Part shown: piece after piece, positions 1 through 43,839 of the stretch | Position numbering within the stretch: the first letter of the stretch is position 1 | Layout of the letters: each line of letters opens with the position of its first letter | Source of the DNA: an uncultured Bacteroidota bacterium | GTDB taxonomy: Bacteria; Bacteroidota; Bacteroidia; Bacteroidales; CG2-30-32-10 | Assembly (NCBI GenBank): GCA_903889915.1 | Contig: CAISZK010000128.1 | Coordinates: 1 to 43,839, forward strand | DNA: 43,839 nt | Direction of reading: 5' to 3' | The notes under the pieces: generated by a model | Told to the model about the DNA's origin: nothing | Databases searched by the model: none | What the model saw: the letters and a program-made list of their open reading frames with translations, nothing else | Made by a program: the position numbers and the translations under genes

Positions 1-104
1 CACTGCAAAAGTACGGAAGATTCAAAGAATAAAAGCGGAGTGTAATTTATTTCAAGGGTAAAAGACATTGGGCATTAGCCAAAGGTCAAAAGTCACTTAA
101 AATT
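1..104. other. Spacer at left edge with possible leftward promoter box
   Basis: This short stretch lies downstream of the first leftward gene. It holds CAAAAGTA at 6-13, which on the minus strand reads TACTTTTG and fits the Bacteroidota -7 box TAnnTTTG. If real, it would serve a leftward gene outside the window. I do not see a matching -33 TTTG at the usual spacing, so the promoter call is weak. Confidence 0.25.
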
Positions 105-719
105 TCAAATGATCATGATCTGAATAGGATCACACCAGGGTGTTAAATCATCCCAGGTTACTGCACAAAATCGAAACCAAACACGCTGTCCGCTTTCAAG
201 GTTTGTTATGGTAACTTTTACTTTCCTTGAATAGCCTACCACTTTCCAACTTTCTTCATCAAGAACATTGTTGCCTGCATTCATTGACCAAATGTAAGCG
301 CCTGCACCTTTGACCGTCCTGCAACTCAGAATTGCTTCACCCGGAAATTTACCGTTTTTTACACTGAATTCAGGAATTGAAATCAGAGAAGCATCTTTTG
401 TACAATTGAAACCACTGCTCAGAATCAAAGCCTCATTGCCCCTGGCTATTCTGTCCACGTACAATCCTTCGGTGAACAGCAATTCGTTTACTTCATTTTT
501 TGCTCTTAATAATTCCGCCGTTTTTTGTTTACCGCCGTCAAAAGCGGCTACAATTTTTGCTTGTAGATTTTCGAGCGAAGTGTCCATTTCAGTGAGAGGA
601 ATGTCAGGATTCGGAAATGAATCATTGTCTGTCATTTTTTCTCTTACACTTTTCCCAAAAACATAGAGATTTGATGCAGAATACCGCTTGTAATTGTGCA
701 CCACTTTTTTTCTTTTCAT
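105..719 (-). CDS. Small Fn3-like protein (paralogue of the 33704-34399 gene)
   Basis: A 204-residue protein of unknown function. The N-terminal half is predicted helical and carries MTDNDSFPNPD (about residues 29-39). The C-terminal half (about 110-204) looks like one fibronectin type III sandwich, with W..V.YSRKVKVTITNLESG and RVWFRFCAVT near the end, the usual 'tytvtgLkpGt.YwFRv.A' pattern. No signal peptide is evident. From memory this architecture (M-T-x-N-x-x-FP followed by a helical region and one Fn3 domain) recurs as a multicopy family in Bacteroidota; that is family knowledge I could not check here. A second member is at 33704-34399, sharing MTDN..FP, FSVKN and G.RV.FR. The gene stands alone; a 21-bp tandem array begins 424 bp upstream of its start. 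Role unknown; a binding or structural protein is the safest guess. Confidence 0.7.
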   Translation of the reverse strand: MKRKKVVHNYKRYSASNLYVFGKSVREKMTDNDSFPNPDIPLTEMDTSLENLQAKIVAAFDGGKQKTAELLRAKNEVNELLFTEGLYVDRIARGNEALILSSGFNCTKDASLISIPEFSVKNGKFPGEAILSCRTVKGAGAYIWSMNAGNNVLDEESWKVVGYSRKVKVTITNLESGQRVWFRFCAVTWDDLTPWCDPIQIMII

Positions 720-1020
720 AGTTTTAAAAATTTAAATTATTAATTATTCCGTTAATTATTCGATTGGTTTTCTAATTCCACACCCTTTTCACATCATGAA
801 TTTCGGGTGTTTTGTTTCACTTATTTCTTTGATCACTTTTCATTTTCTCTGTCCTTATGCTTTTATTATCTGCACGTATAATTGTCCTTCTTTTACCACA
901 TCCCCGTATTAACTTTTAAAAAATCACAAAAACGGAAATAATTTTAAAAAAACAATCAATAATAAATTGCCTTTTACCCTAACCACGAAGAAAGGTTGTC
1001 AGAATCACATGAAAAGTCCA

Positions 1021-1042
1021 AAAAAAAAGCTTGCTTTTTTTT
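1021..1042. terminator. A/T-rich palindrome, terminator-like on either strand
   Basis: Eight A plus G, loop CTTG, then C plus eight T: a perfect 9-bp stem with a T-run on whichever strand is read. Weak base pairing (only one G-C pair) makes intrinsic termination uncertain. Confidence 0.3.
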
Positions 1043-1142
1043 GAAAAAATTGCAGTGAAAAAAAATCTACGAAAGTATTATTGCGTACTTCAGGAGAATA
1101 ATAAATTCATGTTAGCCTTTACATTTACAAATCAAATCAAAA

Positions 1143-1394
1143 CATGCTTGCATTGATCTTATGTTTGCTTGCAATGAATCAATGTAAGATTACAATGATG
1201 CTATGAATAAAAACATTGAATGTGATCATGCATGAATACAACCTGTGTTAGCTTGCAATGATTGTAATTATGCAAACATTCATTCTATGAATGCTGACAA
1301 TGATGCAAAGCGCGGAAGAAATGATTGTATGCATTTGTTCATTGATCTTAAGGACGCAAATACTGATTGTATGAAAGGGTGATGTAATTGTATG
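1143..1394. repeat. Tandem array A: 12 degenerate units of exactly 21 bp
   Basis: Units begin at 1143, 1164, 1185, 1206, 1227, 1248, 1269, 1290, 1311, 1332, 1353 and 1374, always 21 bp apart. The shared core is GCTTGCAATGATTGTATG; AATGAT and the terminal ATG are best conserved. Individual units differ at many positions, yet no unit has gained or lost a base. One or two weaker units may precede it (from about 1101). There are no spacers and no dyad within the unit, so it is not a CRISPR array. A plus-strand frame is open through units 6-12 only. Confidence 0.85.
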
Positions 1395-1508
1395 AACCGG
1401 TGTTTGGGAACTTACCTTCATTTTATGAATAGGAAGGAAAAAAGTTATTCAGCAAAAGCTTGTTCCTTTATCATTTTATTAAATAATAAAGGGATTATTT
1501 TCCCTGAA

Positions 1509-1910
1509 TTATCTTATCAATTTCAAAACTCCGTTAATGAATGTCAATGGATGCGGAGGACATCCGGGAATATAGAGATCGGGTTTTAAAACATTCAGTA
1601 AGTGCCTGTCAACTGCAGGGCTTTCAGCAAAGGCTCTGCCGCTTATGGCCCATGCACCAACAAGGATCAGTATCTTTGGCTGGGGTATTGCTTCCATTGT
1701 AATCCTCAGCGATTCCGAACTGTTGGCAACAATGGGTCCGGTAACAACAACACCATCGCAATGCCTGGGTGAAGCGAGAAATTCAATTCCATAACGACTC
1801 ATATCGAAATTTACATTACCACAGGCATTCAGTTCAAGCTCGCAACTATTGCAACTGCCTGCTGAAACCAAACGCAATTTTAATGATCTCTGTTGGCGCG
1901 CATTTCCCAA
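1509..1910 (-). pseudogene. Orphan hydrogenase small-subunit/NuoB-type Fe-S protein, probably non-functional
   Basis: A 133-residue protein of the 20-kDa [4Fe-4S] subunit family (NuoB of complex I, HycG/HyfI/EchC of group 4 hydrogenases). Visible family features: AGSCNSCELELNA with C20 and C23, ASPRHCDGVVVTGPI (45-60), and YIPGCPPHP with C117. The third cluster ligand, the Cys normally in VG(A/D)C, is Trp here (VGAWAISG, W87, codon TGG), so the usual four-Cys set is broken; C51 in HCD is a family-atypical Cys. The only start in frame is TTG at 1910 (a TGA lies just upstream), so the N-terminus may be truncated. An ATG-initiated frame just upstream (from 1944) runs out of register with this one. 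No large subunit, membrane antiporter-like subunit or maturation gene is nearby. I infer a decaying or repurposed fragment. Confidence 0.6.
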
Positions 1911-2183
1911 CGCGTGTCACCCCAAAGTCCCCAAGGTCCCATGAACAATTAACCAATTAATCAATTCAACAATCAAACAATTTTTTTACTACTTTTACAC
2001 CATGAAAATCTTTATCCGATTTTAATCATTTGTAAACATTCGTAAGCATTTACAATCGGATAATAAAAACAATCCACTGAAAATGAATAAATTTAAAGCC
2101 CCTAAAAATAATAAAGATTTAAGAGCGAATATAGTGGAAGTTGCTGCAGTGCGGCAAGCCAATCGTTAGCAAGCATTAATGAA
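1911..2183. other. Spacer with two inverted repeats upstream of a lipoprotein gene
   Basis: Word-like repeats (CCAAAGTCCCCAAGG, AATTAACCAATTAATCAATT) lie at 1920-1965. A dyad ATCCGATT (2014-2021) / AATCGGAT (2054-2061) encloses an inner TGTAAA/TTTACA pair. A short GC-richer hairpin, TTGCTGC-AGT-GCGGCAA, lies at 2141-2157 and is followed by CAATCGTTAGC just before the lipoprotein start at 2184. I see no gene here. Confidence 0.5.
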
Positions 2184-2767
2184 ATGAAAAAATTAGCAAC
2201 TTTCATACTTATCAGCCTTTTATTTACCTTTTGTAATAAAAAAGCAGACAAACCAAAAATTGAGAAATTTGTTTGGATAGAGCATAATCAAAATTGGGTT
2301 GGGACAAATCCTTGATACATGCAAGGAAATACATTGAGTATGTTGACAGTATCAAAGAAATTCATTATGCCAAATCAAAAGTCATAAAAGGTATTGTTGA
2401 GAAGACTGACTATTACTATGATAAAATTTCTGACACATTACAAAATCTCATAGCCAGAAATCTATATGGTAAGATATATCCTCAATCATTTGATGAAAAT
2501 CCACCAGGTACGGTTCAAATTTATGATGGATATAATTTCTACATTATTTATAAATTTGAAAAAGAACCTGAGCATATAATTAATTATTTACCTCATACTT
2601 TACCCGACAGTTTAAAAGGCTTTTTAAAATATGTGGAAAACCTGGCAAAGCGAAGTACATTCAAATCATATAAAAAGTTTGACAATGAGGGATTCATTAT
2701 GAAGTACAAAAAAACTTTTACAGCTAGTGGGCATCTTGCACCTCCTCCAGAACCTCTTTCAGAATAA
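2184..2767 (+). pseudogene. Frameshifted small lipoprotein gene
   Basis: The first frame starts at ATG 2184 and encodes a typical lipoprotein signal (MKKLATFILISLLFTFC followed by NKK; lipobox LFTFC), then runs about 40 codons to a TGA at 2310-2312. The remainder continues in another frame to the stop at 2765-2767: about 157 residues, lysine- and tyrosine-rich, ending in SGHLAPPPEPLSE. Frame 2 has a TAA at 2285-2287, so the crossover must lie between 2288 and 2312, in or near AATTGGGTTGGGACA. The direction fits loss of one base. I see no classical slippery heptamer, so a mutation or sequencing error is more likely than programmed shifting. Product: small periplasm- or surface-anchored lipoprotein of unknown function. 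Confidence 0.65.
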
Positions 2768-2903
2768 TTCAACAATATTATTTCAAGTGAAAAAATTAAA
2801 AGAAATTGTAGTAAGAGATTTTAAATTGCAATAATTGAAAAGACTGCTGCAATTTCTATCTGTAATGAACAGTTTTAAAAGAATCACATAACAAAATATT
2901 ATA

Positions 2904-3737
2904 ATGAAACAATCCATCAGACATATTTCTCAGAAATTGAAAAAATTGGCTTTGATTGTAATGCTTTTTTTCACTTTTTCTCCTTATATCTATGCTCAAA
3001 ATGTTTTAGAATTAGTTAATCAAAATGCTACTGAAAGTTACAATTATTGTGGGATAGGACATAACGCATATATTAGTTTTGACGTAACTTCCAAAGATTC
3101 CGGCAATATTAAACCATGTCGTCATAGCCTCAATATTAAAATTGCACTTAATAACACTGACTATCCTCTCAATTCAAAATTAGATTTTAATGATAAGAAA
3201 TGGAATATTGGCACCATATATGTGTTCGCAAGTAATGTTCATCTGCCTGATGATATTTTCTATTTCAAATTTAGTGGATTTATGAAAATATTGGAGCATT
3301 CAGAAGGAACATTAAAATTAGCATTTGATTTCAGGATATTAGATAACAAGGTAATCTCAGATACATTAAATCAATTTTACAAAGGAGAAAGAACTTTTAA
3401 AAGAAACGATACTATTGCAATTACACTTTTAGACTCGACAACCAATAACAATTTCGTTTTGGATGATACGCATACTAAAATAACGGCCTATGATAAATCA
3501 AATAAATTACTTTGGCAGACAATCCCACAGAATGATTCTGTCTTTCAAAATGAGTATTTACACAATTATAGAACAGACCATCCAATAATAATTTATTATT
3601 CGTTTGATAGCCCTCCAATGTATAAAGAAATAGAACCAAAAAAGAGCAAAAAGGTAATAGAAATTCAATATAACAATTCACAAACCGGATGTTTAGATTT
3701 GGTAACAGGGAAGTTTCATTTTGAAGGTCAGGATTAA
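2904..3737 (+). CDS. Secreted hypothetical protein
   Basis: A 277-residue protein with a clear signal peptide (charged start, hydrophobic core LALIVMLFFTFSPYIYA, cleavage expected after YAQ near residue 32). The mature part is beta-rich with no family I recognise. It has two Cys (NYCGIGHN and KPCRHSL) in the first third, a third near the C-terminus (TGCLDL), and many Asp/Thr/Asn turns. It follows the frameshifted lipoprotein by about 135 bp in the same direction and could share its transcript. It faces the convergent c-type protein gene with only 39 bp between stops and no obvious terminator hairpin. Location: periplasm or cell surface; function unknown. Confidence 0.65.
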   Translation: MKQSIRHISQKLKKLALIVMLFFTFSPYIYAQNVLELVNQNATESYNYCGIGHNAYISFDVTSKDSGNIKPCRHSLNIKIALNNTDYPLNSKLDFNDKKWNIGTIYVFASNVHLPDDIFYFKFSGFMKILEHSEGTLKLAFDFRILDNKVISDTLNQFYKGERTFKRNDTIAITLLDSTTNNNFVLDDTHTKITAYDKSNKLLWQTIPQNDSVFQNEYLHNYRTDHPIIIYYSFDSPPMYKEIEPKKSKKVIEIQYNNSQTGCLDLVTGKFHFEGQD

Positions 3738-3776
3738 CAACAAGAAAACAACCTATAAAAAATAATTCTCCCTCTT

Positions 3777-4886
3777 TTACTCCCCCTCCCTCTTAATAAT
3801 CCCATCATAAACCTCATCACTTCCCGGAAACAGCAAAAACATAGCGCTCATAAACTGCCTGTTTGCAGCCTGTCTTTCCGTTTCACCAGTCAGGGAAGTT
3901 ACATTCAATACATCTTTCAACTGCAGGCAAAGTTTTTGTTTCTGAAGTTCGTAATTGATGTTGTCCAGCTTTCGTGCATTTTCAATGATACCGGCGGCTT
4001 TCGCAACACGGGTGCTGATGTCGGCGGCATTTATTCCGGGCAGTGTTGCCTTCAGCAGTGTGTCGAGGGGGAGCACAAACAACGATTTGTATTTCGTCCA
4101 GTTTTCATCCGATAGTTTCCTGATTGATCTGAAATAATTGATCCAATCGCTGCTGACAAAAGCCTGCCCGATGTTGGTAGGATCGCTTAGTCCGTCGGGA
4201 GGGATGAGGCAGCAGGTAAAATTCATCATGATGTACTTTTGTCCTTGGGTGAGCAGCGTGTCGGCCTTTGCTTTCATGGACCAGAGGCTGCGCATGCCCT
4301 GTTCGCCAAACAAACCGGCAGCATGGGCATTGTCAATTTCGGCGCGTTTCTCAGGCGTTATTTTTTGTGTTTCCAGTTTTGAAATATCGCCTTTCAAAAA
4401 CTGCGAAGGCTGCGCATGACATTGCATGCAACCGCTGCCTGAATATCCGGGTTGTTGTGCCGCCAGCAACGACTGCCTGATGATATCAGCTTCCATCACC
4501 CGCGATTTATTTACCTGCTTTTTCAGACTGTCATTTATGGGAAGCCTTTTGGTCAGATGTTCCAGCAAAATCATGTACGACCGCCGCACTTTCAGCAGTT
4601 CGGGGCATGCATTTCCGGTGGTATCGAATTTTGTAATCCCTGAAGCAGCAAACTCAATGGAAAGTTTCTTCAGACTGTCGGCCTGCTTTCCGGTAAAAAA
4701 TAAACCATTGATCACATTGACGGAAGATATGCGGATGATGAGGTAATTCATTTCTTTCAATTGCTTTTCCCATGAAGTGCCGGCGGGGCGGGGTTTGGAA
4801 TTTTCCTTTACGGAAAAGCCGGCAAGAATAACCAACAGGAGGGGAAGGAAAAAGAAAATTGGTTTCAAATTAGTTTTGTATTTCAT
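3777..4886 (-). CDS. Exported monohaem c-type cytochrome-like protein
   Basis: I prefer the ATG at 4886 because it puts a standard signal peptide at the N-terminus (MKYKTNLKPIFFFLPLLLVI, then LAG); a longer frame to 4928 only adds an implausible leader. The 369-residue protein contains one c-type haem attachment motif, CMQCH at residues 153-157, and no second CxxCH. The rest is largely helical and rich in Lys and Leu. Family unknown to me; the haem site suggests a periplasmic electron carrier or redox sensor. It could also be a divergent member of the families of Bacteroidota exported proteins with a single buried CxxCH. It stands alone on the minus strand between convergent and divergent neighbours; no redox partner genes are adjacent. 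Confidence 0.6.
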   Translation of the reverse strand: MKYKTNLKPIFFFLPLLLVILAGFSVKENSKPRPAGTSWEKQLKEMNYLIIRISSVNVINGLFFTGKQADSLKKLSIEFAASGITKFDTTGNACPELLKVRRSYMILLEHLTKRLPINDSLKKQVNKSRVMEADIIRQSLLAAQQPGYSGSGCMQCHAQPSQFLKGDISKLETQKITPEKRAEIDNAHAAGLFGEQGMRSLWSMKAKADTLLTQGQKYIMMNFTCCLIPPDGLSDPTNIGQAFVSSDWINYFRSIRKLSDENWTKYKSLFVLPLDTLLKATLPGINAADISTRVAKAAGIIENARKLDNINYELQKQKLCLQLKDVLNVTSLTGETERQAANRQFMSAMFLLFPGSDEVYDGIIKREGE

Positions 4887-5201
4887 GATAATTCGATTTT
4901 TTTTTACCACATAGACACATAGGTACAATAGGTTTCACATAGATTTCAATAAATAATTCAATGACGAAATGTGCGATCCCTACGGGATCGAATGTCCGTT
5001 GTGGTTATTCATTTACTATAAACATTGGAATCCTTCGGATTCTGTTTTCGACGCCTTCATTAAAGCTACACCCTATATTGGTTTTTAATAAATCAGGCTG
5101 ATTTTAATGATTCAAAAATAATCATTTTAACCTGACAATTGAATCAAAATAAAAAAGCGCAATGATGTTTTGCGCTTTTGTTTAAAAGAGAACAGAAAGA
5201 A
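4887..5201. repeat. Intergenic repeat-like block with small dyads
   Basis: This 315-bp spacer contains ACATAGA-type word repeats (4908-4945) and two short perfect palindromes: CGATCCC-TAC-GGGATCG (4974-4990) and GAATCC-TTC-GGATTC (5028-5042). They are separated by GGTTATTCATTTACTATAAA. From memory, similar blocks occur as dispersed intergenic repeats in Bacteroidota genomes; only one copy is in this window. The ferritin terminator follows at 5153-5179. No gene seen. Confidence 0.45.
5153..5179 (-). terminator. Terminator of the ferritin gene
   Basis: Perfect 10-bp stem AAAAGCGCAA (5153-5162) / TTGCGCTTTT (5170-5179) with a 7-nt loop, 23 bp past the ferritin stop. On the minus strand the stem ends in a T-run, as expected for intrinsic termination. 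Confidence 0.7.
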
Positions 5202-5711
5202 TCAAGCCACACCACCACCGGGTTCGGCAGCAGCACGCATTGTCAGAATATCTTTATCGAGAACGTAAAGATTTTGTTTACCCAGTAATTTGAGTTTATC
5301 AATGATGGCCCTTGCCGATTTTTCTTCCTGTATCTGTTCGGCAACAAACCACTGAACAAAATTTAAAGTTGTAAAATCTTTCTCCAGGTTGCAAAGAGCA
5401 ACGATCTCATTAATGGAAGCGGTAATAAATTCTTCGTGGATCAACACACTCTGGAAAACATCGGCCACATCTTTGAATGTTGCCGGGGGTGTTTTGATAG
5501 CAGATATTATTGCCTTACCACCGCGCTCATTCACATAATGAATAAACTTCAGCATGTGCAGCCGCTCTTCTTCGGCCTGAATATAGAGCCATTTTGCGAT
5601 GCCTTCGTAGCCCGAAGTTTCGGCCCACGATGCCATTGACAGATACAGATGCGAAGAATAGGATTCTTTTTCTATCTGTACATTCAGAATTTTTTCAATA
5701 TTTTTTATCAT
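5202..5711 (-). CDS. ftnA: Ferritin (non-haem, bacterial FtnA type)
   Basis: A 169-residue, full-length ferritin that oxidises Fe(II) and stores Fe(III) in a 24-mer cytoplasmic cage. The di-iron ferroxidase ligands are visible: E16 (EKESYSS), E49 and H52 (EEERLHM), E93 (HEEF), and Q126/E129 in the WFVAEQIQEE signature. The four-helix ferritin fold is followed by a short Gly-rich C-terminal tail (EPGGGVA). No Met haem-ligand site of bacterioferritin is evident. It has its own promoter-like box and its own terminator, so it is monocistronic. Iron- or redox-linked control is likely, but no operator is recognisable. Confidence 0.93.
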   Translation of the reverse strand: MIKNIEKILNVQIEKESYSSHLYLSMASWAETSGYEGIAKWLYIQAEEERLHMLKFIHYVNERGGKAIISAIKTPPATFKDVADVFQSVLIHEEFITASINEIVALCNLEKDFTTLNFVQWFVAEQIQEEKSARAIIDKLKLLGKQNLYVLDKDILTMRAAAEPGGGVA

Positions 5712-5733
5712 AACACAAAATTTAAATTGAATA

Positions 5734-5741
5734 CAAAGTTA
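5734..5741 (-). promoter_or_regulatory. -7 box of the ferritin promoter
   Basis: CAAAGTTA on the plus strand is TAACTTTG on the minus strand, an exact match to the Bacteroidota TAnnTTTG -7 box, 23 bp upstream of the ferritin start. The -33 element is not clear because the upstream DNA is a word-repeat palindrome. Confidence 0.5.
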
Positions 5742-5744
5742 CGA

Positions 5745-5837
5745 ATAATAGTCAATAGTCATTCGTCAATAGTCAGTAGTCGGTATGACAATTCAGAGCC
5801 GCAATGACCAATGACTTATGACTTATGACCATTGACT
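5745..5837. repeat. Imperfect palindrome of GTCAATAGTCATT-type words
   Basis: The left arm repeats GTCAATAGTC-type words, and the right arm repeats their complements (AATGACCAATGAC, TTATGACCATTGACT) around a short centre (about 5782-5805). It lies between the divergent ferritin and helical-protein genes. Related words recur at 9717-9835, 34634-34704 and 38773-38818. Confidence 0.6.
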
Positions 5838-5859
5838 AATTTAATTTGTAGTATCTTTG
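5831..5859 (+). promoter_or_regulatory. Promoter of the secreted helical protein
   Basis: TATCTTTG at 5852-5859 fits TAnnTTTG exactly, with ATTG at 5831-5834 as the probable -33 element (17-bp spacing, slightly short of the usual 19). The start codon follows at 5897, giving a leader of about 30 nt. Confidence 0.55.
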
Positions 5860-5896
5860 CGTACTATTTAGTTCATAACCACATTAAACAAAATTT

Positions 5897-6673
5897 ATGA
5901 AAAAGACAATCATTTTGCTTGTGGCTTGCTTATTCACAGTGGCAGCTATAGCACAAAACTACCGCACACCTGAAACGTTTGTGTCAAAAATTCCCGCCTA
6001 TCCTACGACAGCAAAAAATATACAGGTAACTCTTGATTCGCTTCAGAAAATGGTATCGGAAATTCATTCTGCGCAGAAAGATTATTCCGATGCACAACAA
6101 AAGATCATGTCGGGCATGGACCAGGCTGCAAGGGAACAAGCTTATAAAAAACTTTACCAGGGCGTTGACAGCAATAAGATGAAGGAAATGCAAAAAAGTG
6201 AGCGCGAAGACATGCAAAGCCTTATGGATACTGCAAAAGACGGTGTCGCAAAAAAGATGAAAAACTTTGATAAGGTGTTTGGCGATGCGCAATCAAAATA
6301 CAATGCCGAGGTCAGGAAAACCATTGTTCCACTGGACAGCGCGATCAGTGTTGAGATGTCGAAAGCTACTGATAAATCAAGCACTGAAACGCTTTCGGGG
6401 CTTATTTCAAAAAGGACAACGAGCTACCAGGATATCATGTACAGATACCTGATAGGGGACAAGGCGATGTTCCCGATGTTTTTTACAAGCTACTTTGAAT
6501 ATCTGAAAGGAACACTCATACCTATGTTGGACAGGATAGAGCTTTCGCAAACCAAAATTTTCAACCTTTCGTACACGCCGCACTCAAGCGCACTGGGAGC
6601 AATTGAAGGATATGTGAGCAAATACAGAATGGCGCTTCAGAATCTGAATGACTACAGGGAATGGTCTAAATAG
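5897..6673 (+). CDS. Secreted helical protein of unknown function
   Basis: A 258-residue protein with a clean signal peptide (MKKTIILLVACLFTVAAIAQ, cleavage after AQ at about 20). The mature part is almost entirely helical, with charged, coiled-coil-like stretches around residues 45-150 (SEIHSAQKDYSDAQQ, then MKEMQKSEREDMQSL) and no Cys beyond the signal. No family recognised. It has its own promoter and ends in a palindromic spacer facing the ATP synthase operon, so it is probably monocistronic. A periplasmic helical protein is all that can be said. Confidence 0.7.
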   Translation: MKKTIILLVACLFTVAAIAQNYRTPETFVSKIPAYPTTAKNIQVTLDSLQKMVSEIHSAQKDYSDAQQKIMSGMDQAAREQAYKKLYQGVDSNKMKEMQKSEREDMQSLMDTAKDGVAKKMKNFDKVFGDAQSKYNAEVRKTIVPLDSAISVEMSKATDKSSTETLSGLISKRTTSYQDIMYRYLIGDKAMFPMFFTSYFEYLKGTLIPMLDRIELSQTKIFNLSYTPHSSALGAIEGYVSKYRMALQNLNDYREWSK

Positions 6674-6675
6674 AA

Positions 6676-6757
6676 ATTCCAAATTCAAAGTTCCAAATTC
6701 CAAATTCAAAGTTGGGCCGCCTTGGGACTTGGGATTTGGGATTTGGAGCTTGGGACT
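6676..6757. terminator. Long imperfect hairpin between convergent genes
   Basis: The left arm iterates AAATTCCAAATTCAAAG; the right arm iterates TTGGGATTTGGGA-type words complementary to it; the centre is GGGCCGCC. Position between two convergent stops (6673 and 6761) suggests a bidirectional terminator or transcript-end stabiliser. The iterated-word build is the same style as the other palindromic spacers in the window. Confidence 0.5.
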
Positions 6758-6760
6758 TTG

Positions 6761-7642
6761 CTAGCCTTTCAGGGCTTCGGCGCCACCAACGATTTCGAGG
6801 ATCTCTTTGGTGATGGATGCCTGACGGGCTTTGTTATAACTAAGCCGTAATTCTTTAAGCAAGGAGTCTGCATTGTCAGTAGCTTTATGCATGGCAGTCA
6901 TACGGGCGCCATGTTCGGCAGCTATGGAATCAAGAATAATTTTGTAAAACTGTATCTTGAGAGATTTGGGAATAAGCTCTGCAACTATTTGTTCTTTGTC
7001 CGGTTCATAGATGTAATCGGCAACCAATTTTTCTTTTCCTTTTACAGGCTGAGGTTTTAGAACAGGCAGAAATTGTTCATTCGAGAGGATCTGTACTGCT
7101 GCATTCTTAAACATGTTATACACAACCTCGATGTGGTCGTATTTACCATCTTTAAAATCTTTCATCAGTCTTTCAGCTATGGGAGCAACATTTTCAAATT
7201 TTGAAGAATCAAGGATGTGATGATTTGTATCAATTACATTGTATTTTCTCCTGGTAAAAAAATCAGCACCCATTTTACCGATGCAGAAAAGATCAAGGTT
7301 GCCGCTTTTGTTTATGTCAGCATATTTTGTACGGATGATATTTACAGTAGTTTTGATAACATTGCCATTGAAAGCTCCGCACAATCCCCTGTTGGAAGTA
7401 ACAACAATGATCAGCGCTTTCTGAATTTTTCTTTCTTTCGAATAAACATTATCCGATGAACTCAGACTTGCGCTAAGATTCTCAAGCAACTCTTTAAGTT
7501 TTCCGGCATAAGGCCGTAACTTTTGAATAGCATTTTGTCCGCGTTTCAGCTTGGATGCCGACACCATTTTCATGGCGCTCGTTATCTGCTGCGTTGACTT
7601 TACGGAGGCTATTCGTGTTCTGACTTCTTTTAAACCCGGCAT
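6761..7642 (-). CDS. atpG: ATP synthase gamma subunit
   Basis: The 293-residue central-stalk subunit of F1, which rotates inside alpha3beta3 and couples proton flow to ATP synthesis at the inner membrane. The start MPGLKEVRTRIASVKSTQQIT and the C-terminus YNKARQASITKEILEIVGGAEAL are the conserved terminal helices that form the rotor coiled coil. VVTSNRGLCGAFN in the middle is the family signature. It is the last gene of the leftward operon, 10 bp after the inserted four-helix-bundle gene, and normally would follow atpA directly. It ends at a palindromic spacer that probably terminates the operon. Confidence 0.97.
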   Translation of the reverse strand: MPGLKEVRTRIASVKSTQQITSAMKMVSASKLKRGQNAIQKLRPYAGKLKELLENLSASLSSSDNVYSKERKIQKALIIVVTSNRGLCGAFNGNVIKTTVNIIRTKYADINKSGNLDLFCIGKMGADFFTRRKYNVIDTNHHILDSSKFENVAPIAERLMKDFKDGKYDHIEVVYNMFKNAAVQILSNEQFLPVLKPQPVKGKEKLVADYIYEPDKEQIVAELIPKSLKIQFYKIILDSIAAEHGARMTAMHKATDNADSLLKELRLSYNKARQASITKEILEIVGGAEALKG

Positions 7643-7651
7643 AAAAGTAAT

Positions 7652-8127
7652 GTTAGTGGTTTGTTGTTTGTTGTTTGTTGTTGTCGCGGTTTCTAAACTT
7701 TTCTCCTTTGTATTCAGTTTTGTTCAGATAGCTAATAAGACTTCCGGTTTTGGAAATAATCTCATCTGCTATTCCATATAACTCTTTAAAAGTTTCTTCT
7801 GCTATATAATTCCAATCAAGTGCCCTGTATAGTTGAGATTGAACTTCATTACATGACCCTGTTGCGATGCCTAAAAAATTAATAAATTCTTTATTTCCAC
7901 CTCTCCCAAATCCTTCAGCAATATTATCCATGACTGATCCAATCGCATTTTTTATCTGTGCTTTGAGCCCAAAATCTTTTGCAAAATCACCGTTTGAAGT
8001 TATTGCAAAAACCCGGATACTGAGTTTTCTTGCCAGTTGCCAAATTTCAAGTTCTTCAAACTTTTTAATTGTTGCCATTGTATAAAATGTTTAGCGTAAC
8101 CACTAACAACAAACTACTAACAACAAA
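7652..8127. mobile_element. IVS-type insertion between atpA and atpG, bounded by inverted repeats
   Basis: GTTAGTGGTT at 7652-7661 and its exact complement AACCACTAAC at 8098-8107 lie on either side of the four-helix-bundle gene. Both arms carry further TTGTTTGTTG / CAACAAACTA words; the fuller arms match at about 18 of 22 positions. The block fills almost the whole space between atpA and atpG. Intervening sequences in bacterial 23S rRNA genes have the same build (a four-helix-bundle gene inside a stem). Whether this unit moves as DNA is inference. Confidence 0.5.
7653..8078 (-). CDS. Four-helix-bundle protein (23S rRNA-intervening-sequence family)
   Basis: A 141-residue protein of the S23/bIVS family (Pfam 23S rRNA-intervening sequence protein; TIGR02436). 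Hallmarks are FEELEIWQLARKLS at the N-terminus, LKAQIKNAIGSVMDNIAEGFGR (written here as the helix around residues 38-59), EFINFLGIATGSCNEVQSQL, and a final long helix. The family forms pentameric bundles; its molecular role is unsettled. It was first met as the ORF inside 23S rRNA intervening sequences. Here it sits inside the ATP synthase operon, in the same orientation, 49 bp after atpA and 10 bp before atpG. The C-terminal tail (RNRDNNKQQTTNH) runs into the repeat arm and is probably not part of the fold. Confidence 0.88.
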   Translation of the reverse strand: MATIKKFEELEIWQLARKLSIRVFAITSNGDFAKDFGLKAQIKNAIGSVMDNIAEGFGRGGNKEFINFLGIATGSCNEVQSQLYRALDWNYIAEETFKELYGIADEIISKTGSLISYLNKTEYKGEKFRNRDNNKQQTTNH

Positions 8128-9714
8128 CTATTTTATCGCGTATTTTGCTGACAGTTCTTTTGCTGTTTTTTCAAGAACGTTGATTACATCGTCAGTTAGT
8201 TGACCGCTTTTCAATGTATCCAAAGTATCCTGATGATGCAATTCAAGAAAATGCAAAAACTCTTCTTCAAAATCACGGATTTTATTTATTGGTACATTAA
8301 GGAGCAAACCTTTTGTTCCACAGTAAATGATAGCAATTTGTTTTTCAACTGACATTGGAGAATACTGGGGTTGTTTCAGAATTTCGACATTCCTCTTTAC
8401 TTTTTCCAATACAGCCATTGTAGCGGCATCAAGGTCGGAACCGAATTTTGAAAATGCTTCGAGTTCGCGGAAAAGCGCCTGGTCGAGTTTCAGTGTTCCT
8501 GCCACTTTCTTCATTGACTTTATCTGTGCATTACCTCCCACACGTGAAACGGAAATACCTACGTTGATAGCAGGACGGATACCTGAGTTGAACAGGTTTG
8601 TTTCAAGGAATATTTGTCCGTCGGTGATCGAAATTACGTTTGTAGGAATGTAAGCTGACACGTCACCTGCCTGTGTTTCGATGATTGGAAGAGCAGTGAG
8701 CGAACCGCCACCTTTAACCAAATGTTTTATTGAAACCGGAAGGTCGTTCATCTGTTTTGCAATCTCATCAGAAGAGATCACACGTGCTGCTCTTTCAAGT
8801 AACCTTGAGTGGAGATAAAACACATCACCGGGATAAGCCTCACGGCCGGGGGGACGACGAAGCAATAAAGATACTTCACGATAAGACACTGCCTGCTTTG
8901 ACAGATCGTCATAGATCACCAATGCCGGTCTTCCTGTATCTCTGAAGAACTCACCAATGGCAGCGCCTGTAAATGGTGCGTAAAACTGCATGGCTGCAGG
9001 ATAAGAAGCAGGAGCAGCAACTACAATAGTGTATTGCATGGCTCCATGATCTTCCAGTGTTTTTACAACATTGGCAATGGTAGATCCTTTTTGCCCAATA
9101 CCTACATAAATACAGTAAACAGGTTCTCCTTTATCAAAAAATTCTTTCTGATTGATGATGGTATCAATAGCGATAGCAGATTTTCCTGTCTGTCTGTCGC
9201 CAATGATCAACTCACGTTGTCCGCGACCGATAGGGATCATGGCATCAATAGGCTTGATACCTGTCTGCAATGGTTGGTTTACCGGCTGCCGGTAAATAAC
9301 TCCCGGAGCTTTTCTTTCGATAGGCATTTCATAAACCTCACCTGTGATGGGGCCTTTGCCATCTATAGGTTCGCCAACAGTATTGATTACCCTACCAAGC
9401 ATTCCTTCACCTACATTCACAGAAGCGATGAGGCCTGTACGTTTCACAATATCGCCTTCTTTGATGTGAGTAGATTCTCCAAGAAGAACCACACCTACAT
9501 TATCTTCTTCGAGGTTGAGCACAATGCCCTTCATCCCGTCTTTTACAAATTCAACAAGTTCTCCGGATTGAGCATTTGTAAGTCCGTAAATACGGCCTAT
9601 TCCATCACCCACCTGCAACACTGTCCCTGTTTCTTCAAGTTCAGATTCAAACTTAAAGCCTGATAATTGTTGTCTTAAAATTGCCGATACCTCGGCTGGT
9701 TTTATTTCTGCCAT
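8128..9714 (-). CDS. atpA: ATP synthase alpha subunit
   Basis: 528 residues, full length. It is the non-catalytic nucleotide-binding subunit of F1 and forms the alpha3beta3 hexamer with AtpD (not in this window). Walker A is GDRQTGKS at residues 172-179; [33 protein letters not shown] contains the Walker B strand and the alpha-subunit signature (cited in parts: LVIYDD, then [20 protein letters not shown]). SVSRVGG supplies the conserved arginine segment contributing the finger to the beta catalytic site. Located fifth in the leftward atp operon; the 119-bp gap to atpH is filled by a word-repeat palindrome, unusual in an operon where other genes abut. Confidence 0.98.
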
Positions 9715-9716
9715 AA

Positions 9717-9835
9717 CATTAAATTATTGTCATTTTACTTTGTGTCATTTATTGTCATTTGCTTTGCGTCATTTATTGTCATTTGCTTCGTGTTATTTTT
9801 TTAATGACTATTGACTAATGACTATTGACTATTTC
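9717..9835. repeat. Word-repeat palindrome between atpH and atpA
   Basis: Three units of about 24 bp (ATTGTCATTTGCTTTGCGTC and variants) are followed by AATGACTATTGACT repeated, complementary to GTCATT words of the left half. It can fold in the operon mRNA between atpH and atpA. It shares words with 5745-5837, 34634-34704 and 38773-38818 (GTCATTTGCTTCG is identical at 9777 and near 38778). Confidence 0.6.
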
Positions 9836-10391
9836 AAAATCCTTTTTCGTAAACGTTGATATTAAATTCTCTTTTTAGTTTCATTATTTTATTGCGGATG
9901 CTGTCGTCAAATTGATACTGACCGAATTTTAAAACAAACCCGCCAATGATCTCTTTCTTGACATCTTCAACAAGTTCAATGTCTTTTTTCGTAAAGCCTC
10001 CGACCATTGTTTTAACTTGGTTCCTGATAGCATCATCAGCAAGGGCAGCCGTTGTGAGTGTTACAGAAAGTATGCCTTTATGTTCCTTATACAATGCCAG
10101 AAATTGTGCAGAAATAGGTTCAATAAAATTTTCTCTTCTTTTCGCTGTGATGATATTCAGGAAAGCAAGTGATAGTTTACCAAGTTTGGCTTCAAACAAT
10201 GATTTCATCACGGCCTGTTTTTTATCGCTTTTGATGATCGGGCTTGAAAGCATCAGTCTGAATTCCCTGTTCTCAATGCAAACATCGTGAACAAGCATCA
10301 TGTCGAGATTGGTCTGTTCAAGATTGTTCTGCTCAAGGCTCAGTTCGAACAAGGCTTTGGCATACCTGATTGCTATGCGTGTTTCTCTCAT
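9834..10391 (-). CDS. atpH: ATP synthase delta subunit (OSCP homologue)
   Basis: 185 residues, usual length. It links the peripheral stalk to the top of F1. IAIRYAKALFELSLEQN at the start and the C-terminal segment DVKKEIIGGFVLKFGQYQFDDSI (here given as its parts KKEIIGGFVLKFG and DDSI) are the family signatures. Its start codon is 1 bp from the atpF stop, so translational coupling is likely. Fourth gene of the operon. Confidence 0.95.
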   Translation of the reverse strand: MRETRIAIRYAKALFELSLEQNNLEQTNLDMMLVHDVCIENREFRLMLSSPIIKSDKKQAVMKSLFEAKLGKLSLAFLNIITAKRRENFIEPISAQFLALYKEHKGILSVTLTTAALADDAIRNQVKTMVGGFTKKDIELVEDVKKEIIGGFVLKFGQYQFDDSIRNKIMKLKREFNINVYEKGF

Positions 10392-10392
10392 T

Positions 10393-10887
10393 CTAGTTGA
10401 AATGTGTTTCGTTGAGTAATTTTGTCACAAGCTCCTTTTGCTTGTCATCGGTTGAAAGATTTTCTTTCATGATCTTTTCAGCAATTTCAATGGAAAGGAT
10501 TGCGATCTGATTTTTCAGGTCAGTGAGTGCAGCCATTTTTTCAAAATGAATATTTTCCTTTGCTGTTTCCACTATCCTGTTGGCTTCTTCTTCTGCTTTG
10601 GTTTTGGCTTCACCAATGATATTGTCTCTTATCTTCCTTGCATCACGAAGCATTGCATCGCGTTCGTCTTTGGCTTCTTTCATCAGTTGCTCATTGCTGA
10701 AAACAAGCTGCGACATTTCTTCCTTTGCCCTGTCTGCTGCAAGCAATGAGCCTTCAATAGATTCCTGCCGGTCTTTCAATGCCTTCATTATCGGCTTCCA
10801 TGCAAATTTGCCGAGGATAAATAAAACAATAAGGAAGGACAAAGTCATCCAAAAAATAAGTCCTATCTGCGGAGTTACTAGTTCCAT
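10393..10887 (-). CDS. atpF: ATP synthase b subunit
   Basis: 164 residues. A single N-terminal membrane helix (about residues 8-27, IGLIFWMTLSFLIVLFILGK) leads into a long charged coiled coil that forms the peripheral stalk; WKPIMKALKDRQESIEGSL is the conserved junction. No second b' gene is present in this operon, so a b2 homodimer is expected. It lies 143 bp from atpE, with a strong hairpin in that gap. Confidence 0.96.
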   Translation of the reverse strand: MELVTPQIGLIFWMTLSFLIVLFILGKFAWKPIMKALKDRQESIEGSLLAADRAKEEMSQLVFSNEQLMKEAKDERDAMLRDARKIRDNIIGEAKTKAEEEANRIVETAKENIHFEKMAALTDLKNQIAILSIEIAEKIMKENLSTDDKQKELVTKLLNETHFN

Positions 10888-10985
10888 AATTTTTACTTTG
10901 TTTAAAGTTTAATGTTCAAAGTTTACCCCGTTGGATTTTATTCTACGAGGTTTAATGTTGTACAATCTGCAACAATAATAAAAGC

Positions 10986-11012
10986 ATCATTCCAACCAAC
11001 CGTTGGAATGAT
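10986..11012 (-). promoter_or_regulatory. Perfect hairpin just after atpE in the operon mRNA
   Basis: ATCATTCCAAC (10986-10996), loop CAACC, GTTGGAATGAT (11002-11012): an 11-bp perfect stem with a 5-nt loop, 18 nt downstream of the atpE stop on the minus strand and followed there by GCTTTTATTATTG. It can act as a leaky terminator or as a 3'-end stabiliser for an atpBE message. Confidence 0.6.
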
Positions 11013-11030
11013 ACTTTCAGGGTTTTCTGC

Positions 11031-11291
11031 TTAAATGAAAAGAATAAGCAAACAAACCACAATTGCAAAGAAAGCTACCCCCTCAACAAGTGCGGCGGCA
11101 ACGATCATGTTCGAACGGATATCACCAAGAGCTTCGGGTTGACGTGCTATTGCGTCCATTGCACTTCCACCGATGCGTCCGATACCGATACCTGCTCCGA
11201 TTGCTGCTAAACCTGCACCCATTCCTGCTCCCATTTTTGCAAATGGTGCCAGGTTGTTGGCTGCGTCCATAATTACTGATAACATTGACAT
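11031..11291 (-). CDS. atpE: ATP synthase c subunit
   Basis: The 86-residue hairpin proteolipid forming the rotor ring of F0. Helix 1 has the Gly-rich stripe GAGMGAGLAAIGAGIGIG; the polar loop is ARQPE (about 49-53); the ion-binding carboxylate is E70 in AALVEGVAFF. Positions that carry Gln and Ser/Thr in sodium-specific rings are Ile and Gly/Val here, so I infer proton coupling. It follows atpB by 58 bp. The hairpin after its stop may raise its expression relative to later genes, which suits a subunit needed in many copies. Confidence 0.97.
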   Translation of the reverse strand: MSMLSVIMDAANNLAPFAKMGAGMGAGLAAIGAGIGIGRIGGSAMDAIARQPEALGDIRSNMIVAAALVEGVAFFAIVVCLLILFI

Positions 11292-11349
11292 TTTTGTTTG
11301 ATTTTGGTTATTAAAAAAAAAGTATTAATTGCTAAACTGTTTAAGTGTT

Positions 11350-12480
11350 TTAATGATTAGTATGATTCTCTACGTGATGCTCATGTTCTTCGGATGCCAT
11401 GCCAAAATAAAGTGATGATAACAGCGTGAAAACATATGCCTGCAGGAATGCAACAAGCAATTCGAGCAGTCCCATGAAAACACTGAATGCAACGGAAACA
11501 ACAGAAGTGCCATATCCAATTCCGACATTCATCTTTCCGAAAATAAATATCAGCCCGATAAAACCAAGAACGATGATATGTCCTGCAGTGATGTTGGCAA
11601 ATAAACGGACCATCAACACAAATGGTTTTGTAATTACTCCTATGATCTCAACGATGGGCATGATGGGTATTGGCAATTTAAGCCACCATGGCACTCCGGG
11701 CGTATTGACCAGATGTACCCAGTAACTTTTCTTTGCACTGAATGAAGTGATGATAAAAGTGAAAATTGCAAGTACCATTGTGATGGCTATGTTTCCTGTA
11801 ATATTAGCGCCTCCCGGGAAAAACGGAATAAGTCCGAGAAGATTACAGAAGAATATGAAAAAGAAAAGTGTCAACAGGTAAGGCATGTATTTTTCATATT
11901 TTTTGCCTATCGAAGGTTGCACAATGTCATCACGTATGAAGAGGATTAAAACCTCGAGCATTGCCTGAAATCCTGAAGGCGCTTTGTTGGGATTACGTGA
12001 ATAACGACGGGCAATAGAAATAAAAATAACACACAATATCAACAAGCAGATGAAAATTGACATGGTGTTTTTTGTGATGGAAAGATCCAAAGGAAGTGCG
12101 GCTGTTTTATCAACAGTACCATCATCCAGAACCCTTACAATTTTACCTTTGTTTTCACCTTCTGTTTCAATTTTGTACCCTTGATAAGCGGTTTCGCCAT
12201 GATTGAATTGGCATGAACAAAAAACAGAAATTTTCCCATTGTCATAAAGAATTACCGGAAGGGGAATTGTAACTTCCGTGGTTCCAATTGTCATGATGTG
12301 CCATTCATGAGCATCTGCAATATGTTCAAGGATCATTGTTCCCACATTCAGGGAATCACCTTTGGGTTTTTCTTTGTTTGTTTTTGCGGATTCAGCTTCA
12401 CCGGCAAATAAAATTGAACAGGAAAATATCAGTACAATTAGAAATAATAATCTAGAGATATGGTGTTTATAGCCTTTCAT
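11350..12480 (-). CDS. atpB: ATP synthase a subunit with long N-terminal extension
   Basis: 376 residues, longer than the ~270 of E. coli. An N-terminal signal-like helix (11-27) is followed by about 110 hydrophilic residues before the first canonical helix; such extensions are known in Bacteroidota AtpB. The stator arginine is R292 in VRLFANITAGH, opposite the c-ring carboxylate. Further conserved pieces are FFCNLLGLIPFFPGGANITGN (quoted in two parts: FFCNLLGLIPF, GGANITGN) and ELLVAFLQAYVFTLLSSLY. The His-rich tail (EEHEHHVENHTNH) is unremarkable. First gene of the operon; no atpI lies upstream within the window. Confidence 0.96.
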   Translation of the reverse strand: MKGYKHHISRLLFLIVLIFSCSILFAGEAESAKTNKEKPKGDSLNVGTMILEHIADAHEWHIMTIGTTEVTIPLPVILYDNGKISVFCSCQFNHGETAYQGYKIETEGENKGKIVRVLDDGTVDKTAALPLDLSITKNTMSIFICLLILCVIFISIARRYSRNPNKAPSGFQAMLEVLILFIRDDIVQPSIGKKYEKYMPYLLTLFFFIFFCNLLGLIPFFPGGANITGNIAITMVLAIFTFIITSFSAKKSYWVHLVNTPGVPWWLKLPIPIMPIVEIIGVITKPFVLMVRLFANITAGHIIVLGFIGLIFIFGKMNVGIGYGTSVVSVAFSVFMGLLELLVAFLQAYVFTLLSSLYFGMASEEHEHHVENHTNH

Positions 12481-12841
12481 TATGAAATTTTTGATTGCTA
12501 AAAAATGGAGCGCAAGTTAGTTATTATTTATGAAAAGGAGGAAAAAAATCAGAAAATTTTAAAGGCAACAATAGAAACCTTGTGAACTCAGTGTTTCACG
12601 GAAAATTGCAGGTAAGGGTTTCAATAAAAAAAGAAGGAAATGGAGCTTCACCAAAGTCACAGCTTATGGTATCTGTATTTTTGGGGATAGCATTTCCATT
12701 ATTAAAATTTAGAAAATAATAAACCTTTGCAACAAGAACAATCCAGACAATGAAGAAAATAAGAAAGTGCTAAATCCTATTCTGGAATAAGCTGGTAACT
12801 TTGAGTGGTAATAACACAGAAACAGTAAATGTTTTGGAAAT
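12481..12841. other. 361-bp region upstream of atpB
   Basis: This must hold the atp operon promoter. The best candidate is the plus-strand GCAAGTTA at 12512-12519 (TAACTTGC on the minus strand, one deviation from TAnnTTTGC). A minus-strand frame at 12596-12769 (about 57 codons, hydrophobic start FLIFFIVWIVLVAKVYYFL) lacks a standard start codon. It could be a remnant of a small membrane protein but is not called as a gene. Confidence 0.35.
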
Positions 12842-14950
12842 TTATTCCTGGCTTTTCTTTATGCTTATAATTTCACTCATTTTAGACTTTCCTCCATCTG
12901 TTGTCATAGCCTTGACAGAATAAGAGTTTTCCGGATCAACATGTTTGTCAGTAAAAGTTTTATCATAAGTTATATCATACTGGACAAGGTGCCCTTGTTT
13001 ATCTTTTTTGTAAATTATAAAATAGACTTTTTTATTTTTCAGCGCTGTATAGTCCCATTTGAGTACAATATTTTTATCCACTATTGAACCGGTAAAATTT
13101 TTCACAGATGGTCTTATCCCGCTATCATAAGGCTTGCCATTAACCTCATGAGCATATTTTGAATAAAGTTTGCTACTGTCCATTGCCCTCATAGTATAAA
13201 AATAAGTTACACCAGTACTGACATTGGTATCAATAAACATTTTGATCTTTGAATCAAATTTCAGAACAATTTCCCAATTGGCATTTATTTTTGTTTTTCG
13301 ATATATTGTATGCTCTTTTACATCTTCACTTGAACTTGGCACAAAATGGATTTCAATTTGTTTTTCACCGACAATAACTTTGGTGATTACTGGAGAAACC
13401 GGTGGTATTATATCAGGACGTTTCACAGCAACAATATCAGAAAACACCGATTGATTATAGTTAAAATCCAAGGCTTTGATACGGTAATAAATCTTTGGTG
13501 TCAATGATTGCAATGTAATAGTATCCTTTAATACTACTTTTATTTTATTTGTGTCATCATAGTCTTTTTTGAAATCCTCCTGAATAACAGAAAACTCATG
13601 TTCCGTGCTATTTGACTTATACAATCTATAACCTTTGAGGTCCCTTTCTTTACCTAATTTGATCGTCAGGGTAACTAAACCCGTGCTATCTATAATTGCA
13701 GAAACGATTTGAGGTTTAGCAGGTGGAGTGGTATCAATCAAAGCCACATAAGCAGGAAAAGAGGAACTAATATTGCCTGCAGTATCTAAAGCATATACAA
13801 TATAAAAATTAAGCCCTTCCTTGTTAAAAGTTGTATCACCATAACTCCTTGTAGATGCAGGAAGAAGGATTTTATTAAGAATATGATAATCACCACTGTC
13901 TTTGTTAGAACGTGCTATTATATAACCATTCAAATCACTTATATCACCATATTGCTCCCAGCTTAAAAGCACTTCTTTAGGTTTTACATGTTTGGGTTGT
14001 TTGACAATTGGCTTGTCAGGTGGCGTTAGGTCAACCGGCATACCTTTAACTTCTGCAAAGAGTTCTTTTTCCCCAAAAGCATTATTCCCATAAAAACGAT
14101 ATTGATAAGTTTTATAATTTTCCAATGAATCGTCCTTGAAAGCGCCATTAACAGGACCTTCATATCCTTGGTCTGTTGCAGGATAAAAAGGCACAGTATT
14201 CAAAGGTTTATATACGGCTTCTCCTTCTGCTTTTCTTTCAACAAAATATCCAGAAAGGTCTGTTTTCTGTTCCCATGCAAAAGATAACCGTTTATCACCC
14301 GGATAAACAAATACTTCATTTTTATACAAAATAGTACTAGTGATCGTCTTAATGTTGACAATACCATCTTCAATAGTATAAATATTAGACTTGCCGTTTA
14401 ATTTGATACGATAGGTATAGGTTTTGCCAGCGATTGCTGTATTATCAATGTACCCAAGTCCCAATGCCATAGCTACTTTTCTTTCGTTAATAACGGACAT
14501 CACAACCATTGTGTACATCATATCTTCTTTGCTTTTTTGCTCATTAATTTCAGCAATGCTTCCATTTGAATTCAAATTTTTATCTACGGCGCTATCTGTA
14601 TATAAGATATTCATAGCCATTTCGATTCCTGATTTTGTGTCGGAATTTTTCTCATTATTTATTAATGTATCCCATTGTGCTTTTGTATATGGCATTAAAG
14701 TAATAATCTGTTGAAATTTATTTGCTCCTGAATCACTTCTTTCAATAGTATAACTATTATCAAACCCCAGCCGTAATATGGTTTTATTGTCAGGAATCCA
14801 ACGTATTTCAACATTTGCATCTTTATAACGTGCAACTGCAAATATCTTACATTTTCCAACTTCAGATTGTGCAAATGTCAAATATGGAAATAGCATAAAA
14901 AGAATAAAACTATATTTGACGACAAATTTTTTCAATTTAAATTTTTGCAT
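12842..14950 (-). CDS. Exported multi-Fn3 protein, third gene of the surface operon
   Basis: 702 residues with a signal peptide (hydrophobic YSFILFMLFPYLTFA, cleavage after FAQ at about 28). The N-terminal third is mixed; from about residue 200 to the end I count four to five fibronectin type III-like modules, seen as repeated linkers (DLTPPDKPIV, DTTPPAKPQIV, DIIPPVSPVI) and repeated GY.I.R / YRLYKS / TIYRK strands and 'YFY.MRAMD' ends. No T9SS sorting domain is visible at the C-terminus (ISIKKSQE). It lies 81 bp downstream of the 1634-residue gene and is the last gene of a leftward three-gene operon. I infer a periplasmic or cell-surface binding/scaffold protein that works with the two upstream products. 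Confidence 0.75.
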   Translation of the reverse strand: MQKFKLKKFVVKYSFILFMLFPYLTFAQSEVGKCKIFAVARYKDANVEIRWIPDNKTILRLGFDNSYTIERSDSGANKFQQIITLMPYTKAQWDTLINNEKNSDTKSGIEMAMNILYTDSAVDKNLNSNGSIAEINEQKSKEDMMYTMVVMSVINERKVAMALGLGYIDNTAIAGKTYTYRIKLNGKSNIYTIEDGIVNIKTITSTILYKNEVFVYPGDKRLSFAWEQKTDLSGYFVERKAEGEAVYKPLNTVPFYPATDQGYEGPVNGAFKDDSLENYKTYQYRFYGNNAFGEKELFAEVKGMPVDLTPPDKPIVKQPKHVKPKEVLLSWEQYGDISDLNGYIIARSNKDSGDYHILNKILLPASTRSYGDTTFNKEGLNFYIVYALDTAGNISSSFPAYVALIDTTPPAKPQIVSAIIDSTGLVTLTIKLGKERDLKGYRLYKSNSTEHEFSVIQEDFKKDYDDTNKIKVVLKDTITLQSLTPKIYYRIKALDFNYNQSVFSDIVAVKRPDIIPPVSPVITKVIVGEKQIEIHFVPSSSEDVKEHTIYRKTKINANWEIVLKFDSKIKMFIDTNVSTGVTYFYTMRAMDSSKLYSKYAHEVNGKPYDSGIRPSVKNFTGSIVDKNIVLKWDYTALKNKKVYFIIYKKDKQGHLVQYDITYDKTFTDKHVDPENSYSVKAMTTDGGKSKMSEIISIKKSQE

Positions 14951-15031
14951 GGTTATTAAATTTTATAGCGTTTTTTAAAAATTAATCCTATGAAGACGAA
15001 TTGTTTTTAATATGTTGTTATTTAAGAACAT

Positions 15032-18000
15032 TTATTTTGCAGTTATGATAATTAAGTTTGCTGATTGTTTTATTGGTGTATAATCTTTTCTTGAAATAGC
15101 TGTAGTCCATTTACCATCTATTAACTCCTGAAGTTCAGCATAAACATCAAAAGAGTAACTTGAATAGCTTATAAAACCATTCACAAGTGTTGGTGAAGTA
15201 TTAGGATAGACACCCCCTGTTGATGGTTGTATTTGTGACGGGATAGAAGTTGAATTAATATTACCATTTTTGGTTAGCAAACTATTTCCATTATTATTTG
15301 TCAATGGATTAATAGATATGTTACCTCCCACTATCACAGGTTTAGAGCTGGATGTTGTATAGTACTGGAACATTCCCTCATTATTTACAGTTGAATTTAG
15401 GGTTTGTAGAATTCCACCTCCACTTTTGTAAATTTGTGAAGACTGAGCAATATTAATGGACTTGGTCATAAAATTATTGCTTGGATATAATTTTGAAGAT
15501 AATAATTTACAGGAGGTTGTAACTTTGAATTTAAAAGTTCTATCTTCTTTAGTTCCATAACCTGTATTCTCGGAAATAGTAAAAACCTGGTCAGGTACTA
15601 ATGAATATTTTACATTAATAGTTGAATTAACTGGGAAATTATATGAGTTTTGGGAAGTAGGGCTTACATATTGGATTAATTTATTTTTATAGTCGGCTGC
15701 TACATCTTGTTCAGGTGGAACAACAACAGTTTGTGTTGAAAGTATATTTCCCGGGCAATCTGTGCCATATTCAAAATCCGAAGTCCAGGAGATTCTCCAA
15801 AAAATAAATTTGAAGCTTAAATAAACAGAACCATTTGCATAAGTTGGTTTTGGAAATTTAGCCTGACACCAAGCCCCTGCTCTTAGATCTAATTTGATAA
15901 TACCGCATTTGGCATAAATTTCTAAATAAGCGCTAATTCCACCGTAGGCGCGGTAGTGGTTAATACCAAATGGTTTGTTTAAATAGTCAGAACAAGGAGT
16001 ATATTCAAGAAATGAAAGATCTACTTCTGCGCCAGCTTTTACCTTTACAACAAGATGACAACACCATATTTTTTTGTCAATTTCTTTGTCAAATTTAACT
16101 CCAACACCAAAAGCGATTCCTTGTCCGGTGGAGATATTACCGTTTGCTCCAGGGGGGTCAGCACCTCCTCTGGGATTTGGAGAAACACCAGGATAACTGC
16201 CTATAACGGACCTATAATCATTTTTGTACATCTGGGTAAAACCATCAGGAACATCTGATCCTAAATAATTACCAAACATAAAATAACCATATAAGTCAAA
16301 TACATCAAAAAGTCTAACAGCATTTGGATTTGTTGGTGTACCGCATTTGAAATACCATTTATTGCTTTTTCCATTTATATACAACGAAGCAGTCAAAGGA
16401 TTAACTGTTTTAATTTCATCTTCTACATTTATTGATAGAGAAGTACTTAGGCTAAAAATTTTATCAGGGACGTTATAATCTACTGACACATTGCCATACA
16501 TTTTTGCTTTTGATCTTTCGGTAAGTTTTGCGGCTACCCAAAAATCCCCATTAAAATCAATCTGAGTTAATCCGCCTGAAGAACTAAACTGAGCGAGAAG
16601 AGATACATCAGCATTTAGTGTTTCAACTTTAGGGAAAGTTCCGAAAGTTGCCATAACCTGAAAACCCCAACTTGAACGATGAGGTTTAAACGTATATGTA
16701 CTACCATTACCTACAGAATCTGTCTTTTGAACTTTATTTGCCTGCATATTACAATAAGCGCCACCACCAAACCCATAAAAACCTACCCCCCCAAGGAATG
16801 GAATTCCCGGATCAAACATTAGATTGGCTTCAACTCTCCAATATCTGTATAGTTGATTATTGTTTTGATAAGACGTTTCTCCAAATTGTACAGTCGCCTT
16901 TGCCTGAATGTCAACAGGGGTAAAAGTAACACTTATAGTTGCACTAAAACCATCACCAAACACATCATCATGGTTATACATCACCAGGGAACCATCAATT
17001 TTAACAGCAGGTAAATCAGCGTGAATGGATAAACTATCAACGGTTATACCTTTAAATTTAGGTTTAAATTTCTTTTTATTCGCATCCCAATCAATGGCAA
17101 TAACAGCTCCGAGGGTTGTTTTAGCTGAAATCTCACTATCGAGATTAACAGCAACACCGAACATAATTGCACCTTTCAGTAGCTCTTTATTTGAATTGGC
17201 TAAATTATCTGCTACTAGTGCTTTGTAATAAATATTATTGATAGTAACCGGAAAATGGGCTACTTTTTTCTGAGGACTTGCAAAATCCCAATTACCAATA
17301 TGAAACTGGAGCGAATCGTGTTTTCCTGTTGAATCTGAAATAGGTCGTTTATATTCCAGGGTCATACCTTTAAAATCCAGTTCCATTTCCAAACCCTGTA
17401 TGCCATTTTTACTCACTTGTAAATTACCTACTTTCGTATTAGGATCACCAGCAGATAAATTAGGATCTTTCCATGAAAATTTACCATCCAGCGAAACAGA
17501 AAGCTTTAAAGAGTCGGGAGACCGAAATGCAGTAATATTTGATGTAGGGTCTAAAGTTATTGCACCTTTTAATATATCAGCTTGTATTGGTCCGGCAGGA
17601 ACAATAACTATCTGAAAAGTTTTACCTGTTGTATCCTGACTAAAAGAGGCGGAATAGTTTAAACAGTTTGAAGTTGTTGAGTCATTGCTGATGGGTAGTA
17701 CAATTTTTCCTGCAATACCACCGTTTGTCAATGAACCATGCACAATTGAAATTTGAATAGTATCAATGCTTGCACTAAGATCAGCAACTTTGCATTTTGG
17801 AAATGTTATAACATTAAATAATTTAATGTTTGCAGTGAGGCCCAAATTATCAATTACAATATTGGATGCATTAATTTGAGGAGGAGCATTTCCTGTTTTC
17901 CATGTTTCGGGCAAAGTAAGTGTAAATGAATTTATATATAATCCTTGCCATGTTAAGTCTGTTGTTGAATCAGGATAATTAGATGGGAAAGTAAGGTTAT

Positions 18001-19936
18001 CAGGATTTCGTTTATCTGAGAGATCCAATGTTATTTTACATGAATCAAGCTTCATTTTTTGGGAACCTACTATTTGACAAGCGGGAAGACTGCCTGATAA
18101 CAGAATATCATCCATGCCTGTTGCGCTCCCGGAAAAGTTTGCTGCAACTGTATCTGATGAAGTAGAGTCGGGCACCAACCATTTTCTTGAAAATTTTACG
18201 TCAAGCCCGATATTAATATTAACAAGTCCGCTATCTGACCATTGAATATAACATCCATTATTAGTAGAGCCATTTTTAAATGCAAATCTCATCTTGGGAT
18301 CGGATGAGGTGCTTGGAATATTTATATCTGTAAGCAATTCAATTCTGCCATTTTTAAATTCTATAGACATAGGGTGGACTTTAAAAAATTTCCCTGCAAA
18401 ACCTAATCTGAACTTAGAGTCCGATTGTGAAAATTCTTTTTGTACTAAAAAATTAATTTTTGACACATTTGGCTCAAAAATTAGGTCTGTGATCATTAAA
18501 GTATTCGCATCGGTATCTTTAAATTTTAAACCAACCGGCATAGTTGTTATTTCGCTTTGAATTGAAGATGCTGAATTCTGTGTGGAATAATCAACTATTG
18601 GATGCCCATTGTTTTCATTGGCATTCATCCAGTTAAGTACGTTATCAACCTGGGCATTGTTAAAGGTTACAGGTACATCTTTTGGAATTTTTGATGAGGT
18701 TGAACTTGAGTTATTGGCTGTCCATGATTGCGAGTAAGGTGCATCAGGTGTTTTGGCTGTTACAATACCACCAGATCTTAATATTTTATCAGGATCAATA
18801 AAAATATTTGAAAATTCGACTAAGAATTTCCTTGATAACAAGTTAACAGCTATAACTCCGGTTCCTGTTAAAGAACTATCAGAATTAATTGTTACTGTTA
18901 TGACCACCATTTTAAATTCACCATTTAAGCCTGCATAAATAGTATCACCCACTTGTGCAATACCCTTTGGACCTTTATAAGCAGTATCCCCTTTTGAAGA
19001 ATCAACAGCGGTTAAGGTACCCTGGTTTTTAGAAGTATCAGAAGCTATCTGTGGGCCAACGCTGTTTATAATTGTACTATCCTTTATTAATCCGACTATA
19101 GGATTGTTATGTTTTATTTCTGTGATGCTAAATCCAAAAGGTTCTGCAAAACCACTGCCATCAACTAATTTTCTATCCTGATCATCTAATGGAGATACTG
19201 TCCATACGTAGCTTTTCCCAACTTCAGGTGCAGCAAAATCAACAGGCCATTGAGTTTGTAGCGAACCTTTGATATCCTTTTCAACAATGGGTTGATTATT
19301 TCTCAATGCAGTAATTTTGTCCTGTCCTTCCAGCACTTCCCATATCTGTAATCTGTAAGTCACTATCATATTCGGATAAGGCGCAACCGGTGTCCATTTA
19401 AAAAAGATTGGAGTCATTACCTGAGCGCTTATTTGAGCGTCCTGAAGTGGTGCTAATAAAGTAGGAGCAATATATGAAATTATAGTGAAGTTTGAGCATT
19501 GTGGAGCTTGCACAGTCAATGGATCTCCTGAGGTTGGGTTGACCAGTTGTACACAAAATTTATAATTGTCTTCAGGGATTCTGCCTGTTGCCAAGATGGA
19601 TTTTAATGGAGTTCCATACCATTTTACAGCCTCATAAGGTAATAAATCCTCAGCAGAATATGTTGTGATACCGGTCGGTAACGAAAGCAACGGCATTTTT
19701 GAAACGCTGGTTTCACCAATCAGGTCGCCACTTCCATTATAGAGCTGTGATTTTATTTTGGCTTGTACAACTGTTGATTGTGTATTATTAATGATCACTT
19801 TAACTGTTTCATTTCTGTCTACCCAATCTGAGATATAGGATGAAGGGTGGGGTGAAAAAACCAACTGAATAGTTTGTGAAAACAGAGAAGTTGAACTTAA
19901 GAAAGCGAACGCTAATAAAAAGAAAAGTTTCTTCAT
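15032..19936 (-). CDS. Giant exported protein (1634 aa), centre of the surface operon
   Basis: The signal peptide is MKKLFFLLAFAFLSSTSLFS-Q. Residues about 20-160 look Ig-like and about 165-280 Fn3-like (SYVWTVSPLDDQ). A very long beta-rich body follows (about 320-1300), with Cys pairs, a WQGLYINSFTLTLP segment near 665, and GVGFYGFGGGAYCNMQ near 1050. A Cys-richer part lies near 1285-1420 (IWCCHLVVKVKAGAEVD). The C-terminus (about 1430-1634) is Ser/Asn-rich with another strand-rich module and no recognisable T9SS sorting signature. From memory, very large Bacteroidota proteins of this kind with an N-terminal 'TANFOR' domain exist; I could not verify membership. Its start is 1 bp from the stop of the beta-rich upstream gene, so co-translation is likely. 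Function unknown. Confidence 0.75.
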   Translation of the reverse strand: MKKLFFLLAFAFLSSTSLFSQTIQLVFSPHPSSYISDWVDRNETVKVIINNTQSTVVQAKIKSQLYNGSGDLIGETSVSKMPLLSLPTGITTYSAEDLLPYEAVKWYGTPLKSILATGRIPEDNYKFCVQLVNPTSGDPLTVQAPQCSNFTIISYIAPTLLAPLQDAQISAQVMTPIFFKWTPVAPYPNMIVTYRLQIWEVLEGQDKITALRNNQPIVEKDIKGSLQTQWPVDFAAPEVGKSYVWTVSPLDDQDRKLVDGSGFAEPFGFSITEIKHNNPIVGLIKDSTIINSVGPQIASDTSKNQGTLTAVDSSKGDTAYKGPKGIAQVGDTIYAGLNGEFKMVVITVTINSDSSLTGTGVIAVNLLSRKFLVEFSNIFIDPDKILRSGGIVTAKTPDAPYSQSWTANNSSSTSSKIPKDVPVTFNNAQVDNVLNWMNANENNGHPIVDYSTQNSASSIQSEITTMPVGLKFKDTDANTLMITDLIFEPNVSKINFLVQKEFSQSDSKFRLGFAGKFFKVHPMSIEFKNGRIELLTDINIPSTSSDPKMRFAFKNGSTNNGCYIQWSDSGLVNINIGLDVKFSRKWLVPDSTSSDTVAANFSGSATGMDDILLSGSLPACQIVGSQKMKLDSCKITLDLSDKRNPDNLTFPSNYPDSTTDLTWQGLYINSFTLTLPETWKTGNAPPQINASNIVIDNLGLTANIKLFNVITFPKCKVADLSASIDTIQISIVHGSLTNGGIAGKIVLPISNDSTTSNCLNYSASFSQDTTGKTFQIVIVPAGPIQADILKGAITLDPTSNITAFRSPDSLKLSVSLDGKFSWKDPNLSAGDPNTKVGNLQVSKNGIQGLEMELDFKGMTLEYKRPISDSTGKHDSLQFHIGNWDFASPQKKVAHFPVTINNIYYKALVADNLANSNKELLKGAIMFGVAVNLDSEISAKTTLGAVIAIDWDANKKKFKPKFKGITVDSLSIHADLPAVKIDGSLVMYNHDDVFGDGFSATISVTFTPVDIQAKATVQFGETSYQNNNQLYRYWRVEANLMFDPGIPFLGGVGFYGFGGGAYCNMQANKVQKTDSVGNGSTYTFKPHRSSWGFQVMATFGTFPKVETLNADVSLLAQFSSSGGLTQIDFNGDFWVAAKLTERSKAKMYGNVSVDYNVPDKIFSLSTSLSINVEDEIKTVNPLTASLYINGKSNKWYFKCGTPTNPNAVRLFDVFDLYGYFMFGNYLGSDVPDGFTQMYKNDYRSVIGSYPGVSPNPRGGADPPGANGNISTGQGIAFGVGVKFDKEIDKKIWCCHLVVKVKAGAEVDLSFLEYTPCSDYLNKPFGINHYRAYGGISAYLEIYAKCGIIKLDLRAGAWCQAKFPKPTYANGSVYLSFKFIFWRISWTSDFEYGTDCPGNILSTQTVVVPPEQDVAADYKNKLIQYVSPTSQNSYNFPVNSTINVKYSLVPDQVFTISENTGYGTKEDRTFKFKVTTSCKLLSSKLYPSNNFMTKSINIAQSSQIYKSGGGILQTLNSTVNNEGMFQYYTTSSSKPVIVGGNISINPLTNNNGNSLLTKNGNINSTSIPSQIQPSTGGVYPNTSPTLVNGFISYSSYSFDVYAELQELIDGKWTTAISRKDYTPIKQSANLIIITAK

Positions 19937-19937
19937 G

Positions 19938-21650
19938 CTATTTGATTTTATAGGTTATTGATGTTCTTAAAAGATTTTCTCTATAAGAAATATCGGGTCT
20001 GTCAATTCCATATTTGAAAAGATTTATAGTTCCAACCAGGGAAAAATTTATTTTCTTGTATAAAGAGTATTTTAGACCCAGGTTCGTGGCTAATTGAGTT
20101 CCTGCTGACTTAGAATCTAATTCAGTTTTGGCATAGGTTAATCCTGCCGTAGCGCTCAACCTTTTGGTAAAAAATTTGTATCCAACATTCAGAGATGCCG
20201 ATTGTGTGCTTAGTAAACCAAATGAAATTTTATTGTTGAAATAGCTAAGAACGACACTGGCATTAAAAGGGTTTTTTACTTTAGAAATCATGTAACTTAA
20301 GAGAGCATTTAAAGAATTGTTTGCATTCAGCGCTCCACTGACAGTATTGTAATCGGTAAATACATTCTGTGAATATGAAAATGATATTGCATGTAAGTTT
20401 TTTAAAGTCGTCAATATATAAGTAGGGCTCAGACTCCAGGAGGAAGAAACATTTTGAATCCGGAAGGTATCATTTGTAATAGTGTTGCGGAATCCACAGT
20501 TAGAAAATGAAGCAGCGACAGAGAATTTATCTGTGATCTGAGCATTAGCGTCTAAATTGCCAATTGCCTGTGATGTTGTTGCGGCCCGGCTACCTGAAAG
20601 ATTGTTGATTTGTCTTCCATACGAACCTGACAAAGTTACTTTGCTTTTATAAAGATTACAATGCGGATTAATTGTCGCCTCCATTCTGTCGGTTTGCATA
20701 TAGGGATAGCCCAGGGGAACAAAACCATCACCAATATATTTTGCATTAAGCTTAATTCCAAAATTTTTACAGTCTTTGGCAATAGAAAATAAAGAAGCAT
20801 AGTCAAAATGCGTTGATTCAAGAATAGGGAAAATGGGGGATATTGAACTTATAACGGGATTGTCTTCATTAACTGCTTTACTATGCGTATTTCTTGTAAA
20901 GATAGAAGCAGCAATTTCTCCTTTCATATAAAATTCTTTTCCTAAATTGATCCGGTAATCCAGCGAATTTAGCCAGCCTTCCTGAGGCATGGTGTTAATG
21001 GGTCTTTTTTTCAAAGACTTTGTCCATTCTGCCATGCCGGTTGAAATAAGATAAATGTGACTTGCTTCTTCTTTCCCATAACCGATTTTAACCATGTATA
21101 ATTTATGTGAAAAAACTCCCTGAATATGTTTGGCAGTATCTTCTTCTATTGCCTGCTGTGAGGCACCCGTAAAACAAGAGAATCTGAATTTACCCGGAGT
21201 TAAGGCAAATCCTGCTCCAAAAATAGGTATATCGCCCACACTTAATTCAGAATACTTCATCACCTGCGTACCCAGAAAAGCCTGTATCCATTTATATTTT
21301 GGAGCAATGCCAAAGTTATTGGAAGTAGGATCTTTTATAAAACGTATGATATTGCTTCTATCATAGTGTGGAAGAACAACACTTGTTTGCCCTTCGCTAA
21401 ACGAAACTGAAATCGGCATTGAAAAGGCTTTATAAGATAAACTGGCATTAAAAACCAACCTTCCTGTTGCACCTGGTCTACGTGGAGGGACTGCGCCATT
21501 GGTGTCGGAGACCATTGAGTAGAAATCTCCATAGAGACCAATGTCTCCATTGAATTGTACTTTGCTTTTTTTATCCTGGCTTTTTAATGTCTGGGTTAAT
21601 AAACAAAAAACACATAATAGTAGTACAAAATACTTTTTCAAATGTTTCAT
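19938..21650 (-). CDS. Outer-membrane beta-barrel-like protein, first gene of the surface operon
   Basis: 570 residues with a signal peptide (FVLLLCVFCLLTQTLKS-Q, cleavage near 25). The mature part is a long series of amphipathic strands with alternating aromatic/hydrophobic and polar residues (for example FNASVVLSYFNNKISFGLL, SLNVGYKFFTKRLSATAGL), ending in TSITYKIK. That pattern fits a transmembrane beta-barrel, perhaps of 20 or more strands. No plug or TonB box is visible, so not a SusC-like receptor. It is followed by the giant protein gene after 1 bp and then by the Fn3 protein, so I infer it anchors or exports them. It has a good promoter at 21726-21755. Confidence 0.7.
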   Translation of the reverse strand: MKHLKKYFVLLLCVFCLLTQTLKSQDKKSKVQFNGDIGLYGDFYSMVSDTNGAVPPRRPGATGRLVFNASLSYKAFSMPISVSFSEGQTSVVLPHYDRSNIIRFIKDPTSNNFGIAPKYKWIQAFLGTQVMKYSELSVGDIPIFGAGFALTPGKFRFSCFTGASQQAIEEDTAKHIQGVFSHKLYMVKIGYGKEEASHIYLISTGMAEWTKSLKKRPINTMPQEGWLNSLDYRINLGKEFYMKGEIAASIFTRNTHSKAVNEDNPVISSISPIFPILESTHFDYASLFSIAKDCKNFGIKLNAKYIGDGFVPLGYPYMQTDRMEATINPHCNLYKSKVTLSGSYGRQINNLSGSRAATTSQAIGNLDANAQITDKFSVAASFSNCGFRNTITNDTFRIQNVSSSWSLSPTYILTTLKNLHAISFSYSQNVFTDYNTVSGALNANNSLNALLSYMISKVKNPFNASVVLSYFNNKISFGLLSTQSASLNVGYKFFTKRLSATAGLTYAKTELDSKSAGTQLATNLGLKYSLYKKINFSLVGTINLFKYGIDRPDISYRENLLRTSITYKIK

Positions 21651-22096
21651 AAGCAGCGTTTTAAGTACAATAAAATTATTATTCGAATCTCAACCTAGTA
21701 AATTATCTGTTAATAATTTCACAGACAAAAGTAATAAATTAATCAAGAGTACAAATTATAATTTAAAAAAAAACATAAAATTGTAATTAAAGTTATCCAT
21801 TTCACATATTAAATAATGAAATCAGGCAAGGTTAAATTAATAAAATAGCATGTCAGAAATTTAAAAAATTGTTATTCGAAAATAAATTTACAATTGGTCT
21901 CTTAGTGAAGAGATGAAATGTTTTTATCAATCCGGAACAAAATTTGAGCAATTTGAAAAAGCAATTTTGCGGGTAATCTAATGCGCATTTTATAAAGGAA
22001 GCATAATGATTATTACAACATCAGTTTAATAATTCAAGTCACTGATATTTAATAGAATATTTTCATCTGTTTCTAAAACCTGTTTGCTGCAACTTC
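21651..22096. other. 446-bp AT-rich spacer between the surface operon and the IS
   Basis: Holds the surface operon promoter (separate entry). Beyond about 21760 there is only AT-rich DNA without an open frame of note. Importantly, I see no 5' part of the T9SS cargo gene whose stump lies on the other side of the IS. Confidence 0.6.
21726..21755 (-). promoter_or_regulatory. Promoter of the surface-protein operon
   Basis: Plus-strand CAAAAGTA (21726-21733) reads TACTTTTG on the minus strand, an exact TAnnTTTG. CAAA at 21752-21755 (TTTG) lies 18 bp further upstream as the -33 element. The leader to the start at 21650 is about 70 nt. This is the best-matching Bacteroidota promoter in the window. 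Confidence 0.65.
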
Positions 22097-23010
22097 CTCA
22101 GAGGTCGTTTAGATTTTATTTTTAGGGATTTTATTAAGCATAATTCTAATCATAGATATCCTTATCATTGCTTCGCTACAGCAAGGTAATAGCTCATAAT
22201 CTTTAGAGAGTCTTCTTTGAAAATTGAACCAACCAAAAGTTCTCTCAACTATCCATCGTTTAGGCAACACATTAAATCCAGATATACCTACTACTTTATT
22301 TACAACATCAATGACCCAACCAAAAATTTTCATAGTCCATTCAACTAACTCCCCCGTGTATCCCTGATCTACCATTATCTTTTTTAATCGTGGATATTTG
22401 TACGTTGCATTCTTAAGTAATAACTTTGCGCCCTCCCTATCATTTATATTTGCATCATGTATAACAATGGCCATAAGGAAACCTAAAGTATCGGTATTTT
22501 TATGGCGCTTACGTCCGTTTACTTTTTTATTTCCATCATATCCTTTTTCTGTTGGCATTGATGACGTTTTTATGCTTTGACTATCCATTAACCCTAGGCT
22601 GGGACTCGTTTCTTTCCCTAAAGATTTCCTCGCTATTTCATCATGAACTTGTTCAATTACTCCCCATGATTCCCATTTGCTGAAATAATAATAAACCAAT
22701 TGCCATTTGGGAAAGTTTGTTGGTAACATACTCCATTGACAGCCGCTCTTTGCTATGTATAGCAAGGCATTCCAAATCTCTTTTAACTCGTGTTTTCTTT
22801 TTCTGGTATCTTTTAAAATATTTTGTATAACTTGCCAATGGTTATCGGCTAAATCAGTTGGATATCTTTTCATTTTTCGTGTTTTTGGTCAAACACAAAG
22901 TGACTACGTTTTCTTGATTGCGTGCCGATAGCCTTTTTCTTTTTATCAACTACATTTTGTTTATTCCTCTAATTTTATTCTCTTTATTTAAAATTTAAAC
23001 AACCTCTGAG
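22097..23010 (-). mobile_element. IS5-type insertion sequence, 914 bp
   Basis: Terminal inverted repeats of 22 bp: the left end starts CTCAGAGGTCGTTTAG at 22097 and the right end (22989-23010, read inward) starts CTCAGAGGTTGTTTAA; 20 of 22 positions match. They enclose one transposase gene. The flanks (ACTTC at left, TCCCT at right) do not show a convincing target duplication, which suggests that one side has been deleted or rearranged since insertion. Confidence 0.85.
22109..22873 (-). CDS. IS5-family DDE transposase
   Basis: 254 residues, complete in one frame. The N-terminal domain (ADNHWQVIQNIL and WNALLYIAKSGCQWSMLP, about 28-53) is the IS5-type helix-rich DNA-binding/insertion segment. 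Catalytic residues of the RNase H fold are visible: D in LMDSQSIKTS (about 97), D in MVDQGYTGE (about 170), and E in RWIVERTFGWFNFQRRL (about 211), whose WF..RRL..DYE tail is typical. Because the frame is intact and the repeats are present, the element could still be active. Confidence 0.93.
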   Translation of the reverse strand: MKRYPTDLADNHWQVIQNILKDTRKRKHELKEIWNALLYIAKSGCQWSMLPTNFPKWQLVYYYFSKWESWGVIEQVHDEIARKSLGKETSPSLGLMDSQSIKTSSMPTEKGYDGNKKVNGRKRHKNTDTLGFLMAIVIHDANINDREGAKLLLKNATYKYPRLKKIMVDQGYTGELVEWTMKIFGWVIDVVNKVVGISGFNVLPKRWIVERTFGWFNFQRRLSKDYELLPCCSEAMIRISMIRIMLNKIPKNKI

Positions 23011-23368
23011 TCCCTTGAGTGGCATGTCATATTACCGGTTAAAACAAACCGACTTCAATGGACAGACAGAAGTTTTTGATGCCGTGGAGGTGAATTGCTC
23101 AAACGAAACTTCGCAAATTGAGATTTCCTGTTATCCCAATCCTTTTACTACCGAGGTTAATGTGGTGGTCAACAATTCGGTTTCAGACAATGCCACGATC
23201 AATGTTTACAATATTTTAGGTAGTAAAGTATTCAGTAAATCTGTCAGTCAGGACGAAATGCAACTTAAAACTTTCACTTTGGATCTTGCCGGTCTGTCGA
23301 ATGGTGTTTGTTTTGTTGAATACAAATCGGATTCTTATTCGGGGGTAACGAAGATGGTGAAACATTGA
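23011..23368 (+). pseudogene. C-terminal stump of a T9SS cargo protein cut by the IS
   Basis: About 118 codons in frame from the IS edge. SYYRLKQTDFNGQTEVFDAVEV is the end of an Fn3-like module (first part GMSYYRLKQTDFNG), matching TTYYRLKQTDFDG in the adhesin at 40106-43516. Then follows a T9SS type A sorting domain: CYPNPFTTEVNV, INVYNILGSKVF, LDLAGLSNGVCFVEY, and the basic end VTKMVKH. The only start is a TTG right at the IS border and there is no signal peptide, so the piece cannot be exported as it stands. The missing 5' part is not on the other side of the IS. Confidence 0.85.
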
Positions 23369-23757
23369 TAATATTATAGGTTGGCAACAATGTCAAAAGA
23401 CATTATTCAACATAAATTACCTCAATGTAAGTAAGCTTATTATTTTATCACTGCATTTTTGACATCCATAAAGCTACGGAGGATTAGGTCTTAATCCTTC
23501 TTTAATTGTTATTTAATCTCATCTTAATCCAAATACTTTTTTGTCAGCGTATATTTGTGGTTATATTAAAATATATGAAAGCAACAAACAGAGCTAGTTA
23601 TACTATTTTAAGATATTTTTTAGGCCATATGTGTCACAAATGAAAAATATATTGCTATTAAAAAATCAATCCAGTAATTCATCCAAACCGGAATAATGAC
23701 ATATAACTTACAGATCATTGTTAATTTCATTATTGTAAAGTAAGTAAAATATTAAAC
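23369..23757. other. 389-bp spacer upstream of the glucan synthase gene
   Basis: Contains a small hairpin after the cargo stump (AGGATTA-GGTCT-TAATCCT, 23480-23498, followed by TCTTTAATTGTT), probably the old terminator of the truncated gene. A TATATTTG box at 23550-23557 could be the -7 element for the glucan synthase, giving a leader near 195 nt; no -33 match is seen. No gene. Confidence 0.45.
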
Positions 23758-26700
23758 ATGTTCAAAAAAAGGTTTTCATCAGAAATATTCACAAAAAAAT
23801 TTCTAAATGAAGAAGAGCCCTTACGAGCGGAACTCTACAGTATTCTTCAGATGAAACAACACGGCAAAGATCTTGCCCATTCACACATACTAAGTTTAGG
23901 AGGGACTTCTGCTTTTTTACTGAAAAGATTAGATGAAAATGAAGAAATCCTTTCTACAGCCCGTAATTTATTAACAACAGCAGTTAAAGAAAATCATCCT
24001 ATTGAGCCTGCAGCAGAATGGCTGCTTGATAATCTTTACGTTATAGAAGAACAGATCAGAATAGCAAGAAAGCATTTGCCTAAAAGTTATAGCAGAGAAC
24101 TGCCCCATCTCAAAAATGGTTCTTCTGCCGGATTACCACGTGTATATGATTTAGCCATTGATACAATTTCATATGGCGATGGTCGGGTAGATCCTGAAAG
24201 TCTTAGTAATTTTATTACTGCATACCAAACGGTCAGCCCTTTAAAATTAGGCGAATTATGGGCTATTCCAATTATGTTACGTCTTGCTTTAATTGAAAAC
24301 ATCAGGCGTCTTGCCTCAAGGATCGCTTTTCATAGAAGAAACGCCGATCTTGCCAATTATTGGGCTGACCGTATGTCAGAAAGCGCAGAAAAGGATCCAA
24401 AAAACCTGATACTGGTGGTTGCAGATATGGCCCGATCAGGTGTATTATTAGTCAGTTCATTTGTTGCTGAGTTGGCCCGACTACTGCAGGGTCATGGTCC
24501 ATCGCTCATTCTTCCCCTTAACTGGATCGAGCAACAATTATCAGAGACAGGGCAGACAATTCTTCAAGTCATTCAGTTAGAAACACAAAAACAAGCGGTG
24601 GACCAGGTATCTGTCAGCAATAGTATCATTAGTCTTCGCTTCCTTGCAGCTATGGACTGGCGTGAATTTGTTGAATCACTGAGCATTGTTGAACAAACTC
24701 TTAGAAAAGAAAGCTGTGGAATATACAGCAGAATGGATTTTAATACCCGCGACAATTATCGTCATGTAATTGAAAAAATATCCAAGAATAGTAAGTTCGA
24801 AGAGAACCTTGTTGCAGAACAAGCAGTTAAATTTGCAAATGAAGCTGCTGAAAAAAAAGGCATTGAAGACCGTACAGCACATGTGGGCTACTATCTATTA
24901 AATAAAGGCTTAACACAATTAGAACAATTTGCACAGGTACGAGTTTCAATACCAGATAAGCTCAGGAAAATCAGTTTAAAGTTGCCCTTACTATTTTATT
25001 CCGGATCTGTCATTTTACTTACAATGATTTTATCAGCTTTGTCCATGCTGGTATTATATGAAAATGTGACAGACGCTTGGGTGCTTTGGGTCACAGGCTT
25101 TGTTTTACTGATAGGCATTAGTCAAATGACTGTAGCCATAGTCAACTGGTGGGTAACAATCTTAATTCCACCAAAGAAAATTCCACGATTGGATTTTCAT
25201 ATGGGTATCCCGCCTGAATTTCGTACTATGATTGTAGTACCTACAATGCTAAGTAACGAGAAAAGTATTGAGGAAATTATTAACTCGCTCGAAGTCCGGT
25301 TTCTTGCAAATCGTGATGATTCCTTGCATTTTTGCCTGTTAACTGATTTTCTGGATGCTCCTGAAGAAACAATGCCGGAAGATGATAAACTATTATTATT
25401 CGCAAGGGAAAAGATCGAACATTTGAATCGAATATATAGTCGTATTATAGGAGATACCTTTTTTATGTTTCATCGCCCCAGGCAATGGAATCCCAAAGAA
25501 AATTGCTGGATGGGGTATGAAAGAAAAAGGGGTAAGTTAACAGATTTAAATACTTTTATCTTGACTGGCTCCAAAGAAAAGTTTTCTCTAATAGTTGGAG
25601 ACATATCTATTTTGTCAAATGTCAAATTTATAATAACACTGGACACAGATACGCAACTTCCACGTGATTCAGCATTTCAGTTAGTTGGAACTATGGCTCA
25701 TCCTCTGAATCGTCCTATATATGATGAAACAAAAAAACGTATAACTGAGGGTTATGGAATTCTTCAACCTCTCGTATCTGTGAGCCTCCCAAGTACAAAC
25801 CAATCCTTATACGCCCGTATCAGTGGAAGTGAACCCGGAATAGACCCTTATACCAGGGCTGTTTCTGATGTCTATCAGGATTTGTTTGGGGAAGGTTCAT
25901 TTACAGGGAAAGGTATTTTTGATATTGCAGCCTTTGATAAAACCTTATGCGTCCGTTTCCCGCAAAACAGAATACTAAGTCATGACCTTTTAGAAGGTTG
26001 TTATGTACGTTCAGGATTTGTAAGTGATATCGCGTTGTTTGAAGAATACCCCGGAAGCTACTTCGAAGATGTCAGCAGAAGACAACGATGGATACGCGGG
26101 GATTGGCAAATAGTCCGATGGCTGCTACCAAAAGTCCCCCTCCCAGGCAAACATATTGAAAAAAATCCATTATCAGCATTTTCAAAGTGGAAGATACTCG
26201 ATAACCTTCGTCGTAGCATTGAGCCAGCAGCTCTGACAGTTCTTTTGCTTTTTAGCTGGGTAATTTTATCTTCTCCAATATATTGGACTTTCCTGGTTAT
26301 AGGGATCATTTTTATTCCTACGACAATATCTGTTATTTCTGAAGCTCTTCACAAACCAGATGATATAGTTTTTAAACAACATATCCTAAGCACTTTCAAA
26401 TTTGCAGGCAAAAGAATAGGTCTGGCTGCTTTTACTTTTGTTTGTTTGCCTTATGAAGCATATTATAGCCTCAAGGCAATTGCGATAACATTATGGAGGA
26501 TATTGATCACACACAAAAAACTTCTGGAATGGAACCCATCTCAAAATCCAACGAGATCAAAGCATACAAACCTCGCTTCATTTTTCCTTCAAATGTGGTT
26601 TGCTCCGGCAATAACTGCCGCAGGTTATGTATTTCTTTCCCTGATAAGACCTAAAATACTATTCCTGGCAGGTCCGGTATTAATTTTCTGGCTTATTTCA

Positions 26701-29700
26701 CCTTTCATTGCATGGACTGTCAGTCAACCTTTTGTACTTCTTAAAACAAGGCTATCCAAAGACCAGAAGAAATTCCTCAGGAAAATTGCAAGAAAAACGT
26801 GGGCATTTTTCGAAACATTTGTAGCAAAAGAAGACAACTGGCTTCCACCGGATAATTTTCAGGAACAGCCTGTAACAGTTATTGCACATCGTACCTCACC
26901 AACAAACATGGGGCTTTCGCTACTTGCAAATTTATCTGCATATGATTTTGGATATATTTCATCAGGACGGCTGATTGAAAGAATTGGCAATACATACCAT
27001 ACTATGGATTTCATGGAAAGATACAGGGGGCATTTTTATAACTGGTATGATACTCGAACATTATCTCCATTACTTCCTCTTTATGTTTCAACTGTTGATA
27101 GCGGAAATTTAGCAGGCCATCTCTTAACATTGCGACAGGGTTTGCTTACAATACCTGATCAAAAAATACTTACACTGCAATTTTTTAACGGGTTGAGAGA
27201 TACAATGGAAATATTTATTGATGTTATCGGGAATGCAAAAATACCAGAATTAAATGAATTTATTACTGAGATAGAAACAGCTAATAAATCTATGCCTGCT
27301 ACTCTCTCTGAAGCGAAATTATTACTAGAGAAATTTGTTACATTCTCAACCAACATCGATGTTAATATTGAAATGAGTAAAAAGACTATTGCCGGTCGTT
27401 GGTCTCATGCCATAGCCATACAATGCAAAGATGCTCTTGATGACTTACTTTATTTTGCTCCATGGCTTACCCTGTCACCACCAGATAAAACTAATACATA
27501 CGACTGGCATACGTTTGTTGCTTGCTCCTCTCTTCTGGATGAAATACCTACAATTAATGACATTGTAAAATATGAAGATACCCTTTTACCGTTTATAAGT
27601 CAAAAAATTAAAGCAAACTCCATTTCTCAAAATTCAGATTCTTTAAATATGCTTGAAGTGTTTCACCATGACATAACAACAGCTATTGACAGGGCAAATG
27701 AGAGAATTGCATCAATTGTAACCATTGAAAAGCAATCTTTAGAATTTTCCAATATTGAGTATGATTTTTTATATGATAAATCAAGTCGTTTGTTTGTAAT
27801 CGGTTTTAATGTTGATGAACACCGCAAGGATAGCAGTAACTACGATTTATTGGAATCGGAAGTTAGATTATGCAGCTTTCTTGCAATTGCGCAGGGTAAA
27901 ATACCCCAGGAAAGCTGGTTTTCTCTTGGACGTCAGATCACTACAGCAAGCGGAGAATCTGCCCTACTTTCCTGGAGCGGATCCATGTTCGAATATCTCA
28001 TGCCTTTATTAGTGATGCCAACTTATGAAAATACATTGATTGACCAGAGTAATAAAGCAGCTGTTAAAAGACAAATAGAGTATGGCAAACAACATGACGT
28101 CCCCTGGGGTATATCTGAATCGGGTTATTATTCTTTTGATGTTCAGCTTAATTACCAGTATCGTGCCTTTGGAGTACCCGGACTCGGCTTCAAACGGGGA
28201 TTGGCAGACGATCTGGTAATTGCTCCATATGCTTCAGCACTGGCCTTAATGGTTAATCCCGAAGACGCCTGTGAGAATCTTGAACGTTTATCAAAGAATG
28301 GTTTTGAAGGAAACTACGGGTTTTATGAAGCAATAGATTATACTCCTGCACGTCTCCCCATAGGGCAGTCATATGCAGTTGTCCAATCCTTTATGACACA
28401 CCACCAGGGAATGATCATGCTATCCCTTAATCATGTATTGCTTTCCCGGCTTATGCAGAAAAGATTTATTTCTGATCCACAGATGCAGGCAACTCTTTTG
28501 TTATTGCAGGAAAGAATTCCAAGGTCTATTGTATATTATTCCCAATCACCTGAATTATCGGAGACAAGAACTTCTTTGGTAGAAACTGGTATGCCAATGC
28601 GTATCATCAGAACCCCTTCCACACCTACACCTGAAATTCAATTATTATCTAATGGCAAGTACCATGTAATGATAACAAATTCCGGAGGCGGATATAGTCT
28701 TTGGGAAAATCTGGCAATAACCCGATGGCGGGAGGATAGCACATCTGATAACCGAGGAAGTTTCTGTTTTATCCGTGATGCTGCCACAAATGAAATTTGG
28801 TCAAATACTTTTCAGCCAACTCTTGCCCAATCAAAAAGCTACGAAGTAATATTTTCAATGGGACGTGCCGAGTTCAGACGGCGTGGAACTAATTTCGATA
28901 CTCATACCGAAATAGTTATTTCTCCTGAAGATGATATAGAACTTCGCCGAATACATATCATAAACAGAACAAGGGCAACCAGGACAATAGTAATAACAAC
29001 CTATGCAGAAATTGTCCTTGCTCTCAACTCTGCCGATGAAAACCATCCGGCGTTCAGCAATTTATTTGTACAGACTGAAATACTAAATCAGCAAAAAGCA
29101 ATATTATGTAAAAGACGACCCCGCTCTGTTGATGAAAATACTCCGTACATGTTTCATATCGTGTCTGTCCATGGAGCTGAGGCGTATGAATTTTCTTATG
29201 AAACTGACCGTTTGCAGTTCATTGGACGAGGCAACACTATTGCTGAGCCATCTGCTGTTACAAAATCAACCACACTCTCTAATAGTCAGGGATCTGTTTT
29301 AGACCCCATAGTTGCAATTCAATGCCATATTACCATTGAGCCCGAGGAAACTGCAATTGTAGATATTATTACAGGTATAGGTGAAACACGGGACAACAGT
29401 CTTCAGATGATAGAAAAATATAAAGACCTGCGACTGGCAGACCGCGTGATTGAATTGGCATGGACGCATAGCCAGGTTGCCCTGAGGAATATAAATGCTT
29501 CTGAAGCGGATGCACAATTATATACCCGGCTGGCAAGCTCGATCGTTTATAATAACTCTACATTAAGAGCAGACCCGGCAATCATCATTAAAAATCAGCG
29601 AGGGCAACCGGGATTATGGAGCTATTCTATATCCGGCGATTTACCGATTGTGCTTTTACTTATTGAAAACACAGCAAACATAATCCTTGTAAAACAACTT

Positions 29701-32496
29701 ATTCAGGCACATGCGTATTGGCGTTTAAAAGGCTTATCTGCCGATCTGCTTATTCTTAATGAAGACCATTCGGGATATCGCCAGCTATTGCACGAACAAA
29801 TAATAAGTATCATTGCTGGCAGTATCGAAGCAAACATGTTAGACAAAAAAGGAGGTATATTTATAAGAACCGGTGAACAGATATCAAGTGAAGACCGTAT
29901 TCTTTTCCATTCTGTTGCACGTATTATTATTAGTGATAAACTCGGTAGTCTCGCAGAACAGATCAAACGAAAAAGTAAAATAAAAACTATCGTACCTCTT
30001 TTAAAAACTTCACGTATTTATCAGAAAGAATTGAACAAAGTTAAATCGATACCAAACCAGGATTTATTGTTCTTTAATGGGTTTGGCGGATTTACTCATG
30101 ACGGAAAAGAATATATAATTTATTCTCAAAAGGGAAAAATGACACCTACTCCATGGGTAAATATATTGTCAAATTCACATTTTGGATCTGTTGTTTCTGA
30201 AAGTGGCCCTGTTTACACATGGTTTGAAAACGCTCATGAAATGAGACTTACACCCTGGAGCAATGATCCGGTTACTGATTCAAAAGGCGAGACGTATTAT
30301 ATACGTGACGAAGAAACAGGTCATTACTGGTCTCCCACACCATTGCCTGCTGGTAGTGCAGAATATTATATCAGCCGTCATGGATTTGGCTATAGTGTAT
30401 TTGAGCATACTGAAGATGGCATAAGAACAGAAGTATGGATTTATGTAGCAAGTGATGCTCCTGTTAAGTTCACAGTGATAAAAATCAGGAACGAATCCGC
30501 ATATCACCGTCGTATATCTGTTACAGGTTATGCAGAATGGGTGCTGGGTGAATTGAAATCTAAAACAAACATGCATTTAGTGACTGAGATTGATCCGGGC
30601 AGTGGGGCTATATTCGCAAAAAATCCTTACAGAACAGATTTTAATAAATATACCGCTTTCTTTGACGTTGATGAAACATACAGAACAATAACCTGCGATA
30701 GAGCTGAATTCATTGGACGTAATAACACTACACAGCATCCTGAAGCTATGCAAAAATCTCAATTGTCCGGCAAATATGGAGCTGCGATGGACTCATGTGC
30801 TGCACTTCAGGTTAAAATTGAACTTGGAGCCGGGCAGGAAAGGGAAATTATTTTCAGGCTCGGAGCTGAAGAAAATGCAGAAAAAGCAAGCGAAATTGCC
30901 AAACGTTTTAAAGGTGCAGCAGCGGCAAAAAATGCTTTGGAAAAAGTTTGGGAATATTGGAAACATACGCTTGGAACCGTTCAAATTGAAACTCCCGATG
31001 CATCTCTTAATATCCTTGCAAATGGTTGGCTTTTTTATCAGACTCTCTCAAGTCGTTTCTGGGCACGCACAGGCTTTTACCAGTCTTCCGGGGCATTTGG
31101 CTTCCGCGACCAGTTGCAGGATTCTATGGCGTTCATTTATGCTGAACCCGCTATCGTTAGGGATCACTTGATTGTTTGCGCTTCCCGGCAGTTTTTAGAA
31201 GGCGACGTTCAACATTGGTGGCATCCCCTGACAGGAAGGGGCGTCCGTACCCGCTGCTCTGATGATTATCTCTGGCTCCCATTGGCAACTTGCCGATATG
31301 TTCTAACAACAGGCGATACGGGCATACTCGATCAGAATATTCACTACCTTGAAGGAAGACAATTAAATACAAATGAAGATTCTTATTTCGATATTCCGGT
31401 CCGTTCGGGTAAGTTTGCCACTTTATACGACCACTGTGTCCGGGCTATTCAAAAGGGCTTGTCGTTTGGTGAACATGGATTGCCTTTGATGGGTTCCGGC
31501 GATTGGAATGATGGGATGAACCTTGTCGGTATTGAAGGCAAAGGTGAAAGTATATGGCTTGGATTCTTCTTGTTCACAGTACTTGATCAATTCTCTAAAA
31601 TCTCAACTATTTCCGGGGATATTGCTTTTACCGATCTTTGCAAGAAAGAAGCCGGGCAGCTTCACGCGAATCTTCAGAAACATGCATGGGATGGAGAATG
31701 GTATCTGCGTGCATTCTTCGATGATGGCACTCCTCTTGGTTCCAAAAGCAATCCGGAATGTCAGATTGATTCCATTGCACAAAGTTGGGCTGTTTTATCA
31801 GGAGCCGGCGATGATAATTTAAATCGTAACGCAATGGCTGCACTTTATAAAAACCTGGTCCGTCCTGATGATAAACTGATTCAATTATTAAATCCGCCAT
31901 TTGATAAATCCGACTTAAATCCAGGCTATATAAAAGGATATTCACCAGGAGTTAGAGAGAATGGAGGGCAATACACTCATTCTGCTATTTGGGCGATTAT
32001 GGCATTTGCCAAAATCGGAGATCGAGAGCGTGTCTGGGAATTGATGAATATGATAAACCCAATTAATCATGGTAATTCACCCGAAGCGATTAATATTTAT
32101 AAAGTAGAGCCTTATGTGGTAGCCGCTGATGTATATTCTGTAATTCCACACGCAGGACGCGGTGGATGGACCTGGTACACCGGCTCTGCTGCATGGATGT
32201 ACAGGCTTATTATAGAATCTTTAATGGGGCTCCATTTAGATATAGACAAGTTATCTGTCAATCCATGTATTCCCGGAAATTGGGAATCTTTTAAACTGTA
32301 TTACCGTTACAGGGAAACAAACTACCAGATTACTGTTTTTCAATTTGCAACAAATGATAAATTGCTAATTGCAGATAAAGAGATGCAGGTAACAGTTGAC
32401 GGCATAGAGCAGCCTGACAAATTAATTCACCTGGTTGACGATCACAATGAACACTATGCTGAGGTGAAATTTATTTTCAATACTAAATTGATATAA
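23758..32496 (+). CDS. ndvB: Cyclic beta-1,2-glucan synthase (GT84-GH94 fusion)
   Basis: A 2912-residue inner-membrane enzyme, close in size to the Brucella/Rhizobium Cgs/NdvB proteins. It would use UDP-glucose to build a protein-linked beta-1,2-glucan, trim it by phosphorolysis, and release a ring into the periplasm. Modules in order: cytoplasmic N-terminus (1-405); membrane helices near 411-434 and 439-470; GT84 glycosyltransferase (about 480-815) with D629-T-D631 in ITLDTDTQLPR, LSHDLLEGCYVRSG and RRQRWIRGDWQ (774-784); about four more membrane helices (824-985). Next comes a glycoamylase-like domain (about 1010-1560, HHQGMIM at 1548). Two beta-sandwich domains follow (about 1620-1900 and 2100-2350). 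The GH94 (alpha/alpha)6 domain (about 2400-2850) has its acid in GSGDWNDGMN (D2582 or D2585) and GGQYTHSAIW. Everything expected is intact. No transporter gene (ndvA-like) or modifying enzyme is adjacent. Confidence 0.93.
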   Translation: MFKKRFSSEIFTKKFLNEEEPLRAELYSILQMKQHGKDLAHSHILSLGGTSAFLLKRLDENEEILSTARNLLTTAVKENHPIEPAAEWLLDNLYVIEEQIRIARKHLPKSYSRELPHLKNGSSAGLPRVYDLAIDTISYGDGRVDPESLSNFITAYQTVSPLKLGELWAIPIMLRLALIENIRRLASRIAFHRRNADLANYWADRMSESAEKDPKNLILVVADMARSGVLLVSSFVAELARLLQGHGPSLILPLNWIEQQLSETGQTILQVIQLETQKQAVDQVSVSNSIISLRFLAAMDWREFVESLSIVEQTLRKESCGIYSRMDFNTRDNYRHVIEKISKNSKFEENLVAEQAVKFANEAAEKKGIEDRTAHVGYYLLNKGLTQLEQFAQVRVSIPDKLRKISLKLPLLFYSGSVILLTMILSALSMLVLYENVTDAWVLWVTGFVLLIGISQMTVAIVNWWVTILIPPKKIPRLDFHMGIPPEFRTMIVVPTMLSNEKSIEEIINSLEVRFLANRDDSLHFCLLTDFLDAPEETMPEDDKLLLFAREKIEHLNRIYSRIIGDTFFMFHRPRQWNPKENCWMGYERKRGKLTDLNTFILTGSKEKFSLIVGDISILSNVKFIITLDTDTQLPRDSAFQLVGTMAHPLNRPIYDETKKRITEGYGILQPLVSVSLPSTNQSLYARISGSEPGIDPYTRAVSDVYQDLFGEGSFTGKGIFDIAAFDKTLCVRFPQNRILSHDLLEGCYVRSGFVSDIALFEEYPGSYFEDVSRRQRWIRGDWQIVRWLLPKVPLPGKHIEKNPLSAFSKWKILDNLRRSIEPAALTVLLLFSWVILSSPIYWTFLVIGIIFIPTTISVISEALHKPDDIVFKQHILSTFKFAGKRIGLAAFTFVCLPYEAYYSLKAIAITLWRILITHKKLLEWNPSQNPTRSKHTNLASFFLQMWFAPAITAAGYVFLSLIRPKILFLAGPVLIFWLISPFIAWTVSQPFVLLKTRLSKDQKKFLRKIARKTWAFFETFVAKEDNWLPPDNFQEQPVTVIAHRTSPTNMGLSLLANLSAYDFGYISSGRLIERIGNTYHTMDFMERYRGHFYNWYDTRTLSPLLPLYVSTVDSGNLAGHLLTLRQGLLTIPDQKILTLQFFNGLRDTMEIFIDVIGNAKIPELNEFITEIETANKSMPATLSEAKLLLEKFVTFSTNIDVNIEMSKKTIAGRWSHAIAIQCKDALDDLLYFAPWLTLSPPDKTNTYDWHTFVACSSLLDEIPTINDIVKYEDTLLPFISQKIKANSISQNSDSLNMLEVFHHDITTAIDRANERIASIVTIEKQSLEFSNIEYDFLYDKSSRLFVIGFNVDEHRKDSSNYDLLESEVRLCSFLAIAQGKIPQESWFSLGRQITTASGESALLSWSGSMFEYLMPLLVMPTYENTLIDQSNKAAVKRQIEYGKQHDVPWGISESGYYSFDVQLNYQYRAFGVPGLGFKRGLADDLVIAPYASALALMVNPEDACENLERLSKNGFEGNYGFYEAIDYTPARLPIGQSYAVVQSFMTHHQGMIMLSLNHVLLSRLMQKRFISDPQMQATLLLLQERIPRSIVYYSQSPELSETRTSLVETGMPMRIIRTPSTPTPEIQLLSNGKYHVMITNSGGGYSLWENLAITRWREDSTSDNRGSFCFIRDAATNEIWSNTFQPTLAQSKSYEVIFSMGRAEFRRRGTNFDTHTEIVISPEDDIELRRIHIINRTRATRTIVITTYAEIVLALNSADENHPAFSNLFVQTEILNQQKAILCKRRPRSVDENTPYMFHIVSVHGAEAYEFSYETDRLQFIGRGNTIAEPSAVTKSTTLSNSQGSVLDPIVAIQCHITIEPEETAIVDIITGIGETRDNSLQMIEKYKDLRLADRVIELAWTHSQVALRNINASEADAQLYTRLASSIVYNNSTLRADPAIIIKNQRGQPGLWSYSISGDLPIVLLLIENTANIILVKQLIQAHAYWRLKGLSADLLILNEDHSGYRQLLHEQIISIIAGSIEANMLDKKGGIFIRTGEQISSEDRILFHSVARIIISDKLGSLAEQIKRKSKIKTIVPLLKTSRIYQKELNKVKSIPNQDLLFFNGFGGFTHDGKEYIIYSQKGKMTPTPWVNILSNSHFGSVVSESGPVYTWFENAHEMRLTPWSNDPVTDSKGETYYIRDEETGHYWSPTPLPAGSAEYYISRHGFGYSVFEHTEDGIRTEVWIYVASDAPVKFTVIKIRNESAYHRRISVTGYAEWVLGELKSKTNMHLVTEIDPGSGAIFAKNPYRTDFNKYTAFFDVDETYRTITCDRAEFIGRNNTTQHPEAMQKSQLSGKYGAAMDSCAALQVKIELGAGQEREIIFRLGAEENAEKASEIAKRFKGAAAAKNALEKVWEYWKHTLGTVQIETPDASLNILANGWLFYQTLSSRFWARTGFYQSSGAFGFRDQLQDSMAFIYAEPAIVRDHLIVCASRQFLEGDVQHWWHPLTGRGVRTRCSDDYLWLPLATCRYVLTTGDTGILDQNIHYLEGRQLNTNEDSYFDIPVRSGKFATLYDHCVRAIQKGLSFGEHGLPLMGSGDWNDGMNLVGIEGKGESIWLGFFLFTVLDQFSKISTISGDIAFTDLCKKEAGQLHANLQKHAWDGEWYLRAFFDDGTPLGSKSNPECQIDSIAQSWAVLSGAGDDNLNRNAMAALYKNLVRPDDKLIQLLNPPFDKSDLNPGYIKGYSPGVRENGGQYTHSAIWAIMAFAKIGDRERVWELMNMINPINHGNSPEAINIYKVEPYVVAADVYSVIPHAGRGGWTWYTGSAAWMYRLIIESLMGLHLDIDKLSVNPCIPGNWESFKLYYRYRETNYQITVFQFATNDKLLIADKEMQVTVDGIEQPDKLIHLVDDHNEHYAEVKFIFNTKLI

Positions 32497-32818
32497 TTGT
32501 TGCAAATAACCTTGAGGTTATTTAAATTTCATCTATTAGTTTTTTATTAAATATTATTTTAATTATTGAAGACATTAATTCCAAATGTCTTCCGTCGTAG
32601 TTGATCTGCGCTCCGCCACTTTTTTAATAATGGAGTTTGTAATTCAACTGTCAGAATTTTTACTCATTAACCATTTCCATACAGACAAGACCTTTATTTT
32701 ACTGCTTTTTTTTTAATGTTTTCTTCATTATCGTAGGTTAGGATTAATCCATGTTTTAAATTATAGGCTTTCATTGTCTCTGCAAAACCGTGCTATTTCA
32801 TCGTGACTGATATTATTT

Positions 32819-33003
32819 CACCGAAGTATGTATTTTTGTTCGTACTTCGGTGCAATAATGTTTTTGAAAATTATATATTTTGCTTTATGCTATGTTGATA
32901 TGAACGGCTTTTTATGCCGCTGTCATATCAATTTTAATAAAAAGGGATGCTATCATTCATGGTGAATAAAAGGGCTGCCTGGGTTTGTGGGCAGCCTTTT
33001 TTG
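32819..33003 (+). ncRNA. Candidate structured RNA or complex 3' end after the glucan synthase gene
   Basis: Three stems in 185 nt: CACCGAAGTA / TACTTCGGTG (32819-32852, 12 bp including one G-T pair); TTGATATGA / TCATATCAA closing an inner CGGC / GCCG (32895-32931); and the terminator GGCTGCC / GGCAGCC (32973-33003). A TATTTTTG box in the loop of the first stem (32831-32838) could start a small RNA of about 160 nt ending at the terminator. Equally, all three may belong to the 3' UTR of the synthase mRNA. Confidence 0.3.
32973..33003 (+). terminator. Rho-independent terminator
   Basis: AAAAGGGCTGCC, loop TGGGTTTGT, GGGCAGCC, then TTTTTTG: a GC-rich 7-bp core extended by A-T pairs and a clear T-run. 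It is the strongest intrinsic terminator in the window, reading rightward from the glucan synthase gene about 480 bp upstream, or ending a separate small RNA. Confidence 0.8.
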
Positions 33004-33012
33004 TTTTTCTTA

Positions 33013-33390
33013 AAACTCTGAATATTGTGTTTTTTCGCAAGCATAATCAGAAAAAGATATCTATCACTCATACATTTCGCTTTCTAAAAGACAAAAAGAT
33101 TACTATCATTACGATATTTTGCTAACAAAAAGACAAAAAGATTACAATCATTTTGACATTTCATTTACAAAATGATAAAAAGATTGCTATCATTTTTACA
33201 TTTCGCAAGCAAATTACCAGGAAGATTACTATCATTCTCACATTTCGCTTATAAAAAGACAAAGAGATTGCTATCATTTTATGATTTTACTTGCATAATG
33301 ACAAAAAGATAGCGATCATTATGGCATTTCATTTCGATAATGCAAATAAGATCTTGATCAATTTTGGTTTTTTATTGCATACTTACAACA
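33013..33390. repeat. Tandem array B: eight to nine degenerate units of exactly 42 bp
   Basis: The AGAT that opens each unit lies at 33055, 33097, 33139, 33181, 33223, 33265, 33307 and 33349: always 42 bp apart. The half-units share AGATTACTATCATT and, from position 22, TTCGCTTACAAAAAGACA. A weak ninth unit precedes them (33013-33054, only the second half recognisable) and the last unit is also weak. Substitutions are common, but no unit has an insertion or deletion. 42 is twice the period of arrays A, C and D. Confidence 0.85.
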
Positions 33391-33703
33391 AATAGTTTGG
33401 AATTTTGTCATTTCAGTTGACGATCAGCACATGCATTTTGTGGAATGACACAATGTTTTGAGTAAGTGATTCACTTTGCAGGAACAGTGTACAAAGTTAA
33501 AGAGGGATTGAGTGTTTTTCAACAGATACGGTTTTATTAAATTTTGAAAACGATAATGACTGTATCCAATAACATCATCGAATAAGCTCTATTGGAAAAT
33601 AAAATCAGAAATGACGCATCCCGACAATCCGGAATGTTGCACTTCAGAATGGAGTTGTTTTTGGATAAAGCCCTCCCGGCAATCTTTTTTATTCAGAAGA
33701 TCA

Positions 33704-34399
33704 TCACGTGACGATTATGCTTATCATTTGCTCCCAATCAGAAAGTCCGTGATTGGATAAAAAGCGATGACGGAAATAAACCCTCTCACCCGGAACCAGT
33801 CCGGTTACAATCGTTTTTGCTTTCGTTGTCGAGGGAATAATCGTGATATACCAACTTGCTTTATTTAAAGGATTGTTCGACATTATCCAATAATGTGCGT
33901 AACAGGGATAAGTGACTGAGCCTCTCAATTGAACTCTACCGGAGGCTATGTTTTTTACACTGAATTTTTGTTTTGGCATTCCTCCGCGTCCTCTTGCATG
34001 AAATAATGCACTTTCGGCAATACTAACCGCTAAATCAGGATTATGGATACAGATACTTTGAACATGTGCAATAAGTTCGGAGACTACATTCAGAACGTCA
34101 TATTTCGCAGTATCACGAAATTTGACTTTGCCAAGTTCTCTGGTTTTTGCAAGGTTTTGTGCTGCCAGAAGTTTGTCGTTTTTCATTTTCAGTTCAGCAA
34201 GTAATGATGAGGCGTCCGGAAACCATGCATTATCGGTCATAGCCTTAAGGATAGCATAAACCTTTATGATCAAATTATCAACACTGCGTGGCAGCTTTGC
34301 CACAACGACTATTTTGTGAACGATCACTGTTGGAACCATGGCAAGAAAAAATATCATACCGGGGATGATTCCTGCTGATTTTTTTACTATTGTTTTCAT
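33704..34399 (-). CDS. Small Fn3-like protein, second paralogue
   Basis: 231 residues. An N-terminal hydrophobic stretch (IIPGMIFFLAMVPTVIV, about 11-27) could be a membrane anchor or uncleaved signal; the first paralogue lacks it. Then come KAMTDNAWFPDAS (matching MTDNDSFPNPD of the 105-719 protein), a helical region with Lys/Ala-rich segments, and one Fn3-like domain from about residue 135 (KFSVKNIASGRVQLRG, SWYITIIPSTTKAK, VTGLVPGERVYFRHRFL). The two proteins share spacing and signature words but little exact sequence. It stands alone and leftward. The 42-bp array ends 313 bp beyond its stop, so both family members in this window are near an array. Function unknown. Confidence 0.7.
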   Translation of the reverse strand: MKTIVKKSAGIIPGMIFFLAMVPTVIVHKIVVVAKLPRSVDNLIIKVYAILKAMTDNAWFPDASSLLAELKMKNDKLLAAQNLAKTRELGKVKFRDTAKYDVLNVVSELIAHVQSICIHNPDLAVSIAESALFHARGRGGMPKQKFSVKNIASGRVQLRGSVTYPCYAHYWIMSNNPLNKASWYITIIPSTTKAKTIVTGLVPGERVYFRHRFLSNHGLSDWEQMISIIVT

Positions 34400-34703
34400 A
34401 ACGTTATTATTTAAATTGGTGAATTTTTACTTTTTAAATGCTTCATTCTTTAATTGTTATTACAATTTATTTTTTCAGTGAAGTATGGAAAAATTGTTTG
34501 CTGATCTCTTCCTTTTATTCCTATCACGATCAGGAAGGTTATAAATCACATCTTCTTTCCTGGACCTCACTATAATATAAAACGTAAAAACGTAAAAAAT
34601 GTTACGGTTTTGAAAGGAATTATTTTGTTAAAAAATGGTCATTGGTCATTAGGTCGGTTTAAATACGAGGGAATTGACGAATGACTATTGACCAATGACT
34701 TCA
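34400..34703. other. 304-bp spacer with a word-repeat palindrome
   Basis: Leader of the Fn3-like gene next to 34399 (AT-rich), then an imperfect inverted repeat at 34634-34704: GTCATTGGTCATTAGGTC on the left, AATGACTATTGACCAATGAC on the right. The latter lies right after the WYL regulator stop and may serve as its terminator. No gene. Confidence 0.5.
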
Positions 34704-35606
34704 TTATTTATTCTTCTTCAATGCCCTGGACCACATTCCACGTACCTCTGTTTTCAGGCTTTCCGGTGCAATGATCTTAATAGAATCACCGTAAGAAATA
34801 ATTTCTTTGATAAAATCTTCAGTGATGTAGAGAGTGAGTTTTATTTTAATTTCATCTTCATTGTTCACTAAAGTTTCCTGCGATTCATGCAGTGGGAAAG
34901 AAAGAATATACTTCCCTTTGAAAGTATCAAATGATAGTATCACCTCTTCCGGATCGCCTTCTCCATTGTTGATAACTCCAAAATAATTCCTGTACACTTC
35001 GTCAGGATCATAGTCAACAGGGAAAGTGAATTTGGTTTTTGTCATCTCCAAATCAGAAATTCTATCCAGACCAAATGATTTAATCCGTCCATCATTCAAA
35101 TCTTTTGCCAGCAAATACCATCTGTAACCTGATTCTTTCAACGCATAAGGTTCAACAGTGCGCACTGTAACATTATCCTCCCAGTATTTGGTGTGGATGA
35201 ATTTTATGATCAAATGATTTTGTATGGCATGAAGTAGCCCATGAAAATGCTCCGTGCCTAAAGGTTTGCGTTTTTCGAAGATCACCTGCTTTGCAAGATT
35301 ATCGGAAGTGTGTAAAAAATTGTACATGTTGAAAGCTTCCAGAAGGCGTGTTCTTCTGCTGTCCTGTACTTGTTCAATTATGGAATATGTCTTTTTACTG
35401 AAATCATATTCTATGACAGTGCCAAACAGATTTGCAATTTCCACAACATCCCTGTTGAATGTTCTTTTTGAATAATTACTGCTCAAATCACCGAGGTCGG
35501 CATGATTTTCAATATGCTCTTTTATTTCTTCGAATGTTGCCTGTTTGCCTTTGTCCAGCCGGTTTATGATAAGGTTGTAGCGGAGAAGATATTTTTCTTT
35601 GGGCAT
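34704..35606 (-). CDS. WYL-domain transcriptional regulator
   Basis: 300 residues. N-terminal helix-turn-helix region (about 1-75: ATFEEIKEHIENH, then KRTFNRDVVEIANLFG) of the deoR/WYL type, followed by the WYL ligand-sensing domain with GYRWYLLAKDLNDGRIKSF (W163-Y164-L165) and SFGLDRISDLE, and a C-terminal WCX-like extension (VILSFDTFKGKYILSFPLH...). WYL proteins bind ligands such as nucleotides or nucleic acid pieces and often govern defence or DNA-damage genes; that is family knowledge. It is transcribed in the same direction as, and 108 bp after, the small membrane protein/UDG-like/AAA ATPase cluster, and is the natural candidate to regulate it. Alternatively it acts elsewhere. Confidence 0.88.
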   Translation of the reverse strand: MPKEKYLLRYNLIINRLDKGKQATFEEIKEHIENHADLGDLSSNYSKRTFNRDVVEIANLFGTVIEYDFSKKTYSIIEQVQDSRRTRLLEAFNMYNFLHTSDNLAKQVIFEKRKPLGTEHFHGLLHAIQNHLIIKFIHTKYWEDNVTVRTVEPYALKESGYRWYLLAKDLNDGRIKSFGLDRISDLEMTKTKFTFPVDYDPDEVYRNYFGVINNGEGDPEEVILSFDTFKGKYILSFPLHESQETLVNNEDEIKIKLTLYITEDFIKEIISYGDSIKIIAPESLKTEVRGMWSRALKKNK

Positions 35607-35714
35607 TAGAATATTTTATTATTAAAATGAGAATAAAACGACATTGGAAAAAGAAGTCATTGAAAAATATTTTTCAATTTAAAAATTAAAAATTTTTAAA
35701 TTAGCAAATAGACA

Positions 35715-36068
35715 TTAAATAAATAAAGATATTATCCAACAGGCACCTAAAATTAACCAAGGTGAGAATAAATGTTCTAGAAATTCATTCATGGTTTCCT
35801 CCATATTTAGATCATTCGTTATTTTTTTTTGTAATTTAATTTTAAAAAACAAGAATTTAAGTATCAACATTAATCCTAATGATTGGATATAATTAATTGC
35901 TTGAAAATGAAATACCGGAATTATTATCCATTGCCAAAGTTTTAAGAATATAAAACTCCTGACAAAAATTGACACAAAATATATGTAAATTATAGTTCCT
36001 ATTTTTATTATGGAATCATTAAGTTGTTTATCCTTTGTAATCTTAAATAAAATTTTACTTGTTTTCAT
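35715..36068 (-). CDS. Small multi-helix membrane protein
   Basis: 117 residues with three to four hydrophobic segments: about 20-45 (IKIGTIIYIYFVSIFVRSFIF, quoted in part: GTIIYIYFVSIF), 47-75, and the C-terminal LFSPWLILGACWIISLFI. Very AT-rich coding DNA. No family recognised. Its start is 22 bp from the stop of the UDG-like gene, so it is probably in the same operon. In a defence-type module a small membrane protein could be the effector, but nothing in the sequence proves this. Confidence 0.55.
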   Translation of the reverse strand: MKTSKILFKITKDKQLNDSIIKIGTIIYIYFVSIFVRSFIFLKLWQWIIIPVFHFQAINYIQSLGLMLILKFLFFKIKLQKKITNDLNMEETMNEFLEHLFSPWLILGACWIISLFI

Positions 36069-36090
36069 ATTTTATTTTCTTTGTTTTGCT

Positions 36091-36795
36091 TTAATATAAA
36101 TTATTTTCTTCAAGAAATTGTTTTATTTCCGAAGCCATTCCTTCTAATAATTTATTAGATACATAGCCACTCAATTGTCTTGTGTGAATAACTAATTTGG
36201 GTTTATCAGAATTGAAATGTGTCCAAAATTTTTGATTTTTTACATTGCCTTTTTCCTCTTGAAAAACAACTCCAAAAGTATCTTCAATTTGATTGGCATT
36301 ATCATAATAGCGAATATAATTTCCGCATGCTAACACAACAACTGGAAATTGCTTTATAAAATCTGATCGAAAAAAAGTTTCTCTTCTGTTTTTCAAATTT
36401 TCTTTAAAATCTGGTTTCTTTTGAGCTTCTGTTGTATTTGGATTAGATTTTTCACTCATTTCAGTTGTAAAGACATTTTCAAGAAAATCAATTCGATTTT
36501 TTGTATCTTTATTTTCCTCTTTTTCTTTAAAAATATAATCATGTAATTTTTGGTATTTACGCCATGTATTTCCAGGATTTTTTAATTCGGGTTTATCTGA
36601 TATTGGATAAGCAAGAATTTGGCAAGTAGAATTTTCAATATGCCTTTTCCATTCTTCAGTATAACCATTTTTTCCTTTGCTACTAGCTTCTTTACCTACG
36701 AATAATATAGATGCGCTTGGGTTACCAATTCCTATATAAACATTCTTTTTTACAGAAGATGTAACCAGATCCTTAAATTCTTTTGAGTATTCCAT
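36091..36795 (-). CDS. Uracil-DNA-glycosylase-superfamily-like protein
   Basis: 234 residues. The N-terminus reads GIGNPSASILFVGKEASSKG (about 22-41), the position and pattern of UDG motif 1 (GxxP.A.ILfVGE.PG). Later, PVVVLACGNYIRYY matches the strand before the second motif, and VIHTRQLSGYVSN (about 203-215) sits where the HPS-type motif lies. The catalytic-loop residues of known families are not clearly kept, so activity on DNA uracil is doubtful; another base-recognition or structural role is possible. AT-rich, and 79 bp downstream of the AAA ATPase gene in the same direction. Confidence 0.45.
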   Translation of the reverse strand: MEYSKEFKDLVTSSVKKNVYIGIGNPSASILFVGKEASSKGKNGYTEEWKRHIENSTCQILAYPISDKPELKNPGNTWRKYQKLHDYIFKEKEENKDTKNRIDFLENVFTTEMSEKSNPNTTEAQKKPDFKENLKNRRETFFRSDFIKQFPVVVLACGNYIRYYDNANQIEDTFGVVFQEEKGNVKNQKFWTHFNSDKPKLVIHTRQLSGYVSNKLLEGMASEIKQFLEENNLY

Positions 36796-36874
36796 TTTTT
36801 AATTTTTAAATCTTGTTCAAGAATTATTTTTTCGCAAAAGTAAATAAAATTTAAAATCAAAGATTTGAAATTTA

Positions 36875-37999
36875 CTAAACATAAGCAAACCCAATCCTAT
36901 TAGTCTTTTTGTTTTCAAACTTCATGTTATCGGTATTATAAATATCAGTTAAAGTCATTGGCTTTTCCACAAAAATGTTTTTCTCAAGTTTATCAGCCAG
37001 GGCTTGTGCTTTCGGTATTTCAAGTTCTTTAAATTCATAGCGGGCAATAAGCCTGCCCTTGCGCAGCAATGCATCATCTATCTTTTTAAGGTTGGCATTA
37101 AATGAGCATATAATATTTAGGGAAAGGGCATCGGAAAGCAGTCCGTCTCCGATGTTCAGCAAATTCGATAAAGCTTCAGATTTTGAATTGCCATCTTCGC
37201 GATGCATTAAAATATCTTCACAGTCTTCAAGTATTAAAACCGAATTTTCAAATTTTGCAATGAAGGGCAGAAAATCAGGACTTGTTAAAAAACCAATCAA
37301 TTGTAATGGCAAATAGATAAACCTTTTCTCCACTGTACTTATCAAATGACGAATATAATATGTTTTGCCAGAACCATAATTGCCGTGAAGCAAAATTAGA
37401 CCGTTCTTTTTATTTACGTTAAGCGAATCTAAGATGATGTTATGAATAACAGGAAAATCATTGTTGTAATTATCTTCAATATTGGTTAAATGTTCCTTAA
37501 CATCAAAAGTTATGAGTGCATATCCAATTCCGGAATCGGCTCTGGTTATCATAAAGAATTTCTTTTTAGGTTTTTCATTTTTTTTGAATTCTTGTGCCAT
37601 TTCAGCAATTTTCAATACTTCATCCTTTAATTTCCAATTGCTATACATGATAAGTATTTTATCATTATCAATACAAACAGCAAACCCATGTTGAATAATA
37701 ATGAAGGCTCTTGCTACTTCACTTTCATTTTTTATTTGCTTTTTATTATCGTTATGGGAATGATAGGTTATAAGTACTCTGTTTTGTGGTACAATATAGC
37801 ATTGCATAATTCTTTCAATAAATTTTTCCATTTCAATGGGAACATTTGTAAATACCTCATAAACAGAATAAAGTTCTTCGAAATAATACAAGAACAACTT
37901 ACCCCAATGATAAGAGAAAGTAAAGTTATTCTGAAAAATATCAGGCATAATTATCTTATTTTTGCTAAAATTTTTACCTGTTTTTTTATCCGTTTCCAT
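36875..37999 (-). CDS. AAA+ ATPase
   Basis: 374 residues. A family-unknown N-terminal half (1-195) with mixed alpha/beta content precedes a single AAA+ core: Walker A GNYGSGKT (206-213), Walker B VLILEDCED (254-262), sensor-1 Asn in IICSFNAN (about 301), and arginine-finger candidates in LLRKGRL (313/316), a BCS1/FtsH-like ordering. The C-terminus is short. It opens the AT-rich leftward cluster (ATPase, UDG-like protein, small membrane protein, then WYL regulator). I infer a hexameric remodelling motor in an accessory, possibly defensive, module. A housekeeping role is less likely given composition and context. Confidence 0.8.
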   Translation of the reverse strand: METDKKTGKNFSKNKIIMPDIFQNNFTFSYHWGKLFLYYFEELYSVYEVFTNVPIEMEKFIERIMQCYIVPQNRVLITYHSHNDNKKQIKNESEVARAFIIIQHGFAVCIDNDKILIMYSNWKLKDEVLKIAEMAQEFKKNEKPKKKFFMITRADSGIGYALITFDVKEHLTNIEDNYNNDFPVIHNIILDSLNVNKKNGLILLHGNYGSGKTYYIRHLISTVEKRFIYLPLQLIGFLTSPDFLPFIAKFENSVLILEDCEDILMHREDGNSKSEALSNLLNIGDGLLSDALSLNIICSFNANLKKIDDALLRKGRLIARYEFKELEIPKAQALADKLEKNIFVEKPMTLTDIYNTDNMKFENKKTNRIGFAYV

Positions 38000-38201
38000 T
38001 TTATCAATTTTAAATTGAAATTTTAATTTTTCTGCAAAATAAAACCATGCCTACGCCAAAAGATGTCGTGGTTAAAAATTATTTTGGATGACGATGATTT
38101 TTGGATTGGAAAATGAACAAAATGGATATTGCTAAAACACGTAATAGTCTGTATTTATTCAATTTAAACAAAACAACCCCCCATTTTACGAGATGTTTTA
38201 C

Positions 38202-38495
38202 TTAGTGAAACATCTATATTATTTAGTGAAACATCTGTATTACTTAGTGAAACATCTGTATCACTTTGATAAAACATGTGTATTCGTAACTGATAGGTTT
38301 GTTTCAGGTAGAAGTACATCTGTATTACTAAGAGAAACATTTGTATTCGTGAGAAGAACACCTCTACTACTTAATGATACGTCCGTTTTGCTTAGTGAAA
38401 CAGGTGTAAAGTTTAATGATACGTTTGTTTTAGTATGAGATAGGTTTGTTTTACTTAGTGAAACATTGCGAAGACTAAGTAAAACATCTGTAAAA
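38202..38495. repeat. Tandem array C: 14 units of exactly 21 bp
   Basis: Units begin at 38202, 38223, 38244, 38265, 38286, 38307, 38328, 38349, 38370, 38391, 38412, 38433, 38454 and 38475. The core is TTAGTGAAACATCTGTAT. The first three units are nearly identical; later ones alternate between GTGAAACAT and ATGATACGT forms. No insertion or deletion over 294 bp. Unit sequence is unrelated to arrays A, B and D. Confidence 0.9.
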
Positions 38496-38648
38496 ATCTG
38501 TTTGTACAGGCACTTAAATCCAACAAATCATTTGAAAAAGCATCTTCCCTATTCTAAAATTCTCATTATCCACAGAAAGGTGGTTGATTATCAATTTAGT
38601 TTCATCTTTAAAAGAGTAATAACAATCAGATAACAGGAGAAAACGCTA

Positions 38649-38774
38649 AATTTCCTTGCGAAAACGTAAAAATTCCTTTCGCAAATGCAAAGATTCCTCT
38701 TGTAAGGGTTGAAATTCCTTTCGTAAATGCTAAAATTCCATCCGTTAATGCTGTGATTCCAAAGTTGAACTGTC
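38649..38774. repeat. Tandem array D: six units of exactly 21 bp
   Basis: TTCC recurs at 38652, 38673, 38694, 38715, 38736 and 38757, always 21 bp apart. The core is AAATTCCTTTCGTAAATG; units 2, 4 and 5 are closest to consensus and the last is degenerate. It lies 154 bp after array C, with an unrelated unit sequence but the same period. On the minus strand one frame stays open and would encode N-F-x-x-Y-x-R heptads. Confidence 0.85.
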
Positions 38775-38943
38775 TTGTCATTTGCTTCGCACTCATTAAT
38801 GACCATCAATGACAATGAATGTATTGATTTTTGTAATTGTAAAGGATAAGCACAGACCTCTTTCACCTCGTTTTTCGGACGATATTATTGAAGAGTTTTT
38901 GAATTGCAATTTTGGGTCAAATGCAAATTGTTTTCTGCAATGA

Positions 38944-39153
38944 TCAGAACTTGAATCCTAAAAGATATTTGGTGGGTACCACATATAAATATGGACCGTT
39001 GACCTTGATGCATTTGATCAGATGATTTTTGAACAGATCGTAAATTGCATAGATTGTCGTTGAACCCGAATCCATCCTGTAAGCGGACGCCCTTTTTCTT
39101 AATGAGAAGTTGGTTGCTATATGCCTCAATTCTCTTTTACCAGTTTCAGACAT
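38944..39153 (-). CDS. Small hypothetical protein (69 aa)
   Basis: A 69-residue basic protein (MSETGKRELRHIATNFSLRK at the start, ending YVVPTKYLLGFKF). The amino-acid composition is that of a real soluble protein, with YAIYDLFKNHLIKCIKVNG suggesting an alpha/beta fold. ATG start preceded by A/T-rich DNA as for other genes here. No family recognised. It sits between array D and a small secreted protein gene 39 bp away on the same strand, so the two may be cotranscribed. Confidence 0.5.
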   Translation of the reverse strand: MSETGKRELRHIATNFSLRKRASAYRMDSGSTTIYAIYDLFKNHLIKCIKVNGPYLYVVPTKYLLGFKF

Positions 39154-39192
39154 GATTTTAATTTTTTAATGGTATTACTAATTATTTGAACT

Positions 39193-39594
39193 CTATATGA
39201 TTTTCTTAGTGATGGTATTCGATGGGGCTGACAGTCTAACAATATAAATCCTTTTGGCCGCACTTTTCAGTTGAACAAGCATGCTGTGTTCACCTTCCCG
39301 TTGTTGAAGGCTTTTTGAGACATAGTTGCCGGTCAGATCATGGACACTGTTGATACAATTAATAATGTCCGGGGGATAGCAAATAGTTTTGTTTCCTGAA
39401 TAATTATTCAAAAAGATAATGACTCTGTTGGCAGTTTCTGTTTTTTGAAAACTTTCCACTGAATTAACCGTATGGTATTTACCTAAACACCAATTATCAG
39501 AGAAGTTTAAAATAGTCATGCTGCCATAGACTTTATGATAACAAATTTGAATAACAGTTATAAAAGCGAGTAATATTATTATTTTCGATTTCAT
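39193..39594 (-). CDS. Small secreted protein resembling a lone T9SS C-terminal domain
   Basis: 133 residues. Signal peptide IIILLAFITVIQICYHKVYG (cleavage near 24). The second half (about 85-133) has the strand order of a T9SS type A sorting domain: SVHDLTGNYVSKSL, a loop, MLVQLKSAAKRIYIVRL, and a basic end (TITKKII). The usual YPNP-type start and the GIY.v glycine are missing, and only about 60 residues of possible cargo precede it. It may be a shrunken cargo gene, a decoy, or an unrelated small secreted protein. 39 bp upstream of, and on the same strand as, the 69-residue gene. Confidence 0.55.
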   Translation of the reverse strand: MKSKIIILLAFITVIQICYHKVYGSMTILNFSDNWCLGKYHTVNSVESFQKTETANRVIIFLNNYSGNKTICYPPDIINCINSVHDLTGNYVSKSLQQREGEHSMLVQLKSAAKRIYIVRLSAPSNTITKKII

Positions 39595-40105
39595 TCAATT
39601 TACTTTAAGACTTAAAGAAGACAAATTATAAACAAAATTACAAAAATAAATTTGAAATAGGAGTAATTTGCAATTAATAACTTATTAAGTTCTGATTAAG
39701 CGCTGACGTAAAAAGTTTAAAAACAGTATCTTTAAAGCAATTTTGCAAACATCTTTTGTATAAAATAATTTGCAAATGTCAGTTTAGAGAAAGTCTTAAT
39801 AAAGTTAAAAATAATCAAATCTTAATCCAAAATTAATGACTTCTTAATTCCATGTCCTAATTGCTTTATTACTTTTGTACCATAAAATTAAAAAAGTATA
39901 AACATTGAAATACGAGTTACACTATACACCTTTATTATTAGGAATTCCGTCATTTAGAATAAGAAATTTTTGTGGCGTAGAATTAGTTCAGATTATTAGT
40001 GCATTAAATGGCTTAAATGCAAATTATGCTATGAATGATGCAATTGGAATCTTCAGGTAAACTCGTTTTTTTTGTGCAATTTGTTATTTAGAAAACTTAT
40101 AAATA
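39595..40105. other. 511-bp region upstream of the large adhesin, with possible leader ORF
   Basis: TACTTTTG at 39870-39877 fits the -7 box. Between it and the adhesin start (about 230 nt) a TTG-initiated frame at 39905-40060 could encode about 51 residues (KYELHYTPLLLGIPSFRIRN at its start). It has no ATG and no recognised family. The rest is AT-rich. Confidence 0.35.
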
Positions 40106-43100
40106 ATGAACATTTTTAAAGCTAAGGTCATGAAAAATTATAAAATATTATTGTTATTTTTAACTCTATTTTTAACCACAAAGACAATGTCACAGTCAAC
40201 CGGAGATTATCAATCTGCTGCAACTGGTTTGTGGAATGCGAGAACAAGCTGGGTAAGATGGAGTGGTTCAGCATGGGTAACTCCTACACCAGCACAGGGA
40301 ACACCAACAAGTGCAACAGGTTTAATAACTATATTAAACACTCATACGATCACTGTTTCAGCCAATGTTACAGTTGACCAGGTTGTTGTTAATACAACAG
40401 GCACCATAATAATCAATAGTGGTATCACATTCACAATTGCAAATGGAACAGGAACAGATCTCTCTGTTTTGGGGACGGTCATTAATTCAGGAACTATTTC
40501 GAATGCAGGAACAATAAATTTTCAAAGCGGAAGCACCTATGAACATGCAGAAGATGGCGGAGTAATTCCAACAGCTATATGGGACCCAAATTCAACCTGT
40601 TTAATCAACTTCACATCTGCATCTCTGACAACCGCTCCAACCGGGCTTTCCGGACAAATATTCGGGAATTTCACGTGGAATGCGAAGGTTCCTACTGCCA
40701 GTTTAGATCTGATAGGATTGTCAACAGTTGCCGGAAATTTTTTGGTTTCTGAAACCGGCAACACCGGAGTATTTGGAAATACATTAAGACTGCAGACTGC
40801 ATTGAATGTTGCCGGCAATTTTACAACATCAGGCAATTCCAGTCTTAATTTAAATAACAATTCTTCAGCAATTACATACAATATTACCGGAAATTTCACT
40901 CCGGGAGGCAATTTCATGTTTTCAAATGGTACAGGGCTTACAACAATTAATTTAAAAGGCACAGGGAAAACCATTACGGCTACTACAACGAATTTTTTCG
41001 ATTTTAACTTAGGTCCTACTGTCAGCAATGTTGTATTCCATATTATCAGTGGAGCTTCCTATTCTTTAAGTGGAAATTTATCAGTAAATGGGAATAACAC
41101 TTTTATTATTGACAATGGTGGAACACTTAATACTGGAGCAAATATTATGAATAATAACAGAAATGGCGAATCTGCTTCCGGTGGGATCTTCACTGTATCT
41201 GCTGGAGGAACTTTGGAAGTAGGCTCAATACAGGGAATAACAACTACAGGCACATCCTCAGGCAACATTCAGACTGCAACGAGAAACTATAGCACGGGTG
41301 CAAATTATGTTTATTACGGAACTGCAGCTCAGAGTACAGGCAGCGGGTTAACCCAAAACTTACCGGCTAACATTACCATTAACAATCCAGGTTTTACAGT
41401 AACCTTATCTACAAATACCAACCTGAGCGGAATATTGACAGTGAAAGCGGCATCAATTCTTGCATTATCATCTTTCACTTTGGGAGCTACAACAGCTCCG
41501 TCCAGTGTTGTTATTGAAGACGGAGCAGTAACAGGTTCTTCAATAACAAGCACCACGGGGACTCTGACTTTAGGTGGTGATGTCACTGTCAACAGCGTGA
41601 CTACGGGTACAAGTGGTGCAAACATTTCTGCTCTGGTAAATTTGGGTTCTGCAACAAGAACATTCAATGTTGCTAATGATGGAACTGCTGCAACAGATTT
41701 AACGATAAGTGGTATTATCAGCAGTGCCGCCTCCGGGTTAACAAAAGCAGGTGCAGGCACAATGGTATTGTCAGGGTTAAATTCGTATCCGGGGATAACA
41801 ACCATAAATGCAGGAACTATAAAAGTTGGAGCAGCAGGAGCTGGTTCAAACACTCCATTGGGAACTACTGCGGCAGGAACAACGGTAAACTCAGGTGGAG
41901 CTCTCGATCTTAACGGATTTTCTTTGGCAACGGCTGAACCCTTGACAATAAATGGAACAGGTACGGCCGGTGAAGGTGCACTGAATAACAGCGCTGCAAC
42001 TGCAGTTACTTATAATGGTGCAATAACTTTGGCGAGCGCAGGTAGTATAGGCACAACCGGTAATATTACACTTGGTGGTGGAATAACCGGTAGTCAGGAT
42101 CTGACAAAGTCAGGAAGTGGATCATTAAATTTAGGCAGCAGCGCAGCAACCCTGAAAGGATTGATCATAAGTGCAGGTACACTGGTGTCAACTTCAGGCA
42201 ATCTTTCACTGGCCGGTAACTACATCAACAATGGAACTTTTACCCACAATAGCGGAACAGTTACCTTTAACGGTTCGGTTGCACAAACCATTTCGGGTAA
42301 TTCAACAACATTTAATAATGTAACAATGAATAGCTCCTATCCTGTATCAGCCCTGACTTTCAACAATGCGAATACGATAAATGGTACTCTTACGTTGAAT
42401 CACGGACATATCCTGACCACAACCACAAATGTTTTAATCATGTCTCCAACCGCAGCACTTGCATTAACAGCCACTGTTCAGGACAGTAGTTTTGTGAAAG
42501 GTTCGATCATACAAACGTATAATTCCAGGTCTGCAGTGAATAAATCTTTTCCTGTCGGAGCAGGAAACATGATGCACCTTGCAAAGCTAAACATTGCTCA
42601 ACAGAATACTACAGCGACTCAATATATAGCAACATATTACCATTCCAGCGCCAGGACACTTGGATTTCAATTGCCTTCAACTTTAAAGAACGTTTCAGAC
42701 ATTGATTATTGGGATATCAGCAATATGGGTGCAAATAATGTAACCACCGCAACGCTGCAATTGTATTACTTTGCAATGGATGCAGTTACCGACCCTGCCG
42801 CTTTGCGTATTGCAAAAACAGATGACGGAGGATTTTGGGTGGATCTCGGAGGTGTAGGTACTACTGTACCTGCAGGAAATATAAGTTCCAACCTTTTTAA
42901 TAAATACGCTTCTCTTGATACAAAATTCACTTTGGCCAACAGTACGGGCGGCAACAATCCTTTACCAATTAAACTAACATCATTTACGGCTGCCTGCGAT
43001 AATAATGTTGTTGATCTTAAATGGTCAACTGCCAGTGAAACGAACAATGATTATTTTACAATTGAAAGAAGTAAAGATATTCAGGAGTGGACTGATGTCC

Positions 43101-43516
43101 TGAATGTGAATGGTGCAGGCAATAGCAATACCACGCTTAATTATACTGCAACTGATGACCGCCCTTATATCGGTACCACTTATTACAGGTTGAAACAAAC
43201 CGACTTTGATGGAGCGTTTACTTACAGTGATGTAGTTTCAACGGACTGTGGCACAACAAAACCCTTTGAGATAAGTTCAGTTTATTATCAACAGGGAAGC
43301 AATGAAATTATTTTGACTTACACGGCCACAGAAGGAGATGCCTTAAAATATGGCTTATACAATTTAAATGGTCAGCTTTTACAATCAAATTCTTTGAATG
43401 CTAACTCCTCAGGAAGCAATGAGATTCATATTAATACCAATGACCTGGTGCATGGCATATACCTGATCAGACTACAGAACAGCGAAAAAGCTTTATCTGA
43501 AAAAGTATTACTTTAA
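40106..43516 (+). CDS. Large T9SS-secreted adhesin-like protein with PATR repeats
   Basis: 1136 residues. Either the first ATG (40106) or the ATG at 40130 is the start; the latter gives a tidier signal peptide (MKNYKILLLFLTLFLTTKTMSQ region, cleavage after MSQ). The body is Gly/Thr/Asn-rich and strand-forming, typical of a right-handed beta-helix, with an autotransporter-associated beta-strand (PATR) motif near 540-575 (LTKAGAGTMVLSGLNSYPG, then TTINAGTIKVG). Residues about 955-1050 form an Fn3-like module (LTSFTA, VDLKWSTASETNNDYFTIER, TTYYRLKQTDFDG). The end is a T9SS type A sorting domain (LKYGLYNLNGQLL, LVHGIYLIRLQN, LSEKVLL). I infer export by T9SS and surface attachment or release, with adhesion as the likely role. 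The truncated gene at 23011 was probably a relative. Confidence 0.85.
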   Translation: MNIFKAKVMKNYKILLLFLTLFLTTKTMSQSTGDYQSAATGLWNARTSWVRWSGSAWVTPTPAQGTPTSATGLITILNTHTITVSANVTVDQVVVNTTGTIIINSGITFTIANGTGTDLSVLGTVINSGTISNAGTINFQSGSTYEHAEDGGVIPTAIWDPNSTCLINFTSASLTTAPTGLSGQIFGNFTWNAKVPTASLDLIGLSTVAGNFLVSETGNTGVFGNTLRLQTALNVAGNFTTSGNSSLNLNNNSSAITYNITGNFTPGGNFMFSNGTGLTTINLKGTGKTITATTTNFFDFNLGPTVSNVVFHIISGASYSLSGNLSVNGNNTFIIDNGGTLNTGANIMNNNRNGESASGGIFTVSAGGTLEVGSIQGITTTGTSSGNIQTATRNYSTGANYVYYGTAAQSTGSGLTQNLPANITINNPGFTVTLSTNTNLSGILTVKAASILALSSFTLGATTAPSSVVIEDGAVTGSSITSTTGTLTLGGDVTVNSVTTGTSGANISALVNLGSATRTFNVANDGTAATDLTISGIISSAASGLTKAGAGTMVLSGLNSYPGITTINAGTIKVGAAGAGSNTPLGTTAAGTTVNSGGALDLNGFSLATAEPLTINGTGTAGEGALNNSAATAVTYNGAITLASAGSIGTTGNITLGGGITGSQDLTKSGSGSLNLGSSAATLKGLIISAGTLVSTSGNLSLAGNYINNGTFTHNSGTVTFNGSVAQTISGNSTTFNNVTMNSSYPVSALTFNNANTINGTLTLNHGHILTTTTNVLIMSPTAALALTATVQDSSFVKGSIIQTYNSRSAVNKSFPVGAGNMMHLAKLNIAQQNTTATQYIATYYHSSARTLGFQLPSTLKNVSDIDYWDISNMGANNVTTATLQLYYFAMDAVTDPAALRIAKTDDGGFWVDLGGVGTTVPAGNISSNLFNKYASLDTKFTLANSTGGNNPLPIKLTSFTAACDNNVVDLKWSTASETNNDYFTIERSKDIQEWTDVLNVNGAGNSNTTLNYTATDDRPYIGTTYYRLKQTDFDGAFTYSDVVSTDCGTTKPFEISSVYYQQGSNEIILTYTATEGDALKYGLYNLNGQLLQSNSLNANSSGSNEIHINTNDLVHGIYLIRLQNSEKALSEKVLL

Positions 43517-43839
43517 AAAATTTGTTCAATTTTTAATTTAGAATAATTACTATTAAGCAAAATCTGTTAACCAAAACTTAATAACATGTTCACGGCTTTT
43601 TCATTCAAAGCGCAGTTAAACAATATAATTTTGTCGAACCAAAATTTATGAAAAATACGATGATGAGAAACACTATACTCTATACACCTTGTTTACCTGA
43701 ATTCCTTTCTTTAAGCACAGGAGAAACCAGTGGAAATAATATGCTTTATTTTCCGGTGTGTTTCGTGTTTTCATTTTTTTTATCCATTTTTTTATTTAGA
43801 AACTATCCAGATTAAATTTTTTAATTTCAATTTACATCA
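43517..43839. other. Right-edge region with a possible small membrane peptide
   Basis: No terminator hairpin is evident after the adhesin stop. An ATG frame at 43648-43815 (55 codons) would encode MKNTMMRNTILYTPCLPEF... ending in a hydrophobic helix (FPVCFVFSFFLSIFLF). Around CTATACACCTT (43680-43690) and GAATTCC it resembles the leader region of the adhesin gene at 39922. Coding status is doubtful. Confidence 0.3.

What the first reader, a model, noticed from the sequence alone, without database searches (positions are those of the whole stretch)
7652..8127. An rRNA-intervening-sequence-type element sits inside the ATP synthase operon
The four-helix-bundle gene is in the atp operon, between atpA and atpG, framed by exact inverted GTTAGTGGTT / AACCACTAAC. 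In 23S rRNA the same gene type lies in a stem cut out by RNase III. Here the arms could fold in the atp mRNA, isolate atpG translation, or invite processing. An essential operon is a surprising place for it.
Basis: partly seen in the sequence, partly recalled or inferred. Interest (0 to 1): 0.62.

Follow-up and report, generated by a model that had tools for sequence, protein, structure and literature searches.

The report
Heptamer-armed mobile element in ATP operon
A small gene sits between two ATP-synthase genes inside matching inverted arrays of 7-base repeats, and the same gene-plus-arms unit recurs at gene junctions across many bacterial phyla, which suggests that the odd inserts long known from ribosomal RNA genes belong to a large, largely unrecognised family of mobile elements.

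Summary
Confirmed and extended. The 141-aa ORF (7653-8078, minus) is a PF05635/TIGR02436 four-helix-bundle (4HB, S23) gene between atpA and atpG. Its arms are inverted arrays of about five degenerate heptamers (31 nt, 81% complementary). No 4HB lies between atpA and atpG in 29 other genomes of the order, so it is a gain. The arms are not incidental: 66-72% of 4HB genes elsewhere have matching inverted heptamer flanks against 3-4% of neighbouring genes; the anatomy recurs in Bacteroidota, Cyanobacteria and MAGs of several other phyla. The heptamer unit follows the protein lineage, not the genome, so arms and gene form one element. In 30 Flavobacterium species the fadB|fadA junction is empty (0-5 nt), holds a gene-less heptamer hairpin, or holds the 4HB element. 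The protein is under purifying selection (dN/dS about 0.08). A published 23S rRNA insert (Coxiella IVS) also has heptamer repeats before its S23 ORF. Best reading: an IVS-class mobile element with MITE-like gene-less derivatives. How it moves, and whether RNase III cuts it in atp mRNA, is unproven; a wobble test gave no support for selection on the sense RNA stem.

The parts
7653..8078 (-). four-helix-bundle (S23/IVP, PF05635/TIGR02436) ORF, 141 aa; its last residues and stop codon are encoded by the 3' arm
   Evidence: PDB relatives 2gsc (1.6e-9) and 2rld, five chains each
8095..8130 (-). 5' arm: about five heptamers (sense TAGTTTG TTGTTAG TAGTTTG TTGTTAG TGGTTAC); starts with the TAG stop codon of atpA
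7649..7687 (-). 3' arm: heptamer array AACAACA..., inverted complement of the 5' arm, ending just before the atpG start codon (7640-7642)
8128..8130 (-). TAG stop codon of atpA, in phase with the heptamers
   Evidence: general enrichment of TAG upstream of armed 4HB genes
8128..9714 (-). atpA (upstream host gene)
   Evidence: TIGR00962
6761..7642 (-). atpG (downstream host gene)
   Evidence: TIGR01146
6674..6758 (.). gene-less heptamer hairpin (AAATTCC / GGGATTT) between convergent genes; unit resembles the arms of another 4HB in the same genome
5747..5836 (.). gene-less heptamer hairpin of another unit (AATAGTC / CAATGAC)

Best explanation
The region is one copy of an IVS-class mobile element: a 4HB (S23) gene whose termini are inverted arrays of about five degenerate heptamers, inserted co-directionally into the stop-to-start gap between atpA and atpG. 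Shown: it is a gain at this site; arms and gene form one heritable unit; related species differ in having nothing, a gene-less heptamer hairpin, or the 4HB element at one and the same junction; orthologous 4HB proteins are under purifying selection. Inferred: the 4HB homopentamer recognises its own heptamer arms (about five heptamers per arm, five subunits), probably as a folded-back single strand, and thereby promotes copying or insertion of the element and of gene-less (MITE-like) derivatives, with a strand-cutting enzyme supplied by the host or another element. It survives in essential operons because it fills only the intergenic gap and preserves the stop codon. In mRNA the stem may also be cut by RNase III, as in 23S rRNA, but that would be a tolerance mechanism and is not shown here.
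For: No 4HB at atpA-atpG in 29 genomes. Inverted heptamer framing: 72% vs 4% of control ORFs (Fisher 2e-17) and 66% vs 3.2% (MWU 9e-37); also in MAGs of other phyla and cyanobacterial plasmids. Arm unit tracks protein lineage across different genomes and junctions (0.419 vs 0.223, 0 of 5000 permutations) but not the genome (0.215 vs 0.208 for dissimilar proteins). Flavobacterium fadB|fadA junction empty / mini hairpin / 4HB. Gene-less hairpins of this genome resemble its own 4HB arms (11 of 2000 random sets reach it). dN/dS 0.08 over 54 pairs; modal arm length 5 heptamers. Five-chain relatives 2gsc and 2rld (homopentamer stated in PMC4990558). The Coxiella 23S IVS has tandem heptamers GACAGAT before its S23 ORF and a 28-bp terminal stem (PMC4990558).
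Against: No target-site duplication or nuclease motif was found; movement has not been seen within a species. About a third of 4HB genes fall below the arm threshold, and the divergent member L015 shows no arms. Arm similarity between phyla at 52% identity or more was not above chance (835 of 5000). Stop-codon locking is not universal (fadA|acd junction mostly TAA; not significant in the window's own order). Trans-mobilisation rests on few hairpins.
Confidence: 0.72

Rival explanations
1. An RNA-level device: the arms pair in atp mRNA, RNase III cuts the stem, and this insulates or differentially processes atpA and atpG.
For: Arms pair in MFE and centroid, z = -3.98; 23S IVS stems are cut by RNase III (PMC4990558); elements are co-directional with their operon and the 5' arm is AG-rich, strand-asymmetric.
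Against: Arm mismatches show no G.U excess in the sense strand (125 vs 178 A.C). A pure RNA device does not explain why arm sequence follows protein lineage or why the same junction is empty in related species. Not exclusive with mobility.
Confidence: 0.3
2. Hairpins are mobilised by IS200-like/REP-type Y1 transposases; the 4HB protein is an accessory or specificity factor.
For: Y1_Tnp present in 41 of 44 genomes with 4HB but 6 of 16 without; 2 of 10000 in size-stratified permutation. REPIN-RAYT is a precedent for hairpin pairs.
Against: Three genomes with 4HB lack a detected Y1 (one with four 4HB copies, 97% complete). The one Y1 gene inspected (L199) has no heptamer flanks. The correlation may only reflect repeat-rich genomes.
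Confidence: 0.25
3. The 4HB gene merely lands in heptamer arrays that are already in the genome.
For: Period-7 arrays are abundant without the gene (22 per 100 kb vs 0.5-3.5 for periods other than 7 and 14); the nearest relative has an AACAAAC array at the empty site.
Against: Different 4HB copies in one genome have unrelated arms, related proteins in different genomes and sites have similar arms; arms also frame 4HB in phyla far from Bacteroidota.
Confidence: 0.1
4. Diversity-generating-retroelement-like: 4HB acts as an Avd partner of a reverse transcriptase.
For: Avd is a four-helix-bundle protein of related fold (from memory).
Against: No RVT_1 match in the window's genome despite seven 4HB hits; no association over 60 genomes.
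Confidence: 0.04
5. Old ATP-synthase operon member with a role in assembly.
For: Position and co-direction only.
Against: Absent in all 29 relatives examined; family found at unrelated junctions everywhere.
Confidence: 0.02

Closest known systems
23S rRNA intervening sequences with S23 ORF (Coxiella, Leptospira)
   Same: 4HB ORF in sense orientation in the loop of a terminal inverted repeat; about 430-490 nt; heptamer repeats before the ORF in the Coxiella IVS (PMC4990558)
   Different: Located between protein genes, not in rRNA; excision by RNase III not shown; heptamer arrays shown on both sides; ORF family under purifying selection here, while the Coxiella ORF is reported to decay
REPIN / RAYT system
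   Same: Inverted hairpin units in intergenic gaps with a putative trans-acting protein family; gene-bearing and gene-less versions
   Different: No Y1 transposase in the element; unit is a degenerate heptamer array that differs per lineage, not a fixed REP
MITEs
   Same: Short gene-less inverted-repeat units resembling gene-bearing copies
   Different: No target-site duplication or parental transposase identified
Heptameric STRR / TAACTGA repeats of cyanobacteria and Bacteroidota (PMC4679880)
   Same: Period-7 tandem intergenic repeats
   Different: Those were described as direct repeats of one fixed unit; no link to 4HB genes is mentioned there

Membership tests
S23 / 23S_rRNA_IVP protein family (PF05635, TIGR02436) | profile match over curated cut-off | tested here: met
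   112.1 bits vs 33.8 and 103 vs 24
23S rRNA intervening sequence | located inside a 23S rRNA gene | tested here: not met
   between atpA and atpG; no 23S signature found in any fetched locus by a simple motif search
23S rRNA intervening sequence | ORF in a loop closed by complementary termini | tested here: met
23S rRNA intervening sequence | excision from RNA by RNase III | not testable with these tools
   needs RNA end mapping
REPIN/RAYT | Y1 transposase gene cognate to and flanked by the repeat | tested here: not met
   no Y1 in the element; the one Y1 locus inspected lacks heptamers
MITE | target-site duplication at both ends | tested here: inconclusive
   empty junctions of 0-5 nt show no obvious duplication; ends are not sharply defined
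Diversity-generating retroelement (Avd) | reverse transcriptase encoded with it | tested here: not met
   no RVT_1 match in the genome
Heptameric tandem repeats | period of 7 nt in tandem | tested here: met

The most novel reading that the evidence does not exclude
A phylum-crossing class of transposase-less mobile elements in which a pentameric 4HB protein recognises five-heptamer arms that co-evolve with it, moves both its own gene and gene-less hairpins between gene junctions, and of which the rRNA intervening sequences are only the best-known special case.
Probability: 0.4. Interest if true: 0.9.

Novelty: new variant of a known kind. Interest (0 to 1): 0.76.

Why it matters
The origin and role of rRNA intervening sequences and of their S23 ORF have stayed open since the early 1990s, including the proposal that the ORF serves mobility (discussed in PMC4990558). 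The arms-plus-gene anatomy, its lineage-specific heptamers, presence/absence among related species and gene-less derivatives make that proposal directly testable in cultured Flavobacterium species, and give a source for part of the abundant 7-base repeats of Bacteroidota genomes.

Tried and rejected
Searching for the exact 10-mer arms elsewhere: finds ordinary heptamer arrays or chance matches, not 4HB genes. Alignment A1 too diverse for a genome-contig scan; A2 used instead. RT partner rejected. Wobble test for RNA selection: negative; composition bias on the sense strand complicates it. Other genes found between heptamer arrays in this genome (L208, L211, L226, L207) look like ordinary genes lying between independent arrays (function read from the sequence, not searched). 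Rfam: only sub-threshold chance matches. No paper linking 4HB genes outside rRNA to heptamer arms was found in eight searches of the held library, which lacks most subscription journals.

Full report
OBSERVATION. The ORF at 7653-8078 (minus strand, 141 aa) matches PF05635 (1.9e-32) and TIGR02436 (9.8e-30), and lies between atpA and atpG on the same strand. The reported inverted 10-mers are exact, but they are part of longer arrays of degenerate heptamers: 7652-7682 and 8098-8128 are 31-nt arms, 81% complementary. On the sense strand the 5' arm begins with the TAG stop codon of atpA, and the 4HB reading frame ends inside the 3' arm. The predicted transcript folds with a z-score of -3.98 and the arms are paired in both the MFE and the centroid structure.

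INSERTION. In 29 other genomes of the order with atpA next to atpG, no 4HB gene is found between them and most gaps are short; the two nearest relatives (atpG 78% and 73% identical) have 121 and 116 nt with heptamer repeats but no gene. Three genomes carry a different gene there.

THE ARMS BELONG TO THE GENE. Seven PF05635 hits occur in this genome; six are framed by inverted repeat arrays, each with a different unit, and the seventh (L015) is not. Among 39 4HB genes in six related genomes, 72% have an inverted flank score of at least 28 against 4% of 120 neighbouring ORFs; direct repeats are much less enriched (10% vs 3%). In 80 named loci (91 4HB genes), 66% against 3.2% of 472 ORFs. The same anatomy appears in MAGs assigned to Anaerolineaceae, Desulfosarcina, Syntrophaceae, KSB1, Chlorobiota and Methanophagales, and on Nostoc, Pseudanabaena and Geminocystis plasmids, for example between two ribonucleotide-reductase genes and between cas6 and cas4. 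Single MAG contigs may be misbinned; the complete plasmids and megabase Flavobacterium contigs are not subject to that doubt.

UNIT FOLLOWS PROTEIN. For pairs at least 60% identical in different genomes and at different junctions, mean arm similarity is 0.419 against 0.223 expected (0 of 5000 permutations); dissimilar 4HB proteins in the same genome have hardly more similar arms (0.215) than those in different genomes (0.208). The large IPSNIAEG clade has heptamers of form nntnAG[AT] (information 2.61 against a null maximum of 1.77); the clade of the window protein favours GTTT (2.07, within the null range: suggestive only). Between phyla at 52% identity the similarity is not significant. So the arms travel with the gene over moderate evolutionary distances.

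EMPTY, MINI AND FULL SITES. In 30 Flavobacterium species the fadB|fadA junction is empty (0-5 nt), holds a gene-less heptamer hairpin of about 82-128 nt, another repeat, or a 4HB element of about 450-520 nt. At the four clearly aligned empty sites fadB ends in TAA, while heptamer- or 4HB-filled sites end in TAG. TAG is enriched upstream of armed 4HB genes in the named loci (34 of 63 vs 86 of 428; without fadB-like genes 22 of 47, p = 1.5e-4) and heptamer AGs recur at offsets 7, 14, 21 and 28 from it, but this does not hold at the fadA|acd junction and is not significant in the window's order. These species are related, so counts are not independent events.

GENE-LESS HAIRPINS. In 604 kb of this genome period-7 arrays are about six times as common as any other short period except its multiple 14. 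About half of the inverted array pairs have no gene between them (16 of 30). Their units resemble those of the genome's own 4HB arms more than random sets do (11 of 2000); three cultured genomes give too few hairpins to test alone. One frequent unit (GTCATTA) has no matching 4HB here.

SELECTION AND STRUCTURE. Orthologous 4HB genes at fadA|acd have median dN/dS 0.08 over 54 pairs. Arms most often hold five heptamers on either side, though the extension rule could favour some lengths. The closest solved structures, 2gsc and 2rld, have five chains each, and the Xanthomonas protein is described as a homopentamer (PMC4990558). One subunit per heptamer is a guess.

RNA OR DNA. In the named loci 4HB genes are co-directional with both neighbours in 78 of 86 cases against 279 of 409 controls, and the 5' arm carries AG at period 7 on the sense strand. 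But mismatches between arms are not biased to G.U in the sense RNA (125 vs 178 A.C). I therefore rank RNA processing as possible but secondary.

PARTNERS. No reverse transcriptase match was found in this genome, and RT is not associated with 4HB over 60 genomes.

RELATION TO KNOWN ELEMENTS. The Coxiella 23S rRNA IVS has an S23 ORF in a loop closed by a 28-bp stem, tandem heptamers (GACAGAT) just before the ORF, and RNase III excision (PMC4990558). The window element shares its parts and probably works like it, but is not a 23S IVS, since it is not in rRNA. No held paper connects 4HB genes outside rRNA with heptamer arms.

Noticed in passing
window 9724-9833 and 10899-10925: Further heptamer/tandem arrays in other gaps of the same atp operon, so this operon carries several such repeats.
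   Followed up: no
L031, L042, L043: In three relatives a different small gene, which looks like an acyl-CoA-binding protein, lies between atpA and atpG.
   Followed up: no
L308, L313, L320, L298 and others (Flavobacterium fadB|fadA and fadA|acd junctions): The same junctions also host other palindromic repeats (CCCCCTAACCCCC...GGGGGTTAGGGGG; GTCATTTCGACGAAGGAG), unrelated to heptamers.
   Followed up: no
window 33041-33352, 38194-38402, 38641-38752: Longer tandem arrays with periods 42/84/126 and 21 nt (multiples of 7).
   Followed up: no
L199 4867-5250: A Y1 transposase gene followed by several copies of an AATCCC..TTCGGGATT palindromic repeat, REP-like.
   Followed up: no
L266 (Pseudanabaena plasmid): An armed 4HB gene sits inside a CRISPR-cas operon (cas6-4HB-cas4), which may explain the published sightings of 23S_rRNA_IVP genes in cas loci (PMC3936711).
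   Followed up: partly
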